64,000 bases of DNA, from assembly GCF_026967985.1 (NCBI RefSeq), contig NZ_JAPVBJ010000002.1, positions 124,001 through 188,000 of the forward strand. The letters are read 5' to 3'. The stretch is from Modestobacter sp. VKM Ac-2984. Lineage in GTDB: Bacteria; Actinomycetota; Actinomycetes; Mycobacteriales; Geodermatophilaceae. How positions within the stretch are numbered: position 1 is the stretch's first letter; every line of letters starts with the position of its first letter. The position numbers and the translations under genes were made by a program. Below, one piece after another: positions 1 to 64,000 of the stretch. The notes below the pieces were generated by a model that was given only the letters and a program-made list of their open reading frames with translations, did not search any database and was not told the DNA's origin.

Positions 1-194
1 CGATCCGGCGGGGCAGCCGGCTGGCCACCGCCATGGACGCGCGGGGCTTCGACTCGGGCGTGACCCGGACGAACGCCCGCGGGTCCCGGCTGCAGCCGCT
101 GGACCGGTGCTTCGTCGTCGGGGCGGTGGTCCTCTGCGCGGCGGCGGTCACCGCCAGCGTGCTCAGCGGGGCCTGGTCGCCGGTCTTCTCCTGA
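1..194 (+). CDS. ECF transporter transmembrane (T) component, C-terminal fragment
   Basis: The gene runs in from outside the window and is read from base 3 to the TGA at 192-194. The visible end contains AMDARGFD, which matches the Ala-x-x-Ala-Arg-Gly signature by which EcfT/CbiQ-type T subunits contact their ATPases. A hydrophobic final helix follows (FVVGAVVLCAAAVTASVL). ECF transporters import vitamins using an S component, a T component and two ATPases. With tenA and a TPP-riboswitch operon next door, a YkoC-like thiamine or pyrimidine precursor transporter is likely, but the S component is not visible. It converges on the tenA pair. Confidence 0.75.
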   Translation, partial: IRRGSRLATAMDARGFDSGVTRTNARGSRLQPLDRCFVVGAVVLCAAAVTASVLSGAWSPVFS

Positions 195-197
195 GCA

Positions 198-827
198 TCA
201 GCCGGGCACCACACCATCGCGCCAGGCGGCGTCGAAGAAGCCGACCTCCAGCTCCATGGCCCGGCGGTAGGCGCGGCGCACCGCAGGGGTGTCGGCAGCC
301 GTCCCGTCCAGCAGCCGTTCCAGCGTGCCGGTCAGCTCCTCCAGGCCGGGGTCGGCGTAGGTGGTGACCCACTCGCCGTAGGTGCTCGCCGAGCGGCCGG
401 CCAGCGACTGCCCGAGGTGGGCGTACAGCCGCATGCACGGCGTCATCGCCGCGCAGGTCAGCCCGGCCCCGCCCAGGGACGCCGTGGCGAGCAGGAACTC
501 GGTGTAGGCGAGCGTGGCCGGCAGCGGCTCCACCGCGGCCAGGTCGATGCCCCAGCGGGCCGCGTAGCCCTCGTGCAGCCGCAGCTCCTCGCGGACCCCG
601 GCGAGCAGGTCGGCGAAGACGTCGAGCCCGGCCCGGTCGGGGCTGTGCGCAGCGCCGAGGGCGTAGGCGCGGGCGAAGGACTCCAGGAAGAACGCGTCCT
701 GCGCCACGTAGCCGGCGAACAGCTCCCGCGGCAGGCTGCCGTCGGCGATGCCCTGCACGAACGGGTGCGCCAGCGCGACGGCGGCGAGGTCGGCGTTCTC
801 CGCCCAGAGATCGGCGGCCAGGCTCAT
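198..827 (-). CDS. tenA: TenA family thiaminase II / aminopyrimidine aminohydrolase, Cys type
   Basis: The 209-residue product has the usual TenA length. TenA hydrolyses 4-amino-5-aminomethyl-2-methylpyrimidine to HMP, so that degraded thiamine can be salvaged. The start MSLAADLWAENADL fits the family N-terminus. The motif MTPCMRLYAHLG carries the nucleophilic Cys of the TenA_C class, and AHPFVQGIADGSLP and YVAQDAFFL are family hallmarks. Its ATG (825-827) overlaps the TGA of the upstream TenA-like gene (ATGA), so the two are probably co-translated. It ends four bases from the ECF gene on the opposite strand. A longer in-frame reading upstream is rejected because it would cross the neighbouring gene. 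Confidence 0.9.
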   Translation of the reverse strand: MSLAADLWAENADLAAVALAHPFVQGIADGSLPRELFAGYVAQDAFFLESFARAYALGAAHSPDRAGLDVFADLLAGVREELRLHEGYAARWGIDLAAVEPLPATLAYTEFLLATASLGGAGLTCAAMTPCMRLYAHLGQSLAGRSASTYGEWVTTYADPGLEELTGTLERLLDGTAADTPAVRRAYRRAMELEVGFFDAAWRDGVVPG

Positions 828-1420
828 GCCGTCCGCCCCAGGGCCATGTCCCAGAAGGCCACCTCGGCGGCGACGACCTCGGCGAAGACGCCGTCCTGAC
901 CACCGCCCACCGCATCGGCCGCCGTCTCCAGGCCGGCGACGTAGCCGGCAAAGCCCGGCACGGTCCAGTGCTCGACGAACTCCCGGTAGGCCGGTGCGCC
1001 GGGCAGCGCGCTGGTCCAGGCGTCGAGGTACGTGCGCTCGATGGTCCACAGCGCGGTCAGCGCCACCGGCACCTCGGCGGCGTCCAGCCGCTCCAGCAGC
1101 TCGGCGTAGGCCACGGTGGCCGGCAGCGCGGGTGCGGTGAGGTCCAGGCCGCGGGCAGCCGCCTGCTCCTCGAACCAGGCCAGCTCCTCGACCAGCGCGA
1201 CCAGGCCGCCGGCCAGCACCGCCTGGGCGGGGCGCGGCGCGCGGGCCAGCAGCCGGGCCTGGAACCCCAGCAGGTCGGCGACGAAGCGCGCATCCTGGAC
1301 CAGCCAGGTGTCGAAGGCGCCGGCGGGCAGGGACCCGTCGCGCACGGCGGTCAGGAACGGGTGCGCGGTGGCCGCGCTCCAGCTCTCGGGATGACGTCGA
1401 AGCAGCTCGGCGACCGGCAC
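824..1420 (-). CDS. TenA-like protein, Glu type (TenA_E)
   Basis: A 198-residue TenA/THI-4 fold protein, recognised by AHPFLTAVRDGSLP near the N-terminus and WLVQDARFV. The Cys found in the downstream tenA product is absent. The same region reads ALWTIERTYLDAW, the Glu-bearing pattern of the TenA_E class. TenA_E proteins are reported to act on thiamine breakdown products, in some cases the formyl-aminopyrimidine precursor, so this gene and tenA may catalyse successive salvage steps (inference). It is the first gene of the two-gene minus-strand unit and is divergent from the riboswitch operon, with about 55 bp between its start and the riboswitch. Confidence 0.8.
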   Translation of the reverse strand: MPVAELLRRHPESWSAATAHPFLTAVRDGSLPAGAFDTWLVQDARFVADLLGFQARLLARAPRPAQAVLAGGLVALVEELAWFEEQAAARGLDLTAPALPATVAYAELLERLDAAEVPVALTALWTIERTYLDAWTSALPGAPAYREFVEHWTVPGFAGYVAGLETAADAVGGGQDGVFAEVVAAEVAFWDMALGRTA

Positions 1421-1474
1421 GGCGCGGACTCTACGAGAGTGGTTAGGGTGGCCACGTCATGGCGTCGAGCCATG

Positions 1475-1566
1475 TGCGGGAGCTCGGAGGACCGGGCTGA
1501 GAGGGCGGCTGACACGCCGCCGACCGCTGGAACCTGACCGGGTAATGCCGGCGTAGGGAGCCCGTG
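1475..1566 (+). promoter_or_regulatory. TPP riboswitch (THI box)
   Basis: Conserved core elements are present in order: CGGGAGCTC, CTGAGA at 1497-1502, GAACCTGA around 1530-1536, then GGTAATGCCGGCGTAGGGA ending near 1559. A GC-rich P3 arm (GGCGGC...GCCGCC, 1504-1521) lies between. P1 can form from CGGG 1477-1480 with CCCG 1561-1564 and extend through G-U pairs to base 1566, directly next to the ATG at 1567. The only good Shine-Dalgarno (GGGAG, 1556-1560) lies inside the conserved core, so ligand binding should block translation initiation. It controls the cytX-thiE-thiO-thiS-thiG-tenI operon. Confidence 0.95.
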
Positions 1567-2910
1567 ATGAGCACATCTGGAACCGTCGGCACGACCACGT
1601 CCGGTGCGGACGCACCGCTCACCCTCACCGAACCGGCGGCCCGCACGCTGGGCTTCCGGGAGTCCGCCGGACTGTGGGGCAACCTCGGCATCAGCCTGCT
1701 GCTGCCGGTCGCCGCCGTCTACGTCGTCCTGCCCGGGCGGCCGCTGTCGGTCACGCTCGGCGCGATCGTCGTCGGCGCCCTGATCGGTGCCTCGCTGCTG
1801 GGGCTGGCCGCCGCGGCGGGCGCCCGCGAGGGCGTGCCGGGGATGGTGCTGCTGCGCGGCCTGCTCGGCCGGCGGGCCTCGTACCTGCCCACCGCGCTGA
1901 ACCTGGTGCAGTGCATCGGCTGGGCCACCTTCGAGATCGTGATCATCGCCGAGGCGGCGTCCCGGGTGCTGGACGCGCCGCGCTGGCCGTTCGTGCTGCT
2001 CGCCGGGGTGCTCGCCACCGCGATGGCGCTGCGGCCCCTCGGCGTGGTCCGGGTGCTGTCCCGCTACGCGGTGTGGGCGGCGCTGGCCGCGATCGCCTAC
2101 CTCTTCGTCGAGGTGCTCTCCGAGCCGAGGGCCGCGCTGGACGCCGGCGGCGCCGCGTCCTTCTGGACGGCGACCGACATCGTGATCGCCCTGCCGATCT
2201 CCTGGTTCCCGCTCGCCGCCGACTACAGCCGGCACGTGCGCAGCGGCCGGGTCGCCGGCACCAGCGCCGCCCTCGGCTACGGGCTGGCCACCATCGCGAT
2301 GTTCACCCTCGGCGTGCTGGCGCTGGCCGCCTACGGCAGCTCGGGGCTGGACGTCATCGACGCGCTGCTGGCGGTGCCGCTGGGGGCGCTGGCGGTGCTG
2401 GTGCTCATCACGGTCGAGCTCGACGAGGCGTTCGCGAACGTCTACTCCACGGCCGTGTCGGCGCAGAACGTGGTGGCCCGGCTGGACCGCCGGCTGCTCG
2501 CGCTGGGCGTCGGCGCCACTGCCACCGTGCTCGCCCTGAGCTTCGACATCGTCGCCTACGAGCCGTTCCTCTTCCTGATCGGCGCGGTCTTCGTGCCGCT
2601 GATCGGCGTCTTCCTGGTCGCCTACGCGCTGAGCGCCCCGGGCCGGTGGGACACCTCGGACACCGCTCCGGCCCGGCTGGTCTACCTGCTGCCGTGGCTC
2701 GCCGGGTTCATCGCCTACCAGCTGACCCTGCCGACCTTCTTCTCCGGCGTCGGCGCCGGCTGGACCTCCTGGTGGACCGCCCGCCAGACCGACCTCGGCA
2801 TCGACCCGGCCAACGGCTGGTCGGCCTCGCTGATCAGCCTGGCCGTGGCGGCGTCCCTCACCGCGGTGATCGCGCTGCTCGACGCCCGCCGCGGGCGGCA
2901 GCGGGCATGA
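1567..2910 (+). CDS. cytX: NCS1 family hydroxymethylpyrimidine permease CytX
   Basis: A 447-residue polytopic membrane protein with about 12 hydrophobic segments and the NCS1 (cytosine/purine permease) pattern near the N-terminus (GFRESAGLWGNLGISLLLP). The start is the ATG directly after P1 of the TPP riboswitch; the GTG just before it lies inside P1. A riboswitch-controlled NCS1 permease heading thi genes is the classical CytX arrangement and predicts import of HMP or another thiamine pyrimidine precursor. Its TGA overlaps the thiE ATG (ATGA). The substrate is inferred from context, and a purine or cytosine permease is the alternative. Confidence 0.88.
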   Translation: MSTSGTVGTTTSGADAPLTLTEPAARTLGFRESAGLWGNLGISLLLPVAAVYVVLPGRPLSVTLGAIVVGALIGASLLGLAAAAGAREGVPGMVLLRGLLGRRASYLPTALNLVQCIGWATFEIVIIAEAASRVLDAPRWPFVLLAGVLATAMALRPLGVVRVLSRYAVWAALAAIAYLFVEVLSEPRAALDAGGAASFWTATDIVIALPISWFPLAADYSRHVRSGRVAGTSAALGYGLATIAMFTLGVLALAAYGSSGLDVIDALLAVPLGALAVLVLITVELDEAFANVYSTAVSAQNVVARLDRRLLALGVGATATVLALSFDIVAYEPFLFLIGAVFVPLIGVFLVAYALSAPGRWDTSDTAPARLVYLLPWLAGFIAYQLTLPTFFSGVGAGWTSWWTARQTDLGIDPANGWSASLISLAVAASLTAVIALLDARRGRQRA

Positions 2911-3533
2911 CCTCCCCGCTGGGCCGGCTGCACGTGCTGACCGACGCCGACGGCGGACCGGCCGCGCTGGCCGCGATCGCCGCCGCGGTGGCCGCCGGTG
3001 CGCCGGTGGTGCAGGTGCGGGCGAAGGGCTGCAGCGACCGGGTGCTGTACGACTTCGCCCGGGCCGTGGTCGAGCTCTGCCGGCCGGCGGGCACCACCTG
3101 CCTGGTCAACGACCGGGTGGACGTCGCCCTCGCCGTCGGCGCCGACGGGACGCATCTGGGCGCCGACGACCTCCCGCTCGCCGCCGCCCGGCGGGTCGCC
3201 GGGCCGGGGCACCTGCTCGGCGGCACGGCCCGCGACCCGCAGCGGGCCCGGCAGCTGGTGGCCGAGGGCGCGGACTACCTGGGGGTCGGCCCGGCCTTCG
3301 CCACCAGCACCAAGACCGGGCTCCCGGACCCGATCGGGGTCGCCGGGGTCGGTGCCGTGGCCACCGCGGTGCCGGTGCCGGTCATCGCCATCGGCGGGGT
3401 CACCGCGGCGCGGGTCGGGGAACTGCTGACCGCCGGCGCCTCCGGGGTCGCGGTGGTCGGCGCGGTCACCGCCGCCGACGACCCCGGAGCCGCGACGGCG
3501 GAGCTGCTGCGGGCCCTGGCGGAGCCCCGGTGA
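2907..3533 (+). CDS. thiE: Thiamine phosphate synthase
   Basis: A 208-residue TIM-barrel enzyme that joins HMP-pyrophosphate and thiazole phosphate to give thiamine phosphate. Visible motifs are VQVRAKG (the Q-x-R-x-K substrate site), CLVNDRVDVA, GTHLGADDLP, VGPAFATSTKTG (phosphate loop) and VIAIGGVT. The ATG overlaps the end of cytX and its stop overlaps the GTG of thiO (GTGA), so translation is probably coupled. Length is normal for the family. Confidence 0.95.
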   Translation: MTSPLGRLHVLTDADGGPAALAAIAAAVAAGAPVVQVRAKGCSDRVLYDFARAVVELCRPAGTTCLVNDRVDVALAVGADGTHLGADDLPLAAARRVAGPGHLLGGTARDPQRARQLVAEGADYLGVGPAFATSTKTGLPDPIGVAGVGAVATAVPVPVIAIGGVTAARVGELLTAGASGVAVVGAVTAADDPGAATAELLRALAEPR

Positions 3534-4638
3534 TCGACGTGGCGGTGGCCGGCGGCGGGCTGATCGGGCTGTCGGTGGCCTGGCGGGCGGCGCAGCGCGG
3601 CCTGTCGGTCGCCGTCGTCGACGACGCCCCGGGCACCGGCGCCTCGGCCGCCGCCGCCGGGATGCTCGCACCGGTCACCGAGGCGGCCTACGGCGAGCAG
3701 GCGCTGCTCCGGCTGTGCCTGGCGTCCCTGCAGCGCTATCCGGCGTTCGCCGCCGAGGTCGAGGCGGCCGGCGGCCTGCCGGTCGGGCTGCGCACCGCCG
3801 GCACCCTGGTCGTCGGCTTCGACGCCGACGACGTGCGGGCGCTGGACGCGCTGCTCGGCTACCAGCAGGAGCTCGGGCTGGCCGTCGAGCGGCTGACCCC
3901 GCGGGAGACCCGGCGGCGGGAGCCCGCGCTCACCCCGCGGCTGCGCGGTGGGCTGGCCGTCGCGGGCGACCACTCGGTCGACGGCCGGGCGCTGCACCGG
4001 GCGCTGACCGCCGCCGCCGAGGCCGCAGGGGTCCGGTTCGTCCGGGACCGGGTGACCGCGGTGCAGACCACCGGCGGGCGCGCCACCGGGCTGCAGCTGA
4101 CCGACGGCTCGGCACTGTCCGCCGGCACCGTCGTCCTCGCCCTGGGCGCGCACAGCGGCACCCTCCCCGGGGTACCGCCGCTGCCGGTCCGGCCGGTGAA
4201 GGGGCAGATCCTGCGGATGGCCGGTGCGGCCGGGCTGCTGACCGGCACCGTACGTGCCCTCGTCCGCGGCCGGCAGGTCTACCTGGTGCCGTACGGCGAG
4301 GACGGACTGATCGTCGGGGCGACCACCGAGGACCGCGGCTTCGACGCCACGGTCACCGCCGGCGGGGTGCACGACCTGCTGCACGACGCGATCGAGGTCG
4401 TGCCCGGGGTGACGGAGCTGGAGCTGGTCGAGACCCTCGCCCGCTGGCGGCCCGGCACCGACGACAACGCCCCGCTGCTGGGCGCCAGTGGACTGCCTGG
4501 GCTGGTGCTGGCCACCGGCCACCACCGCAACGGCGTCCTGCTCACCCCGGTGACCGGCGACGTCGTCGCCGAGCTGCTGGACACCGGCGAGCTGCCCGAG
4601 CTGGCCGCCCCCTTCACCGTCGAGAGGTTCCCGCACCG

Positions 4639-4642
<4 letters not shown>
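3530..4642 (+). CDS. thiO: Glycine oxidase ThiO
   Basis: A 370-residue FAD-dependent oxidoreductase of the DAO family that oxidises glycine to dehydroglycine for thiazole synthesis under aerobic conditions. The dinucleotide-binding motif is at the N-terminus (VAVAGGGLIGLSVAWRA), followed by the GASAAAAGMLAP segment typical of ThiO. The C-terminal ATGHHRNGVLLTP matches the FAD-contacting region. The GTG start overlaps the thiE stop, and the stop overlaps the thiS ATG. Its place between thiE and thiSG supports ThiO over other amine oxidases. Confidence 0.93.
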
Positions 4643-6249
<1,607 letters not shown>

Positions 6250-6392
6250 GGGCGACGCGCCGGTCGACTGGCGGGACCCACCCCGGACCGGTGAGGTGGG
6301 CATCACATCGGGTTCATGATTAGACCTGCCCCTGCCGAGACAAGACAGGGGTTCGCCGTGAAGACGCGGCGGCCAGAGAGCGAGGAGACCGG

Positions 6393-6833
6393 GTGACGGG
6401 CGAGCGCACCAGCCTTGCGTGGCCGTCGTCCCCTCCGCCGCCCGCCGAGGACGGCTGGCACTGGGCGCTGAGCAGCGTGGCGGAGCTCCCCCGGGTGCGC
6501 GCCCAGCTGCGCCGCGGGCTGGCCGAGGAGTCCCGGGGCGACCGCGAGGCGATCGAGCTCGACGAGGCCGTCGTCCTCGCGTTCGACGAGATGGCCTCCA
6601 ACGCCCTCCGGCACGGGGGCGGCGGCGTGCAGGCGCGGGTCCAGCGGACGCCGCACGCCTGGTTGATCGAGGTGCGCGACTCCGCGGCCCAGCGCCCCCC
6701 GCAGCCGGCGATCGGCCGCGACCCCAGCCAGGGCGGGCTCGGCCTCTACCTGATCGCCGAGATGGCCGACGCGCACGGCTGGCACCTCACCGACGGCCAG
6801 AAGAGCGTCTGGGCGCTGCTCCCCCGCCGCTGA
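6393..6833 (+). CDS. RsbW-like ATP-binding protein (HATPase_c_2), anti-sigma kinase type
   Basis: A 146-residue GHKL ATPase domain with no other domain. The N-box is FDEMASNALRHGGG and the G1/G2 region is GGLGLYLIAEMADAHGW. Such stand-alone domains usually act as anti-sigma factor kinases or histidine-kinase-like partners in STAS/PP2C switches. It is transcribed toward a PP2C phosphatase gene on the opposite strand, and it is clearly paralogous to the protein at 19284 (shared LVWPS/LAWPS start, NALRHGGG, WLI-V). The GTG start follows GCGAGGAGACCGG. The sigma factor or STAS target is not known. Confidence 0.82.
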   Translation: MTGERTSLAWPSSPPPPAEDGWHWALSSVAELPRVRAQLRRGLAEESRGDREAIELDEAVVLAFDEMASNALRHGGGGVQARVQRTPHAWLIEVRDSAAQRPPQPAIGRDPSQGGLGLYLIAEMADAHGWHLTDGQKSVWALLPRR

Positions 6834-6854
6834 GTCCCGCGCCGCCGAGCCGGC

Positions 6855-9362
6855 TCAGCTCCCCGGCGACGACACGTCCGGCCCGACCTCGAACGGCTGG
6901 GGCACGTCCTCCCGGTACAGCCGGACGGCGACCAGCGCGACGTCGTCCTCGGACCCCTGCGGGCGCATCCGGACGACGATCTGGTCCAGCAGCTGCTCCA
7001 GCGGCACCTCCCCCAGCTCGGCGAGCAACCCGACCAGCCGGGCGACGCCCTCGTCCAGCGGCAGGTCGGGGCCCTCGACCAGGCCGTCGGTGTACAGCAG
7101 CACGGTCGACCCGTGCTCCAGCACGGTCACCTGCTCGCGCCGGGAGGTGCCCGGGTCGACCCCGAGCATGAGGTCCGCCCGCTCCGTGGCCAGCACCTCC
7201 ACCCGCCCGCCGGGGGTGAGCACCAGCAGCGGCGGGTGGCCGGCGTTGGACCAGCGGAGCCGGGTCTCGCCACGGTCCCGGTCGACCTGCGCGCGCTCCA
7301 GCCGGGCCACGGCCGCGGTGGCCAGCGTGCGCACCTGCAACCCCTCCATCGCGCGGTCGAGGTCGGTGAGCACCGCGGCCGGCCCAGCACCGCCGCTGTA
7401 GGCGATGCCGCGCAGCAGGCTGCGCAGCTGCCCCATGGCCGCGGCGGCGACCGTGTCGTGGCCGACGACGTCCCCGATGGCCACCACCGTCGCCCCGCCG
7501 GGCTGGGAGAAGGCGTCGTACCAGTCGCCACCCACCTGGGCGGCCTGGACGGCGGGCACGTAGCGCACGGCGATCTCGCAGTGGTCGGACTCCGGCGGGT
7601 CGGTGAGCAGGCTGCGCTGCAGCTCCTCGGCCATCCGTCGCTGCTGCTCCTGCAACGCCGCACCGTCCAACGCGACCGCCACCCGGTCGGCGACCTCCCG
7701 CAGCAGCTCGAGCTCCCGGGCGTCCATCGGGGCCCGGTCCCGGTCGCGGTAGAGGGTCATCGCCCCCAGCACCTGCCCGCGGGCGACCAGCGCCAGCGCC
7801 ACCGCCGTCCCGGGGTCCAGCACCCAGTACGCCTCCCGGACCTCGCCCTCCGGCAGCCCGTTCCCCACGGCGGCCGCCACGTCCGGGACGACGATGACCT
7901 CACCGGTCGCCAGGGCCTCCACGATCGGGGCGGTGCTGGTGAGCGCCGCCAGCCGGAGCCGGGCGTACGTGGCCGCGACCGGACGGCCGGCCGCGTCCCG
8001 GTGCCAGCTGGCCACGTCGTGCAGCCGGCCGTCCTCCTCGACCAGGCTGGCGATCGCCCAGTCGGCCAGGTCCGGCACGACGGCCTGCACGATCTCCTGC
8101 AGGGCACCGCGCGCACCCCGCCGGTCGACGAGCGCGGTGGAGAGGACGTCCGACACCCGGGCGACCAGCGTGAGGCGCTCGGCGTCCCGGCGGGTGGCCT
8201 CCTCGGCGCGGCGACGCTCGGTGATGTCGAGGAAGTACACCGACAGGCCCTCGTCGCTGGGCCAGGCCCGCACCTCGTACCAGCTGTCCAGCGGCGGCGG
8301 GTACCACGCCTGGAACAGCGCCGGCTCACCACTGTCCATCGCGTGCCGGTAGTGCCGCTCGAAGTCGCTGCCTGCCGCCGCGGGGAAGAGCTCCCAGAGG
8401 TCGCCGCCCAGCAACTCCGCCCGGCCGTTGCCCAGCAGCCGCTCGGCCTCGGCGTTGACGTAGGTGAAGGACCAGTCCCGGCCGAGGGAGAAGAAGGCCG
8501 CCGGCATCGACTCCAGCACCCGGGAGACCTGAGCCTCGGCCCGTCGCTGGTCCGTGGAGTCGTGCGCCACCCCGACGATCCGGACCGCCGCCCCGGTGTC
8601 GTCCAGGACGGCGCGGCCACGGGCACGCGCCCAGCGGACCTCGCCGCCGGGCAGCTGGACCCGGTGCTCCTGGTCGAAGCCGTCCCCGGTCGCCAGCGCC
8701 GCGCTGATCGTCGCGATGACACCCTCCCGGTCGTGCGGGTGCACCCGCTCGATCAGGGCGCTGAGCGTGCCGGGGAAGTGCGCGCGGTCCCAGCCGTAGA
8801 CGGGCAGCAACCGGTCGTCCCAGATCAACCGGTCGGCGACGGCGTCCCAGTCGAAGCTGCCGAGCTCGGCCGCGTCGATGGCCAGCGCCCACCGCCACCC
8901 GGAGGCCTCCGACTCCGCGCTGACCCCGGCCAGCCGGAGCTCGCTCGCGGCGCACTCGGCGAGCAGCTCGAGCACGGCGACGTCCCGGTCGGTCCAGTCG
9001 CGTGGCTCGGCCCCGAAGACGCACAGGGCGGCTGCCATGCCCTCCAGCGGCACCCCGAGGTAGGCCCCGACCGCACCGGATGCGGCCGGCGGCCGGCCGG
9101 CGACCCGGGGGTCGTGCGCCGCGTCCCGGACGACGAGCGGCTGGCCCGCCTCGACGGTCACGGCGCACAGCGACTCCGCCAGCGACACCTCGGCACCCGC
9201 CGGCCCGGCAGCCGGGCCGCTGACGACGGCCGCCGTCTGCACCGCGCCGACCAGCGAGAGCTGGGCGACGTCCGGCCCCAGCAAGCGGACGGCCAGATCG
9301 GTCAGCCGCTGCAGCAGGGGACCGGCGACCGGCGCCACGCGACCCGGGTGGTGCACCGACAT
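6855..9362 (-). CDS. GAF-PAS-PAS-GAF-SpoIIE PP2C protein phosphatase
   Basis: An RsbU-type environmental phosphatase of 835 residues. Domains in order are a GAF (about 15-145), a PAS around AELGSFDWDAVADRLIWDD (160-275), a second PAS (ESMPAAFFSLGRDWSFTYVN, 285-395), a second GAF (about 400-570) and a C-terminal SpoIIE/PP2C domain (about 600-820). Metal-site motifs VGGDWYDAF, VAIGDVVGHD and LLYTDGLVEG are intact, so it should dephosphorylate a STAS antagonist. No membrane segments are seen. The start MSVHHPGRV is chosen because a G-rich ribosome site precedes it; an upstream ATG at 9431 would add 23 residues. It converges on the RsbW-like gene at 6393. Confidence 0.88.
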   Translation of the reverse strand: MSVHHPGRVAPVAGPLLQRLTDLAVRLLGPDVAQLSLVGAVQTAAVVSGPAAGPAGAEVSLAESLCAVTVEAGQPLVVRDAAHDPRVAGRPPAASGAVGAYLGVPLEGMAAALCVFGAEPRDWTDRDVAVLELLAECAASELRLAGVSAESEASGWRWALAIDAAELGSFDWDAVADRLIWDDRLLPVYGWDRAHFPGTLSALIERVHPHDREGVIATISAALATGDGFDQEHRVQLPGGEVRWARARGRAVLDDTGAAVRIVGVAHDSTDQRRAEAQVSRVLESMPAAFFSLGRDWSFTYVNAEAERLLGNGRAELLGGDLWELFPAAAGSDFERHYRHAMDSGEPALFQAWYPPPLDSWYEVRAWPSDEGLSVYFLDITERRRAEEATRRDAERLTLVARVSDVLSTALVDRRGARGALQEIVQAVVPDLADWAIASLVEEDGRLHDVASWHRDAAGRPVAATYARLRLAALTSTAPIVEALATGEVIVVPDVAAAVGNGLPEGEVREAYWVLDPGTAVALALVARGQVLGAMTLYRDRDRAPMDARELELLREVADRVAVALDGAALQEQQRRMAEELQRSLLTDPPESDHCEIAVRYVPAVQAAQVGGDWYDAFSQPGGATVVAIGDVVGHDTVAAAAMGQLRSLLRGIAYSGGAGPAAVLTDLDRAMEGLQVRTLATAAVARLERAQVDRDRGETRLRWSNAGHPPLLVLTPGGRVEVLATERADLMLGVDPGTSRREQVTVLEHGSTVLLYTDGLVEGPDLPLDEGVARLVGLLAELGEVPLEQLLDQIVVRMRPQGSEDDVALVAVRLYREDVPQPFEVGPDVSSPGS

Positions 9363-9502
9363 CGCCTGCCCGCCCCCGCTCCGTACGCCCGTCGGCGGGA
9401 GTCTCCACCGCTGCGTACCGGAACTGATCATGCCTCGTGGCACCGGCGCAGTGCACAGGGCCATCCCGGGCGCCGCTGCTGCCCACGGGGGACGATGACC
9501 GG

Positions 9503-10642
9503 ATGGACGGAAACGCCCGCCCCCGGTCGCAGGTGGGCCGGCCACGCTCGCGGCACCCCCGTTCCTGGGCCGGTGCCCTGCAGCGCAGCTGGGCCCGGCA
9601 CCCGCAGATCGGCCTGGCCGTGCGGGCCGCGATCGCGGCGACGATCGCCTGGGCGCTCGCCCGCCTGATCCCGGGACCGGCGCAGGAGTACCCCTACTAC
9701 GCGCCGTTCGGGGCGGTGATCGCCATTTCCACCACCCTGGCCGGCTCGGCCCGGTCGGCCGCGCAGTCGGTGTCCGCGATCGCGATCGGCGCGGCGGTGG
9801 CGCTGGCCGTCGACGCGTTGCCCGTCCCGGTCGTGGCCCGGGTCGCCATCGTGGTGACCCTCGGAGTGGTCCTCGCCGGCTGGCACCGGCTGGGCGGCTC
9901 CGGCAGCTGGGTGCCGACCTCGGCGCTCTTCGTGCTGATCATCGGCGGCGGTGACCCGCTGGACTACGTGGTGGGCTACGCCGGGCTCACCTTCTTCGGT
10001 GCGCTGATCGGGACGGCCGTCCTGGCGCTCTTCCCACCGCTGCCGCTGGCCCCCTCGCAGACCGAGCTCGGCCGGCTGCGCGACCTGCTGGCCACCCAGC
10101 TGGAGGACCTCGCCGAGGGCCTGCAGCAGGAGCACCCACCCACCGAGGACGAGTGGCGTGGCCGGATCCACACCATCGACCCGGTGCTGGCGCAGACCCG
10201 CGCGGCGGTGCAGCAGACCGACGAGGCCCGCCGGGGCAACCTCCGGGCCCGGCGGCACCAGCAGGACGCCGAACGGCAGTACGCCCAGGCCCGGGCGCTG
10301 GAACGCCTGACGCTCATGGTGGAGGACCTCACCCAGCTGATCGCCGAGACCGAGACCGCCGACCGCTCCCACGTGGCGCTCGGCCCGGCGCTGCGGCCGC
10401 CCGCGGCCTCGGCGCTCGGCGGGCTGGCCGACGTGCTGCGCTCGGTGGACGGCCCCACCGCGGACCCCGACGTGACCCGCGACGCCTACGACGAGCTGCA
10501 CGCCCTCGAGGGCCAGCTGCGGCGCGCCCGCCGGCACACCGACGACGACCTGTTCGCCGCCAGCAGCGTCGCCTTGGCGATCCGGCGCTGCCTGGCCGCG
10601 GTGGTGCCCGAGGAGCTGGCCGAGGAGGAGGCGCCCAACTGA
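9503..10642 (+). CDS. FUSC / aromatic acid exporter family membrane protein
   Basis: The 379-residue protein has an N-terminal block of about six hydrophobic helices (residues 30-165) starting with ARHPQIGLAVRAAIAATIAW and containing YYAPFGAVIAIS, the typical entry of FUSC/ArAE transporters. A long helical cytoplasmic region rich in Glu, Arg and Gln follows (about 175-375). Family members export aromatic acids or act as poorly characterised efflux proteins. The start ATG is preceded by GGGGACGATGACCGG. It is divergent from the PP2C gene. The substrate cannot be told from sequence. Confidence 0.75.
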   Translation: MDGNARPRSQVGRPRSRHPRSWAGALQRSWARHPQIGLAVRAAIAATIAWALARLIPGPAQEYPYYAPFGAVIAISTTLAGSARSAAQSVSAIAIGAAVALAVDALPVPVVARVAIVVTLGVVLAGWHRLGGSGSWVPTSALFVLIIGGGDPLDYVVGYAGLTFFGALIGTAVLALFPPLPLAPSQTELGRLRDLLATQLEDLAEGLQQEHPPTEDEWRGRIHTIDPVLAQTRAAVQQTDEARRGNLRARRHQQDAERQYAQARALERLTLMVEDLTQLIAETETADRSHVALGPALRPPAASALGGLADVLRSVDGPTADPDVTRDAYDELHALEGQLRRARRHTDDDLFAASSVALAIRRCLAAVVPEELAEEEAPN

Positions 10643-10660
10643 GCCCGACCGGCCACCGAC

Positions 10661-10705
10661 GGCTCAGCGACCGACGGCTCAGCGACCGACGGCTCAGCGA
10701 CCGAC
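10661..10705. repeat. Three perfect tandem copies of a 15-bp unit over the ggt stop codon
   Basis: The unit GGCTCAGCGACCGAC occurs three times without mismatch, with partial copies on each side. The TGA of the gamma-glutamyltransferase gene on the minus strand lies in the third copy, so every copy carries a stop in that frame and copy-number change would not alter the protein. It fills the gap between two convergent genes. Confidence 0.95.
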
Positions 10706-12514
10706 GGCGTAGCCCTGCATTCCCCGCGGGTTGGCCCCGGCCCGCAGCACGCCCGTCTCCGGGTCGACCGAAACCGCGGACAGCCGGCCCAGCGACCAGG
10801 GGTCGGAGACGGTGACCTCGTGGCCGCGACGGCGCAGCTCGGCGATGGTGTCGTCGCCGAGCCGGGACTCCACCACGAGCTCGCCCGGGGACATCGCCCG
10901 CGGGTAGAACGACGACGGGAAGCTGGTGGTGTGCCAGGCCGGTGCGTCGATGGCCGCCTGGAGGTCCAGCCCGCCGAGCACGTGGGCCAGCCAGAAGCAC
11001 AGCTGCCACTGCTCCTGCTGGTCACCGCCGGGGGTGCCGAAGGCCAGGGTCGGCACGCCGCCGCGCAGCGCCAGCGACGGGGTGAGCGTGGTGCGCGGCC
11101 GCTTGCCCGGCTGCAGCGAGTTGGGGAGCCCGGGCTCCAGCCAGAACATCTGCGCCCGGGTGCCCAGCGCGAAGCCCAGCGAGGGGATGACCGGCGAGCT
11201 CTGCAGCCAGCCGCCGGAGGGGGTGGCCGAGACGAGGTTGCCCCAGCGGTCGACGACGTCGACGTGGCAGGTGTCCCCCCGGGTGGTGCCCCGAGTGTCG
11301 ACGGTGGGCTCGCCGACCCCGGCGATCGTGCCGCGGTCGACCCGGACGCCGGCGGCGGCGTCGGTGACGAACGCGGGGAGCCGGGGCGGGCGCCCCCCTG
11401 GCGAGCCGGGCCGCAGCTCGGTGCTGGCCCGGTCGCTGATCAGCGCCCGCCGCTGCTCGGTGTAGCTGGTGGAGAGGAGGTCGTCCACGGGGGCCTCGGC
11501 CGTGTCCCCGTACCAGGCCTCCCGGTCGGCCATCGCCAGCTTCACCGCCTCCGCGCTGACGTGGACCAGGTCGGCATCGGCGGTGCCCGACGCGTACCCG
11601 GCCCCGGCTCCTGCCGCCGGGTGGCCGTCCAGCATCGCGAGCGCCTGGAGCAGCGCCGGGCCCTGGGACCACGGCCCGGCCTTCGCGAGCGTCCACCCCT
11701 GCCAGTCGAGGGTGACCGGCGGCTCGTACCTCGGGGCCCAGCTGGCCAGGTCCTCACCGGTGAGGAGACCGCGGTGGGCACGACCGGAGTCGTCCATCAC
11801 CGGGGACCGGGAGAACTCGTCGATCGCCTCGGCGACGAACCCCGTGTACCAGGACGCCAGTGCCGCGTCGATCTGCGCCTCTCGGGAGGGTCCGCGCGCT
11901 GCGTCGAGCAGTCGGCGGTAGGTCGAGGCGAGGACCGGGTTGCGGAACAGGCGGCCGGCGGTGGGGGGTGCTCCGTCGGGGGCGAGCCAGGTGGCGGCCG
12001 AGGTCGGCCAGTGGGTGCGGAAGTGCTCGGAGACCGAGGCGACGGTCGCGGCGACCCGGGGGTGGACCGGGTGGCCGTGCTCGGCGTACTCGATGGCGAA
12101 GCGGAGGACGGCGTCCAGCGGCAGGGTGCCGTGGTCGCGCAGGAGGGTCAGCCAGGCGCCGAGGGCGCCGGGCACGGTGGCGGCGAGGAGACCGGTGCCT
12201 GGGATCAGGTCGAGACCGAGGTCCCCGAAGGCGTCGATCGTGGCGCCGGCGGGGGCGACCCCCTGACCGGACAGCACCACGGGGACCCCCGCGCCGGAGG
12301 CTGCCCGCGGGCTCCGGGCGAAGAGGATCGGGACCTCGCCCCCCGGGCCGTTGAGGTGCGGCTCGACCACCTGCAGGGTGAAGCCCGCAGCGACCGCGGC
12401 ATCGAACGCGTTCCCACCGGCCTCGAGGGTCGCCATGCCCGCGGCGCTGGCGAGCCAGTGCGTCGAGGCGACCATCCCGAAGGTGCCGGCGAGCTCCGGC
12501 CGCGTGGTGAACAC
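10694..12514 (-). CDS. ggt: Gamma-glutamyltransferase family protein
   Basis: A 606-residue Ntn-hydrolase. The N-terminal half has GMVASTHWLASAAGMATLEA and GGNAFDAAVAAGFTLQVVEP, typical of the GGT large subunit. The predicted autocleavage point is the Thr in TTRGDTCHVDVVDRWGN, which would become the N-terminus of the small subunit. The C-terminal half has PGKRPRTTLTPSLAL and FGTPGGDQQEQWQ. There is no obvious signal peptide, so it may be cytoplasmic, as in many actinobacterial GGT-like hydrolases. The GTG start at 12514 follows a low-complexity upstream gene whose frame is confused at this junction. Confidence 0.9.
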   Translation of the reverse strand: MFTTRPELAGTFGMVASTHWLASAAGMATLEAGGNAFDAAVAAGFTLQVVEPHLNGPGGEVPILFARSPRAASGAGVPVVLSGQGVAPAGATIDAFGDLGLDLIPGTGLLAATVPGALGAWLTLLRDHGTLPLDAVLRFAIEYAEHGHPVHPRVAATVASVSEHFRTHWPTSAATWLAPDGAPPTAGRLFRNPVLASTYRRLLDAARGPSREAQIDAALASWYTGFVAEAIDEFSRSPVMDDSGRAHRGLLTGEDLASWAPRYEPPVTLDWQGWTLAKAGPWSQGPALLQALAMLDGHPAAGAGAGYASGTADADLVHVSAEAVKLAMADREAWYGDTAEAPVDDLLSTSYTEQRRALISDRASTELRPGSPGGRPPRLPAFVTDAAAGVRVDRGTIAGVGEPTVDTRGTTRGDTCHVDVVDRWGNLVSATPSGGWLQSSPVIPSLGFALGTRAQMFWLEPGLPNSLQPGKRPRTTLTPSLALRGGVPTLAFGTPGGDQQEQWQLCFWLAHVLGGLDLQAAIDAPAWHTTSFPSSFYPRAMSPGELVVESRLGDDTIAELRRRGHEVTVSDPWSLGRLSAVSVDPETGVLRAGANPRGMQGYAVGR

Positions 12515-12523
12515 CCAGCCACC

Positions 12524-13449
12524 CTAGAGAAGGGTGACCGGTCGGCGCTGCGTCGCGGCAGCTCCGTCGCCGCGCTGCGGGGCTCTGTCGCCGCGCTGCG
12601 AGGCTCTGTCGCCGCGCTGCGGGGCTGCGGCGGTGCGGTGGGCGTGCTGGGCAGCTCCCGCATCGGCGGGGCGTCGTCGTCCTCCGGCGCACGATGCCGG
12701 AGGTCGATGTCGTGCTGCCGCAGGTCGACGTCGGCGGGCCGCAGGTCGACCGGCTGCCGGGGCGCCGGCAGGACCACCGGGGCCGGCCGCGGCTCGGGCT
12801 CGGGGAGCGCTGCCAGGGTCAGCTGGTGCACCGGGGGCAGGACCGGGCGCCCCCAGCTGAGCGAGGCACCGTTCGGGCCGCTGCCCCAGGCCGCCGCCCG
12901 CCGGTGCACGCCCCGCAGCCGGCTGAGCAACTGCCGAACCGGGGCGGTCAGCCGCGGCGCCGGCGCAGCCAGCCGCACGGGCGTGGTGAGCAGGTCGACG
13001 GAGAAGTCGGTGGCGAACTCGATCGCGGCCTCGAGCTCGTGGTCCACGGCCGGCCGCGAGGACGGGACGGGGTCGGGCCGCACCGCCGGGGCGACCGGGG
13101 ACGCGGACACCGCACGCCGCGCGGCCGGGGCCGGCCCGTCGGTCAGCCGGTAGACCGGCAGCGGGGTCGGGCGCCACGCCAGGTGCGCACCGTCCTCGCC
13201 GGCGCCCCATCCGGCGGCGCGGCGGGCGAGCTGGCGGCGCCGGGAGCGGGCCGGGCGCACCGGGACGTCGTCGTCCGCCAGCGGGCTGGGGCGCATGCCC
13301 AGCACGCCGCACGCCAGCCCGACCGCCAGGCCGAACGCCAGGTCGGTCGTGTTGGGCGCCGGGGTGTCGGTGCCGAACAGCCCGAGCCGCCCGGTCTCCC
13401 GGGGGGCGGGCAGGGTGGTCGGCCGGACCGGTGCCAGCTGGATCGCCAT
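12524..13449 (-). CDS. Orphan protein with internal duplication; 3' end unresolved
   Basis: I do not recognise the family. From the ATG at 13449 the product begins MAIQLAPVRPTTLP and has one hydrophobic stretch at about 36-52 (LAFGLAVGLACGVLG). A motif of about 28 residues occurs twice: RRAAGWGAGEDGAHLAW...LPVYRLT at 76-103 and RRAAAWGSGPNGASLSW...LPPVHQLT at 183-211. Then follow a Pro/Glu/Asp-rich stretch and the SAATEPR heptads. After the heptads this frame has no stop until 12205, inside ggt, while another frame stops at 12524 just before ggt. A frameshift within or after the repeat would give the natural end; 12524 is used here as a working boundary. It is probably lineage-specific. Confidence 0.5.
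12561..12623. repeat. Three tandem copies of a 21-bp unit coding for heptapeptide SAATEPR
   Basis: Three 21-bp units (GCTCTGTCGCCGCGCTGCGGG on the plus strand is 21 bases; one copy has T to C and one G to A) lie within the 3' end of the minus-strand orphan gene. They encode SAATEPR in tandem there, and a degenerate copy precedes them. With one rotation the coding-strand unit matches the 21-bp repeat in the STAS gene near 19.1 kb at 16 of 21 positions. Confidence 0.93.
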
Positions 13450-13741
13450 TGCTGCCCTCCCGGGGAAGTAGTCGCCGCGGCCGGGGAAGGGGCCGCGGGC
13501 AAGGAAGAAGTTACGGACGACGGAGCCCCCGGACCCCCGTTCGGGACACCCCCTCCCGACCGCGTGACCCAACCGTTGCCGGACCCCTCTCCAGCGGTCG
13601 ATGACCCGCCTCCGGCACCGGGCACTAGTCGACAACGCCGGGCGAAAGGCCAGGTCAGCGCCGCCGTCGCCGGCCGATGACCTCGGGCGCCGATCCGGCG
13701 CACCGGCGTGTCGGGCCGGTCTGGTCTGGTGGGATGGTCGG
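13450..13741. other. Divergent intergenic region, 292 bp
   Basis: The region lies between the orphan gene (minus) and nucleoside hydrolase (plus). It must hold the promoters of both, but no clear -35/-10 pair stands out. A short A/G-rich run (GCAAGGAAGAAGTTACGGACGACGG is longer than needed; the core is AAGGAAGAAGTTACGG near 13500) is the least GC-rich part. No gene is supported here. Confidence 0.5.
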
Positions 13742-14686
13742 ATGCGCACCCCCCTGGTGATCGACACCGACCCGGGCATCGACGACGCGCTGGCGGTGCT
13801 GCTCGCGCTGGCCAGTCCCGAGGTCGAGCTGCAGCTGGTGACGACGGTGCACGGCAACGTCGGCCTGGCCGAGACGACCGAGAACGCGCTGCGGGTGCTG
13901 CACCTGGCGGGACGGTCGGACGTCCCGGTGGCCGCCGGTGCCCGCACCTCGCTGGTCTTCCCCCAGCCGGAGCGGGCCGGGCACGTGCACGGGGCGGCGG
14001 GCCTGGGCGGCGTCGCGCTGCCGCCGTCCCCGGCCGCGGTCGACCCCCGGCCGGCGGTGGTGGCGCTGGCCGAGCTGCTGCTGGCCAGCGAGGAGCCGGT
14101 GACCGTGGCCGCGATCGGCCCGCTGACCAACATCGCGCTGCTGATCGGCGTGTACCCCGAGGCGGCGGCGCGGATCGGCCGGCTGGTGGTGATGGGCGGC
14201 TCGGCGACCCGCGGCGGCAACGTGACCGCGGCCGCGGAGTTCAACGTGTGGGCCGACCCGGAGGCCGCCGCGGCGGTGTTCGGCACCGGCCTGCCGACCG
14301 TGCTGGTGGGGCTGGACGTCACGCTGCCCACGGTGCTCACCGCGGCGGGGATCGCCCGGTTCGGCGCGGCCGGCCCGGTCGGCGCCCGGGCGGCGGCGAT
14401 CCTGCAGCAGTACGTCGACCACGCCCGCAGCAGCTACGGCGTCGAGGGAGTGGTGGTGCACGACGCCCTCGCGCTGACCGAGGCGATCGTGCCGGGCACG
14501 CTGACCACCGTGCGCCGGGACGTCGTCGTGGACACCGGGCACGGCGCCGGGCGCGGGCAGACCCTGGTGGACCGCCGGACGACGTCGTCCTCGGCCACCG
14601 CGGTGGCGGTGGCCGAGGACGTCGACAGCGAGGCGGCGGTGGAGTTCCTGGTCACCCGGATGTGCGGGCTGGCCGCACGCAGCTGA
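13742..14686 (+). CDS. Inosine-uridine preferring nucleoside hydrolase family protein
   Basis: A 314-residue enzyme expected to cleave the N-glycosidic bond of ribonucleosides for base salvage. The N-terminal Ca-binding Asp cluster DTDPGIDDALAVLLA is intact. Other family features are TTVHGNVGLAETTENALRVL, VAAIGPLTNIALLI, VVMGGSATRGGNVT, AEFNVWADPEAAA and a C-terminal VVHDALAL with the fourth metal ligand. The start ATG sits in GGTCGGATG. It converges with the ABC transporter operon. Substrate range is not predictable from sequence. Confidence 0.92.
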   Translation: MRTPLVIDTDPGIDDALAVLLALASPEVELQLVTTVHGNVGLAETTENALRVLHLAGRSDVPVAAGARTSLVFPQPERAGHVHGAAGLGGVALPPSPAAVDPRPAVVALAELLLASEEPVTVAAIGPLTNIALLIGVYPEAAARIGRLVVMGGSATRGGNVTAAAEFNVWADPEAAAAVFGTGLPTVLVGLDVTLPTVLTAAGIARFGAAGPVGARAAAILQQYVDHARSSYGVEGVVVHDALALTEAIVPGTLTTVRRDVVVDTGHGAGRGQTLVDRRTTSSSATAVAVAEDVDSEAAVEFLVTRMCGLAARS

Positions 14687-14702
14687 GCAGGTCCGCCCCT
14701 GA

Positions 14703-15683
14703 TCAGGCCGGCTCGACGAGCCCCTCGGAGACCATCCACTCCAGCGCGACGTCCCCGGGCTGCTCACCGGCCACGTCGACCTGGGCGTTCAGCTCCTGCA
14801 GCACGTCGTTGGTCAGCAGCGGGGTGATCTGCCCGAACAGGTCGGCGAGCTCGGGGTGCTCCTCGAAGGTCTCGGTGAGCAGCACCGGCGAGATGTTGTA
14901 GTTGGGGAAGAACGCCCGGTCGTCCTCGAGCACCGTCAGGTCCAGCGCCGTGATCCGGCCGTCGGTGGTGAACACCTCGCCGAAGTTGCACGCACCCTGG
15001 TCGGTGGCCTCGTAGACCGCGCCGGTGTCCAGCGTGCTGACGTTGTCCCGCGGCACGCCCTGCGCATCACCGAGCTCCAGGCCGTAGGTCTCCAGCATCG
15101 GCACGAACCCGTCGTTGCGGCTGGCGAACTCGCTCTCCACGCAGAAGGTGCGCTCCTCCACCGGCAGCTCGGCGATCTCCGACAGCGTGCTGATCCCGCC
15201 GAGGTCGTCGACCGCCTCGCTGCGGACGGCGAAGGCGTAGGTGTTGTTGGCCTCCGCGGGCGGCAGCCAGGTCAGGCCGTTGGCCAGCTCGGCGTCCCGG
15301 ACGGCCTCGTACTGCTCCACCGGGTCCGCGATCGGCGCGGTCTCCCCGAGGTAGGAGAGCCACGCGGTGCCGGTGTACTCCCACTCCATGTCGATCTCGC
15401 CGTTGACCATGCCCTGCCGGGCCGGCACCGAGCCGGGGATGTTGGTCCGGTCGACGACGTCGAACCCGGCGGTCTGCAACGCGATCACGGCGATCTTGCC
15501 GAGGATCAGCTGCTCGGTGAAGTTCTTCGACCCCACCACGATCTCCTCGCCCGCTGCCCCCTCGATCGGCTGGATCTCGGCCGGCTCGGCGGCCGGGGTG
15601 TACTGCGTGGCGGCCTGCAGGCCGCAGCCGGTGAGCAGCGTGGCCGCCGCGAGGGAGAGGGCGGTGGTCGCGCGCGTGCGCAT
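14703..15683 (-). CDS. Glycine betaine / osmoprotectant ABC transporter substrate-binding lipoprotein
   Basis: The 326-residue protein has a lipoprotein signal (ATLLTGCGLQ; Cys about residue 20) and an OpuAC-type fold. It starts in the mature part with EEIVVGSKNFTEQLILGKI, a hallmark of ProX/OpuCC proteins, followed by MEWEYTGTAWLSYLG. It would capture quaternary amines such as glycine betaine outside the membrane. Its ATG overlaps the stop of the upstream permease (TGATG). It is the last gene of the four-gene operon. Confidence 0.92.
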   Translation of the reverse strand: MRTRATTALSLAAATLLTGCGLQAATQYTPAAEPAEIQPIEGAAGEEIVVGSKNFTEQLILGKIAVIALQTAGFDVVDRTNIPGSVPARQGMVNGEIDMEWEYTGTAWLSYLGETAPIADPVEQYEAVRDAELANGLTWLPPAEANNTYAFAVRSEAVDDLGGISTLSEIAELPVEERTFCVESEFASRNDGFVPMLETYGLELGDAQGVPRDNVSTLDTGAVYEATDQGACNFGEVFTTDGRITALDLTVLEDDRAFFPNYNISPVLLTETFEEHPELADLFGQITPLLTNDVLQELNAQVDVAGEQPGDVALEWMVSEGLVEPA

Positions 15684-16510
15684 CAGAGTCCCTTCGGTCG
15701 GGCGACGTGCTCCACGACGCGGCCGAGCCAGTCGATGGCCAGCGCCAGCAGGGCGACGAGGACGGCGCCGCTGAACAGCAGGCTGTCCAGCGAGAGGTTG
15801 ATGCCGGTGGTGATCAGCTGACCCAGGCCGCCGCCGCTGATGAACGTCGCCAGCGTGGCGGTGCCGACGAGCAGGACCAGGGCGGTGCGGACGCCGGCCA
15901 GGATGACCGGCACGGCCAGCGGCAGCTCCACCCGGAGCAGGACGGCCAGGGCGCTCATGCCCATCCCCCGGCCGGCCTCGACCAGGCGCGCGTCGACGCC
16001 CTGCAGCCCCACCATGGTGTTCCGCAGCACCGGCAGCACCGTGTAGAGCACCAGGGCCACGACCGCGGACCGGAAGCCGAACCCCAGCCAGGTGGCCAGC
16101 AGCACGAACAGCCCGATGGCCGGAGCCGCCTGGCCGGTGTTCGCCACGCCGAGCACCAGTGGCGTGGCCCGGCGGAACGGCCCACGGGTGAGCAGGACAC
16201 CCAGCGGGATGCCGATGAGCAGCACGACGGCGGCGGCGAGCAGGGTGAGCTGCAGGTGCTCGACGATGCTGCGGCCCAGCACGCTCCAGCCGAGCTGGCG
16301 CTGCTCGGTGTCGGCGAGCTCGGCGGTCGACCGCCAGACGACGAAGGCCAGCACCCCGGCCAGCACGAGGACCGGCTGCACGAGCAGCCCGCGCCAGGCA
16401 CCGCGGGCCTCGTCCGACCTGCCGGTGGTCGGCGTCTGGGTCTGGGCCAGCGCGTCGTCGACCTCGGTCTCGGGGTACGCCGTGGTGGCCGCGGGGCGGG
16501 GGGCCGTCAT
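15683..16510 (-). CDS. Osmoprotectant ABC transporter permease
   Basis: A 275-residue membrane permease of the OpuC/ProW group. It has about 35 polar residues, then six hydrophobic helices with the EAA-type coupling motif region DARLVEAGRGMGMSALAVLL and LPLAVPVILAGVRTALVLLV. It shares this pattern with the second permease of the operon, so the transporter probably works with a heterodimeric channel. It overlaps the ATPase gene upstream by four bases and the binding-protein gene downstream by one. Confidence 0.9.
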   Translation of the reverse strand: MTAPRPAATTAYPETEVDDALAQTQTPTTGRSDEARGAWRGLLVQPVLVLAGVLAFVVWRSTAELADTEQRQLGWSVLGRSIVEHLQLTLLAAAVVLLIGIPLGVLLTRGPFRRATPLVLGVANTGQAAPAIGLFVLLATWLGFGFRSAVVALVLYTVLPVLRNTMVGLQGVDARLVEAGRGMGMSALAVLLRVELPLAVPVILAGVRTALVLLVGTATLATFISGGGLGQLITTGINLSLDSLLFSGAVLVALLALAIDWLGRVVEHVARPKGL

Positions 16511-17700
16511 CCCTCGACCTCGTCCCGGGTGCGCTGGATCGCGGCCATCACCGTCTCCACCACCATGACGCCGGCGACGCCGTCCCGGCCGGTCACGACG
16601 ACGCCGCCCTGGCTGGCGGCGAGCATGGTGTCCAGCGCGTCGTTGAGGGTGGAGCGCAGGCCGACCACCGGGAGCTTATCGTCCACGGTGTCGGGCACGG
16701 TGGCCACCCGGGACAGCTCCGCCAGGGACGGCCAGCTGATCGGCCGGCCCCGGCGGTCGGTGACCACGACGTACCTCTCCCCGGCGGCCGAGGCGCGGCG
16801 GACGACCTCGGCGGCGTCCTCGCCGACCTGGGCCTGCTGGGGGTGGATCAGGTCGACGTCGCCGACCCGGGTCAGGGTCAGCTGCTTCAGCGTCGCGCCG
16901 GCGCCGACGAAGTCGGCGACGTACTCCTCCGCCGGGTCGGCGAGGATCGCCTCCGGGGTGTCGTACTGCACCACGCGGGCGCCGACGTCGAAGACCACGA
17001 TCCGGTCGCCGAGCTTCACCGCCTCGTCGAAGTCGTGGGTGACGAAGACGATCGTCTTGCCCAGCTCCTCCTGGATGCGCAGCAACTCGTCCTGCAGCCG
17101 CTGGCGGGTGATCGGGTCGACCGCCCCGAACGGCTCGTCCATCAGCAGCACGGGCGGGTCCGCGGCGAGCGCCCGGGCCACCCCGACGCGCTGCTGCTGG
17201 CCGCCGGAGAGCTCGCGGGGGTAGCGGTCGCGGTACACGTCGGGGTCCAGGCCGACCAGCTCGAGCAGCTCGTCGACCCGGGCGGCGATCCGCTTCCGGT
17301 CCCACTTGAGCATCCCGGGGACCAGGCCGATGTTGGTGGCCACGGTCATGTGCGGGAAGAGCCCGCCGGCCTGGATCACGTACCCGATCCGGCGGCGCAG
17401 CTGGTCGGCGTCCTGGCCGGTGACGTCCTCGTCGCCCAGGAAGATCTTGCCGCTGGTGGGCTCGACCAGGCGGTTGAGCATCTTCAGCAGCGTGGTCTTC
17501 CCGCAGCCGGAGGGGCCGACGAACATGACCATCTGGCCCGCCGGGATGTCCAGGTCGACCGCGTCGACGGCCGGCTTCGCCTGCCCGGGGTAGCTCTTGG
17601 TCACGCCCTCGAGCCGGATGGAGACGCCGCTGACCTGGCGCTCGGCGCCGGCGGGCTGCTCGACGGTGTCGCCGGCGGTCTCAGCGATGGTGTCAGACAC
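16507..17700 (-). CDS. Osmoprotectant ABC transporter ATPase with CBS domains
   Basis: The 397-residue ATPase has all nucleotide-binding motifs: Walker A GPSGCGKTT, Q-loop VIQAGGLFP, signature LSGGQQQR, Walker B VLLMDEPFGAVD and switch VTHDFDEAV. The C-terminal region (about 280-390) has the CBS-pair pattern, ending GVVVTGRDGVAGVMVVETV. In OpuA/OpuC systems such domains sense ionic strength or cyclic di-AMP, which would make transport osmotically gated (family knowledge). It overlaps both neighbouring permease genes. Confidence 0.93.
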   Translation of the reverse strand: MSDTIAETAGDTVEQPAGAERQVSGVSIRLEGVTKSYPGQAKPAVDAVDLDIPAGQMVMFVGPSGCGKTTLLKMLNRLVEPTSGKIFLGDEDVTGQDADQLRRRIGYVIQAGGLFPHMTVATNIGLVPGMLKWDRKRIAARVDELLELVGLDPDVYRDRYPRELSGGQQQRVGVARALAADPPVLLMDEPFGAVDPITRQRLQDELLRIQEELGKTIVFVTHDFDEAVKLGDRIVVFDVGARVVQYDTPEAILADPAEEYVADFVGAGATLKQLTLTRVGDVDLIHPQQAQVGEDAAEVVRRASAAGERYVVVTDRRGRPISWPSLAELSRVATVPDTVDDKLPVVGLRSTLNDALDTMLAASQGGVVVTGRDGVAGVMVVETVMAAIQRTRDEVEG

Positions 17701-18334
17701 GGATGCCCCTCGAGGTGGTGAGGCGACCGACCAGCACGAGCACCACGTCGAGGACGAGGGCCAGCAGGACGATCGCGATGGTCCCGACGAGCGTGGCGTT
17801 CAGTGCGTTCGCACCGCCCAGCCGGGAGAGTCCGGAGAAGATGAAGCTGCCCAGGCCGGGGCCGAGCACGTAGGCGGCGATCGCGGCGATGCCCATGACC
17901 ATCTGGGTGGAGACCCGGATCCCGGCCAGGATCACCGGCCACGCGAGCGGCAGCTCGATCCGCAGCAGCGTGCTCAGCCGGCTCATCCCGATGCCGCGGG
18001 CCGACTCCACCAGCGAGCGGTCGACGCCGGCCAGGCCGACGACGGCGTTGCGCAGGATCGGCAGGGCGGCATAGAACGTCACCGCCAGCACCGCCGGGGT
18101 GATCCCGAACCCGAACGGCGCCAGCAGGATGCCCAGCAGCGCGAAGGACGGGATGGTGAGCCCGATGGCGGAGAGGCCGTTGGCCAGCCCGGTGAGCCGC
18201 GGGCTGCGGTAGGCCAGCACGGCCAGCCCGATCGCGATCACGGTGGCCAGCAGCACGCACTGCACGACCAGGCTCACGTGCTGGAAGGCCTGGAAGGCGA
18301 TCAGCCCGCGCCGGTCGACGAGGTACTCCCACAT
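17693..18334 (-). CDS. Osmoprotectant ABC transporter permease, first gene of operon
   Basis: A 213-residue permease with five to six helices, beginning MWEYLVDRRGLIAFQAFQH and containing VDRSLVESARGIGMSRLSTLL and LPLAWPVILAGIRVSTQMVM. The ATG at 18334 is chosen because a G-rich site (GGGGTGGG) precedes it and homologous permeases start here. A longer upstream reading is mostly Arg/Pro noise. The stop overlaps the ATPase gene start by eight bases. Operon order is permease, ATPase, permease, binding protein. Confidence 0.88.
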   Translation of the reverse strand: MWEYLVDRRGLIAFQAFQHVSLVVQCVLLATVIAIGLAVLAYRSPRLTGLANGLSAIGLTIPSFALLGILLAPFGFGITPAVLAVTFYAALPILRNAVVGLAGVDRSLVESARGIGMSRLSTLLRIELPLAWPVILAGIRVSTQMVMGIAAIAAYVLGPGLGSFIFSGLSRLGGANALNATLVGTIAIVLLALVLDVVLVLVGRLTTSRGIRV

Positions 18335-18699
18335 CGGCCCACCCCCTCTCCGCGCTCCGACCGCGACGGGCCGGGGCGTTCGTCGTCCTCGTGACGCCGC
18401 ACGGTCCGGTGCGGACGCGGGCGACCTGGTGGGCGGGCACCCCCGGCGCGCACGGCGCAGCATCGAGGGCTCCGCCGCCGGGCACGGGCCTACCGTGCCG
18501 GCGGCCTCATGACGGCCGTGTGTCACGGTGTCACATCCGACGCGCACAAGGCGAGCGCTTCCGCATGACGAAGTCGTGACGGTCCCCGGCCGAGGCCGCG
18601 TGCGAGGACTGCCGCTGCCCCGATCGGGGTAGGGGCGCCAACCCGTCTCCTCCGCGGTCACGTCCGTGGCGGAGACGATCGGGGACGGACGCGACGCAC
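18335..18699. other. Divergent regulatory region between transporter operon and STAS gene
   Basis: No gene is supported in these 365 bp. A 7-bp hairpin GGCACGG/CCGTGCC lies at 18481-18499. Directly after it, GTGTCAC occurs twice as direct repeats one base apart (18520-18526 and 18528-18534), which looks like a regulator site. The region must hold the promoters of the osmoprotectant operon and of the STAS gene. Confidence 0.5.
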
Positions 18700-19185
18700 G
18701 TGTCCTGGTCTGGAGGAGGATCCATCAACACGGTCAGGTCGGCAGCCGACGAGGCCCCGTTCCAGGTGCGGCTCGCCGACGGCCCGGAGCCGGGGCAGCT
18801 CGTCGCCTCGGTGTCCGGTGAGATGGACGCCGCCAGCAACCCGCTGCTGCAGCAGACCCTGCTGATCGCCCTGCGCCGGGCGGAGCGGCTGCTGACCATC
18901 GACCTGTCGGGGGTCAGCTTCTTCGGGTCGGCCGGCGTCACCGCTCTGGTCTGGGTCAGCCAGCACCCCGAGGCGGCCGGCAAGCACGTCGGGGTCATCG
19001 CCACCAGCCGGATCGTCACCGGTCCGCTGGAGCTGACCGGCCTGCTCCAGCGGCTGGACGTCCACGGCATGCCCGGCGTCGCCGCCGGTCCCCAGGAGAG
19101 CGACACCGCCGCGCAGCGGAGCGACACCGCCGCGCAGCGGAGCGAGGACCGGGCGCGGCGGAGCGAGGACCGGGCGCGGCGCTGA
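18700..19185 (+). CDS. STAS domain anti-sigma factor antagonist with heptapeptide-repeat tail
   Basis: An RsbV/SpoIIAA-like protein of up to 161 residues. The STAS core includes VASVSGEMDAASNPLLQQTL and DLSGVSFFGSAGVTALVWV, where the Ser in FFGSAGV is the expected phosphorylation site. The tail carries SDTAAQR twice and SEDRARR twice, coded by 21-bp repeats. The annotated start is the GTG at 18700. A much stronger ribosome site (GGAGGAGGA, 18712-18720) lies downstream and points to an ATC codon at 18724 in the same frame. It is adjacent to an RsbW-like ATPase gene, its likely partner. Confidence 0.85.
   Translation: MSWSGGGSINTVRSAADEAPFQVRLADGPEPGQLVASVSGEMDAASNPLLQQTLLIALRRAERLLTIDLSGVSFFGSAGVTALVWVSQHPEAAGKHVGVIATSRIVTGPLELTGLLQRLDVHGMPGVAAGPQESDTAAQRSDTAAQRSEDRARRSEDRARR
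19098..19181. repeat. Four tandem 21-bp units at the 3' end of the STAS gene
   Basis: Two identical units of one subtype (19098-19118 and 19119-19139, starting GAGCGACACCGCC) are followed by two identical units of a second subtype (19140-19160 and 19161-19181, starting GAGCGAGGACCGG). Both are 21 bp and in frame, giving heptads SDTAAQR and SEDRARR, and the stop codon follows at once. The first subtype resembles the repeat at 12561-12623 (16 of 21 bases after rotation). Confidence 0.95.
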
Positions 19186-19283
19186 CCGCGCCGAACCGGT
19201 ACGTGACCCCCCGTGCTGCGCCGGACCCCTGCGTCCGCCACCATGGTCGCGGCGGAGACACCGGCCGGCGGGAGGCCCGAAGA

Positions 19284-19766
19284 GTGAGTGCACTGGTCTG
19301 GCCATCGGCCGACGTGCCCCACGAGGACGGCGACGTCTGGCGGTGGGAGCTCCCGACGGTGCACGACGCGTCCCGGGTGCGGATGGACCTGCGGGCCCGG
19401 CTCGCCCACCCGTCCCTGGCCGCCCGGTCCACCGAGGACGCCCGTGAGGGCCTGCTGCTGGTCTTCGAGGAGCTCAGCTCCAACGCACTGCGGCACGGTG
19501 GCGGTGCGGTGGTGGCGCTGATCGTCGCCGTCCCGGCCGGCTGGCTGATCGTGCTCACCGACGGCTCGCCCGACGCCCCGCCACGCCCCGCGGTCGACCG
19601 CGACCCCGCGTACGGCGGGATGGGGCTGCCCATGGTGGCCCAGCTGTCGGTCGACTACGGCTGGTGCAGCGACGCCGAGCGCAAGCACGTCTGGGCCCGG
19701 CTGCCCTCCGGGCTCGCCACCGCGTCGGTCCCCCGGCCGCGCTCCTCCTCCGGTCCGGGTCTCTGA
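19284..19766 (+). CDS. RsbW-like ATP-binding protein (HATPase_c_2)
   Basis: A 160-residue GHKL ATPase domain paralogous to the 6393 product, with N-box FEELSSNALRHGGG and GGMGLPMVAQLSVDYGW. The GTG start has GGGAGG 9 bases upstream. It lies about 100 bp after the STAS antagonist gene on the same strand, so the two probably form a kinase/antagonist pair of a partner-switching module. No sigma factor is encoded nearby. The short C-terminal tail after WARLPSGL is rich in Ser, Pro and Arg. Confidence 0.83.
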   Translation: MSALVWPSADVPHEDGDVWRWELPTVHDASRVRMDLRARLAHPSLAARSTEDAREGLLLVFEELSSNALRHGGGAVVALIVAVPAGWLIVLTDGSPDAPPRPAVDRDPAYGGMGLPMVAQLSVDYGWCSDAERKHVWARLPSGLATASVPRPRSSSGPGL

Positions 19767-19823
19767 CCGGGCTCCTCCCCACCCGCGACGACCTCGGCCC
19801 CACGCCCCGCTGGAGCCCCGGGG

Positions 19824-20246
19824 TCACCCGCGGACGTGCGTCACCTCGCTGAACCCCTCCGCGGTGCTCGGTGGGACGAGCCGCCCGGCCGCGCTGTACA
19901 GCCCGACCAACGGCACCCGCGCCCGGCCCTGGCGGGCCTCGTTGCGGGCCCGGCAGGTCTCCAGCGGTACGTCCACGAACACCGCCCTCGCCGGGACGCC
20001 CGCCGCTGCCGCCAGCGCGACCAGCGGCGCCCGCTCGGCCGGCGAGGGCGAGGTGTTGTCGACGACGACGCTGGCGCCCTCGGCGAGGAGGCCGGCCACC
20101 ACCCGCTGCTGCCGGGCCTCACGACGCCGGGCGTTGGGCCAGTGGTCCTTGCTGACCACCGCATGCGTGCCGGCCAGGTGTCCGGCGATCCAGGTGGACT
20201 TGCCGGAGCCCTGCAGTCCGACCATCACCACGAGCTCCTGGCGCAC
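19824..20246 (-). CDS. P-loop kinase of the polynucleotide kinase / zeta-toxin-like AAA_33 group
   Basis: A 140-residue single-domain NTPase: Walker A VGLQGSGKSTW at residues 9-19, KDHWPNARRREARQQ, a Walker B-like region VVVDNTSPSPAERAPLV and a lid segment FVDVPLETCRARNEAR. This layout is typical of small RNA/DNA 5'-kinases and related phosphotransferases. The GTG start is chosen by GGGGGAGG just upstream. The next gene on the plus strand is divergent. The substrate is unknown and no antitoxin-like partner is seen. Confidence 0.75.
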   Translation of the reverse strand: MRQELVVMVGLQGSGKSTWIAGHLAGTHAVVSKDHWPNARRREARQQRVVAGLLAEGASVVVDNTSPSPAERAPLVALAAAAGVPARAVFVDVPLETCRARNEARQGRARVPLVGLYSAAGRLVPPSTAEGFSEVTHVRG

Positions 20247-20371
20247 CACGCCTCCCCCGGTACCCGGGCTCGGCCCCACCGGCACGTCCGGGCGCCGGCG
20301 GGGCGGGGTGGTTGCCGAACGCAGGCTGCGGGCATGGAGGAGCAACTGTCCCGAGAACTGAGGAGGACCCC

Positions 20372-20719
20372 GTGTTCCCGGCCGAGAACATCCGTGACTG
20401 GCGCACCATGAACGTCGTCGACCCGGACGGCAGCAAGATCGGCACGCTGGAGTCGGTGTACGTGGACACCACCACCGACCAGCCGTTCTTCGCCGCCGTC
20501 ACCACCGGCTTCATCGGCCGGCACAAGCTGACCTTCGTGCCGCTGACCGGCGCCACCGTGGCACCCGACCACATCACGGTCACCGTGTCCAAGGACCTCA
20601 CCAAGAACGCACCGTCCATCGACACCGACGGCGAGCTCACCGTCGAGCAGGAGCCCGACGTCTTCGCGCACTACTCGCTGCCCTACACCGGCGGCGTGCG
20701 CCGGCTGGCCCGCCGCTGA
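20372..20719 (+). CDS. PRC-barrel domain protein
   Basis: A 115-residue protein consisting mainly of one PRC-barrel: NIRDWRTMNVVDPDGSKIGTLESVYVDTTT (quoted in part; residues 6-35), then GRHKLTFVPLTGATVA and VTVSKDLTKNAPS. PRC barrels occur in RimM and in photosynthetic H subunits; free-standing actinobacterial copies have no settled role and often bind RNA or protein. A clear AGGAGGA lies ahead of the GTG start. Confidence 0.8.
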   Translation: MFPAENIRDWRTMNVVDPDGSKIGTLESVYVDTTTDQPFFAAVTTGFIGRHKLTFVPLTGATVAPDHITVTVSKDLTKNAPSIDTDGELTVEQEPDVFAHYSLPYTGGVRRLARR

Positions 20720-20923
20720 CCACAGCCGGGAGCAGACCCGGCGCCCGGCCCGACCGGTGCGCTGACGGGTCCTCCTCGGAGGTCCGTGTCGCGCACCGGC
20801 ACCGGGCGCTCACCTGTTGTTCATCTGGAGTTCCGCCGGTTGTCTTCTGTTCGTCAACCGACCTACTGTGCAGAGACACCTGGGTCGCCGTTGCACTCGG
20901 GGCGTCGACACCGGGGAACCACG

Positions 20924-21769
20924 ATGCTCACCGTCTTCCGACCGCGCCGCCTGCTCGTCGTCCTGACGGTGGTCTCCGTCCTGCTGGGTGCCGTCAGCCT
21001 GGTCCTGAACCTCGCCGTGCTCCACACCGCAGACACACCCGCGCAACTGGCCTCGGGGCTGCGGTCCGGGACGCTCGACCTGCTCAGCGTCAACCGGGAG
21101 GGGAACCTCCCGACCTGGTTCTCCTCGGCCCTGCTGCTGGCTGCGGCTGCCTCGGCGGCAGCGACGGGCGTGTGGGCGCATCGGACCCGCGACCGCTGGC
21201 GCTGGCACTGGTCGATCCTCGCGGTGGCGTTCTGCTACCTGTCGGTCGACGAGCTCCTGCGGTTGCACGAGAAGGCCAACCACCAGGTGGCCGGGGTCGT
21301 GGAGCCGAGCGGGGTGTTCACCTTCGGGTGGTGGCTGCTGGCCGCGCCGCTGGTGGTCGTGTTCGCCGCCGCCTACGTCCGCTTCCTCCGCGGGCTCCCC
21401 GCGCCGATCGGTCACCTCATCGTGCTGGGCGGGGCCCTCTACGTCGGCGGCGCCATCGGCATGGAGATGGTGGGCAGCTGGTTGGCCGACGACCGGGGGA
21501 CGACGGTGTCGGCTCCCTACGTCCTGGCCACCACGGCCGAGGAGGTGCTCGAGATGCTCGGCGTGGTCGTCTTCCTCTACGCCGTGACCAGCTACGCGCA
21601 CTCCCGGGTGCGCGTCGTCGACGCGCCCGTCGCGCACCCTGCGACGCCGCCCGCGGAGGCCGTCGACGGCGGCGGTCGGGGTCGACGCGAGGACGTCCCG
21701 GGCACGGCCGTGGCTGCCCCGGACGGGTCGGGCTCCACTGACGAGGTCGGCGGAGCCCGCGCCGCCTGA
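20924..21769 (+). CDS. Multipass membrane protein of unknown function
   Basis: I do not recognise the family. The 281-residue product has about six hydrophobic segments: residues 10-32, 65-85, 98-115, 132-155, 160-185 and 205-230. Charged residues lie inside or beside helices: CYLSVDELLRLHEK in the third and AEEVLEMLGVVVFL in the last, which might form a metal or catalytic site. A 60-residue polar tail rich in Ala, Gly and Pro follows. The ATG is preceded by GGGGAACCACG. Confidence 0.6.
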   Translation: MLTVFRPRRLLVVLTVVSVLLGAVSLVLNLAVLHTADTPAQLASGLRSGTLDLLSVNREGNLPTWFSSALLLAAAASAAATGVWAHRTRDRWRWHWSILAVAFCYLSVDELLRLHEKANHQVAGVVEPSGVFTFGWWLLAAPLVVVFAAAYVRFLRGLPAPIGHLIVLGGALYVGGAIGMEMVGSWLADDRGTTVSAPYVLATTAEEVLEMLGVVVFLYAVTSYAHSRVRVVDAPVAHPATPPAEAVDGGGRGRREDVPGTAVAAPDGSGSTDEVGGARAA

Positions 21770-21790
21770 CTGGGCAGGGTGCGCTCCTCG

Positions 21791-22489
21791 TCAGCTCCGG
21801 CGGGCGGTGAAGAGACCGGCGGCGTCCCGCAGGCTCTTGGTCGGGCGCAGCCAGGCGCCGTCCGTCGGCAGGGCGTCCAGCCGCACGCGGTCAAGCGGCT
21901 CGACGAACGCCCCGGGGACGTCCTCGATGTCGACGAACTGCAGCAGCTCGGAGCTGATCGCATAGCCGGCCACCTCGCTGAACGCGACGACGACCACCTC
22001 GGTGCCGGCGCGGGCCAGGTCCTCGAGCGGCTCGGCGAAGTTCCGGCCGTCCCCGGAGAAGACGACCAGCCGGCGCAGCCGGTGACTGTGCGCCCGCACG
22101 CTGATGTGGTCGAGCATCGACTGGTCGATGTCGTCGTCGGGCTGGAGCTTCGGCCGGGCGAAGACGGCGTAGCCGAAGCTGCGCAGCGCCTCCACCCAGC
22201 GCTGCAGCGAGGTGGCGTGCTGTGGCGGCACGTTGGCGAAGACGCAGGCCTCCACCTCCGGCGGCTGCACGGCGCCGAACTCCTCGGCACCCTCGACGAA
22301 CCAGGCGGCGATCGCGTCGAACCGCGGCCGGGACGCCGCGGTGGGGCGCGCGCCGATCACGTTCGCCAGGGTCATGTCGATGTTCGGCGCGTCCCACACC
22401 AGGAGGTCCAGCGACGGGCGCGGCCCCTCGGACGAGAACTCGTCGTGCCCGTCCACCGATCCGGTCGCGTCGTCGAGGATCTCGGTCAT
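21791..22489 (-). CDS. NYN domain (PIN-like) putative ribonuclease
   Basis: A 232-residue protein with the NYN pattern: LLVWDAPNIDMTLANVIG (first acidic site near residue 33), a central VEACVFANVPP and FSGDGRNFAEPLEDLARAG carrying the second acidic site, then VVVVAFSEV. NYN domains share the PIN/FLAP nuclease fold and usually cleave RNA. The N-terminal 25 residues are acidic and probably flexible. It is convergent with the membrane protein gene. Confidence 0.82.
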   Translation of the reverse strand: MTEILDDATGSVDGHDEFSSEGPRPSLDLLVWDAPNIDMTLANVIGARPTAASRPRFDAIAAWFVEGAEEFGAVQPPEVEACVFANVPPQHATSLQRWVEALRSFGYAVFARPKLQPDDDIDQSMLDHISVRAHSHRLRRLVVFSGDGRNFAEPLEDLARAGTEVVVVAFSEVAGYAISSELLQFVDIEDVPGAFVEPLDRVRLDALPTDGAWLRPTKSLRDAAGLFTARRS

Positions 22490-22668
22490 CGCCTCAGTCT
22501 GCCGGTCCGGGTCCGGCTGCGGGCCCGGTGGTCGCAGAACGGCGCTGGGCGTGCCGCCCGGCGCGGTCGCCCGCCGCCGACGGCGGCCGGTCACCGGGCC
22601 GCTCCATCGCCGGGACGACGGCATCGCGACCAGCTCACCCCGGCACCGTACGAGATGCCCGCGCGCGC

Positions 22669-23064
22669 TCAGGTCGCGATGGTCACCAGCCGCTTGATCG
22701 CCAGCAGGGCCAGCGGGGCGTAGCCCAGCACGAGGGGGGCGAACCCGCTGATCCGCAGGCCGGTCGTCGTCCCGCCGTCCGGGGCCGGGTTCACCCAGTG
22801 CGCCAGCCGCAGCCGGGTCGGGCCGACGGTGACCTGCCAGCTCCACCACCGCGTCGCGTCGGAGACGCCGTCGACGATGAACGGGACGGAGGTGCGCAGC
22901 GGGTCGTGCACCCGACCGGTGACGCCCGGGGCGATCCGGGGAGCGGTGGCCTGCACCCGGCTGATCTGCGGGGACCACTCCGACCAGCGGGCTGGGTGCA
23001 CGAAGCGGTCCCACACCTCGTCCGGCTCGATCGGGCCGGTGGCGTGCAGGGTCAGTGTGGTCAC
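22669..23064 (-). CDS. SRPBCC family protein (START/Bet v1-like)
   Basis: A 131-residue protein with the compact SRPBCC layout: TLTLHATGPIEPDEVWDRFV at the N-terminus, ARWSEWSPQI, central TRWWSWQVTVG and a C-terminal hydrophobic helix APLALLAIKRLVTI. These domains bind hydrophobic ligands in a cavity; no catalytic residues can be assigned. The GTG start is weakly supported by a ribosome site. It heads away from the parS-like array upstream. Confidence 0.72.
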   Translation of the reverse strand: MTTLTLHATGPIEPDEVWDRFVHPARWSEWSPQISRVQATAPRIAPGVTGRVHDPLRTSVPFIVDGVSDATRWWSWQVTVGPTRLRLAHWVNPAPDGGTTTGLRISGFAPLVLGYAPLALLAIKRLVTIAT

Positions 23065-23195
23065 CGGGGACGGGTGCCCGCCCAGCTGCCGACTGACACC
23101 CGGGCGGGCTGATGGCCGGGGTCCGCCCCCGAGAGTGACCCAGGCCAGTCCATCCGCGCCGGACCATGATGCGCCCCACCCGCCCACCTCGCAGG

Positions 23196-23271
23196 TCCGG
23201 TCCCACGTGGCGGGTCGAGTTCCACATGGCGGGTCCGGCTCGACGCGGCGGGTCCGGTTCCACGTGGAACC
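23196..23271. repeat. Four tandem 19-bp units related to a parS-like palindrome
   Basis: Units at 23196-23214, 23215-23233, 23234-23252 and 23253-23271 align end to end. Each starts TCSRG and the first three end GGCGGG. The centres read CACGTGG, CACATGG, GACGCGG and CACGTGG. Only the last keeps both arms of the palindrome, so the first three look like decayed or half sites. The array lies in the non-coding gap between two divergent genes. Confidence 0.88.
23257..23270. promoter_or_regulatory. parS-like palindrome GTTCCACGTGGAAC, site 1
   Basis: A perfect 14-bp palindrome (16 bp with flanking G and C) resembling the actinobacterial ParB-binding site GTTTCACGTGAAAC with one symmetric T:A to C:G change in each arm. 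Identical 14-mers occur at 34208 and 46459. Presence near the division cluster supports a chromosome-segregation role (inference). Confidence 0.75.
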
Positions 23272-23311
23272 CCCGCGGACCACCGACCAGGCCGGGCGCG
23301 AGGATCGTGGC

Positions 23312-23851
23312 GTGTCCGGCCCCTCTCCCTCACCGGTCCTCCGCCCGATGACGGCGGGCGACTGGCCCGCCGTCCGCGCGATCCACGCCGCCGGCATCGC
23401 CACCGGTCTCGCCACCTTCGAGACCGAGCCGCCGAGCTGGGCGGCCTTCGACGCCTCGCGCCTGTCCGGTCACCGGCACGTGGCCACGGACGGCGCCGGC
23501 ACGGTCCTCGGCTGGGTGGCGTGCTCCCGCGAGTCGCCGCGGGCGGCCTACACCGGCGTGGTCGACCACTCGGTCTACGTCGCGCCGGACGCCGCCGGAC
23601 GCGGCATCGGGCGGCTGCTGCTGCAGGCACTGGTCGACTCGACCGAGGCCGACGGCATCTGGACCATCCGGGCGGCCGTCTTCCCGGCCAACACGGCCAG
23701 CCTCGCCCTGCACGAGCGGCTCGGGTTCCGGGTGGTCGGCCGCCGCGAACGGATCGGTCGCCGGGTCGTCGACGGGCGGTCGAGCTGGCACGACGTGCTG
23801 TTCCTCGAGCGCCGCAGCCGCGTGGTGGGCTGGGCGGACGACCCGGCCTGA
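23312..23851 (+). CDS. GNAT family N-acetyltransferase (phosphinothricin acetyltransferase-like)
   Basis: A 179-residue GNAT enzyme. It starts with the family pattern LRPMTAGDWPAVRAIHAAGI and has FETEPPSWAAFD, VDHSVYVAPDAAGRGIGRLL (acetyl-CoA pyrophosphate loop) and FPANTASLALHERLGFRVVG. This matches the Pat/MddA group that acetylates phosphinothricin or methionine-sulfone-type amino acids. The substrate is inferred from resemblance only. GTG is used as start; the ATG at 23348 would remove 12 residues. Confidence 0.88.
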   Translation: MSGPSPSPVLRPMTAGDWPAVRAIHAAGIATGLATFETEPPSWAAFDASRLSGHRHVATDGAGTVLGWVACSRESPRAAYTGVVDHSVYVAPDAAGRGIGRLLLQALVDSTEADGIWTIRAAVFPANTASLALHERLGFRVVGRRERIGRRVVDGRSSWHDVLFLERRSRVVGWADDPA

Positions 23852-23858
23852 GCGCCCG

Positions 23859-25142
23859 TCAGGCCGGCGGGCCGGCGAGCAGGAGCTGTCGCAGCAGGTG
23901 CAGGGCGAGCGTCGTCGTCCGCTGCCGCACCGCCTCCCGCGACCCGAAGAGGGTCAGCGAGCGGGCGACCGCGCCGTCCGGGCCGGCGACGGAGAGGTGC
24001 ACCGTGCCGACCGGCTTCTCCACGGTGCCGCCACCCGGACCGGCGATGCCTGTGACGCCGACCCCGACGTCGGCGCCGAACCGGCTCCGGGCGCCGGCGG
24101 CGAGCGCGGCGGCGACCTCCTGGCTGACCGCACCGACGTCGGTCAGCGTGCCGGCCGGCACGTCGAGCAGCTGGGTCTTGGCGCTGTCGGCGTAGGCCGC
24201 CACCCCACCGAGCACCCGGACCGACGAGCCCGGCGGTGCGGTGAGCCGCGCGGTGAGCAGGCCCCCGGTGCACGACTCGCCGACGCCGACCGTCCACCCG
24301 CGCTCGTCCAGCGCGGCGGCGACCAGGTCGTCGACCGTCGGCCCGTCGCTGAAGAGCGTGTCACCGAAGTCGGCGGTGACCGCCTGCACCAGCCGCTGGT
24401 GCGCCGCCTCGGCGTCCGGGGCGTACCGGGTCACGATCTCCAGCTCGCCGTCCCGCAGGCAGGTGGTGATCTCCAGGCCGGCGACCTGGTCCTCGACCCG
24501 GCGCAGGGTGGCCGCCAGCTCGGACTCCGGCGTGCCCCACAGCCGCAGCGTCGACTGGTGCAGCTCGGCGGCCCCGGCCAGGGCCCGGTGCACCGGCTCG
24601 GCCGCCAGCGCCGCCGGCCACATCCCCTGCAGCTCCGACGGCGGCCCGGGCAGCACCAGCACCGGGGGCCCGGCCCGACCGTCGGCCACCGGGACGACGA
24701 GGCCCGGGGCCGTGCCGACCGGCTCCAGCACCGTGGCCCCCGCCGGGACCTGCGCCTGCTTGGCGACCCCGGCCGCGGTCGCCGCCGGGTCCATCCGCCA
24801 GCCGCGCCGGGCACTGAGCCGGGCGACCACGTCGGCGATCCGCTGCTCCAGGGCCGGGTCGAGCGCCGAGGGCCGGCCCTGGAAGTCGCCGACCAGCGCC
24901 GCGGTCAGGTCGTCGGCCGTGGGGCCCAGGCCGCCGGTGGTAATCACCAGGTCGGTGCCCGTGCCGGCCAGGAAGGCCAGGGCGGCCCGCAGGTCCTCGG
25001 GCCGGTCCCCGACGACGACCACGGCGGCGACGTCGACACCCAGGACGCGCAGCGCCTCGGCCAGCCACGGCCCGTTCCGGTCGGCCACCCGGCCGGTGAG
25101 CACCTCGGTGCCGGTGACGAGGATGCCCGCGCGCGCTGCCAC
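23859..25142 (-). CDS. cinA: CinA family nicotinamide-nucleotide amidohydrolase
   Basis: A 427-residue full-length CinA. The N-terminal MoaB/MogA-like domain has ILVTGTEVLTGRVADRNGPW, TTGGLGPTADDLT and VLVLPGPPSELQGMW. The C-terminal deamidase domain has VGVGESCTGGLLTARLT with the catalytic Ser/Thr site, and GVTGIAGPGGGTVEKPVGTV. It would recycle NMN formed by NAD-consuming reactions and repair pyridine nucleotides. The GTG start fits the family N-terminus; the longer upstream reading is not supported. It converges with the GNAT gene, eight bases apart. Confidence 0.95.
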   Translation of the reverse strand: MAARAGILVTGTEVLTGRVADRNGPWLAEALRVLGVDVAAVVVVGDRPEDLRAALAFLAGTGTDLVITTGGLGPTADDLTAALVGDFQGRPSALDPALEQRIADVVARLSARRGWRMDPAATAAGVAKQAQVPAGATVLEPVGTAPGLVVPVADGRAGPPVLVLPGPPSELQGMWPAALAAEPVHRALAGAAELHQSTLRLWGTPESELAATLRRVEDQVAGLEITTCLRDGELEIVTRYAPDAEAAHQRLVQAVTADFGDTLFSDGPTVDDLVAAALDERGWTVGVGESCTGGLLTARLTAPPGSSVRVLGGVAAYADSAKTQLLDVPAGTLTDVGAVSQEVAAALAAGARSRFGADVGVGVTGIAGPGGGTVEKPVGTVHLSVAGPDGAVARSLTLFGSREAVRQRTTTLALHLLRQLLLAGPPA

Positions 25143-25290
25143 GGGACCGACCCTAGGCGGGCGGTCGGACCACGGCGCGGGGGCAGGAGCCCGGCGGCCC
25201 TCCGCGGCTACGGTGACCAGCGCGCTGTCCGCCGTCCTGCCGGACGGGACCGTGCCGCCAGCGCCTCGGCGCACCCCACGAGGAGGACAC

Positions 25291-26166
25291 GTGAGCCAGC
25301 CGCACCCACCGATCCCGGAACCGCAGCCGCAGCCGGGGTCGGCGCCGACCGGCGCCACCCGGGACCCCGCCGACGAGCCGGCCGGGGACCAGCAGGCCGC
25401 CACCGGGCGCCCCACCACGGAGCACCCCACCGGGCACACCGTCACCGAGCACCCGGCCACCGAGCCCGCGGTCACCGGCCCGACCGAGGACCCCCGCACC
25501 CAGTCGATCCTGCTGCCGCCCAGCCAGCGCCAGACGGCCGAGCCGGAGCAGCCGGCCGCCGGCCCGCAGCCGGACGCCGGGGAGCACGGCAGCCACCCCC
25601 CGTACCAGCCGTCCTACGACCCACCGACCGGCGTCCACCGGACCGGCCCGGTCGACGTCGTCCCCGGGTTCACCCCCACGCCGCCGCCGGTCCCGGGGCC
25701 GGCCACCACCCCGGGCACCGCGCCCGGCGGCCCGTCCGCGGGGCAGCAGGGCGGCGGCTCCTCGTCGTCCTCGGTCCGCTCCCGGCTGTCCGCCGTCCGC
25801 TCGCCGGGCCGTCCCGGCACCGAGCTGGTGGCCCTCGTGCTCGGCGTCCTCGGGATCGCGCTGGTCCAGCTGGGGCTGGCCCTCGACTTCGGCAACCAGT
25901 CGCTGTGGGACGTCGTGCCGACCTGGTCGACCTTCGCCACCCTCGCCACCCTCGTCGCGCTCGCCCCCGCGGTCGCCGCGCTGGCCGGCCGGGGCGCATC
26001 CGCCCGGACGGCGTGGCGGGTCGGCGCCGGCGGCCTGATCGCGCTCGCCGCCTTCTGGGTGCTGGTCGCCCTCCCGCTGGCCGTCAGCGACCGTGGCTTC
26101 TGGCTCACCGCCGCCCTGGCCGCCACGGGCGCCGCGGTGGCCCTGTCCCCCGGCCGCCCCGAGTGA
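25291..26166 (+). CDS. Pro-rich membrane protein of unknown function
   Basis: The 291-residue protein has about 180 residues of low-complexity Pro/Gly/Thr/Gln sequence with likely cytoplasmic disorder, then four hydrophobic helices from GRPGTELVALVLGVLGIALV to the C-terminus. AGGAGGA lies nine bases before the GTG start. The stop overlaps the GTG of the next small membrane gene (GTGA), so the two are an operon. I do not recognise the family. Confidence 0.65.
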   Translation: MSQPHPPIPEPQPQPGSAPTGATRDPADEPAGDQQAATGRPTTEHPTGHTVTEHPATEPAVTGPTEDPRTQSILLPPSQRQTAEPEQPAAGPQPDAGEHGSHPPYQPSYDPPTGVHRTGPVDVVPGFTPTPPPVPGPATTPGTAPGGPSAGQQGGGSSSSSVRSRLSAVRSPGRPGTELVALVLGVLGIALVQLGLALDFGNQSLWDVVPTWSTFATLATLVALAPAVAALAGRGASARTAWRVGAGGLIALAAFWVLVALPLAVSDRGFWLTAALAATGAAVALSPGRPE

Positions 26167-26489
26167 CCCCGGGCCGCGGCTGGTTCCTCGGCGCCGCGGC
26201 GCTCGCCCTCGCCTCGCTCGGGCTGCCGTGGGCCGGGCAGCTGTCCGGCGCCGGGCACCCGGCGCGGGTCGCCGTCCTCGCCGCCCTTGCCCTGGCCGTG
26301 CTGGGGCTGCGCCGTGGGCAGGACCGGTGGCTCACCGCAGCGCTCGCCGCCGCCGGGGTCGGGCTGCTGATCGGGGGGCTCGACGCGTCTCCCGGCCGGG
26401 TGGCGCTGGCCGGGGCGGCGGCGTGCCTGGTGCTCGGCTGCCGGGCCGCCGGGCACCGCCTCGTCCCGGCCCGGGGCACGGCGGGCTGA
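26163..26489 (+). CDS. Small membrane protein of unknown function
   Basis: A 108-residue protein with four short hydrophobic segments, beginning VTPGRGWFLGAAALALASL. It is coupled to the preceding gene by a GTGA overlap and is similar in style to that gene's C-terminal helices. No motif points to function. It converges with the PP2C gene. Confidence 0.6.
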   Translation: MTPGRGWFLGAAALALASLGLPWAGQLSGAGHPARVAVLAALALAVLGLRRGQDRWLTAALAAAGVGLLIGGLDASPGRVALAGAAACLVLGCRAAGHRLVPARGTAG

Positions 26490-26498
26490 GCGCGGGCG

Positions 26499-28451
26499 CT
26501 ACCCGCGCACCCGCACCGCCAGCACCGCGACGTCGTCCTCCACCGGCCCCTCGAGCGCCGCGAGCAGCCGGTCGCACAGCTCCTCCAGCGGGAGGTGCGC
26601 CCACCGGGCGAGCTCGTCGGCCAGCCAGCCGATGCCGTCGTCCAGCACCGCACCCCGTCGCTCCACGAGCCCGTCGGTGTAGAGGACGACCGTCGAACCG
26701 GGCACCAGCAGCTGGACGTGGTCGCTGCGCAGGAAGGACGGGTCGACGCCCAGCAGCAGGTCCGGCGCGCGCTCCAGCACGGTGACCGTGCCGTCGGGGG
26801 CGATCAGCAGCGGTGGCGGGTGCCCCGCGTTGCTCCAGCGCAGCAGCCGGCCGCCGTCCTCGGCCTCCTCGACCGTGGCCAGGACGCCGGTGGCGAGGGT
26901 GGCCACCTGGAGGTCCTCCAGCGCCCGGTCCAGCGCGCCGAGCACCGCCCCGGGGGAGTCCCGGCGGCTGTGGGCGACCCCCCGCAGCACGTTGCGGACC
27001 TGGGCCATCGCCGCCGCGGCGTACCGGTCGTGCCCGGTGACGTCACCGATCACCAGCGCGAGCCGGCCGTCGCCCAGCAGGAAGGCGTCGTACCAGTCAC
27101 CGCCCACCTGGGCCAGCGTCGCGGCCGGCAGGTACCGGACGGCGACCTGGAGGTGCTCGGTCTCGGGCGGCTCGGTGAGCAGGCTGCGCTGCAGGGCCTC
27201 CGACATGCCCTCGACGACGGCGTGCTGGGCGCGCTCGTCGGCCCGGGCCCGGATCCGCTCGAGCGCCTGCGCCGACTGACCGGCCAGCGCGAGCAGGAGC
27301 TCGACGTCGCCCTGGTCCAGCACCGTCGGCCGCGTCCAGCCGACGCTCAGCGACCCGATCCGGCGGGAGCCGCTCTCCAGCGGCACCGCCGCCCAGGCCT
27401 GGACCCCGGTCTCCGCGGCCAGCCGGGCCAGCTGTGGGGAGAACTGCTCGGTGGCCGCCTGGTCGGGCAACAGCACCCGCGCCCCGGTGCGGGCTGCGAC
27501 GCAGCTGGGGTAGGGGGCGTCCAGGGAGAGCACCGTGTCCGGTCCGACCCCGACCGGGGCGATCCCGTCGGTGAGCACCAGCCGCAGGTTGTGCTCCCCG
27601 TCGCAGACCCCGATCGTGCCGCCGTGGGCGCCCAGCGCCACCAGGCCGCGCTCGTTCACCACCCGGGCGAGGTCGTCGAGGGTCTCGGCCCGGCCCAGGG
27701 CCAGGGCGACGCCGGAGAGGGCGGCCAGCCGGCGGGCCGCGTCGGCCTCGGCCTGCCGGGCGGCGCGCAGCTCGGCGCCGCGGGCGAACAGGTCGCTCTC
27801 CACCTCCAGCACCCGGCGGTGCCACCGCCGCCCCCGGCCGCTGGGGTGGTCGGACATCGCCTGCTGACGCACGTAGTCGGTGATGTCCTCCGCGCGCTGG
27901 AGCAGGTGCCGGCAGCGCCCGGTGTCGTCCAGCACAGGGACGCTGATCAAGCTCCAGAAGTGCTTGGTGAAGCCGCCGGACCCGTCCGGGATGTCGAACT
28001 CCTGGACCGGCAGGGTGTGCGGACGGCAGGTGTCCCGGGCCCGCTCGAGCGATGCGCGGATGCGGCTGGCGCCGTCGCTGGCGGTCGCATCGGGGTTGCC
28101 GGGGAAGGCCTCGAAGACCGGCCGCCCGATCAGCTCGTCGCGGGTCCGGCCGGTCGTGGCGAGGTAGGCCGGGTTCGCGTCGGCGATGACCAGCCCCGGC
28201 GTGAGCACCAGGTAGGGGGTGGGCATCGCGGCGAACAGCGCTGAGTGGTCGGGCGGCACCGGGTGGTCGGGCGGCACCGGGTGGTCGGGCGGCACCGGGT
28301 GGTCGGGCGGCACCGGGTGGTCCGGCAGTGCCGGGTGGTCCGGCAGTGCCGGGTGGTCCGGCAGTGCCGGGCGACCGCCGCCCGCGCCGGATCCGCCGGC
28401 TGGCCCCTCGGTGCCGGCCGGGTGGTCTGGCCCGTTCGCCCGCGCGCCCAC
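26499..28451 (-). CDS. PAS-GAF-SpoIIE PP2C protein phosphatase with hexapeptide-repeat N-terminus
   Basis: A 650-residue RsbU-like phosphatase. Residues about 27-69 are seven tandem hexapeptides, DHPALP-type then DHPVPP-type. A PAS domain follows (LFAAMPTPYLVLTPGLVIAD, about 70-195), then a GAF (about 240-400) and a SpoIIE/PP2C domain (about 420-645) with VGGDWYDAFLLG, LVIGDVTGHD and VLYTDGLVER. Catalytic metal residues look complete. It is the second PP2C in the window and shares the catalytic half pattern with the 6855 gene. No membrane segments. The GTG at 28451 includes the repeat; starts after the repeat are possible. Confidence 0.87.
   Translation of the reverse strand: MGARANGPDHPAGTEGPAGGSGAGGGRPALPDHPALPDHPALPDHPVPPDHPVPPDHPVPPDHPVPPDHSALFAAMPTPYLVLTPGLVIADANPAYLATTGRTRDELIGRPVFEAFPGNPDATASDGASRIRASLERARDTCRPHTLPVQEFDIPDGSGGFTKHFWSLISVPVLDDTGRCRHLLQRAEDITDYVRQQAMSDHPSGRGRRWHRRVLEVESDLFARGAELRAARQAEADAARRLAALSGVALALGRAETLDDLARVVNERGLVALGAHGGTIGVCDGEHNLRLVLTDGIAPVGVGPDTVLSLDAPYPSCVAARTGARVLLPDQAATEQFSPQLARLAAETGVQAWAAVPLESGSRRIGSLSVGWTRPTVLDQGDVELLLALAGQSAQALERIRARADERAQHAVVEGMSEALQRSLLTEPPETEHLQVAVRYLPAATLAQVGGDWYDAFLLGDGRLALVIGDVTGHDRYAAAAMAQVRNVLRGVAHSRRDSPGAVLGALDRALEDLQVATLATGVLATVEEAEDGGRLLRWSNAGHPPPLLIAPDGTVTVLERAPDLLLGVDPSFLRSDHVQLLVPGSTVVLYTDGLVERRGAVLDDGIGWLADELARWAHLPLEELCDRLLAALEGPVEDDVAVLAVRVRG
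28245..28370. repeat. Seven tandem 18-bp units in the PP2C gene
   Basis: Four exact copies of GTGGTCGGGCGGCACCGG (28245-28316) are followed by three exact copies of GTGGTCCGGCAGTGCCGG (28317-28370). They lie in frame near the 5' end of the minus-strand phosphatase gene, coding Pro-rich hexapeptides. Perfect identity within each subtype indicates recent expansion. Confidence 0.96.
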
Positions 28452-28543
28452 GACCCCTCACGTCCCCCACGGCCACCGCCTCGTCGGACCGGGCCTGTGG
28501 TCGGGAACATACCGGCGGAGGACCCGCCGGGGGGCCGCTCGGC

Positions 28544-30322
28544 TCAGTTCCTGTCGGGGCCGTTCCCGTTGCCGTTGCCGGGGCCGTTCCCGTTGCTGTT
28601 GCCGGGGCCGTTCCCGTTGCCCAGGCCGGCGGGGAGGGTGGGCCTCCCGGTGCCGGGGGAGCCCGGCGTGTCATCGGTGGCGTCCTCGTCGGAGCCGTCG
28701 TCCTCAGCAGCTCCGTCGTCTGCACCGGTGCCGGCGCCGCCGTCCTCGTCGTTGCCGCCGTCCTCGTCGTTGCCGTCGTCCTCACCGGTGCCGTCGCCAG
28801 CATCGGCGCCGTCCTCGGTCGGCTCCTCCTCCTGGGTCGGCTCGGCCTCGATCGGCCCGTCCTCGTCGCGCCCACCCGTCGGCGACCCGCTGGGCGTCGG
28901 GGCCACCGTCGGGGTCGGTGACGGGGTGGGCGTGGGGGTCGGGACGGGAGCCGGCTGCTGGACCACGGCGTCGACCGGCCCCCGGCTCGGGCGGACCGGC
29001 GCCGGGGTGTCACTGGGGGCGACCGCGTAGCTGACCAGCACCGTCTCGCCCGCCCGGAGCTCGGTCGCCAGCGGCGCCACGTCGACGACCGTGCCGGGAT
29101 CGGCGGAGTCGGTCTCCGTCGGCTGGGCCTCGACGACCAGGTCGAGGGCCTCCAGCTGCGCGCGGACGGCGTCGACCGGGCGGCCCAGGTAGTCCTCGGC
29201 GTCCAGGACCACGGTCGCCGGGGAGGCCACGACCTCCCCGGGGACCTCGACCGCGGCGGCGATCGGGGTGGTCCTGGTCGGGGCGAGGGCCTGCAGCACG
29301 ACGGCGGCCAGGCCGGCCCCGACCAGCAGCGCGACGAGGGGGACCAGCAGCCGGCCGACGCCGGTCCGCGGGGCGGGACGGCGGGTGGCGGGCTCATCGG
29401 CCGACGACGCACCGGCCAGCGCGGCGGCGTCCGGCAGCAGCCAGAAGCTCTGGGTGTCGGTGCGCTGGACCGCGGGCAGCTCGCGCCCGGCGAGCACCTC
29501 GTCGATCGCCGCGACGACGGCCTCACCGTCGGGGTAGCGCTGGGCGGGGTCCTTGACGACAGCGCACTCGACCAGCCGCCGCACGCCCTGGGGGAGCTCC
29601 GCCGGGAGCGGGTCCGGCTGGTCGCGGAGGTGGCGCAGCGCGATGGTCACCGAGTTGTCGCCGTCGAAGGCGCGCCGGCCGGTCAGGCACTCGTAGCCGA
29701 CCATGCCGAGGGCGTAGACGTCGCTGGCCGGGGTGGCGTGCGCGCCCGCGGCCTGCTCCGGGGAGAGGTAGGACGCCGTGCCGACCACCTGGCCGGTCTG
29801 GGTGAGCGGGACGCTCCCGGCCGACCAGGCGATGCCGAAGTCGGTGATCTTGATCGTGCCGTCCCAGCGGACCAGCACGTTGCCCGGCTTGACGTCCCGG
29901 TGGACCACGCCGGCGTCGTGTGCGGCGGCCAGCGCGGAGGCGGCCTGCCGGAGCACGTCCAGCGTGCGGTCCGGCGACAGGCTCCCCTCCCGGGCCAGCA
30001 CGGTCGACAGCGACTGGCCCTCGACCAGCTCCATGACCAGGTAGGCCAGGTGCTCGCCCGACCCGTCGGCCGTCGGCTCCTCGCCGTAGTCGTAGACGGC
30101 GGCGATGTTCGGGTGGCTCAGCGCAGCGGCGTGGTGCGCCTCGGCCCGGAAACGTGCGAGGAACAGCTCGTCGCCGGTGTACTCACTGCGCAGCACCTTG
30201 ACCGCGACGGCCCGGCCGAGCAGCTGGTCGTGCGCGCGCCAGACCTGGCCCATGCCACCGGAGGCCAGCAGGGTCGCCAACTCGTAGCGGTTCCCGAGGC
30301 TCTTCCTCGCGGGCTCCACCAC
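28544..30322 (-). CDS. PknA-like Ser/Thr protein kinase, membrane anchored, with acidic and Asn-Gly tail
   Basis: A 592-residue Hanks-type kinase. The kinase domain (about 10-280) has the Gly-rich loop ASGGMGQVW, VAVKVLRSEYTGD, catalytic HRDVKPGNVLV, ITDFGIAW and GTASYLSPEQA. A single helix lies near 325-350 (LLVPLVALLVGAGLAAVVL), followed by one PASTA-like region (about 375-445), a Thr-Pro stretch, an acidic Asp/Glu/Gly block and a terminal NGNGPGN-rich tail. The catalytic domain closely resembles pknA at 55166, so it is probably an old duplicate. It lies near the PP2C gene and may phosphorylate the same network (inference). Confidence 0.92.
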   Translation of the reverse strand: MVEPARKSLGNRYELATLLASGGMGQVWRAHDQLLGRAVAVKVLRSEYTGDELFLARFRAEAHHAAALSHPNIAAVYDYGEEPTADGSGEHLAYLVMELVEGQSLSTVLAREGSLSPDRTLDVLRQAASALAAAHDAGVVHRDVKPGNVLVRWDGTIKITDFGIAWSAGSVPLTQTGQVVGTASYLSPEQAAGAHATPASDVYALGMVGYECLTGRRAFDGDNSVTIALRHLRDQPDPLPAELPQGVRRLVECAVVKDPAQRYPDGEAVVAAIDEVLAGRELPAVQRTDTQSFWLLPDAAALAGASSADEPATRRPAPRTGVGRLLVPLVALLVGAGLAAVVLQALAPTRTTPIAAAVEVPGEVVASPATVVLDAEDYLGRPVDAVRAQLEALDLVVEAQPTETDSADPGTVVDVAPLATELRAGETVLVSYAVAPSDTPAPVRPSRGPVDAVVQQPAPVPTPTPTPSPTPTVAPTPSGSPTGGRDEDGPIEAEPTQEEEPTEDGADAGDGTGEDDGNDEDGGNDEDGGAGTGADDGAAEDDGSDEDATDDTPGSPGTGRPTLPAGLGNGNGPGNSNGNGPGNGNGNGPDRN

Positions 30323-30468
30323 CGTGCGCCGTCCCCTCGTCCTGCCTCGTCGTCGGATGCGACCCCCAGCCGGCCGGCGCTGGCGGCTGGACGCACCGCC
30401 GGGATGGGTGCCCCGTATCGGTGTTCGTACACCTGCCCGTGACCGGATTCTCGGTCATCGCCGCAACG

Positions 30469-31572
30469 TCAGGTCGAGACGGACTGTTCCCGTGCGAGGT
30501 GCTCCCCTGCCGTCGCCAGCCAGTGCGCCGGTTCGGCCATGGCGGCCGCCACCGAACCGGCCAGTTCGGTGAGCGAGACCGCACGGGACACCGGCAGCCC
30601 CTCCGCCGCCGCGACCCGGCCGGCGACCACTGCGACCGGCACCTGTGCGCCCGCCGCCCGGTCGACCAGGTCGCCCACCACCTTGCCCCGCAGTGACTGG
30701 GCGTCGAACTGCCCCTCGCCGGTCACCACCAGGGCTGCGCCCCGCAGGGCATCGTCCAGGCCGGCGGCGGCGGCCACCGCCTGCGCGCCGCTGACGGACT
30801 CCGCCCCCCAGCAGACCGCGAAGCCGTAGGCGGTGCCGCCGGCCGCGCCCGCCCCCGGCGCCTCCCGGTCACCACCGAGCAGGTCGGCCAGCCGGGCCAG
30901 TCCCGCGTCCAGCTCGGTCACCTGCCCGGGGTCTGCGCCCTTCTGCGGCCCGAACTGGCCGGCGGCGCCCAGCGGCCCCAGCAGCGGCGCGGTGACGTCG
31001 ACCAGGCACTGCACGCCGCCGGCCGGCGGCGGGGTCAGCCCGGCCAGGTCGACCCGGGCCAGCCGGGACAGCGCGCCGCCGCCCGGGGGCAGCTCGGCAC
31101 CGTCGGCGTCCAGGAACCGGGCGCCGAGGGCGGCCAGCGCACCGGTGCCGCCGTCGGTGGTGGCCGAGCCGCCCAGGGTGAGCATCACCCGGTGCACGGC
31201 CGGGTCGGCGACGACGGCGGCCAGCAGCTGCCCCAGCCCCCGGGTCGTCGCACCGAGCGGGTCGGGCCGCTCCAACAGCGGCAGTCCGGCGGCCCGGGCC
31301 ATCTCCACCACCGCCGTCCCGTCCGGGAGGAGCAGCCAGGCGGCGTCCACGGCGCGCCCGTCCGGCCCGGTCACCGGCGCGCTGCGCCAGCAGTCGGCGG
31401 GCAGGTCGTGCCCGAGCGCCTCGAGGGTGCCCTCACCACCGTCGGCGAGCGGGACGGTGAGCAGCTCGTCCTCCGGCCGCACCCGGCGCCAGCCCTCGGC
31501 CAGCGCCTCGGCGGCCGCCGCCGCGCCGAGCGTGCCCTTGAAGGAGTCGGGCGCGATCACCACCCGGGTCAC
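30469..31572 (-). CDS. Glycerate kinase
   Basis: A 367-residue kinase of the GarK/GlxK family, phosphorylating D-glycerate. It starts VVIAPDSFKGTLGAAAAAEA and has VPLADGGEGTLEAL, MLTLGGSATTDGGTGALAAL, the LVDVTAPLLGP segment and VVTGEGQFDAQSLRGK. All are family hallmarks and the length is normal. The GTG start is at the divergent gap with the next gene. No other glycerate pathway genes are adjacent. Confidence 0.95.
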   Translation of the reverse strand: MTRVVIAPDSFKGTLGAAAAAEALAEGWRRVRPEDELLTVPLADGGEGTLEALGHDLPADCWRSAPVTGPDGRAVDAAWLLLPDGTAVVEMARAAGLPLLERPDPLGATTRGLGQLLAAVVADPAVHRVMLTLGGSATTDGGTGALAALGARFLDADGAELPPGGGALSRLARVDLAGLTPPPAGGVQCLVDVTAPLLGPLGAAGQFGPQKGADPGQVTELDAGLARLADLLGGDREAPGAGAAGGTAYGFAVCWGAESVSGAQAVAAAAGLDDALRGAALVVTGEGQFDAQSLRGKVVGDLVDRAAGAQVPVAVVAGRVAAAEGLPVSRAVSLTELAGSVAAAMAEPAHWLATAGEHLAREQSVST

Positions 31573-31760
31573 CCTCGGTCACCGTCGTCATCGCAGGAGC
31601 ACATGACGGGCAGCCTCGCCGGTGCCGGGGTCGGGCGGCAAGCCGGGTCGGTCGGGGGGCCGGAGAAAAGTGCCGCCGGCACGTTCCGACCGACCCCGAC
31701 GGTGCCGAGAAGGAGCCCGACGGCCGCTCGCGCAAGCCCACGACCAGGAGTACAGGTCCG

Positions 31761-32159
31761 ATGATCGGTGCCACGTCCACGTCCGCCACCCCGGCCCGGG
31801 CCCTGCGGCCGGTCCCGATGCGCGCCGCCGCGCCGGCGCGCTGGCGGCGGAACGCCCTCGCCGCGCTCACCGCCGAGGACCGCGCGCTGCTCGCCGAGGC
31901 GACCGGCGTCCAGCTGACCGCGGACGGCGAGCGGGCCGACGGGCGCTCACTCGTGCCGGCGCTGGCCACCACCGTCGCCCGGGACCGCCTGACCGGGCAG
32001 CTGCCGGCCGGCCGGCCGATCACCCGCACCTACCTTGAGCAGACGTGGGCGGCGCTGCCCCTGGGACACGCGTCGGCGGGGACGATCCGCGACATCACCG
32101 CGCTCCTGGACGTGCTGGCCCGGCACGGCGTGCAGCAGTCACTCGCCTGCCCCGCCTGA
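31761..32159 (+). CDS. Hypothetical protein, 132 residues
   Basis: I do not recognise the family. The product has a basic N-terminus (MRAAAPARWRRNALAAL) followed by helical segments LTAEDRALLAEATG, VARDRLTGQLPAG and AGTIRDITALLDVLARHGVQ. No Cys cluster, signal peptide or membrane helix is evident. A cytoplasmic, helical, possibly regulatory protein is a guess. Codon use looks normal for the window. Confidence 0.5.
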   Translation: MIGATSTSATPARALRPVPMRAAAPARWRRNALAALTAEDRALLAEATGVQLTADGERADGRSLVPALATTVARDRLTGQLPAGRPITRTYLEQTWAALPLGHASAGTIRDITALLDVLARHGVQQSLACPA

Positions 32160-32479
32160 CGGCACGCCGGACCGGCCACCGGTCGCCAGCCCCGCGGCAG
32201 CCCACGCCGGGGAGCCCCGGGTCGGCCGCTCGCGGACGGCTCCCGACCGACCTGCCCTCTGGCCGCTCGTGCCCTGGTGCACCAGCGCGGCCAGAGCACG
32301 AGCGCCGACAGGAACACCGTGGGCCGCCGCCCCGGACGCCGGGTCGGCCATCGGGTCGGCCGGCTCGGCGACATCGCCGGTCCATGCGCAGCTACCGGTG
32401 GGACGACCCCGGGCGCCCCGGCGCCGTCCGGGCAGCAGAATGGGCCGCGCCCGGACCGCCGCCAGCAGAGGAGCTGTCG
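32160..32479. other. Intergenic region with alternative hairpins, 320 bp
   Basis: No gene is supported. CTGGCCGC (32259-32266) can pair with GCGGCCAG (32287-32294), enclosing the palindrome CTGGTGCACCAG (32274-32285). CGCTCGTGC (32264-32272) can instead pair with GCACGAGCG (32296-32304). The two stems share bases 32264-32266 and so exclude each other. They could be a terminator for the upstream gene or an attenuator for the 3-hydroxyacyl-CoA dehydrogenase gene. Confidence 0.5.
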
Positions 32480-32503
32480 ATGCACCCCCAGGACACCCCG
32501 TGA
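32480..32503 (+). CDS. Possible seven-codon leader peptide
   Basis: ATG at 32480 follows GCAGAGGAG with good spacing and reads MHPQDTP before a TGA at 32501-32503. That TGA overlaps the GTG start of the dehydrogenase gene (GTGA), which has no ribosome site of its own. Reinitiation after this peptide would explain translation of the main gene. The peptide itself has no recognisable feature. Confidence 0.4.
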   Translation: MHPQDTP

Positions 32504-33393
32504 CGAGCAGCGACCGGACCGGCGAGGGGACCAGCACCGCCCTGCCCGACCAGGTCGGGGTGATCGGCGGTGGCCGGATGGGCGCCGGGATCGCCCAGGC
32601 GTTCCTGGCCGCCGGCGCACGGGTCGAGGTGGTCGAGGCCGGGGACGAGGCCGCCGAGGCCGCCCGCGACCGCGTGTCGGCCGGGCTCGAGGAGGCCGCC
32701 CGGCGCGGCAAGCTCACCGGCGAGGTCGCCGAGGCCCTCGGCCGGCTCACCCTGGTCGACTCCCCCACCCAGCTGACGCCCGACGCCGGCCTGGTCGTGG
32801 AGGCGGTGCCCGAGCGGGCGGACCTCAAGGTCGCCGTGCTGACCGCCGCGGAGTCCGTGCTGGGGCCCGACGCCGTCCTGGCGACCAACACGTCGTCCCT
32901 CTCGGTCACCGAGCTGGCCGCCGCGCTGCAGCGCCCGGCGCGCTTCCTGGGCCTGCACTTCTTCAACCCGGTGCCGGCCTCGAAGCTGGTCGAGGTGGTC
33001 GTCGCCCCGGAGACCGGTGCCGACGTCGTGGCGGCCGCGCGCGACTGGGTGCGCACCCTGGGCAAGACCGACGTGGTGGTCCGGGACTCCCCCGGCTTCG
33101 CGTCGTCCCGGCTGGGCGTGCTGCTCGGGCTGGAGGCGATCCGGATGCTGGAGGAGGGCGTCGCCGACGCCGAGGCGATCGACGCCGCGATGGAACTGGG
33201 CTACCGGCACCCGATGGGCCCGCTGCGCTCGACCGACCTCGTCGGTCTGGACGTGCGACTGGCGATCGCCGAGTACCTCGCCGGCACCCTGGGCGAGCGC
33301 TTCACCCCACCGCAGCTGCTGCGTGACAAGGTGGCCGCCGGCGAGCTCGGCCGCAAGACCGGCCGCGGCTTCCACGACTACGCAGAGGACTGA
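32500..33393 (+). CDS. 3-hydroxybutyryl-CoA / 3-hydroxyacyl-CoA dehydrogenase
   Basis: A 297-residue NAD-dependent enzyme oxidising 3-hydroxyacyl-CoA. The Rossmann motif VGVIGGGRMGAGIAQAFL is at about 15, then ATNTSSLSVTELA, catalytic GLHFFNPVPASKLVEVV and the C-terminal dimer domain with PMGPLRSTDLVGLDV. The acidic strand-2 end (VEVVEAGDE) fits NAD rather than NADP. Ten bases separate its stop from the enoyl-CoA hydratase gene start, so the pair works in consecutive beta-oxidation steps or in phenylacetate or butanoate metabolism. Confidence 0.93.
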   Translation: MTSSDRTGEGTSTALPDQVGVIGGGRMGAGIAQAFLAAGARVEVVEAGDEAAEAARDRVSAGLEEAARRGKLTGEVAEALGRLTLVDSPTQLTPDAGLVVEAVPERADLKVAVLTAAESVLGPDAVLATNTSSLSVTELAAALQRPARFLGLHFFNPVPASKLVEVVVAPETGADVVAAARDWVRTLGKTDVVVRDSPGFASSRLGVLLGLEAIRMLEEGVADAEAIDAAMELGYRHPMGPLRSTDLVGLDVRLAIAEYLAGTLGERFTPPQLLRDKVAAGELGRKTGRGFHDYAED

Positions 33394-33403
33394 GAGGACG
33401 ACG

Positions 33404-34204
33404 ATGTCCACACCCGGCTCCGAGCCCACCGTCACCCGTGTCGATGCCGACGGCGTCGCCACCCTGACCCTGCAGCGGCCGGCGCTGTCCCACCGGCTGC
33501 GCACCGAGCTGCTCGCCCACGTGCGGGAGGTGGCCGCCGACGAGTCGGTGCGCGCGGTGCTGCTCACCGGCAGCGGCCGGGCCTTCTGCGTCGGCCAGGA
33601 CCTCGCCGAGCACGTCGAGGAGCTGCGCACCGAGCGCCCGGACGCACAGCCGTCGCTGTCGGTGGTCGAGGCCGAGTACAACCCGCTGATGCTGGCGCTG
33701 GCCGGCCTGCGGGTGCCCCTCGTGGTGGGGGTCAACGGTGCCTGTGCCGGCGCGGGGCTGGGGATCGCGCTCGCCGGTGACCTGCGGGTCGCGGCCGCCG
33801 GCGCGAAGTTCACCACCGCGTTCGCCGGCATCGGGCTCTCCAGCGACTCGGCGCTGGCGTCGCGGCTGGTGCACTGCGTCGGCGGGTCACGCGCCACGGA
33901 GCTGCTGCTGCTGCCCGAGCCGTTCCTCGCCGAGACCGCCGCCGAGTGGGGGCTGGTGCACCGCGTCGTCCCGGCCGCGGACGTGCTCGCCGAGGCGACC
34001 GCGCTCGCCACCCGGCTCGCCGCCGGACCGACGCGGGCCTACCGGGCGATCAAGACGGTGCTGGCGACGGCGGCCACCGACGGCCTGGCGGACACCCTGG
34101 CGCTGGAGGCGAGCCTGCAGACCGACCTGGGGGCGACCGCCGACCACCGCGAGGCCGTCGAGGCGTTCCTCGGCAAGCGACCGGCGGTCTTCACCGGCCG
34201 GTGA
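33404..34204 (+). CDS. Enoyl-CoA hydratase/isomerase family protein
   Basis: A 266-residue crotonase-fold enzyme. The oxyanion-hole strands are VLLTGSGRAFCVGQDL and NGACAGAGLGIALAGDLRVA; a catalytic acidic pair is less certain, so hydratase versus isomerase (PaaG-like) is open. The C-terminal RAYRAIKTVL and EAVEAFLGKR match PaaG/PaaB-type proteins. Its TGA (34202-34204) is the first part of a 26-bp palindrome shared with the stop of the next, convergent gene. Confidence 0.9.
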   Translation: MSTPGSEPTVTRVDADGVATLTLQRPALSHRLRTELLAHVREVAADESVRAVLLTGSGRAFCVGQDLAEHVEELRTERPDAQPSLSVVEAEYNPLMLALAGLRVPLVVGVNGACAGAGLGIALAGDLRVAAAGAKFTTAFAGIGLSSDSALASRLVHCVGGSRATELLLLPEPFLAETAAEWGLVHRVVPAADVLAEATALATRLAAGPTRAYRAIKTVLATAATDGLADTLALEASLQTDLGATADHREAVEAFLGKRPAVFTGR

Positions 34205-34227
34205 CGGGTTCCACGTGGAACCCGTCA
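34202..34227. promoter_or_regulatory. 26-bp perfect palindrome containing parS-like site 2
   Basis: The sequence is its own reverse complement over all 26 bases, with GTTCCACGTGGAAC in the middle (34208-34221). The outer TGA and TCA are the stop codons of the two convergent genes. It may serve as a ParB site and also form a bidirectional terminator hairpin. Confidence 0.8.
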
Positions 34228-34440
34228 GCTGGCGGCGGCGCAGGCGGGGCAGACGGCGGTGCCACGCACCGGCCAGTGCTCCTCGGTGCTGACCCGGGCC
34301 AGGGTGCCGCAGACGGTCAGCTCGCAGGCGCCGTCGAGGTCGGCCGGGGCCCGGTGCACCTCCACGGCGTGCCACAGCGCGGCGGTGGGCCCGTGTGCAC
34401 GGCTACGGGCGGCGGCGAACGTGAGCGTCTGCGTGGTCAC
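34225..34440 (-). CDS. Small Cys-containing protein, 71 residues
   Basis: I do not recognise the family. The product VTTQTLTFAAARSRAHG... has four Cys, arranged as ACELTVCG and VCPACAA at the C-terminus, suggesting a small zinc-binding fold. The GTG start at 34440 is at a plausible upstream boundary. It is convergent with the enoyl-CoA hydratase gene and divergent from the MBL hydrolase gene. Confidence 0.55.
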   Translation of the reverse strand: MTTQTLTFAAARSRAHGPTAALWHAVEVHRAPADLDGACELTVCGTLARVSTEEHWPVRGTAVCPACAAAS

Positions 34441-34585
34441 CCCTGGTTCGTCGGCACCACCCGCCCGCCGGCGCAGGGGCTCCGTCGCCGGCTCACCCCA
34501 TCGGGTCACCCCGCCCGCTGCGGACGTGTGGCGACGGCCGTGGCACCGTGCCCAGCGACGTCCCACCGCCTGCGAGGAGGCCCCG

Positions 34586-35224
34586 GTGCAGCTCACCAAG
34601 CACGGACACGCCTGTGTCGTCCTGTCCGACGGCGACCGACGGCTGGTCGTCGACCCGGGAGCGTTCACCGCCGACGACGCCTGGCACGGCGCGTCGGCCC
34701 TGCTGGTCACCCACCAGCACCCCGACCACTTCCTGCCCGAGAGGGTCCGCGCCGCACTCGACGCCGACCCGGCGCTGGAGGTGTGGACGAACTCCGCGGT
34801 GGCCGAGCACCTGGCGGGCGCGGGACCGCGGGTCCACGTGGTCGGTGCCGGTGACGCCGTCACCGCGGCCGGCTTCGAGGTCACCGTGCACGGGGAGTGG
34901 CACGCCGTCATCCACCCGGACCTCCCGCGGGTGCGCAACGTCGGGTTCCTCGTCGAGGGCCGGGTCTTCCACCCCGGCGATGCCCTGACCGTGCCCGAGG
35001 TGGCCGTCCCGACCCTGCTGCTGCCGGCGCACGCCCCGTGGTCCAAGACCGCCGAGCTGATCGACTACCTGCGCGAGGTGCGTGCCGATCGGGCACTCGC
35101 CGTGCACGACGGCCTGCTCAACGACACCGGCCTGGGTCTGGTCGCCGGCCTGCTCGGTGAGCGCGGCCCCGGCCAGCCGGTCCCCTACACCCGCCTGGCC
35201 CCCGGGGAGTCCCTCGAGGTGTGA
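34586..35224 (+). CDS. MBL-fold metallo-hydrolase
   Basis: A 212-residue beta-lactamase-fold protein of the UlaG/L-ascorbate-6-phosphate lactonase-like branch. It has TKHGHACVVL at the start, VVDPGAF, the metal motif THQHPDHF and later HPGDALTVP and LLPAHAPW. The GAGGAGG ribosome site is near the GTG. The last 40 bases overlap the 3' end of the EAL gene on the opposite strand. The substrate is unknown. Confidence 0.87.
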   Translation: MQLTKHGHACVVLSDGDRRLVVDPGAFTADDAWHGASALLVTHQHPDHFLPERVRAALDADPALEVWTNSAVAEHLAGAGPRVHVVGAGDAVTAAGFEVTVHGEWHAVIHPDLPRVRNVGFLVEGRVFHPGDALTVPEVAVPTLLLPAHAPWSKTAELIDYLREVRADRALAVHDGLLNDTGLGLVAGLLGERGPGQPVPYTRLAPGESLEV

Positions 35225-37086
35225 GGTGTCGTGCCCGGCGGCGCGGTGACCCCCGGGTCCAGTTCGGCGATCCGGGCCGCGTAGCTCCGCACCCGGTCCC
35301 GCTCGGTGCGGAGCGCGCGCTCGGTCTCCACCTGGTCGGTGACGTCGGCCTGGATGCCGATGTACTGGACGACGGCGCCGGACTCGTCGGTCACCGGGGT
35401 GAGCGTGCACCGGTTCCACCAGGTGCTCCCGTCGGCCCGCCGGTTGAGCAGCACCTCCCGGCACTCGGCACCGGCCGCGATCGCCGCGCGGATGCGGCCC
35501 ACGGCGGCGGCGTCGGTGTCCGGGTGCTGCAGGAAGCGGCAGTTGCGGCCCAGCAGTTCGGCGGCGGGCTGCCCGGCCAGCCGCTCGAACGCCGGGTTGA
35601 CGTAGACCAGCGGCTGGTCGGGGAGCCGCAGGTCGACGACGGTGACGCCGGTGCCGACCGCGGCCAGCGCCCGGTGCAGGAGCGCCTCCCCCGGGTCGCC
35701 GGCCGGCCGACCGGCCAGGGGCGGGACCGGGCCCGCGGGCACCGGCGGCACCCCGCCGTCCGTCGCCGACGCACGCTGCGCGGTGCTCGGCGCGACCCGG
35801 GAGAGCAGTGCCTGGGCGGCCCGGACGACGGTGTCGCGCTCGTAGGTGAGCGCGAAGACGAAGCGGCGCTCCATGTCCGGCCCGTCGTCCCCCAGGTCGC
35901 GGGCCAGCAGCGCGGCGCTGAAGTGCGGGCTGAGCACCACGATGTCCCACTCGCCGCGGACCGGGTCACCGGGCGCCAGGTCCGCGCCGCGGAGGCCGGG
36001 CATCGGCTCCACCGGCAGGTCCTCACCGAGGACGGCGACGAACCCGACCCGCTCGACCAGGTCCCGGTAGCGGAGCCGGGTCGCCGGCGTGAGGTGCCGC
36101 GCCTCCTGGAACGTCGCGACGACCACGCACGTCTTCCCCAGGCGCATGGCCTGCCGCTCCAGCTGCTTGCTGAGCTCGATCAGCAGCGCCTTGGGCGCCT
36201 CCCGGACCGGTGCGCGCGCCGGCAGGCAGGCGAACGGGGAGACCAGCTCGCCCCGCGGGTCGGTGGGCTGGACGACGGGCAGCCGGAGCGTGCCGGGTCG
36301 CGTCCCCGGAGCGACCCCCGGCCCCGGACGCCCGAACAGCCAGCCCTGCCCCAGGGTCGCGCCCAGTGCCCGGGCCATGGTCAGGTGCGTGCCGTTCTCG
36401 ATGCCCTCGGCCAGCACCAGCGCCCCGGTCGACTCGGCGTAGGCGTTGACCGCGTTCATGATCTCGGCGATCGCCGGGCCCGGGCGCTCCTGCACCAGGC
36501 GCAGGTCGAGCTTGACGACGTCGGGGCGCAGCAACGGCATGAAGGCCAGCGAGAGGGAGTCGGCGCCGACGTCGTCCAGGGCGATCGCCCAGCCGAACTC
36601 ACGCACCCGGGCGATGGTGCGCAGCAGTTCTGCGGGGCGGGCGGCCAGCGCACGCTCGGTGATCTCCAGGACCACCTGCAGCTCCGCGGGCACCGGCTCG
36701 CCGGTGTCGAAGAGCGCGGCCACCGCGGTGTCGTCCAGCACCTCGGGCTCGACGTTGACGAAGACGGTCGAGGGGGCCAGCAGGCCGTGCGTCACGGCGC
36801 CGCGCAGGGCGGCGGCCCGGCAGGCCTGGTCGAGCTCGCTGAGACAGCCCTCGGCGCGCGCGGCGGCGAACAGCTCGTCCGGTGCACACCACGGGCCCTC
36901 CGGGCCGCGGGCGAGCGCCTCGTAGGCGACCACCCGCCCGCTGTCCAGCTCGACGATCGGCTGGAAGACGCTGGTCACCGCCCGGTCCGCGATCACCGCC
37001 CGGACACCGGTCGTCCACTGCTCCCGGAACTGCTCCACGTCGTCCCCCATCGGAGCCGGGCATCGACCCATGGAGTCTGACAGCAT
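35185..37086 (-). CDS. EAL-DICT-LOV protein, predicted blue-light-responsive c-di-GMP phosphodiesterase
   Basis: The 633-residue protein has an EAL domain (about 25-270) with YEALARG, FVNVEPE, ITERAL, ALDDVGAD, VKLDLRLV, LAEGIEN and GQGWLFGRP, so the metal and catalytic residues look complete. A DICT domain follows (about 300-440; LLIELSKQLERQAM). The C-terminal PAS is a LOV domain: GRNCRFLQHPDTD holds the photoactive Cys (residue 516, codon 35539-35541), with NRRADGSTWWN and QYIGIQADVT binding FMN. Start MLSDSMGR is supported by GGGAG upstream. It is divergent from a double-GAF gene and overlaps the MBL gene tail by 40 bp. Confidence 0.9.
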   Translation of the reverse strand: MLSDSMGRCPAPMGDDVEQFREQWTTGVRAVIADRAVTSVFQPIVELDSGRVVAYEALARGPEGPWCAPDELFAAARAEGCLSELDQACRAAALRGAVTHGLLAPSTVFVNVEPEVLDDTAVAALFDTGEPVPAELQVVLEITERALAARPAELLRTIARVREFGWAIALDDVGADSLSLAFMPLLRPDVVKLDLRLVQERPGPAIAEIMNAVNAYAESTGALVLAEGIENGTHLTMARALGATLGQGWLFGRPGPGVAPGTRPGTLRLPVVQPTDPRGELVSPFACLPARAPVREAPKALLIELSKQLERQAMRLGKTCVVVATFQEARHLTPATRLRYRDLVERVGFVAVLGEDLPVEPMPGLRGADLAPGDPVRGEWDIVVLSPHFSAALLARDLGDDGPDMERRFVFALTYERDTVVRAAQALLSRVAPSTAQRASATDGGVPPVPAGPVPPLAGRPAGDPGEALLHRALAAVGTGVTVVDLRLPDQPLVYVNPAFERLAGQPAAELLGRNCRFLQHPDTDAAAVGRIRAAIAAGAECREVLLNRRADGSTWWNRCTLTPVTDESGAVVQYIGIQADVTDQVETERALRTERDRVRSYAARIAELDPGVTAPPGTTPHTSRDSPGARRV

Positions 37087-37156
37087 CGTCGTGCTCCCGA
37101 GGGGTGAGCACCCCGGTGGCCGTCGCCGGGCAGGCCGCAGACGAACAGGGGGCACG

Positions 37157-38275
37157 GTGACCGCTGCGTACGAACTGCCGACCTGGTCCCTCCTGCCGGC
37201 CCGGCCCGACGCCGCCTTCGACCGGCTCGCCCAGACGGTGGCCGAGGAGCTGGACGCCCCCCGGGCACTGGTCGTCCTGGTCTCCAAGGCCGGGCAGGTC
37301 TTCCCCGGGGCCTTCGGGCTGCCCGAGCCGTGGGCCAGCCGCCGCTCGATGCCGATGAGCCACTCGATCAGCAAGTGGGTGGCCACCAGCGGCAGCCCGC
37401 TGGCGCTGCGCGACGCCCGGGAGGACCCCGAGTTCGCCTCCGGCCCCTCGGTCCAGGACCTCCACGCCGTCGCCTACGCCGGGACGCCGCTGTGGGGCGT
37501 GCACGGGCAGCCCATCGGCGTGCTGTGTGCCATCGACACCCGCCCCCGCGACTGGACCGGCGACGAGCTCGCCACGCTGCACCGGATGGCCGACGAGAGC
37601 TCGCGGCAGCTCCGGTTCCGGGCGATCGAGCTGGCCGAGCAGGAGGCGCACGCCGTCGCCGTCCGGGACGACAGCGCCGCCCAGAGCGCTGCCGAGGCGG
37701 CGCGGGCCGCGTTCGTGCTGGCCGAGGCCGACGCCGACCGCGCCCGCGTGGTCGCCCGGCTCAGCACCGCCCTGCTGTCGGCGGAGACGCTCCCCGATCT
37801 GCTGCACACGGTGGACCGGCTGGTCCGGTCCCCGCTGGGCGCCACCACCGTGCTGCTCGGCGTGGCCGAGGTGGGGTGTCCGGAACTGCAGGTCTGGTCG
37901 GCGACGGCCGGATCGCGGAGCGGCCCCGTCGCGCGCCTCGGGGTGGACGACGCGCACCCGCTGGCGGCGGCGATGCGCGAACGGCAACTGGTGGCGATCG
38001 CCACCCCGGGGGAGGTCCGAGCCCTGCCGGGGCTGCGGGAGCTGCCCGGTGCCGGTCCGGTCCTCGCCGTCCACCTGCCGCTCGGTCAGCACCACTCCGA
38101 TGCCGCCCTGCTGGTCAGCTGGCGGCAGCCCCGGCAGCTGGACGCGCCGGTGCGGGCCGTCGTCACCGACCTGGCCCGGCCGGTCGGCCACGCCCTGGAC
38201 CGGGTGCTGCTGCGCGAGCAGCGACTGCGGCTGGCGGAGCTGCCGCTCGGGCCGTCCGGGCCCGACCGACGCTGA
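37157..38275 (+). CDS. Protein with two GAF domains
   Basis: The 372-residue protein has one GAF near 20-155 (RALVVLVSKAGQVFPGAFGL, then AYAGTPLWGVHGQPIGVLCA) and a second from about 215 (LSTALLSAETLPDLLHTVDR...). A helical linker rich in Ala and Glu joins them. No output domain follows, so it may act as a sensory partner for another protein. It is divergent from the EAL-DICT-LOV gene with a short shared promoter region, suggesting a common signalling role. The GTG start is weakly supported. Confidence 0.8.
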   Translation: MTAAYELPTWSLLPARPDAAFDRLAQTVAEELDAPRALVVLVSKAGQVFPGAFGLPEPWASRRSMPMSHSISKWVATSGSPLALRDAREDPEFASGPSVQDLHAVAYAGTPLWGVHGQPIGVLCAIDTRPRDWTGDELATLHRMADESSRQLRFRAIELAEQEAHAVAVRDDSAAQSAAEAARAAFVLAEADADRARVVARLSTALLSAETLPDLLHTVDRLVRSPLGATTVLLGVAEVGCPELQVWSATAGSRSGPVARLGVDDAHPLAAAMRERQLVAIATPGEVRALPGLRELPGAGPVLAVHLPLGQHHSDAALLVSWRQPRQLDAPVRAVVTDLARPVGHALDRVLLREQRLRLAELPLGPSGPDRR

Positions 38276-38291
38276 TCCTGGCCCGCCGGGC

Positions 38292-39032
38292 TCAGCGACC
38301 GCCGACGGAGACCTCGAACTCGACCTGGCTGACGTCGGGGCGCAGCCGGCTGAACGAGTGCACCAGCGGGTGACCCGACGTGTCCCGGACGGTGGTGCGC
38401 ACGACGAGCAGCGGCGAGCCGGCGGTCACCTGCAGCACGTCGGCCTCGTCGGCGGCCGCCGTCCCGACGTCGACGACGAGCCGGGCGTGCGCCAGGTCGG
38501 CGGAGTACTCCCGGCGCAGGAACTCGTAGAGCGAGCCGTGGCTGAAGTCCTCGGTGGCCGCCTTGGGGTAGCGGGCGGCGGGCAGGAAGCTGCGGACGAC
38601 GTGGTTCGGCAGCCCGTCGACGCTGCGCAGCCGGACCAGCTCGACGACGTCGTCGGCGGTGGCCACCGCCAGTTCGGCGGCGATCGGCGGGGCGGCCGGG
38701 ACGACCCGCTGGGTCAGCACCGAGGTGCCCACCTGGGCGCCTTGCTCGGTCATCACCGAGTGGAAGCCGGCGATCCGGTGCACGAAGCTCTCGCGGTACT
38801 CGTGCCGGATCCCCGGCCGGCTGACGAACGTGCCCCGGCCCTGCTCGCGGATCAGGTGCCCGTCGGCGACCAGTCCGTCGACCGCCCGGCGCAGCGTGAT
38901 CCGGCTGACGCCGTACTCGGCGCACAGCACCGGCTCGGGAGGGAGGAGGGTGTGTTCAGGCAGCGCGGAGGCGCGTCGCCGCAACGCCTCGCGCACGGCG
39001 AGGTACTTGGGCCCCGCCTCCGAACTCGCCAC
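38292..39032 (-). CDS. GntR family regulator, HutC subfamily (UTRA domain)
   Basis: A 246-residue regulator. The N-terminal wHTH includes PPEPVLCAEYGVSRITLRRAVDGL and IREQGRGTFV, and the C-terminal UTRA domain (about 85-240) has FHSVMTEQGAQVGTSVL and ending VSQVEFEVSVG. HutC-type proteins bind small effectors such as sugar phosphates. A palindrome with the HutC core GTCTAGAC lies 25 bp before its GTG and upstream of divergent pfkA, so autoregulation and control of pfkA are likely. Confidence 0.92.
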   Translation of the reverse strand: MASSEAGPKYLAVREALRRRASALPEHTLLPPEPVLCAEYGVSRITLRRAVDGLVADGHLIREQGRGTFVSRPGIRHEYRESFVHRIAGFHSVMTEQGAQVGTSVLTQRVVPAAPPIAAELAVATADDVVELVRLRSVDGLPNHVVRSFLPAARYPKAATEDFSHGSLYEFLRREYSADLAHARLVVDVGTAAADEADVLQVTAGSPLLVVRTTVRDTSGHPLVHSFSRLRPDVSQVEFEVSVGGR

Positions 39033-39056
39033 GCCCAGAAAGGTACTGCACCATGA

Positions 39057-39070
39057 GACGTCTAGACGTC
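39057..39070. promoter_or_regulatory. GntR/HutC-type operator GACGTCTAGACGTC
   Basis: A perfect 14-bp palindrome with core GTCTAGAC, the half-site pattern reported for HutC-subfamily GntR proteins such as DasR. A third GACGT follows at 39073. It lies 25 bp upstream of the regulator gene and 48 bp upstream of the pfkA GTG, in the middle of their divergent gap. Confidence 0.8.
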
Positions 39071-39117
39071 ATGACGTACGGTTCACCCGCCCGACCCCCT
39101 CGTCCGGAGGAGAGCAC

Positions 39118-40146
39118 GTGCGCATCGGAGTCCTGACCGGCGGCGGAGACTGCCCTGGTCTCAACGCCGTCCTACGAGCGGTGGTCCGCACCGCCGAGAA
39201 GCAGTACGGCAGCGACGTGGTCGGTTTCCGCAACGGCTGGCGTGGCCTGCTCGACGACGACGCGATGCCGCTGGACCGGCCCATGGTCCACAACCTGCTG
39301 ACCCGCGGCGGCACGATCCTCGGCTCGGCCCGGGTGGCGCCGGAGAAGCTGCACGCCGGGCTGGGCCGGATGCGCGAGGTGCTCGACGCCCACGGGGTCG
39401 ACGTGCTGGTGCCCATCGGCGGCGAGGGCACGCTCACCGCCGCGGCCTGGCTGTCCTCCGAGGGCGTGCCGGTGGTCGGCGTCCCGAAGACGATCGACAA
39501 CGACATCGACGGCACCGACCTGACGTTCGGCTTCGACACGGCGGTCAGCATCGCCACCGAGATGATCGACCGGCTGCACACCACCGCCGAGTCCCACCAG
39601 CGGGTGCTGCTGGTCGAGGTGATGGGCCGGCACGCCGGCTGGATCGCGCTGAACTCCGGGATGGCCGCGGGCGCGCACCTGGTGATCACCCCCGAGCAGC
39701 CCTTCGACATCGAGGAGGTCTGCGAGATGGTCACCGCCCGGTTCGAGCGGGGCCACCGGCACGTCATCGGGGTGATCAGCGAGGGCGCCACCCCCAAGCC
39801 GGGCACCATGCCGCTGCGCGACGGCGGGCTCGACGAGTTCGGCCACCGGCGGTTCACCGGGGTCGCCCAGCAGCTGGGCGAGGAGCTGGAACGGCGCACC
39901 GGCAAGGAGGTGCGGACGACGGTGCTCGGCCACGTGCAGCGCGGCGGCACCCCGACCTCGTTCGACCGGGTGCTGGCCACCCGCTTCGGGCTGCACGCCA
40001 CGATCGCCGCCCACGAGGGGCACGTCGGGCAGATGGTCGCCCTGCAGGGCACCGAGATCGGGCTGGTCCCGCTGGCCGACGCCGTGGCGCGGCTCAAGAC
40101 CGTGCCACCGTCCCGCCTCGGCGAGACCACCGCCTTCACCGGCTGA
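39118..40146 (+). CDS. pfkA: 6-phosphofructokinase, ATP type
   Basis: A 342-residue enzyme phosphorylating fructose 6-phosphate. Motifs: RIGVLTGGGDCPGLNAVLRA, GGEGTLTAAAWL (Gly at the ATP/PPi-deciding position favours ATP), VPKTIDNDIDGTD with the Lys and Asp of the active site, MGRHAGWIAL and LGHVQRGGTPTSFD. The GTG start has GGAGGAGAG upstream. It is divergent from a GntR regulator whose putative operator precedes this gene. Confidence 0.95.
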   Translation: MRIGVLTGGGDCPGLNAVLRAVVRTAEKQYGSDVVGFRNGWRGLLDDDAMPLDRPMVHNLLTRGGTILGSARVAPEKLHAGLGRMREVLDAHGVDVLVPIGGEGTLTAAAWLSSEGVPVVGVPKTIDNDIDGTDLTFGFDTAVSIATEMIDRLHTTAESHQRVLLVEVMGRHAGWIALNSGMAAGAHLVITPEQPFDIEEVCEMVTARFERGHRHVIGVISEGATPKPGTMPLRDGGLDEFGHRRFTGVAQQLGEELERRTGKEVRTTVLGHVQRGGTPTSFDRVLATRFGLHATIAAHEGHVGQMVALQGTEIGLVPLADAVARLKTVPPSRLGETTAFTG

Positions 40147-40195
40147 CCCGCCGCCGGCGGCCGGTGGGCCGGCACACCGGGCCACCGGGCCGCTG

Positions 40196-40257
40196 TGCAC
40201 GCTCTCCGTGCGCTCTGCTCGTGCTGCAGCACGAGCATCGTGTGCGAAGAGCGTGCA
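40196..40257. terminator. Nested hairpin between convergent pfkA and metallophosphoesterase genes
   Basis: An outer 10-bp stem pairs TGCACGCTCT (40196-40205) with AGAGCGTGCA (40248-40257). Inside lies a perfect 20-bp palindrome GCTCGTGCTGCAGCACGAGC (40217-40236). It sits between two convergent stops, which fits a bidirectional terminator, although no U-tract is present. Confidence 0.7.
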
Positions 40258-40283
40258 GAGCGGTCGACCCGGCGGGCCGGGGG

Positions 40284-41618
40284 TCAGCGGCGCGGCGGGG
40301 TGGGCTCGCCGGGCTGCAGCTCGATCACCGTCACCTCCGGGCGGGCCCCCACCCGCATCGGCGGCCCCCAGTAGCCGGCCCCCGACGTCACGTACAGCTG
40401 GGTGCCCCCCTGCTGCGACCAGCCCTCGACCACCGGCTGGTCCAGCAGGACGGCGTAGTCGAAGGGCCACAGCTGACCGCCGTGGGTGTGCCCGGACAGC
40501 TGCAGGTCCACCCCCGCGGCCCGCGCCTGTTCCACCTGCACCGGCTGGTGCGCCATCAGGACCACGGGGACGGCGTCGTCCCGGCCGTCCAGCGCGGCGT
40601 CCAGGTCGGCACCGTGCCCGGGCAGCCCGGAGGCGGCCGCCGTCCGGTCGTCGATGCCGGCCAGGTCGAACGTCGCGCCGCCGCGGCCGATCGAGACCCG
40701 CTCGTTGCGGAGCACGTCGACCCCGAGCGTGGACAGGTGCCGCAGCCACTGCCCGGTGTCGACGAAGTACTCGTGGTTGCCGGTCACGAAGTAGACGCCC
40801 TGGTCGCTGACCAGGTCGGCCAGTGGGGCGGCGTCCTCGCGCAGCTCGCTCACCTCGCCGTCGACCAGGTCACCGACGATCGCCACCACGTCGGGGCGCT
40901 GGGCGTTGACGGTCTCCACCAGCCGTTCGAACCGCCGCCCGCCGTAGGTGCTGGACAGGTGCCCGTCGGAGAAGGTGACGATCCGCAGCCCCGCCAGCGC
41001 CGGGTCCAGCCGCGGGATCCGGATCGGCACCCGGCGGACGACGGGCGTCGTGTTGGCCAGGACGACACCGGTGCCGGCCGTCCCGATCGCGACCGCGCCC
41101 GCCCCGACGGCCAGCGTGCGGGCCAGGAACAGCCGGCGGGAGGGATCGACGACACCGCGGTCAGCGCGGACCGCCCCGCCCACCGGTGCCGTGCCCGGCT
41201 CGGGAGGCGCCGGGTCGAGCCTGCGTGCCCCGTCCGGCGCCAGCACCGTGCTCGGTGCGGACCGGACGACAGCCGGCTCCGGCTCGGGCACGGGGTCCGG
41301 CCGGCGACGACGCTGGACCAGCCGGGCGAGCAGCCGGATCGGCTCGGTCGCCAGCGTGGCGAGGAACAGGTAGAAGGCCAGGCCGAGCCAGGTGTAGCCG
41401 ACCCAGTCCAGCGCCGAGCCGCCGACCGGCAGCTGGCCGCGCAGCAACACGACGAGCACCGGCAGCACGGCGAGCACGACCAGGAGCACCGTGAGCCGGC
41501 GCCGGACGCTCCCCGGCCGGGTGGTGCTGCGCACCAGCCGCCACCAGAGGTAGCCGTGCAGCAGGGACACGGCGAGCAGCACGGTCAGGCCGAAGCCGAG
41601 CAGGCCGATCAGGGACAC
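40284..41618 (-). CDS. Membrane-anchored metallophosphoesterase (YkuE/calcineurin-like)
   Basis: The 444-residue protein has three to four hydrophobic helices in the first 100 residues (MSLIGLLGFGLTVLLAVSLL...), a Pro/Arg linker, then RRLFLARTLAVGAGA, a twin-arginine-like helix. The phosphoesterase domain from about 200 has FSDGHLS, VAIVGDLVDGE, VTGNHEYFVD, LMAHQP and LSGHTHGGQLWP, the full metal-ligand set. The catalytic domain probably faces outside. Related proteins process envelope phospholipid or pyrophosphate substrates; the exact one is unknown. Confidence 0.9.
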   Translation of the reverse strand: MSLIGLLGFGLTVLLAVSLLHGYLWWRLVRSTTRPGSVRRRLTVLLVVLAVLPVLVVLLRGQLPVGGSALDWVGYTWLGLAFYLFLATLATEPIRLLARLVQRRRRPDPVPEPEPAVVRSAPSTVLAPDGARRLDPAPPEPGTAPVGGAVRADRGVVDPSRRLFLARTLAVGAGAVAIGTAGTGVVLANTTPVVRRVPIRIPRLDPALAGLRIVTFSDGHLSSTYGGRRFERLVETVNAQRPDVVAIVGDLVDGEVSELREDAAPLADLVSDQGVYFVTGNHEYFVDTGQWLRHLSTLGVDVLRNERVSIGRGGATFDLAGIDDRTAAASGLPGHGADLDAALDGRDDAVPVVLMAHQPVQVEQARAAGVDLQLSGHTHGGQLWPFDYAVLLDQPVVEGWSQQGGTQLYVTSGAGYWGPPMRVGARPEVTVIELQPGEPTPPRR

Positions 41619-41655
41619 CGGCGCGCTCCTGGAGGTCGAGGTGGAGCCCCCGACG

Positions 41656-43236
41656 CTACGTCGACCGGCTCTTCAGCACCGAGCGCAACTCCGGCCAGCG
41701 CAGCCAGAAGTCCCGCTCCGCCTGCTGGCAGCGCGCCTCCTCCAGGGCGTGCAGGCGACCCCAGGTGAAGGTGTTCTCCCCGGCCGCGGACGCCGCCCGG
41801 CCGAGCTGCAGGCACAGCGGGCGGGTGATGAAGGTGTCCTGCCGGTCGCCGAGGACCTCCTGGACGCTCTTCAGCGCCGACACCAGCTCGACCACCGGTG
41901 CGCCCAGCACCGGCACCGCCGCCTCGGCGGTGTACCGCAGGCGCTTGGCGGCCTTGCGCACGTCGTGCAGGGCCTCGGCGTCGTCGCTGTCCTGGGCCGC
42001 CTCGACGCTGCGCCGCAGCCGGCGGCCGGTACGGGCGACGACCTCGCGGAGCACCTCCTCCGCCGGCCGGGCGGCGGCCTCGGTGAGCGGTGGCTCCTCG
42101 ACCAGCGCGTCGAGGTCGTCGCGCAGCTGCAGGTAGGCGGGTGCGTTGAGCGCCTTGCGCGCCTGGGCGTCGCCGGCCTGCTCGTCCCGGACCGCCTCCT
42201 GCTGCAGCCGGGCGACCACCGGGCCGAGCACCAGCTCGGCCGGCTCGGCGTCGACCAGCTCGCGCAGGTGGGCGACCGCCACCTCGCCGTCCCGGCTGGG
42301 GGACAGCGCCGACCCGACCTGGGCCAGCTCCTCGCGCAGCGGGTCGGTCTGCGTGCGGTCGAGCACCGGGCGGAAGGCGGCGAGCGTGCTGCGCAGCCGG
42401 CGGCAGGCCACCCGCACCTGGTGCACGCCGTCGGGCTGCCCGGTGCGGACCATCAGGTCGGCGTCCTGGAGGGCCCTGACCTGAGCGGCCAGCGCGGCAC
42501 GGACGACCTCACCGGCCGGCGTGCCCGGCGCGTGCCGGTGCTTCTTCTTCTTGCCCTTCTTGGTCTTCCCGGCCTGCGCCGGAGCCGGGACCGGCGGCGC
42601 TGCGGCGTCGGCCAGCCGGTGGGCCAGCACGCGGGTCAGCTTGGCCGGGGACGAGCCCGGCTGGGCGCCCGCGGCCACGAGCAGCCCGGCGACGTCGGCG
42701 AGCAGCTGCTCGTCGCCGTCGACCAGCTCCACCTCCACCTCACGCCAGGTGGTGACGACGGAGGCCTCGCCGGGAGCGGCCGGCAGCGCGGTGCCGGTCA
42801 CGTGGTCGTCGGCGACCTCGGCGAGCACGCGTCCGTCGTCGGCGACGAGCTCGCTGACCACCCGGCGGGTGCGCAGGGACGCCACCTGGGCCGCCGGTGC
42901 GCGGCGGACGATGCCCAGCACCGGCTCCAGCACCGCCTTGGGCGGGGTCTTGGTCGCCCGGCCGAGGGGCGAGTGCAGTTCCCGGCGGGCGCCGGCGGCG
43001 GCCGGGAGCTTCACGTGCCAGCCGGCGTCCGGACCGCCGGTGCGGCGCCGCATCGTCACCCGCGCGCGGGCCAGCCGGAGGTCGGCGGTGTCGTAGTAGG
43101 CGGCCTCCAACGCGTGCTCGACCGGCTCGCGGACCTCGACCACGCCCGGCGCACCGCCGAGGTCGGGCAGCTCGAACGCCTCGTCGACGTCGAACTTCCG
43201 CTCGATCTCCACATGCTCGACAGCCACCAGCGTCAC
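41656..43236 (-). CDS. CYTH and CHAD domain protein (inorganic polyphosphate / triphosphatase type)
   Basis: The 526-residue protein combines an N-terminal CYTH domain (about 1-200) with the EIERKF triphosphate-binding motif and a C-terminal CHAD domain (about 235-520) with repeated basic His motifs, such as VHQVRVACRRLRSTLAAF and LHDVRKAAKRLRYTAEA. A Lys-rich linker (TKKGKKKKHRH) separates them. CYTH enzymes hydrolyse triphosphate and CHAD domains bind polyphosphate granules. Start GTG at 43236 with GGAGGAGGA directly upstream; a GTG 9 bases inside is the alternative. Confidence 0.93.
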   Translation of the reverse strand: MTLVAVEHVEIERKFDVDEAFELPDLGGAPGVVEVREPVEHALEAAYYDTADLRLARARVTMRRRTGGPDAGWHVKLPAAAGARRELHSPLGRATKTPPKAVLEPVLGIVRRAPAAQVASLRTRRVVSELVADDGRVLAEVADDHVTGTALPAAPGEASVVTTWREVEVELVDGDEQLLADVAGLLVAAGAQPGSSPAKLTRVLAHRLADAAAPPVPAPAQAGKTKKGKKKKHRHAPGTPAGEVVRAALAAQVRALQDADLMVRTGQPDGVHQVRVACRRLRSTLAAFRPVLDRTQTDPLREELAQVGSALSPSRDGEVAVAHLRELVDAEPAELVLGPVVARLQQEAVRDEQAGDAQARKALNAPAYLQLRDDLDALVEEPPLTEAAARPAEEVLREVVARTGRRLRRSVEAAQDSDDAEALHDVRKAAKRLRYTAEAAVPVLGAPVVELVSALKSVQEVLGDRQDTFITRPLCLQLGRAASAAGENTFTWGRLHALEEARCQQAERDFWLRWPELRSVLKSRST

Positions 43237-43347
43237 TCCTCCTCCGCCGGGCCACCCTCTGTTGGGCGCCCCGCTGTGAGCTCTCCGTCCTACCCCACGC
43301 AGGTGGACGGCGCACCCGCTGATGATCATCGCACCGTGGTGGGCACC

Positions 43348-44331
43348 ATGGACGCCGTGTCCCGCCGACCCCCGACCCACCGCCGCTGGACCGCCATCGT
43401 GTTCGCCGTCCCGTGGGCCGCGGCGGCCGTGCTCCGGTCGACCGGCACCGAGCGGGGCTTCCCGCTGGTGCCCGCGCTGGCCTTCACGCCCTACATCGCG
43501 GCCACCAGTGCGCTCCCGCTGGCCGCTGCGCTGGTGTCCCGGTCACGCGGTGCCGCCGTGCTGGCGACTGCCTCGGCCGCGGTGCTGACGGCCGCCATGC
43601 GCCGGCCGACCGCGCCCGCCACCCCTGCGCCGCCGCCCAGGGGGCCACGGCTGCGCGTCGTCTCGGCGAACATGCTGCACGGCCGGGCCGACCCGGCCGC
43701 CCTGGTGGCCCTCGCGGCCGACCGGGACGCCGACGTGCTGGCGCTGATGGAGGTCACCCCGGAGGCGGTGTCCGGGCTGCTGGCTGCTGGGGTCGCCGAC
43801 CTGCTGCCCGCCGGTCACGTGGTGCCCGCCGGGGAGGGCCAGCCCGCCGGCGCCGGCGGGGCGCTGTGGACCCGGCTGGAGATCCGCGGGCGCACGGTGG
43901 TCCCGGGCCGGTTCGGCCAGCCGGCGGCCCTGCTGACAGTGCCCGGCGCGCCCGACGTGGAGCTGACGGCGGTGCACACGCACCCGCCGACCAGCTCCCC
44001 CGCCCAGGTGGCCAGCTGGGTCGAGGACCTCCGGCTGCTGCCCGACCCGGAGCCCGGCGTGCTGCGGGTGCTGGCCGGTGACTTCAACGCCACGCCCGAC
44101 CACGCCGCCTTCCGGCGGCTGCTGGGCCGGGGCTGGGTGGACGCCGCGGCGGCGACGGGCCACGCCCGGCGGGCCACCTGGTGGCCGATGCGGGTGCCGC
44201 ACCCGCGGCTCACCCTGGACCACGTCCTGGTCGACCCGCGGATCGCGGTGGAGGGTCTGCAGGTGGTGCACGTGCCCGGGACGGACCACCGGGCACTCGT
44301 CGCCGACCTGCGGCTCCCGGCGGCCGGCTGA
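43348..44331 (+). CDS. Membrane-anchored endonuclease/exonuclease/phosphatase family protein
   Basis: The 327-residue protein has two to three hydrophobic helices within residues 15-90, then an EEP domain beginning LRVVSANMLHGRADP with the first metal Asn. Later motifs are VLALMEVTPEAV, LTAVHTHPPTSS, VLAGDFNATPDHAAF and RLTLDHVLVDP, and GTDHRALVADL carries the catalytic His. It may act as a nuclease or lipid phosphatase on the outer face; the substrate is not determinable. It converges with the S4 protein gene. Confidence 0.87.
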   Translation: MDAVSRRPPTHRRWTAIVFAVPWAAAAVLRSTGTERGFPLVPALAFTPYIAATSALPLAAALVSRSRGAAVLATASAAVLTAAMRRPTAPATPAPPPRGPRLRVVSANMLHGRADPAALVALAADRDADVLALMEVTPEAVSGLLAAGVADLLPAGHVVPAGEGQPAGAGGALWTRLEIRGRTVVPGRFGQPAALLTVPGAPDVELTAVHTHPPTSSPAQVASWVEDLRLLPDPEPGVLRVLAGDFNATPDHAAFRRLLGRGWVDAAAATGHARRATWWPMRVPHPRLTLDHVLVDPRIAVEGLQVVHVPGTDHRALVADLRLPAAG

Positions 44332-44507
44332 CCGGAGCGGGGAGGGGGTGTCCCGGGCGGCGGGTTCCGCGGCACCGCCGCCCGGGCAGTGCATGTCATG
44401 CCCCCAGCCCGGCGGCGTGCACGCGAGTTGTGTGACATCTGCGTTAACTCGTCCCACCGCCCGCGCGGGGTGACACCACGCGCACGGTCACGCACAGGAT
44501 CGGTAGG

Positions 44508-44723
44508 TCAGCCGATGCGCACGTCGTCCTGCCCCGCCACCGAGACGACGTCCCCGCGGTGCAGCTGGCGGCCGCGGCGCTCCTCCGGCTCACCGTTGAC
44601 CTGGACCTCCCCGGCGAGCAGCACGTCCTTCACCTGGGCGCCGGTGGGGACGGCGTCGACCAGCTTGAGCAGCTGACCCAGCCGGATGGTGTCCTCGCCG
44701 GAGCGGAGTTCGATGGTGCGCAC
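44508..44723 (-). CDS. S4 RNA-binding domain protein (YaaA/YlmH-like small type)
   Basis: A 71-residue protein that is essentially one S4 domain: DTIRLGQLLKLVDAVPTGAQ, VKDVLLAGEVQVNGEPEERR and GRQLHRGDVVSV. Stand-alone S4 proteins bind structured RNA, for example stalled ribosomal complexes or the rRNA of recF-linked YaaA. GTG start at 44723. It lies 19 bp downstream of the MOSC gene on the same strand. Confidence 0.9.
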   Translation of the reverse strand: MRTIELRSGEDTIRLGQLLKLVDAVPTGAQVKDVLLAGEVQVNGEPEERRGRQLHRGDVVSVAGQDDVRIG

Positions 44724-44742
44724 GACGCTGATCCTCCCCGCC

Positions 44743-45471
44743 TCACGCCGGGGTCAACACGTCGCCCACCGAGACCTCGCCGGGGAGGGCCACCAGCGCC
44801 CCCACCGCGAGGGCACCCCCGCGGTCGCGGTGGATCGTCTTCAGGACGGCGGTGTCCCGTCCGACGCCGCCGGACTGCGGCCGGGTGGTCATCACGCACC
44901 GGGGCACCCGGCGGACGACGTCCAGCTCGGCGCCGCCCACCCGCACCCGCCGGCCCACCAGCGCGTCCTCCCCCGCACCGGCCAGCACCAGGTTGGCCCG
45001 GAACCGGCGGCGGTCCCAGCCGCCCAGGGTGCCGGCGGACACCAGCGTCACCCGAGCATCGGCGTTGTCGTGGAAGGCGCCGTCCGCCCCGGAGAACGGG
45101 TTCCACCGGCCGGTGTCCTCATGCTCGGCGTCGGCCGGGTTCTCGTACCGCCGGGCACCCGCAACCGCCGCCGCCGGGCGCAGGCCGACCCGGCGCCCAG
45201 CCCAGTCGGAGAGGACGTCGTCCTCGGCGGTCACCGTGCCGTCGGGCAGCACCACCTCGGCGCCGCCGTCGGCACGCAGCCGACCGGCCGCGAACAGCAG
45301 CTCGGGCACCCGGCGGGCAGTCAGCCCGAACTCCGTGGTCAGGTCGAACAGCGCCCAGCCGCGGTCGCCGGTGATCCCCTCCGGGCCGATCTCCGCCCGG
45401 GCCAGCCGCTCGCCCTGCAGCGACTTCACCGGGAACCGCCAGACCTCGGTGACCCGGAGGTCACCGCTCAC
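44743..45471 (-). CDS. MOSC domain protein (molybdenum-cofactor sulfurase C-terminal type)
   Basis: A 242-residue protein with an MOSC N-terminal barrel (VTEVWRFPVKSLQGERLARA, GITGDRGWALFD) and a MOSC domain with VGGAELDVVRRVPRCVMTTR, where the Cys is the expected sulfur carrier. Relatives reduce N-hydroxylated substrates (YcbX, mARC) or transfer sulfur. The GTG overlaps the stop of the upstream epimerase gene (GTGA). Confidence 0.9.
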   Translation of the reverse strand: MSGDLRVTEVWRFPVKSLQGERLARAEIGPEGITGDRGWALFDLTTEFGLTARRVPELLFAAGRLRADGGAEVVLPDGTVTAEDDVLSDWAGRRVGLRPAAAVAGARRYENPADAEHEDTGRWNPFSGADGAFHDNADARVTLVSAGTLGGWDRRRFRANLVLAGAGEDALVGRRVRVGGAELDVVRRVPRCVMTTRPQSGGVGRDTAVLKTIHRDRGGALAVGALVALPGEVSVGDVLTPA

Positions 45472-46403
45472 GCCGGGGTCCAGCCCACGGTCCAGGTGCC
45501 CGACCAGGTTCCTCCCGGCGCGAGGACGAGCACGTCCACCCCGTCGGCCAGCGCGTTCGCCGGGCAGGTCATCGGCTCCACGGCCACGCTGCGCCGCCGC
45601 TGGTCCGCGGGCAGGGTGTCGCCGGTGTAGACCTGCAGCCAGGTCCAGGCCGGGTCGACGGCCACCTCGAGCGCACCGGCGGGCCCGCTGAGCCGGGTGC
45701 GCGCCCAGCCGTCGTCGTCCCGGACCAGGTCGGTCACGGCGGTGTCGATGGCCTGGTCACCGATCCGGCCGACCGCGCCGTCGTAGGGCCGCCGCTCCCC
45801 GGTGGGCAGGCCGCCCTCCAGCACCAGGGCGGTGCGGGCCGGCACGGTCAGCTCGGCCGCGGCCACGTCGCCCGGGGCCGGCGCCCCGACCGAGAAGTAG
45901 GGGTGCATGCCCGCCCCGAACGGTGCGTCCTCGTCCCCGGCGTTGCGCACCCGCACGGTCACGGTGAGCCGGTCGGCCGTCAGCGTGTGGTCGACCGCGA
46001 CGGCCAGCCGGAAGGGGTACCCGGTGCGCGGCTCGATCGTCGTCCCCACCGTGACGGCGTCCGCCCGCTGGGCCAGCACCTGCCAGGGCTGGGCGGTGAC
46101 CAGCCCGTGCACCGCGTTCGGGGTGGACTCGCTGACCACGTCGAGCTGCAGCTCCCGGCCGCGCCAGGACCAGCGCCCGCCGCGGAGCCGGTTGGGCCAG
46201 GGCAGCAGGACACCGCCGCGCCGGCCGGCCGGGACGGTGCCCGACGCGTAGCCGTCCAGCACGTGCCAGTCGCCGACCACCAGCTCGCGCAGAGCGCCGC
46301 CGCGCAGGTCCACGGCCAGCCGGGCGGGACCGGCGGCCACCTCGACGTCCCGCGGTTCGGTGGCCGGCCAGGGGCGGTCGGTGGACGAGGGGGCGAGCGA
46401 CAT
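45468..46403 (-). CDS. Aldose 1-epimerase family protein
   Basis: A 311-residue galactose-mutarotase-like protein: LLPWPNRLRGGRWSWRGRE, NAVHGLVTAQPW with one catalytic His, GAGMHPYFSVG with the other, and VAVEPMTCPANAL with the catalytic Glu. The layout matches actinobacterial GalM-like mutarotases. The gene is coupled to the MOSC gene by a GTGA overlap. Upstream lies parS-like site 3. Confidence 0.9.
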   Translation of the reverse strand: MSLAPSSTDRPWPATEPRDVEVAAGPARLAVDLRGGALRELVVGDWHVLDGYASGTVPAGRRGGVLLPWPNRLRGGRWSWRGRELQLDVVSESTPNAVHGLVTAQPWQVLAQRADAVTVGTTIEPRTGYPFRLAVAVDHTLTADRLTVTVRVRNAGDEDAPFGAGMHPYFSVGAPAPGDVAAAELTVPARTALVLEGGLPTGERRPYDGAVGRIGDQAIDTAVTDLVRDDDGWARTRLSGPAGALEVAVDPAWTWLQVYTGDTLPADQRRRSVAVEPMTCPANALADGVDVLVLAPGGTWSGTWTVGWTPA

Positions 46404-46458
46404 GCGGTCCTCCCAGAGAGACGGTTCCCGGACAGCTCACCACAGCACCGGTGTACCC

Positions 46459-46472
46459 GTTCCACGTGGAAC
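46459..46472. promoter_or_regulatory. parS-like palindrome GTTCCACGTGGAAC, site 3
   Basis: An exact copy of the 14-mer found at 23257 and 34208. It lies in the divergent gap between the epimerase gene and the DUF1707 gene, outside coding sequence. Confidence 0.75.
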
Positions 46473-46565
46473 CACCGGCTCCGGCGAGGGTCGTGACAGA
46501 CGTCAGTGGCCTCGGCGGGCCGTGCGGCGACAGACTGGACACGCACCGACGACGAGGAGCCCCCG

Positions 46566-47081
46566 ATGCCCGAGCCCCACCTGCGTGCCGCCGATGCCGA
46601 CCGGGCCGCGGTCGCCGAGGTCCTCGGCCGGCACATGTCCGCCGGCCGGCTCACCGTCGCGGAGTACGACGACCGGCTCGCCCGGGCCTACACGGCACGG
46701 ACCTACGGCGAGCTGGCCGAGCTGACCACGGACCTGCCCGCCGCCGAGCCGGCGGGTGGCCGGACCGCCGAGGCCCCTGCCGTCGCCGGTCCACCGACCG
46801 GCCCGGCTGGCGGCGGCCCCTGGGCGGTCCACGGCTGGTACGGGAGCTTCGGCTCCTGGGCCGGCGGGTCGAGCATGCGGGCGGCCTGGGCGAGCTGGCT
46901 GAGCACCGCGGTCATCGTGGTCGGCATCTGGTTGATCACCTCGCTGACCACCGACGGCTGGATCTACCCGTGGCCGATCTGGGTGATCGGGCCGTGGGGG
47001 CTCGTCCTGATCGCCCAGACGATCGGGGGACAGCGTCGGGCCGACCGGCAGCAGCAGCTCCCACACCGCGCCGGGGACTGA
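46566..47081 (+). CDS. DUF1707 (SHOCT-like) membrane protein
   Basis: The 171-residue protein has an N-terminal DUF1707 domain, LRAADADRAAVAEVLGRHM, then RLTVAEYDDRLARAYTARTY, typical of actinobacterial envelope-associated proteins. A Gly/Pro linker leads to two C-terminal helices (WLSTAVIVVGIWLITSL and WPIWVIGPWGLVLIAQ). The start ATG has ACGAGGAGC upstream. DUF1707 function is unclear. Confidence 0.85.
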   Translation: MPEPHLRAADADRAAVAEVLGRHMSAGRLTVAEYDDRLARAYTARTYGELAELTTDLPAAEPAGGRTAEAPAVAGPPTGPAGGGPWAVHGWYGSFGSWAGGSSMRAAWASWLSTAVIVVGIWLITSLTTDGWIYPWPIWVIGPWGLVLIAQTIGGQRRADRQQQLPHRAGD

Positions 47082-47157
47082 GCCGGGCGCGTCCGGGGTC
47101 AGCCGACGCACGGGCGGGTAGGCGACCGGGACCGAGCCCAGGACCCCGGAGGACCCG

Positions 47158-47544
47158 ATGCACACCATGACCGACCGATTCGCCGACGCGCTGCACCGCC
47201 TGGACGCCGACCGCGACACCGGCCCGCTCGTCGAGCTCGCCGGCGACGACACCCAGCTGGTCAAGCTCGACGAGCAGCACGAGACACAGGGCCGGGAGGG
47301 TGCACGGACGTTCTGGACCGACTACCGCGACGTCTTCGACGAGATCGAGACGACGTTCACGCACACCGTGGTCGGTGAGTCCAGCGCGGCACTCGAGTGG
47401 ACCTCCACCGGCACGCTGCGCAGCGGGAAGCCGTTCACCTACCGCGGCGTCACCGTGATCGAGGGCGACGAGGAGCAGCTGACCGGTGTCCGCACGTACT
47501 ACGACTCGGCCGCCTTCCTGCAGGGCCGCAGCGGCACGGCCTGA
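47158..47544 (+). CDS. SnoaL-like / NTF2-fold protein
   Basis: A 128-residue cone-shaped fold protein with the family layout: MTDRFADALHRLDADRD at the N-terminus, TFWTDYRDVFDEIETTFTH in the middle and FTYRGVTVIEGDEEQLTG near the end. NTF2-like proteins bind or isomerise small molecules. No catalytic residue can be assigned. An ATG nine bases inside (MTDRF) is an equally good start. Confidence 0.75.
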   Translation: MHTMTDRFADALHRLDADRDTGPLVELAGDDTQLVKLDEQHETQGREGARTFWTDYRDVFDEIETTFTHTVVGESSAALEWTSTGTLRSGKPFTYRGVTVIEGDEEQLTGVRTYYDSAAFLQGRSGTA

Positions 47545-47554
47545 CCGGGAGGGA

Positions 47555-47943
47555 TCAGCTGTCGAGGCAGAGGCAGAACGGGTGCCCGGCCGGGTCCAGC
47601 AGCACCCGCACCCCGGTACGCGGCTGCACCGCCGCAGGGTCGCGCCGAGGGCCAGCGCGTCGGTGACCGCGGCGTCCAGGTCGCCGACCCGGAAGTCCAG
47701 GTGCGCCATCGGCCGCTGCTCCCCGTCCACCGGCGGCCAGACCGGCGCCCGGTACCCCTCGGCCTGCTGGAAGACCAGGTAGGAGGAGCCACCGGGGACG
47801 GCGAGCACCACCGTGCCCGGTTCCTCGTGCCCCACCGGCCAGCCGAGCAGCGCGGAGCAGAAGCCGGCCAGGGCCCCGGGATCGGGCGCCTCCACGGCGA
47901 CGCCCCACCACATCCCGCCGCTCCGTGATCGCACGGCGCCCAT
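47555..47943 (-). pseudogene. VOC (glyoxalase-like) protein gene with a frameshift
   Basis: From MGAVRSRSGGMWWGVAVEAP the reading follows the VOC pattern (FCSALLGWPVGHEEP, SYLVFQQAEGY, MAHLDFRVGDLDAA) up to ALALGATL. There the frame must shift by one base near 47631-47636 to continue AAVQPRTGVRVLLDPAGH and reach the TGA at 47555. One G seems missing on the coding strand (CTGCGGCGG for CTGGCGGCGG). Sequencing error or true decay are both possible. A more decayed copy lies at 49098-49230. Confidence 0.75.
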
Positions 47944-47981
47944 CCTGCGGGCGCACCGCCCCGCAGGGAAGCCCACCCGCA

Positions 47982-48036
47982 GAACGCAGCAGGGGCCGCC
48001 CGACGGGCGGCCCCTGCTGGTCGTTCTGGTGGGCAA
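47982..48036. repeat. 55-bp direct repeat, copy R1 (tRNA-Leu 3' end plus terminator)
   Basis: This stretch is identical over 55 bases to 49231-49285. It contains a 14-bp-stem hairpin (47988-48018) and, at its edge, TTGCCCACCA on the minus strand, the last ten bases of the tRNA-Leu gene, though no tRNA body is present here. Confidence 0.95.
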
Positions 48037-48063
48037 CCGCGGCGTCCGGCGCCGGCCGCCCGA

Positions 48064-48945
48064 TCAGCTCAGCATGGTCGCGCGCATCGCGGCGCGGATG
48101 ACGGCGAACAGACGCTGCCACCTGGCGCTGAAGCCGTCGGCGATCGAGCCGGGGCCGACGGCGGTGGGGTCCTCCGGGAAGAGCTGACCGGCAGGATCGG
48201 TGAAGAGATGGCCGGCGGCGGCGTAGAAGGAGACGATCCGGGCGACGGCCGCCACGGTGTTCTCCCGGTGAGCGCCCGGTTCGCCGCTGTCGTGCATCAG
48301 GACGATCGGGTGCATGAGGGCCGGTGTCGTGGCCCCCCGGACGATGCGCTCCTGGAAGGGCGGGCTGTAGCTCGACGGCGACTCCCAGTCGCGCGGGTCG
48401 TGCGACCAGTCGGCGATGGTCATGCCGCGGTCCCAGGCCAGTTGCTGCACCGACGCGCCGCGGTGGATGCCGTAGGGGGCTCGGAAGAAGCACGGACGGA
48501 CGCCGGTCACTGCCTCGATGGCCTGCCAGCCGCGGTCGATCTCGGCCGCCTGCTCGGCCCGGGACAACCCGCCGAGGTCCGGGTGCGAGTAGGTGTGGTT
48601 GCCGATCGCATGACCCTCCGCGACGATGCGCCGGGCCAGCTCCGGATGGGCCTCGACCTGGCTGCCGACCAGGAAGAAGGTCGCCTTCACCCCGTGCGCG
48701 CGGAGGGTGTCCAGCAGCTGCGGCGTCCACCGGGGGTCGGGGCCGTCGTCGAACGTCAGGGCGACGGTGCGGGGGTGGACCGGCGGGGTCTGGTCCAGGA
48801 CCGTCCGGACGGGCGGCGGGCAGTCGTGGGCGGCGCGCGCGGCCGGCGCGCTCACGACCCCGTGCAGGACGCCGGTCGCGGCGAGGACGGCGGCCATCGC
48901 CAGCCGGGTGGCGCGCCCACACCTCCGGATCCGCCGCGCCCTCAC
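48064..48945 (-). CDS. Secreted polysaccharide deacetylase (NodB homology)
   Basis: The 293-residue protein has a signal peptide-like N-terminus (RARRIRRCGRATRLAMAAVL then AAPAARAAHD). The NodB domain has LTFDDGPDPRW with the two Asp, IGNHTYSHPDL with the metal His pair, FFRAPYG, DWSHDPRDW and PIVLMHDSG, so all five motifs are intact. It would deacetylate peptidoglycan or chitin-type sugars outside the cell. A GGAGGAGGG site precedes the GTG start. It lies between two 55-bp repeats flanking a tRNA-linked duplication. Confidence 0.9.
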   Translation of the reverse strand: MRARRIRRCGRATRLAMAAVLAATGVLHGVVSAPAARAAHDCPPPVRTVLDQTPPVHPRTVALTFDDGPDPRWTPQLLDTLRAHGVKATFFLVGSQVEAHPELARRIVAEGHAIGNHTYSHPDLGGLSRAEQAAEIDRGWQAIEAVTGVRPCFFRAPYGIHRGASVQQLAWDRGMTIADWSHDPRDWESPSSYSPPFQERIVRGATTPALMHPIVLMHDSGEPGAHRENTVAAVARIVSFYAAAGHLFTDPAGQLFPEDPTAVGPGSIADGFSARWQRLFAVIRAAMRATMLS

Positions 48946-49097
48946 GCGCCCTCCTCCCCCTGCAGCCGTCGCCCGGGCGAGGATCACAGACGATGCCGCC
49001 GTGATCAAGGCGCGCCCGGCCGTGTCCGGCGGCTGCCGAGCGACCGCCCGCGACGCGGCGGACGCGCCCGGTCGCTGCGCGCGAGCAGCCCTGGTGC

Positions 49098-49230
49098 ACC
49101 GGTCGGCCTGCTGGAAGACCAGGTAGCTGGAAGACCAGGTAGGAGGAGCCGCCGGGGACGGCGAGCAGCGCGGAGCGGAAGCCGGCCAAGGCCCACAGCG
49201 GGCGCACCGCTCCGCAGGGGAGCCCCCCGG
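49098..49230 (-). pseudogene. Decayed VOC gene fragment
   Basis: The stretch matches parts of the VOC gene at 47760-47980: GCTGGAAGACCAGGTAG, then GGAGGAGCC-CCGGGGACGGCGAGCA, then GCGCGGAGC-GAAGCCGGCC, then GGGCGCACCGC. Internal segments are lost, one between short GAGCA repeats. A 16-bp tandem duplication (CTGGAAGACCAGGTAG at 49111-49126 and 49127-49142) is present. It is not translatable. Confidence 0.8.
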
Positions 49231-49285
49231 GAACGCAGCAGGGGCCGCCCGACGGGCGGCCCCTGCTGGTCGTTCTGGTGGGCAA
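49231..49285. repeat. 55-bp direct repeat, copy R2
   Basis: Identical to 47982-48036. Here it is in its natural place: on the minus strand it covers the last ten bases of tRNA-Leu (including CCA) and the following terminator. Confidence 0.95.
49237..49267 (-). terminator. tRNA-Leu terminator hairpin
   Basis: A 14-bp perfect stem (AGCAGGGGCCGCCC / GGGCGGCCCCTGCT) closes a three-base GAC loop directly downstream of the tRNA-Leu 3' end on the minus strand. An exact second copy lies at 47988-48018. Confidence 0.85.
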
Positions 49286-49361
49286 GGGGGGAGTTGAACC
49301 CCCACGTCCTCTCGGACACACGGACCTGAACCGTGCGCGTCTGCCATTCCGCCACTTGCCC
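49276..49361 (-). tRNA. tRNA-Leu (CAG anticodon), CCA encoded
   Basis: Read on the minus strand, the acceptor stem GGGCAAG/CTTGCCC pairs perfectly (49355-49361 with 49280-49286) and is followed by ACCA. The anticodon loop TTCAGGT gives CAG. A long variable arm, as expected for tRNA-Leu, and a T-arm GGGGGTTCAACTCCCCC are present. Length with CCA is 86 bases. Confidence 0.96.
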
Positions 49362-49585
49362 TGGCGAGGAAGAACATTAGCAGCCCCCTTCGAGGCGGTT
49401 CTCGCAGGCCCCCGTTCGGCACGGCGCCGTCCCACGGCGGGCGGTGCGCTGGTACAACGGTGTGCCGACGCGGCACGGACGACATCGTCCGGGGCGTCCT
49501 GCGCTGCGCGACGTCCCGGCGACCCTCCCCCGGTTACGATCAGCGCTCAGGCAGTGGGAGGTCGACCGAGCGCAAGGGAGCGACT

Positions 49586-50383
49586 GTGGGTGTGCTGCAG
49601 CGCTTCGAGCGACGCCTCGAGGGCATGGTCGGGCTGGCCTTCGCCCGGGTGTTCAAGGGGAAGGTCCACCCCGCCGAGATCGCCCACGCCCTGCAACGTG
49701 AGGCCGACGAGCAACGGTCGGTGCTCAGCGGTGACCGGGTGCTCGCTCCGAACGTCTACGTGGTGATGCTCGGCCCCACCGACCACGAGAACCTGGTCGA
49801 GTGGTCCGAGCAGCTGGCCGCCGAGCTCGCCGACATGGTCGCCGAGCACATCGAGCGCGAGGGCTACCAGACCTTCGGTGACATCGAGGTGCGACTGGAG
49901 CTCGACGAGGAGCTGCGCACCGGGGTCTTCGAGGTCGCCTCGCACGTCACCGGCGGCGCCCCCAGCCGCTCCTCGGCCGCCCCGCCGCCCCCGCCGTCCG
50001 GGCTCCCCCCGCTCCCGCGGCTCCCCGGCGCCGCCATGGGTGCCACCGACACCGGCGCCCAGCCGCCCTCGGCCGTGGGCCGGGCCGGCCAGCGGCTCAG
50101 CCACGTCCTGGTCGTCGACGGCCCCGGCACCAAGCACGTGCTCGAGCAGGGCAGCAACGTGCTCGGCCGCGGCACCGAGGCCGACGTCCGGTTGCCCGAC
50201 ACCGGGGTGAGCCGCAAGCACGCCGACGTCCAGCTGGCCGGTGGCACGGTCGTCGTCGAGGACCTCGGTTCCACCAACGGCACCCTGGTCAACGGCCGCC
50301 GGGTCAGCCGGCAGGAGCTCGCCGACGGCGACGTCCTCCGGATCGGCCACTCGGTGCTGGTGTACCGGCAGGACGGCGCGTGA
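49586..50383 (+). CDS. fhaA: DUF3662 and FHA domain protein FhaA
   Basis: A 265-residue protein. The N-terminal DUF3662 domain (about 1-130) begins VGVLQRFERRLEGMVGLAFA. A Pro-rich linker leads to a C-terminal FHA domain (about 175-260) with NVLGRGTEADVRLPDTGVSR and DLGSTNGTLVNG, so the phosphothreonine-binding residues are present. FhaA couples the PknA/PknB kinases to cell-wall synthesis through phosphorylated MurJ in mycobacteria. It heads the conserved cluster. GTG start with AAGGGAG upstream. Confidence 0.95.
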   Translation: MGVLQRFERRLEGMVGLAFARVFKGKVHPAEIAHALQREADEQRSVLSGDRVLAPNVYVVMLGPTDHENLVEWSEQLAAELADMVAEHIEREGYQTFGDIEVRLELDEELRTGVFEVASHVTGGAPSRSSAAPPPPPSGLPPLPRLPGAAMGATDTGAQPPSAVGRAGQRLSHVLVVDGPGTKHVLEQGSNVLGRGTEADVRLPDTGVSRKHADVQLAGGTVVVEDLGSTNGTLVNGRRVSRQELADGDVLRIGHSVLVYRQDGA

Positions 50384-50417
50384 GAAGGCTGAGCGCAGGC
50401 CCGGGCGGGGCTGAGCA

Positions 50418-50879
50418 GTGACCGCGGAGATCGTGCTCCAGGCCTTCCGTTTCGGCTTCCTGCTCCTGCTCTGGCTGTTCGTCTTCGCCGCCTTCCGGGT
50501 GGTCCGCGCCGACCTGTTCGGCGGTCGGGCCGGCCGGGTGGCCTCGGTGCCGCCCCGCGCCGCCGCCGCTCGCAAGCGCGGTGGCCGCGGGCCGCGCCAC
50601 CTCGTCGTCACCGCCGGCCCGCTGTCGGGCACCCGGATCACCTTGGGGGAACAGGCCATCCTGATCGGCCGCGCCGATGACTCGACGCTGGTGCTCACCG
50701 ACGACTTCGCCTCCTCCCGGCACGCCCGGCTGACCAACCGCGGCGGCCAGTGGTACGTGGAGGACCTCGGGTCCACCAACGGCACCTACCTCGACCAGCA
50801 GCGCGTGCAGGGTCCGCTGCTGGTCGCCCCCGGCCAGCCGATCCGGATCGGGCAGACCGTCCTGGAGCTGCGTTCATGA
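50418..50879 (+). CDS. fhaB: FHA domain protein FhaB (FipA partner type)
   Basis: A 153-residue protein with one N-terminal membrane helix (FGFLLLLWLFVFAAFRVV) and a FHA domain from about 60 (AILIGRADDSTLVLTDDFAS, DLGSTNGTYLDQQ). FhaB binds phosphorylated partners and links kinase signalling to septation. The stop overlaps the ATG of pstP. Confidence 0.94.
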   Translation: MTAEIVLQAFRFGFLLLLWLFVFAAFRVVRADLFGGRAGRVASVPPRAAAARKRGGRGPRHLVVTAGPLSGTRITLGEQAILIGRADDSTLVLTDDFASSRHARLTNRGGQWYVEDLGSTNGTYLDQQRVQGPLLVAPGQPIRIGQTVLELRS

Positions 50880-52297
50880 GCTTGGTCCTCCGCTATGCGG
50901 CGCGTTCCGACCGCGGCCTGATCCGCAGCACCAACCAGGACTCGGTGTACGCCGGGCCCCGGTTGCTGGCCGTCGCGGACGGCATGGGCGGGCACGCGGC
51001 GGGCGACGTCGCCAGCAAGGTCGTCATCGCCGCGCTCGAGCACCTCGACGAGGACGCCCCCTCCGGCGACCTGCTCCAGGCCTTGCGCCATGCGGTCTTC
51101 GAGGGCAGCGAGCACCTGCGCGAGGTGATCCGGGAGTCCCCGCAGCTGGAGGGCATGGGGACGACGCTCACCGCCGTCCTCTTCGCCGGTGGCCGACTGG
51201 GGCTGTGCCACGTCGGCGACTCCCGCGCCTACCTGATGCGCGACGGCGAGCTGCACCAGATCACCCACGACGACACCTTCGTGCAGACGCTGATCGACGA
51301 CGGCCGGATCACCGAGGAGGAGGCCAACAGCCACCCGCAGCGCTCGCTGCTGCTGCGTGCCCTCAACGGCCAGGACGTCGAGCCCGACCTGTCGATGCGC
51401 GAGGCCCGCGCCGGCGACCGCTACATGCTCTGCTCCGACGGCCTGTCCGGCGTGGTCAGCCACGAGACGCTCGCCGCCGCGATGCGCGAGCCCGACGCGC
51501 AGGCCACCTCCGACCGGCTGATCGAGCTCGCCCTGCGCAGCGGGGGCCCGGACAACATCACCTGCATCGTCGCCGACGTCGTGGAGGACGACGGCCGCGG
51601 TGTGCTCGTCGAGCCGGTCGTCGACGGTGCTGCCGGCGACCACGTGGGCCAGCGGGAGGTCGACCCCCGGTCGGCCGCCGGTCGCGCAGCGCTCGCCGAC
51701 CCGCAGGCGGCCGGGCAGGCCACCGCGCTGACCACCAGCTCCCCACCGCCGCGCCAGCGCCGGCCGTTGCGCACGGCCCTCTTCGCCCTCGCCGCCGTCG
51801 TGGTGCTGGGCGCCGCGACGATCGGCGCGTACCTGTTCGTGATGGGCCACTGGTTCGTCGGGGTCGCCGAGACCGCCGACGGCGACCGGGTCGGGGTCTT
51901 CCGCGGGCTGAACGCCTCCGTCGTCGGGCTGGACCTCTACCGCCTGGACGAGGCGACGGCGCTGGCCACCGGCGACCTCACCCCGGCCGCCCGCAACCGG
52001 GTGGCCGACGGGATCCCCGCCGACGACCCGAACGACGCCGAGCGGATCCTCTCCAACCTCCGCAGCCAGCAGCTGCCGCTGTGCCCGAGGACGCCGGCGC
52101 TGACCGCCAGCACCCCGTCCGCCACCCCGACGCTGGCGGCGGAGCCCACCCCCGCCGCCGTCCCGGGTCAGCCGGACGCCGCCACGGCGACCGTCACGCC
52201 GACCGTCACCGGCGCCGCCGAGCCGACGCGCTCCGCCGCGGCCCCCGGGCGGACGCGTTCCGGTGAGCCCGGAGTGGACTGCCGGGAGGTCGACTAG
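50876..52297 (+). CDS. pstP: PP2C Ser/Thr protein phosphatase PstP
   Basis: The 473-residue protein has an N-terminal PPM/PP2C domain (about 1-235) with NQDSVYAGPRLLAVADGMGG, GMGTTLTAVLF, VGDSRAYLM, LCSDGLSGVV and SGGPDNITCIV, the full metal site. One membrane helix follows near 305-325 (ALFALAAVVVLGAATIGAYL), then an extracellular Thr/Pro-rich tail. It reverses PknA/PknB phosphorylation. The ATG overlaps the fhaB stop. Confidence 0.95.
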   Translation: MSLVLRYAARSDRGLIRSTNQDSVYAGPRLLAVADGMGGHAAGDVASKVVIAALEHLDEDAPSGDLLQALRHAVFEGSEHLREVIRESPQLEGMGTTLTAVLFAGGRLGLCHVGDSRAYLMRDGELHQITHDDTFVQTLIDDGRITEEEANSHPQRSLLLRALNGQDVEPDLSMREARAGDRYMLCSDGLSGVVSHETLAAAMREPDAQATSDRLIELALRSGGPDNITCIVADVVEDDGRGVLVEPVVDGAAGDHVGQREVDPRSAAGRAALADPQAAGQATALTTSSPPPRQRRPLRTALFALAAVVVLGAATIGAYLFVMGHWFVGVAETADGDRVGVFRGLNASVVGLDLYRLDEATALATGDLTPAARNRVADGIPADDPNDAERILSNLRSQQLPLCPRTPALTASTPSATPTLAAEPTPAAVPGQPDAATATVTPTVTGAAEPTRSAAAPGRTRSGEPGVDCREVD

Positions 52298-53724
52298 TGG
52301 CTGCGCCGGTCAACGGCCCCGGCACCGACCCGCGCGCCGCCCTCGCCCCCGGCGCGGCCGTCCCCACCCGGCGGGGCACCGAACTGCTCCTGCTCGGCTT
52401 CGCAGTGCTCATCACGCTGGCCGCGCACCTGATCATCGACATCACCGTCACCGGGTCCCCGGGCACCGAGATGGTCACCTTCGGCGTCTGGTTCTCCGCC
52501 CTGTGGGGCGTCGCCCACGTCGTCGTCCGGCGGTTCGCGCCCTACGCCGACCCGCTGCTGCTCCCCTGTGTCGCGGTGCTGTCCGGGCTGGGCCTGTCGA
52601 TGATCCACCGGCTGGACATCGCCGGTGAGCAGTTCGGCGGCAACGGTGCCGCCAGCGTGGACGCCCCGGTCCAGCTGGTGTGGGCCACGGTCGGGCTGGT
52701 GCTGTTCATCGCCGTCCTGGTGATCGTGCGCGACCACCGGGCGCTCTCCCGGTTCGCCTACACCCTCGCCCTCGTCGGGCTGGTCCTGCTGGCGCTGCCC
52801 GCGGTCCTGCCGAACTCCGAGATCAACGGCGCCAAGCTGTGGATCCGGTTCGGTGGCTTCTCCATCCAGCCCGGCGAGTTCGCCAAGATCTGCCTGATCG
52901 TCTTCTTCGCCGCCTACCTGGTCGACAAGCGGGACGTGCTCGCACTGGCCAGCCGCCGGGTGCTCCGCCTGGAGCTGCCGCGTGGCCGCGACCTCGGCCC
53001 GGTGCTGCTGGCCTGGGTCGCCTCGATCCTGGTGCTGGTCTTCGAGCGCGACCTGGGCAGCTCGCTGCTGCTGTTCGGCATCTTCGTGGTGATGCTCTAC
53101 GTGGCCACCGAGCGGGCCAGCTGGCTGGTCATCGGCCTGCTGCTGTTCGCCGGCGGGGCGTTCGTCGCCTATCAGCTCTTCGGTCACGTCCGCGTGCGGG
53201 TCGACACCTGGCTGGACCCGTTCGCCTACGCCGACACCGGCGGCTACCAGGTGGTCCAGTCGCTGTTCAGCCTGGGCACCGGCGGCCTGTTCGGCGCGGG
53301 GCTCGGTGGCGGGCGGCCGGATCAGGTGCCGGTGGCCAAGAGCGACTTCATCGCCGCTGCCATCGGTGAGGAGCTCGGCCTCTTCGGGCTGGTCGCGATG
53401 ATCGTGATCTACCTGGTGCTGGTCGAGCGGGGTCTGCGCACCTCCCTGGTGGTCCGGGACGGCTTCGGCAAGCTGCTGGCCGCCGGGCTGGCCTTCTCCC
53501 TCGCCTGGCAGGTGTTCGTCGTCCTCGGCGGGGTCACCGGCCTGCTCCCGCTCACCGGGCTGACCACGCCGTTCCTGGCCTACGGCGGCTCCTCGCTGGT
53601 CGCCAACTTCGGCCTGGTCGCGCTGCTCGTGCGGATCAGCGACGCCGCCCGCCGACCGGCCGGCGCGGCCGCGACCACACCGCCGAAGCTCACCGACGCA
53701 CCGACCGAGGTGGTGCAGCCGTGA
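52297..53724 (+). CDS. rodA: FtsW/RodA/SpoVE family peptidoglycan polymerase
   Basis: The 475-residue SEDS protein has about ten membrane helices and the family motifs LPNSEINGAKLWIRFGGFS, QPGEFAKICLIVFFAAYL, the WLDPFAYADTGGYQVVQSLFS loop and GLTTPFLAYGGSSLVANFG. It polymerises glycan strands with a PBP partner. Its GTG shares the last base of the pstP stop, and pbpA follows with a GTGA overlap. Confidence 0.95.
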   Translation: MAAPVNGPGTDPRAALAPGAAVPTRRGTELLLLGFAVLITLAAHLIIDITVTGSPGTEMVTFGVWFSALWGVAHVVVRRFAPYADPLLLPCVAVLSGLGLSMIHRLDIAGEQFGGNGAASVDAPVQLVWATVGLVLFIAVLVIVRDHRALSRFAYTLALVGLVLLALPAVLPNSEINGAKLWIRFGGFSIQPGEFAKICLIVFFAAYLVDKRDVLALASRRVLRLELPRGRDLGPVLLAWVASILVLVFERDLGSSLLLFGIFVVMLYVATERASWLVIGLLLFAGGAFVAYQLFGHVRVRVDTWLDPFAYADTGGYQVVQSLFSLGTGGLFGAGLGGGRPDQVPVAKSDFIAAAIGEELGLFGLVAMIVIYLVLVERGLRTSLVVRDGFGKLLAAGLAFSLAWQVFVVLGGVTGLLPLTGLTTPFLAYGGSSLVANFGLVALLVRISDAARRPAGAAATTPPKLTDAPTEVVQP

Positions 53725-55166
53725 ACGCCCCGCTGCGCAAGGTCGCGATCAGCGTGCTGGTGCTGTTCACGCTGCTGATCGTCAACGTCAACGTGATCCA
53801 GGTCTTCCGCGCCGACGAGCTGCGGGCCGACGCGCGCAACACCCGGGTGCTCGTCGAGCAGTACGACGAGCAGCGCGGCTCGATCATCGTCGACGGCAAC
53901 GAGATCGCGCTGTCCGAGGCGACCGACGGCCCGCTCACCTACCTCCGCCGCTATCCGCAGGGCCCCCTCTACGCCCCGGTGACCGGCTACAACTCGCTGA
54001 TCTTCGGCAACCGCGGGCTGGAGGAGGCCGTCGACGAGGTGCTCTCCGGCGACGACGCGCGGCTGGCGCTCAGCTTCCGCCGGCTCACCGAGCTGTTCAC
54101 CGGGCAGGACCTCTCGGGCGGCAGCGTGGAGCTCACGCTGGACCCGGCGGTGCAGGCGGCCGCGATGTCGGCCCTGGACGGGCGGACCGGTGCCGTCGTC
54201 GCCCTCGACCCGCAGACCGGCGCCGTCCTGGGGCTGGCCAGCACCCCGACCTACGACCCGAACCTGCTCTCCAGCCACGACCCCGGCGCCATCCGGGCCT
54301 ACGCCGAGGAGTTGGAGGCGCTGGAGACCGACCCGCGGACCAACGTGGCCATCTCCGAGCGCTACCCGGCCGGGTCGATCTTCAAGGTGGTCGTCGCCGC
54401 CGCCGCCCTGGCCACCGGCGAGTACACGCCGGAGACGGTGATCCCGGCGCCGCAGGACTACATCCTGCCGGGCACCACGACCGACCTGCAGAACTTCGGC
54501 GACCGGCCCTGCAGCCCGACCGGTGAGCAGCCGCTGATCGAGGCGCTGACCATCTCCTGCAACACCGCCTTCGCCCAGCTCGGCATCGACCTGGGCGAGG
54601 AGGCCGTCCGGGAGATGGCCGAGGCGCTCGGCATCGACGGCACGGGCTTCGACATCCCGCTGCAGGTGGAGGGCAGCACGATCGGCGACATCGAGAGCGA
54701 CGCGGCGCTGGGCCAGACCTCGATCGGGCAACGAGACGTCGCCCTGACCCCGATGCAGGCCGCCATGATCGCGGCCGCGGTGGCCAACGACGGCGTGCTG
54801 ATGAACCCGTACCTGGTGGAGTCGGTCCAGGCCCCCGACCTGACGGTCATCGACCAGACCGAGCCCGAGCCGTTCTCCGAGCCCTTCTCGGCCGAGGTCG
54901 CCGAGCAGCTGACCCAGATGATGACCAACGTCGTCGACGAGGGCACCGGCCGGCGCGCGCAGATCAGCGGCATCGAGGTGGCCGGCAAGACCGGCACGGC
55001 GGAGAACGCCGGCCCCGACCACAACTGGTTCATCGGCTTCGCCCCCGCCGAGGACCCGAGCATCGCCGTGGCGGTCTTCATCCGGAACGGCGGCGGCACC
55101 GGCGGGGACATCTCCGCACCGATCGCGCGCGAGGTCATCGAGGCGCACCTGCAGGGCGGCGGCTGA
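53721..55166 (+). CDS. pbpA: Class B penicillin-binding protein PbpA
   Basis: The 481-residue transpeptidase has one N-terminal membrane helix (VLVLFTLLIVNVNVIQVF), a dimerisation domain and a transpeptidase domain with catalytic SIFK near residue 219, SCN in LTISCNTAF and KTGT at about 422. It partners the RodA-type polymerase. The order rodA-pbpA-pknA is conserved in actinobacteria. The stop overlaps the pknA ATG by one base. Confidence 0.95.
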   Translation: MNAPLRKVAISVLVLFTLLIVNVNVIQVFRADELRADARNTRVLVEQYDEQRGSIIVDGNEIALSEATDGPLTYLRRYPQGPLYAPVTGYNSLIFGNRGLEEAVDEVLSGDDARLALSFRRLTELFTGQDLSGGSVELTLDPAVQAAAMSALDGRTGAVVALDPQTGAVLGLASTPTYDPNLLSSHDPGAIRAYAEELEALETDPRTNVAISERYPAGSIFKVVVAAAALATGEYTPETVIPAPQDYILPGTTTDLQNFGDRPCSPTGEQPLIEALTISCNTAFAQLGIDLGEEAVREMAEALGIDGTGFDIPLQVEGSTIGDIESDAALGQTSIGQRDVALTPMQAAMIAAAVANDGVLMNPYLVESVQAPDLTVIDQTEPEPFSEPFSAEVAEQLTQMMTNVVDEGTGRRAQISGIEVAGKTGTAENAGPDHNWFIGFAPAEDPSIAVAVFIRNGGGTGGDISAPIAREVIEAHLQGGG

Positions 55167-56902
55167 TGGCGGTCCGCGTGGGCAGCATGCTGGCCGGCCG
55201 CTACGAGATCACCGCCCCCATCGCCACTGGCGGGATGGGGGAGGTCTGGCAGGCCCGCGACCGCACCCTCGGGCGGATCGTCGCGGTCAAGGTGCTGCGC
55301 AGCGAGTACACCGGCGACTCGAGCTTCCTCATCCGGTTCCGCAACGAGGCCCGGCACACCGCCGCCCTGTCGCACCCGAACATCGCCTCGGTCTACGACT
55401 ACGGCGAGACCACCGAGGACGGGCAACGCCTGGCCTACCTGATCATGGAGTTCGTCGAGGGCAAGCCGCTGGTCACCGTCCTGGCCGAGCGCGGGCGGCT
55501 GACCGCCGAGCAGACCCTCGACGTCCTCGGGCAGGCCGGTGACGGCCTCTCCGCCGCGCACGCGGCCGGCATGGTGCACCGGGACATCAAGCCCGGGAAC
55601 CTGCTCGTGCGCCCGGACGGCGTGGTGAAGCTGACCGACTTCGGCATCGCCTACGCCCGCGACGCCGCCCCCCTCACCCGCACCGGAATGGTGGTCGGCA
55701 CCGCGCAGTACCTCTCCCCCGAGCAGGCCCAGGGGCACGTGGTGACCGCCGCCTCCGACGTCTACTCGCTCGGCGTGCTCGGGTACGAGTGCATCGCCGG
55801 GGTGCGCCCGTTCGACGGCGAGTCGCAGGTGGCGATCGCGCTGGCGCAGATCAACCGCCCCCCGCCCCCGATGCCCGCGGACGTGCCCTGGCAGGTCCGC
55901 GCCCTGATCGAGCGGTGCCTCGCCAAGGACCCCGCTGCCCGCTTCCCCGACGGAGGGGCCTTCGCCGACGCGGTGCGGCGGGTCGCGGCCGGCGGCGCCG
56001 TGCCGGCCGCGACCGCGATGACCCAGGTGGTCGGGGACGACGGCACGGCGACCACGATGTTCCCGGCGACCGGCCCCGGCACCGCCCTGGGCCCCTCGAC
56101 TGCGCCCCGCACCATGCCCCCGTTGCACGGCCCCCCCGTCGACGGCGACGGAGCGAGCACCTGGACCGGCGGGGAGGACGACCCGCAGGACGTCCGGCGC
56201 ACCCGGCTGCTGTGGGCGGCCGCCGCACTCGCCCTCGTGGGGCTGGTCGCCGCCGGGGTGTTCCTGGTCATGTCCCAGTCCGACGACCCGGACGGCTCGG
56301 CTTCGGCACCGGGTACCAGCTCGCCCTCGAGCTCCGCACCGGCGAGCACCAGTGCCTCCGGGACGCTCGCGTTCGACGTGACCGACTACGTCGGGGACGA
56401 CGCCGACACCGTCACCGACGAGCTCGAGGGGCGGGGCTTCGACGTGCAGCAGCGGGAGGCGACCGGCACCGAGCTGTCGGCAGCCGGCGTGGCCCTGGCG
56501 GAGAACGACGTCGTGACCGCCTCCCCGAGGCGCGGCCCCCTGGCGCCGCGCTCGACGATCACGCTCGCCGTGGCCGCCGAGGCCTACGACCCCGAGGCCG
56601 GGACCGAGGAGGACGGCGACGGGGGCGGCGCACCGCCGCCGGCAGCACCTACCCCTGATGGCGATCCCGAGGAGGGGGCAGGCGTGGACGGCGAGACCAC
56701 CAGTCCGACGACCGCCACCGTGACCGCCACCGTGACACAGCGGGGCACGACGAGCTCGAGCAGTGCGACGAGTTCGACAAGCACCTCCAGCAGCAGCTCG
56801 AGCAGCAGCCCGAGCAGCAGCCCCGTCTCGCCGTCGCCAGTGGAGCCCGTCGATCCGAACGCGGATGCACAAGCATCGCCCGAGCTCTCGCGCACCCCAT
56901 GA
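55166..56902 (+). CDS. pknA: Ser/Thr protein kinase PknA
   Basis: The 578-residue kinase has a Hanks domain (about 10-275) with ATGGMGEVW, AVKVLRSEYTGD, MVHRDIKPGNLL, LTDFGIAYARD and GTAQYLSPEQA. A membrane helix lies near 355-375 (LLWAAAALALVGLVAAGVFL), then a PASTA-like region, and a Ser-rich tail. PknA regulates cell shape and division with PknB. Unlike many PknA proteins it has a long extracellular region. Confidence 0.94.
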   Translation: MAVRVGSMLAGRYEITAPIATGGMGEVWQARDRTLGRIVAVKVLRSEYTGDSSFLIRFRNEARHTAALSHPNIASVYDYGETTEDGQRLAYLIMEFVEGKPLVTVLAERGRLTAEQTLDVLGQAGDGLSAAHAAGMVHRDIKPGNLLVRPDGVVKLTDFGIAYARDAAPLTRTGMVVGTAQYLSPEQAQGHVVTAASDVYSLGVLGYECIAGVRPFDGESQVAIALAQINRPPPPMPADVPWQVRALIERCLAKDPAARFPDGGAFADAVRRVAAGGAVPAATAMTQVVGDDGTATTMFPATGPGTALGPSTAPRTMPPLHGPPVDGDGASTWTGGEDDPQDVRRTRLLWAAAALALVGLVAAGVFLVMSQSDDPDGSASAPGTSSPSSSAPASTSASGTLAFDVTDYVGDDADTVTDELEGRGFDVQQREATGTELSAAGVALAENDVVTASPRRGPLAPRSTITLAVAAEAYDPEAGTEEDGDGGGAPPPAAPTPDGDPEEGAGVDGETTSPTTATVTATVTQRGTTSSSSATSSTSTSSSSSSSSPSSSPVSPSPVEPVDPNADAQASPELSRTP

Positions 56903-57038
56903 CACACGCGTCCCCCGGCGCTCGCGTCGCGCCTGTCGCGACCCGGCCAGCGATTAGGCTCCGCGACGGCGCACCGCTCCCCGGTCCTGCCATCCCGGAG
57001 CTGCGTCCGCCGCACCGCACCACCCGAGAGGACCACCG

Positions 57039-58829
57039 ATGACCACCCCCCAGGTGCTCGGCGAGCGGTACGAGATCGGCGGGGTGCTCGGCCGCGGCGG
57101 CATGGCGGAGGTGCACCGGGGGCGGGACCTCCGGCTGGGGCGCGAGGTCGCGGTCAAGGTGCTGCGTCAGGACCTCGCCCGGGACCCGTCGTCCCAGGTC
57201 CGGTTCCGCCGCGAGGCCCAGGCCAGCGCGTCGCTCAACCACCCGGCGATCGTCGCGGTCTACGACACCGGGGAGGACCGCACCGCGACCGGTGCGACCC
57301 CCTACATCGTCATGGAGTACGTCGAGGGCGACACCCTGCGCGACGTGCTCCGCCGTGAGCGGCGGCTGTCCCCCGAGCGGGCCATGTCGCTGACCGCCGA
57401 CATCTGCGCAGCCCTGGACTTCAGCCACCGGAACGGCATCGTGCACCGGGACGTGAAACCCGGCAACGTCATGATCACGCCGCAGGGCACGGTCAAGGTG
57501 ATGGACTTCGGCATCGCCCGCGCGGTCTCCGACTCCGCCGCGACGATGACCTCCACCGCCGCCGTCATCGGCACCGCCCAGTACCTCTCCCCCGAGCAGG
57601 CCCGTGGTGAGGGCGTCGACGCCCGTTCCGACGTCTACTCCGCCGGGTGCCTGCTCTACGAGCTCGTCACCGGCAGCCCGCCCTTCACCGGCGACTCCCC
57701 CGTCGCCGTCGCCTACCAGCACGTGCGCGAGGACCCGCGGACACCGTCGTCGATCAACCCGGAGATCAGCCCGGAGCTGGACGCCATCCTGCTCAAGGCG
57801 ATGAGCAAGAACCCGGCCAACCGCTACCAGTCGGCCGCCGACATGCGGGCGGACCTGCTGCGCGCCGTGGCCGGCCAGCGGGTCGAGGCCACGCCGGTGA
57901 TGAGCGACGCCGAGAAGACCACGATCATCGGCGTGACGCCCGGCGGGTACGGCAACGACGACTGGGACGACGGGCAGACCGACGACAAACGCCGGCGCAA
58001 CCGGATCATCGCCCTGGTCATCGCCGTGGTCCTGCTCGTCGCCGGCGGCGTCGGCCTGGCGCTGGCGCTCACCTCCGGGTCGGACGAACCCGTCACCCCC
58101 GTGGTCGAGCAGGTCCCGGTCCCCGACCTGGTCGGGGACCTGCAGGCCGATGCGGAGGCCGAGATCCTGGCCGAGGGTCTCCTGATCGGCCCGATCACCC
58201 GCGAGCCGAGTACGGAGGCCCAGGAGGGCACCGTGCTCAGCTCGGACCCGGCAGCAGGGACCGAGGTGGACCCGGAGACGCGGGTGGCCCTGGTCGTCGG
58301 CGGCGGCCCGAACACGATCGCCGTCCCCAACGTGCTCGGCGACCAGCAGGACGAGGCGATCGACCGGCTGGAGGGGGCCGGCTTCACCGGCAGCACCAGC
58401 ACCGACCAGGTCGACAGCCTGGAGCCGGCCGGCACCGTCGTGGCAGTCGACCCCGCACCGGGCAGCCAGGCCGCGCCGGACGCGTCCTTCCGGCTGAGCG
58501 TCTCCACCGGCTCGATCACGCTGCCCGACGTGCGTGGTCTCACCGAGCCCGCTGCCCGGGAGGCCCTCGTGGACGCCGGGATCGACAACGGGGTCATCGT
58601 GCCGAACAACGTCGAGCGGGACGACGCCACGCCGGGCACCGTCGTCGACACCGATCCGGGCCCGCGGGCCTCGGTGTCGGCCGGCGAGACGGTCACCCTG
58701 CTCATCGCCGTCCCGACGCCGGCACAGCCGACCCCCACGCCGACCCCGAGTCCGACGCCGACCCCCTCGACCCCGGCCCCGACCCCGCCGGCGGGGGAGC
58801 CCACGGAGACGGCACAGCCCGCCGGCTGA
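57039..58829 (+). CDS. pknB: Ser/Thr protein kinase PknB with PASTA repeats
   Basis: The 596-residue kinase has a Hanks domain (about 10-275) with GRGGMAEVH, IVHRDVKPGNVM, VMDFGIARAV and IGTAQYLSPEQARG. A membrane helix (about 325-345) follows, then three PASTA domains: VPVPDLVGDLQADAEAEIL, IAVPNVLGDQQDEAIDRLE and TLPDVRGLTEPAAREALVD, then a Thr/Pro tail. PASTA domains sense muropeptides. A 136-bp gap with TTAGGCT-type -10 separates it from pknA, so it may have its own promoter. Confidence 0.96.
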   Translation: MTTPQVLGERYEIGGVLGRGGMAEVHRGRDLRLGREVAVKVLRQDLARDPSSQVRFRREAQASASLNHPAIVAVYDTGEDRTATGATPYIVMEYVEGDTLRDVLRRERRLSPERAMSLTADICAALDFSHRNGIVHRDVKPGNVMITPQGTVKVMDFGIARAVSDSAATMTSTAAVIGTAQYLSPEQARGEGVDARSDVYSAGCLLYELVTGSPPFTGDSPVAVAYQHVREDPRTPSSINPEISPELDAILLKAMSKNPANRYQSAADMRADLLRAVAGQRVEATPVMSDAEKTTIIGVTPGGYGNDDWDDGQTDDKRRRNRIIALVIAVVLLVAGGVGLALALTSGSDEPVTPVVEQVPVPDLVGDLQADAEAEILAEGLLIGPITREPSTEAQEGTVLSSDPAAGTEVDPETRVALVVGGGPNTIAVPNVLGDQQDEAIDRLEGAGFTGSTSTDQVDSLEPAGTVVAVDPAPGSQAAPDASFRLSVSTGSITLPDVRGLTEPAAREALVDAGIDNGVIVPNNVERDDATPGTVVDTDPGPRASVSAGETVTLLIAVPTPAQPTPTPTPSPTPTPSTPAPTPPAGEPTETAQPAG

Positions 58830-58856
58830 GCCCCGGGCCACCCAGAGGTGGCCGGT

Positions 58857-59519
58857 TCAGACGGTGAGGGTGGTGAGCCGGCGGGCGCTGGCCGCCGCGG
58901 CCTCGACCCGGGCGGGGTCCGGCGCCAGCCCACAGCCGGACAGCCAGTTCGCCAGCAGCTGGTGCCCACCCTCGGTGAGCACCGACTCGGGGTGGAACTG
59001 CACTCCCTCGATCGGCAGCTCCCGGTGCCGCAGCGCCATCACGATGCCCGACGGCGTGCGGCCGGTGACCTCCAGTTCGGCCGGGACGCTGTCGGACTCG
59101 ACCGCGAGCGAGTGGTACCGGGTGGCGGTGAACGGGCTGCCCAGCCCCGCCAGCACGCCGACACCGTCGTGCACCACCTGGCTGGTCTTGCCGTGCAGCA
59201 GCTCGGGTGCCCGGCCCACGACGCCACCGAAGGCCTCGGCGATCGCCTGGTGGCCCAGGCAGACCCCGAGCACCGGCAGTCCGGCGTCGGCGGCGGCCCG
59301 CACAATCGGCACGGTCACCCCGGCGTCGACCGGCGTGCCGGGTCCCGGGGAGAGCAGCACGCCGGCGACGTCCAGGTCGGCGAGCTCGTCGACCGTCACC
59401 GCGTCGTTGCGGCGCACCAGGCTGGGGACCCCGAGCTGGCCCAGGTACTGGACCAGGTTGTAGACGAAGCTGTCGAAGTTGTCGACGACGAGCACCGGCC
59501 GGGCGGCGGGCAGGCTCAT
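58857..59519 (-). CDS. Class I glutamine amidotransferase, TrpG/PabA type
   Basis: The 220-residue glutaminase has VLVVDNFDSFVYNLVQYL, LLSPGPGTPVDAG, VLGVCLGHQAIAEAFGG with the catalytic Cys and GVQFHPESVLTEGG with the His. It delivers ammonia for anthranilate or aminodeoxychorismate synthesis. In actinobacteria the copy beside pknB is annotated trpG or pabA; the partner subunit is not in the window. Convergent with pknB. Confidence 0.93.
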   Translation of the reverse strand: MSLPAARPVLVVDNFDSFVYNLVQYLGQLGVPSLVRRNDAVTVDELADLDVAGVLLSPGPGTPVDAGVTVPIVRAAADAGLPVLGVCLGHQAIAEAFGGVVGRAPELLHGKTSQVVHDGVGVLAGLGSPFTATRYHSLAVESDSVPAELEVTGRTPSGIVMALRHRELPIEGVQFHPESVLTEGGHQLLANWLSGCGLAPDPARVEAAAASARRLTTLTV

Positions 59520-59601
59520 CGCTCGACGCTCGCGTCGGTGCGGGACACGGGGCTCGCTCTCCAGGGCGTTGAGGGGGCGGGACGGCGGGCTGGGGACGGG
59601 C

Positions 59602-60348
59602 TCAGCCGACGTTGGCGTACTGCATGTCCAGGGCGCCGTCGTAGGCCGCCAAGGTCAGCTGGTCCCGCTCCTCGAGGTCGAAGGTCAACCCGTAGTCCTC
59701 GACCGCGTCCTGGAAGACCTGCACCTCCGGGGAGGCCGCCAGCTCCGCCTGCATCTCCTCGGCGTCCCCGACGGCGGTGACCACGAACGGCGGGGAGTAC
59801 GTGCGGCCGTGCAGCAGCAGCGTGGGACCGACGCAGATGACGGCGCTGGTGGCGATCAGCCGCTGCCCCATGATGGACACCCCGTCGGCTCCGGCGGCCC
59901 ACAGAGCGTTCACCACGCCTTGGACGTCGGACTGGTGGATGACCAGGTTGTCCGGGTTGCCCTCGGTCGGGGTCGTGCCGGCGGGCTGGTGCGGGGCGTC
60001 GTCCAGGACGATGGACATCCCCGGCCCGGTCAGCTGGGCCAGGCCGGCAGAGCCGACCCCGGGGGCGCCCCGCTGCTGAGCGGCGGCGACCTCACCGTTC
60101 CGGGAGGCCGCCAGGTCGGTGAGCGCCTGCACCTGCTCCTGGAGGGCGGCCAGCTCGGCCTGCTGGCGCGCGACGGCGGAGTCCCGCTCCTGGATCAGCG
60201 CGGACAGCTCGGTGGTCTCCCCGCCCCGCAGGTCGGTGCCCTGCGCCGTCTTGCTGGAGGTGGCGAAGAGCAGACCGGCAGCCAGGGCGACGACGGGCAC
60301 GAGCCCGACCCACGGGTCGAACCGACGGGAGCGCCCGGTGCGGGCCAT
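59602..60348 (-). CDS. DUF881 family protein
   Basis: The 248-residue protein has an N-terminal membrane helix (WVGLVPVVALAAGLLFATS), a coiled-coil (DSAVARQQAELAALQEQVQ) and the DUF881 core (LTGPGMSIVLDDAP, NPDNLVIHQSDVQGVVNALW, GADGVSIMGQRL). Such proteins occur next to crgA in mycobacteria and streptomycetes and are structurally like septum-site or sporulation proteins. AGGAGGTG lies before the ATG. Divergent from crgA. Confidence 0.92.
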   Translation of the reverse strand: MARTGRSRRFDPWVGLVPVVALAAGLLFATSSKTAQGTDLRGGETTELSALIQERDSAVARQQAELAALQEQVQALTDLAASRNGEVAAAQQRGAPGVGSAGLAQLTGPGMSIVLDDAPHQPAGTTPTEGNPDNLVIHQSDVQGVVNALWAAGADGVSIMGQRLIATSAVICVGPTLLLHGRTYSPPFVVTAVGDAEEMQAELAASPEVQVFQDAVEDYGLTFDLEERDQLTLAAYDGALDMQYANVG

Positions 60349-60497
60349 GCACACCTCCTGGTGTCCGCGTCCACCCCGGGAGGGCGGACAGGGGTGACGT
60401 CGCCGCGTGACGGGGCGGGACTGCTGGCCTCTCAGCTTAGGCTGGTGACCGTTCACGCCGGGGCGTCAGGCCACCGGCCCGGGAGGGAGTCCGCCAG

Positions 60498-60770
60498 GTG
60501 CCGAAGTCGAAGGTGCGCAAGAAGTCGGTCTACACGCCGCCGGAGGGCGTGCTGCCCTCGAGCGCGGCCCGGGCACAGGCCGCGAAGCCCAGCCCGCGGT
60601 GGTACGCCCCGGTGATGGTCGGGCTGATGCTGCTGGGCCTGCTGTGGATCGTCGTCTACTACGTGGCGGGTGACCGGATCCCGCTCATGGTGACGTTGGG
60701 CCCGTGGAACTTCGCCATCGGGTTCGGCGCCATGGTCGCCGGTCTGATCATGTCGATGCGCTGGCGCTGA
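60498..60770 (+). CDS. crgA: Cell division protein CrgA
   Basis: A 90-residue protein with a basic N-terminus (MPKSKVRKKSVYTPP) and two membrane helices (APVMVGLMLLGLLWIVVYYV and FAIGFGAMVAGLIMSMRW), the standard CrgA layout. CrgA recruits and stabilises divisome components. It uses a GTG start after GGGAGGGAG. A strong hairpin terminator follows. Confidence 0.96.
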   Translation: MPKSKVRKKSVYTPPEGVLPSSAARAQAAKPSPRWYAPVMVGLMLLGLLWIVVYYVAGDRIPLMVTLGPWNFAIGFGAMVAGLIMSMRWR

Positions 60771-60795
60771 CACACCCCCGCACGGCCGGACCGAC

Positions 60796-60827
60796 AGGCC
60801 CTCGTCCCCTCCTGGGGACGGGGGCCT
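60796..60827 (+). terminator. Intrinsic terminator of crgA
   Basis: A 14-bp stem (AGGCCCTCGTCCCC with GGGGACGGGGGCCT, one T-G pair) closes a four-base loop 26 bp after the crgA stop. The following TTCGTCGT is a weak U-rich tract. Confidence 0.9.
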
Positions 60828-61354
60828 TCGTCGTCCCTGGGGCGTCGGTACTCCGAACGGTCACCGATGCACAGCAGCCAGTGACCGGCTCGCAGGGTCG
60901 ACAAACGGTCAACCTGCAGGTCAGCGGCCCGCCGGAAGATCGTCTGTGCACAGCGCCGGTCGCCATCCACAGGTGACCAGTTCGGCCGTCCACGGGTTTG
61001 TCCACGATCTGTGGGTTGTCGAGGCGGCGGCATCCCGTGTTGACCTGCGGATATGCCGGGTGTGTGACTGCTGGGACGGAAACGGCACAGGGGTAACTAC
61101 ACCCGTGGAACTCCGTCCCCAGCTGTGTACACAGCTGTGGGAAACCCGCTCGCGCACGGCGCTCGACCGAGGCGATCCAGACCCCTACTACCCGTCGCCG
61201 GTATCCGCAAACCGCCAGCGTGACGGGCCGTTCCCGCGCGTGTCCGGGAGAGTTGTCGACATCCCCGCGCCCGTCGACGGTCGCCGGGAACGGCACAACC
61301 CCCGGCCGTGGGGACGGGGGCTGTGGACGGAGCACGGCGGGCCGGTCGGTGGTC
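60828..61354. other. Gene-free stretch of 527 bp with DnaA-box-like motifs
   Basis: No gene is supported on either strand. Matches to the actinobacterial DnaA-box pattern YYVTCCACA are CCATCCACA at 60963-60971 and, on the minus strand, CCGTCCACA at 61322-61330. Near matches are TTGTCCACG at 60998-61006 and CCGTCCACG at 60986-60994. An 18-bp palindrome is at 61120-61137. Base composition is visibly richer in A and T than the neighbours. Confidence 0.6.
61120..61137. repeat. 18-bp perfect palindrome CAGCTGTGTACACAGCTG
   Basis: The palindrome is exact over 18 bases and continues with paired CC/GG one base further out. It lies in the middle of the gene-free region between crgA and the thiolase gene and could bind a dimeric regulator or form a hairpin. 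Confidence 0.9.
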
Positions 61355-62515
61355 TCAGTGGTCGAGGAGCTCCAGGATCGTGGCGTTGGCCATGCCGCCG
61401 CCCTCGCACATCGTCTGCAGCCCGTACCGGGTCCCGCTGGCCTGCATGTGGTGCACCAACGTGGTCATGATCCGTGCCCCCGAGGCGCCCAGTGGGTGCC
61501 CGAGCGCGATCGCACCGCCCAGGGGGTTGACCACGTCGGCCCCGATGCCGATCTCCCGGCACCAGGCGAGCGGCACCGGGGCGAACGCCTCGTTCACCTC
61601 GAAGACCCCGATGTCGGCCAGCGCGAGCCCGGAGCGGTCCAGGACCTTGCGGGTGGCCGGGATCGGTGCGGTCAGCATGATCACCGGGTCGTCGCCGGCC
61701 ACGACCGTCGTGTGCACCCGGACCAGCGGGGTCAGCCCGAGCTCGCGTGCCCGTTCGGAGGTGGTGACCAGCAGCGCCGCCGACCCGTCGGAGATCTGGC
61801 TGGCGTTCCCCGCGCTGATCACGCCGTCGGCCTGGAAGGGGGTCGTGAGCGCCCCCAGCGCCTCGAGGGTGCCGCCGGTGCGGATCCCCTCGTCGGCGGA
61901 CACCACGGCGCCCTCAGGGGTGGTGACCGGGACGAGCTGCTCGTCGAAGGCCCCGTCGGCCCGTGCCTTGGCGGCCCGCTCGTGCGACCGCAGGGCGAAC
62001 TCGTCCAGCTCGGCCCGGGACAGGCCCCACCGCGCCGCGATCATCTCGGCGCCGACCCCCTGGTTGGGCGCGACACCGCCGTAGCGGGCCAGGTACCGCG
62101 GCCCCAGCGGCCGGCCGGCCGACCCGTCACCGGCCGAGGAGCCCATCGGCACCCGGCTCATCGACTCGACCCCACCGGCGACCACGACGTCCGCCTGCCC
62201 GCTGACGACCGTCGCGGCGGCGAAGGCGACCGCCTGCTGGGAGGAGCCGCACTGCCGGTCGATGGTGGTGCCGGGTACCGACTCCGGCCAGCCGGCCGCC
62301 AGCGCCGCCACCCGGCCGATGTTGCTGGTCTGCTCACCGACCTGGCTCACACACCCCCAGAACACGTCGTCGACGGCGGCGGGGTCCAGCCCGGTGCGCT
62401 CCACCAGGGCCTGCAGGACGGTGGCGGAGAGGTCGGCGGCGTGTACGCCGGACAGTCCGCCACCCCGCTTCCCCACCGGCGTGCGGACGGCGGCACAGAT
62501 GACGGCATCGCGCAT
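61355..62515 (-). CDS. Acetyl-CoA C-acyltransferase (thiolase)
   Basis: The 386-residue thiolase has the nucleophilic Cys in TIDRQCGSSQQAV (about residue 88), GVESMSRVPMG, VNEAFAPVPLAW, GGAIALGHPLGASGARI and CEGGGMANATI with the second catalytic Cys. It cleaves or condenses acyl-CoA in fatty acid breakdown or synthesis. ATG start with AGGAGTGG nearby. It faces the gene-free region. Confidence 0.95.
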   Translation of the reverse strand: MRDAVICAAVRTPVGKRGGGLSGVHAADLSATVLQALVERTGLDPAAVDDVFWGCVSQVGEQTSNIGRVAALAAGWPESVPGTTIDRQCGSSQQAVAFAAATVVSGQADVVVAGGVESMSRVPMGSSAGDGSAGRPLGPRYLARYGGVAPNQGVGAEMIAARWGLSRAELDEFALRSHERAAKARADGAFDEQLVPVTTPEGAVVSADEGIRTGGTLEALGALTTPFQADGVISAGNASQISDGSAALLVTTSERARELGLTPLVRVHTTVVAGDDPVIMLTAPIPATRKVLDRSGLALADIGVFEVNEAFAPVPLAWCREIGIGADVVNPLGGAIALGHPLGASGARIMTTLVHHMQASGTRYGLQTMCEGGGMANATILELLDH

Positions 62516-62614
62516 GGACCACTCCTCAACACAGGGTGACGTCTCAGACGTCCGGTGCGGGTGATCCTAGGCGGCGGGTACGGGTCCGCGGCCGGTTGCT
62601 GACAAGCTGGCCCC

Positions 62615-63019
62615 GTGCACTGGGCGCCCCGGATCGGCGAGGCCGTGACGATGGCGGTCACCGGCGTGGCCCTGGCGCTGGCCACCCTGCTGGTCGACCC
62701 GGTGGGTCGGGTCCTCGTCGGTGGCGGCGCCGTGCTGCTGCTCGGCCTGGCCGCCCGCGACCTCGTGCTCCGTCCCCGAGTGCGGACCGATGCCCGAGGT
62801 GTGACGGTGCGGACGCTCAGCGGCGGCACGACGATCGCCTGGCCGGCCCTGCGGGCCCGGGTGCGGACCTCGCGACGGTGGGGGCTGCGGACGCAGACGT
62901 TGGAGCTCGAAGACGGCACGGACGACGCCGTCCTGGTCGTGCTGGGCCGCCGGGAGCTGGGTGAGGACCCGGCCACGGTCGCCCGGGCGCTGCACGAGGC
63001 CGGTGCGGGAGCTGGCTAG
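62615..63019 (+). CDS. PH domain (bPH) membrane protein
   Basis: A 134-residue protein with two membrane helices (TMAVTGVALALATLLV and RVLVGGGAVLLLGLAA) followed by a bacterial PH-like domain (RVRTDARGVTVRTLSGGTTI, WPALRARVRTSRRWGLRTQT). GTG start. Its TAG shares bases with the CTA stop of the convergent rhomboid gene. Confidence 0.8.
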   Translation: MHWAPRIGEAVTMAVTGVALALATLLVDPVGRVLVGGGAVLLLGLAARDLVLRPRVRTDARGVTVRTLSGGTTIAWPALRARVRTSRRWGLRTQTLELEDGTDDAVLVVLGRRELGEDPATVARALHEAGAGAG

Positions 63020-63897
63020 CGCCAGCCGCCGACGACCAGGACCAGCAGCAGCACCACGAGGGCGGCGATCCCGCCGACGGCGACCGGCCGGCGGCCGCGG
63101 GCCAGGACGAGGACACCGGCCGCCAGCACGCCCACCACCAGACCGCCGAGGTGCCCGAGCAGGGAGACCCCGGGCAGGAAGCTGATCGCCAGGTTGATGA
63201 CCAACAGGGTGAGGAGGCCGCGGAGGTCCTGCTTCTGCTTCAGCAGGACCACGCCGAAGGCCCCGAGCAGGCCGTAGATCGCCGCCGATGCGCCGACCAC
63301 CGCACCGAGGTAGTCGCCGAACAGCTGCAGGGCGGCCACGCCGCCCAGCGCGGAGACCAGGTAGACGGTCAGGAAGCGGCCCCGGCCCAGCATCCGTTCG
63401 AGCTCGGAGCCGAACAGCAGCAGGGCGAGCATGTTCAGCGCCAGGTGCACCGGCCCGACGTGGGTGAAGGCGCTCGTGACCACCCGCCACCACTCACCGA
63501 CGTCGACCAGGTACGGGACGATCGCGAAGTCGTCCTGCAGCGGTGACCGGAAGCTGCGCAGCGGGTTGACGCCGACGCTGATCGCCGAGGCAGCGGTCGC
63601 CAGGGCGACCAGCAGGTTCAGCGCGATGAGGGAGAGGGTGACCGGCCCCCAGCGCCGGGCTGCGCTGCGCAGCCCGGTGGTGCGCCGGGGACGGCGGACG
63701 GTGGCGTTCCCGGCCCGGACGTCATCCGGGCACTGGAAGCCGACCGCAGCCGGGTTCATGCACTCCGGGCAGATCGGCCGGCCGCAGCGGGTGCAGCGGA
63801 CCCCGGTCGGCCGGTCCGGGTGCCGGTAACAGGTGGCCAGGGGCGCCGGCGGCGGGTTCTCCGCGCCGGCACCCCCGCTGCCCTCAGGGGTGCTCAG
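63016..63897 (-). CDS. Rhomboid family intramembrane serine protease
   Basis: The 293-residue product starts with a zinc ribbon: LATCYRHPDRPTGVRCTRCG then RPICPECMNPAAVGFQC, typical of actinobacterial rhomboids. The protease core has about six helices with HVGPVHLALNMLALLL, catalytic GASAAIYGLLGAF and the His in LLGHLGGLVVG. No ATG, GTG or TTG precedes the ribbon in frame; the only start that keeps it is CTG at 63895-63897, which overlaps the ppiA TGA (CTGA). Starting at the ATG at 63759 would delete the ribbon. Confidence 0.88.
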   Translation of the reverse strand: MSTPEGSGGAGAENPPPAPLATCYRHPDRPTGVRCTRCGRPICPECMNPAAVGFQCPDDVRAGNATVRRPRRTTGLRSAARRWGPVTLSLIALNLLVALATAASAISVGVNPLRSFRSPLQDDFAIVPYLVDVGEWWRVVTSAFTHVGPVHLALNMLALLLFGSELERMLGRGRFLTVYLVSALGGVAALQLFGDYLGAVVGASAAIYGLLGAFGVVLLKQKQDLRGLLTLLVINLAISFLPGVSLLGHLGGLVVGVLAAGVLVLARGRRPVAVGGIAALVVLLLVLVVGGWR

Positions 63898-64000
63898 CTG
63901 CGCTGCACCTCGACGGAGTTGATCACGACGTCCTCGACCGGGCGGTCACCGCGGGCGGTCGGGGTGGCGGCGATCGCGTCGACGACCTGGCGGCTGGCGT
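63894..64000 (-). CDS. ppiA: Peptidyl-prolyl cis-trans isomerase, cyclophilin type (3' end)
   Basis: Only the last 34 residues are visible, reading ASRQVVDAIAATPTARGDRP then VEDVVINSVEVQRS. The VVDAIAATPT...DRP pattern with the terminal strand VVINSV is typical of the cyclophilin end, and ppiA is expected at this point of the conserved order. The gene continues beyond the window. Confidence 0.9.
   Translation of the reverse strand, partial: ASRQVVDAIAATPTARGDRPVEDVVINSVEVQRS

Follow-up and report, generated by a model that had tools for sequence, protein, structure and literature searches.

A chromosomal parS site beside a tandem tract of partial 19-bp copies in Modestobacter sp. VKM Ac-2984

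The tandem centromere of the F plasmid, sopC, is built of head-to-tail ParB-site units, each of which keeps its palindrome. In chromosomal ParABS systems, about ten parS sites form an origin-proximal cluster, with parAB beside the origin. The 14-mer GTTCCACGTGGAAC is printed in papers on the parS sites of Pseudomonas and Myxococcus.

Clamp closure by ParB requires apposed half sites: the insertion of 1–8 bp between them abolished the stimulation of CTP hydrolysis, with ParB affinity for the spacer-modified parS about unchanged (PMC8494293, in the parts drawn on here, which do not cover arms lost by mutation). When nineteen ParBs were compared for binding to half-parS heptamers, six bound clearly, four weakly, and nine not at all, the last group including the proteins from S. 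coelicolor and C. glutamicum (PMC7022226, section 4). ParB from P. aeruginosa binds half-parS, with GTTCCAC as a main bound motif, and parS-like sites that carry two substitutions are bound as well (PMC10419367). The parts of PMC8367383 drawn on here contain nothing decisive. Among the matches listed in literature searches on tandem or degenerate parS and on parS in Geodermatophilaceae, no title or abstract opening was on point.

The locus described here lies in a 64,000-nucleotide stretch of DNA from Modestobacter sp. VKM Ac-2984, referred to below as the window. It comprises a true parS and a tandem tract of partial copies that was found in this genome alone, and, as judged from sequence, the tract is most likely functionless. 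With chromosomal parS it shares the identical 14-mer, the origin-proximal cluster of about ten sites, and parAB beside the origin, and it differs by three upstream 19-bp partial copies. The head-to-tail arrangement is also that of sopC, but here the palindrome is kept by only one of the four units.

The parS site and its tandem units

To place the palindrome in its genomic context, exact copies of GTTCCACGTGGAAC were sought across the window's own genome (4,557,465 bases in 21 contigs). All 10 were found on contig C12, between positions 119748 and 282238, and the reversed control pattern gave no match. Origin proximity was measured from dnaA (C12:202852–204582), which the sites flank on both sides, all at distances of no more than about 85 kb. 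The sole ParB match in the genome is found on the same contig (C12:210338–210871), with ParA encoded directly upstream, and both domains were confirmed by Pfam. Because all 10 copies cluster by dnaA and surround the single parAB locus detected in the genome, the exact 14-mer at 23257–23270 of the window is almost certainly a chromosomal parS, by sequence and by position. The original prediction had called this palindrome parS-like and had proposed counting its copies by distance to the origin; the identification is supported, and the clustering is the opposite of an even spread. Two more exact copies, both single, occur in the window at 34208–34221 and 46459–46472.

Sequences with one mismatch to GTTCCACGTGGAAC follow the same distribution, 13 of 15 being on C12 and 2 on C18 (binomial P 1.3e-9 given the share of the genome in C12). 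One variant, GTTTCACGTGGAAC, lies 35 bp before an exact parS, just upstream of parA. A parS pair spaced 35 bp apart immediately upstream of parA (C12:208849–208897; positions 1466–1514 of L006) has the same spacing in all four genomes compared. Another variant, GTTGCACGTGGAAC, is present in six copies, all on the origin contig C12 (256413 and 265846, both in L076, and 314081, 322840, 407983, and 415137); the copy at 256413 is found in four of the four genomes compared and that at 265846 in three. These copies are possibly weak ParB sites, or they may have been retained by coding.

The presumed functional parS ends a 19-bp array for which Tandem Repeats Finder (TRF) gave 3.9 copies at 23194–23267, with 76% matches, 0% indels, and a score of 99. 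Scores of at least 95 were reached in none of 40 randomized versions of the window generated by a third-order Markov model (highest score 94) but by 8 TRF rows in the real window, so that the array is non-random and a chance array can be ruled out, yet tandem repeats of this strength are not rare in the window. Random placement of 11 parS sites over 224 kb puts at least one inside a TRF array scoring 95 or higher with a probability of about 0.05, and the coincidence of a parS with a tandem array is thus in itself unremarkable. Elsewhere in the window, an 18-bp tandem repeat (28245–28362; 6.6 copies, 96% matches by TRF) sits within a minus-strand frame at 26499–28451, which by eye encodes a putative GAF/SpoIIE-like protein.

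Four head-to-tail 19-bp units ending in a perfect palindrome had been predicted, and this description is accurate. The units span 23192–23267 on the forward strand, and their in-register 14-mers carry 4, 4, 6, and 0 mismatches to GTTCCACGTGGAAC. Unit 1 (CAGGTCCGGTCCCACGTGG, 23192–23210) has its in-register 14-mer at 23200, whereas in unit 2 (CGGGTCGAGTTCCACATGG, 23211–23229) the left heptamer GTTCCAC is intact and all 4 mismatches fall in the right half. Both halves are damaged in unit 3 (CGGGTCCGGCTCGACGCGG, 23230–23248), and unit 4 (CGGGTCCGGTTCCACGTGG, 23249–23267) continues into the intact right arm of the parS. Half-parS heptamers (GTTCCAC or GTTTCAC) were found in one of the three extra units, and in place of the more than one intact binding site that marks a tandem centromere, the array holds one. 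A 15-base unit pattern matched two places in the whole genome with 0 or 1 mismatch, both inside the array; 14 further places matched with two mismatches, giving totals of 16 for the genome and 16 for the reversed control. A dispersed repeat element was rejected on these counts, with close matches confined to the array and two-mismatch matches at control level.

The array occupies an intergenic region (23065–23311) between divergent genes, and this region exceeds its counterpart in five relatives by 57 bp. On the minus strand, 22669–23064 encodes a small protein with a Polyketide_cyc2 domain (Pfam PF10604, E 1.3e-07), and on the plus strand, 23312–23851 encodes a GNAT acetyltransferase (Pfam PF00583, E 7.5e-15); the GTG start of each was picked by eye. 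A simple consensus scan of 23000–23400 returned no sigma-70-like promoter or terminator.

The locus in relatives and a proposed origin of the extra units

The corresponding region in relatives was found by a DNA search of 97 genomes, including the window's own (G000). In the five best matches (G001, G013, G018, G008, and G021), the corresponding intergenic region contains a single parS and is shorter by exactly 57 bp (3 × 19), so that the other three units of G000 are extra copies. The position of the parS is therefore conserved, with a single ortholog in all five relatives whose sequences were aligned over it. A comparison with related strains had been part of the original prediction, and it shows that the array is not shared, as all five carry a single unit. 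Among 29 loci from relatives, some of them cut by contig ends or matching the query in part only, 11 had one parS, 18 had none, and none had two. A period-19 pair pattern allowing up to two mismatches matched 3 of 112 family genomes, namely G000 and two others, and the control gave none; neither of the two other matches has a parS within 3 kb or a TRF repeat at the match. By this pattern, which is blind to more decayed arrays and to other periods, no 19-bp array was found in the other 111 family genomes. A scan of a genome-contig collection, which may omit the window's own genome, also returned no array of this type.

Over stretches of 200–224 kb, 11 parS sites were counted in G000, 12 each in G013 and G001, and 11 in G018, and among all of these only the array parS of G000 overlaps a TRF array scoring at least 50 or sits no more than 20 bp from one. 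The parS sites at G013:C1:284784 and G001:C2:280649 have no counterpart listed in the G000 or G018 stretches, which, on sequence comparison, suggests that closely related species have gained or lost parS sites.

As the simplest path to the present array, we infer that the 19 bp CAGGTCCGGTTCCACGTGG would have been tandemly duplicated in the G000 lineage, via replication slippage or unequal exchange, and that a single A-to-G change in the second copy would have been followed by amplification of that copy to give four units. The duplicated stretch would take in just the first four of the seven bases of the right arm, and only the last unit would thus have kept the original right arm, whereas the extra copies would never have held a complete parS. 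The final three bases of the right arm are CGG in all three extra units and AAC in the parS. The original prediction that the upstream units had lost one or both arms needs a correction, as with CGG in all three a full right arm was probably never there. For the same reason, the array is unlikely to be the remains of a former row of intact sites.

The divergence of the extra units is harder to reconcile with such a history. Within their 57 bp lie 7 further substitutions, whereas the 186 bp of flank have 1 that is private to G000 and 6 positions (3.2%) at which G000 and its nearest relative, G013, differ. Assuming 1.6% per site, the Poisson probability of the unit substitutions is about 5e-5, and assuming 5% it is 0.027. 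That the units are far more diverged than the flanks counts against a simple recent duplication; the true age of the array may exceed its apparent age, or the array may have been acquired by recombination or be fast-mutating.

The best surviving alternative, although a rather unlikely one, is accordingly an array, likewise functionless, that was present before the nearest relatives split off and has since shrunk to a single unit elsewhere, or that recombined in from an unsampled lineage. It would account for unit-to-unit divergence far above the between-species divergence of the flanks, and a collapse between units 1 and 4 would give back the exact single-unit sequence of the relatives. Since all five aligned relatives have a single unit and no array was detected in the other 111 family genomes (at up to two mismatches, a pattern that misses more decayed arrays), an older array would need several independent losses.

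Close-packed parS in other genomes

Two parS-like sites separated by a short gap, though a wider one than in the Streptomyces pairs described below, were matched in 13 of the 22 other genomes of the genus, as pattern matches whose places are mostly unverified. With outer arms not required, a close-pair pattern was found in 18 of 296 genomes of the class, 16 of them from one genus, and G289 gave four cores in a row by the same pattern. A scan of the genome-contig collection for closer pairs, with periods of 15–23 bp, yielded at least 120 stretches (L110–L229), of which roughly three in four come from Streptomyces according to their titles. In these were 121 pairs of full 14-mers, with 19 bp the commonest period (33 pairs), which perhaps reflects the packing of two ParB dimers. 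Given the numbers from genus, class, and collection, the statement that ParB sites are normally single was too strong.

The pairs show little sign, as a whole, of recent tandem copying, since their spacers are barely more like their own flanks (0.37 and 0.36 of 720 bases matching) than like the flanks of other loci (0.33 and 0.31). For the 343 parS sites in L110–L229, the count of overlaps with TRF arrays scoring at least 50 was 91, which is mainly expected because paired 14-mers themselves form a repeat. A third in-register unit with up to 5 mismatches was found in 3 of 250 tests versus 9 of 2966 off-register, and 32 near-parS sequences were observed within 60 bp of a parS versus about 13 expected from random positions. 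Two of the three in-register cases come from Streptomyces (L149:1324–1400 and L173:4400–4476), where four-unit 21-bp arrays have three intact units and a third unit that has decayed in register; blastn gave no match between these two loci. In a different arrangement, ten parS sites occur within 3 kb of a Lachnospiraceae MAG (L211:2045–4960), nine of them GTTCCACGTGGAAC and one GTTCCACGTGAAAC, several about 200 bp apart.

The array studied here shares with the Streptomyces-dominated pairs its head-to-tail order and a period within 15–23 bp, at the value that is commonest there, and it shares with L149 and L173 a decayed member in register. It differs from the pairs in that their sites are intact and their spacers show little sign of copying, whereas here one unit in four is intact and the whole unit, spacer included, is repeated.

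Predicted ParB loading and the possible role of the extra units

The reading that we hold with good confidence is that of an ordinary origin-near parS with tandem-duplicated 19-bp partial copies that are neutral, ParB loading taking place at the intact palindrome alone. The site would be one of about 11 chromosomal parS centromere sites across roughly 160 kb around the origin. ParB dimers would be loaded as CTP clamps at its one intact palindrome, and these clamps would slide outward across the extra units just as across other DNA; the extra units would be neutral by-products that gathered substitutions. Both the loading of ParB at this parS and the lack of function in the extra units are extrapolated from described systems. 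Since half sites must be apposed for clamp closure, one loading site is probably left, with loading of ParB expected at the intact unit and not at the others.

Affinity for parS is about unchanged by spacers, and partial sites might therefore still be bound. By analogy with half-parS in P. aeruginosa, unit 2, and perhaps unit 1, could hold ParB weakly and not load it. The heptamer of unit 2 is a main half-parS motif of that species (PMC10419367), and 10 of the 19 ParBs compared bind half-parS at least weakly (PMC7022226); however, the half sites of P. aeruginosa are scattered genome-wide, only one of the three extra units has an intact heptamer, and half-site binding was absent for the S. coelicolor and C. 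glutamicum proteins (PMC7022226). We regard such retention as improbable. Marginally less probable still is that the extra units form a lineage-specific half-site tract that modulates the parS, for example by holding ParB dimers unclosed, for which the inhibition of the reaction by spacer-modified parS DNA (PMC8494293) offers an analogy. If such a tract were real, the fast divergence of the units would be a sign that selection disfavours additional loading sites next to an intact parS.

The original prediction suggested a platform for ParB spreading or loading, or the remains of one. On such a platform, tandem sites would increase local ParB density and clamp loading. Close-packed pairs in many Streptomyces, with the same 19-bp period commonest among them (33 of 121 pairs at no fewer than 120 loci), lend this idea some plausibility, but we consider it very improbable at this locus and rejected it on the mismatch counts, with three of the four units differing from parS at 4–6 of 14 positions, and on the absence of the array from five of five aligned relatives that retain the parS; non-apposed half sites, moreover, failed to catalyse clamp closure (PMC8494293). 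An operator array for a transcription factor of the divergent Polyketide_cyc2-domain and GNAT genes, suggested by the position between them, is scarcely credible and was set aside, as the same palindrome recurs at origin-clustered sites with unlike flanks and as L024, L025, L027, and L028 have a parS near the match, even though only the Polyketide_cyc2 portion of the query is matched there.

On its own, this finding leaves the understanding of ParABS unchanged. The array appears to be an instance of the birth and decay of parS sites, and the most notable feature is the fast divergence of its extra copies. With a single site in the relatives, four units here, and two mixed arrays in Streptomyces, it provides a small natural example of possible parS multiplication and decay. 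Together with its relatives, this genome also offers a natural comparison in which to ask whether the loading of ParB is affected by partial copies next to an intact parS.
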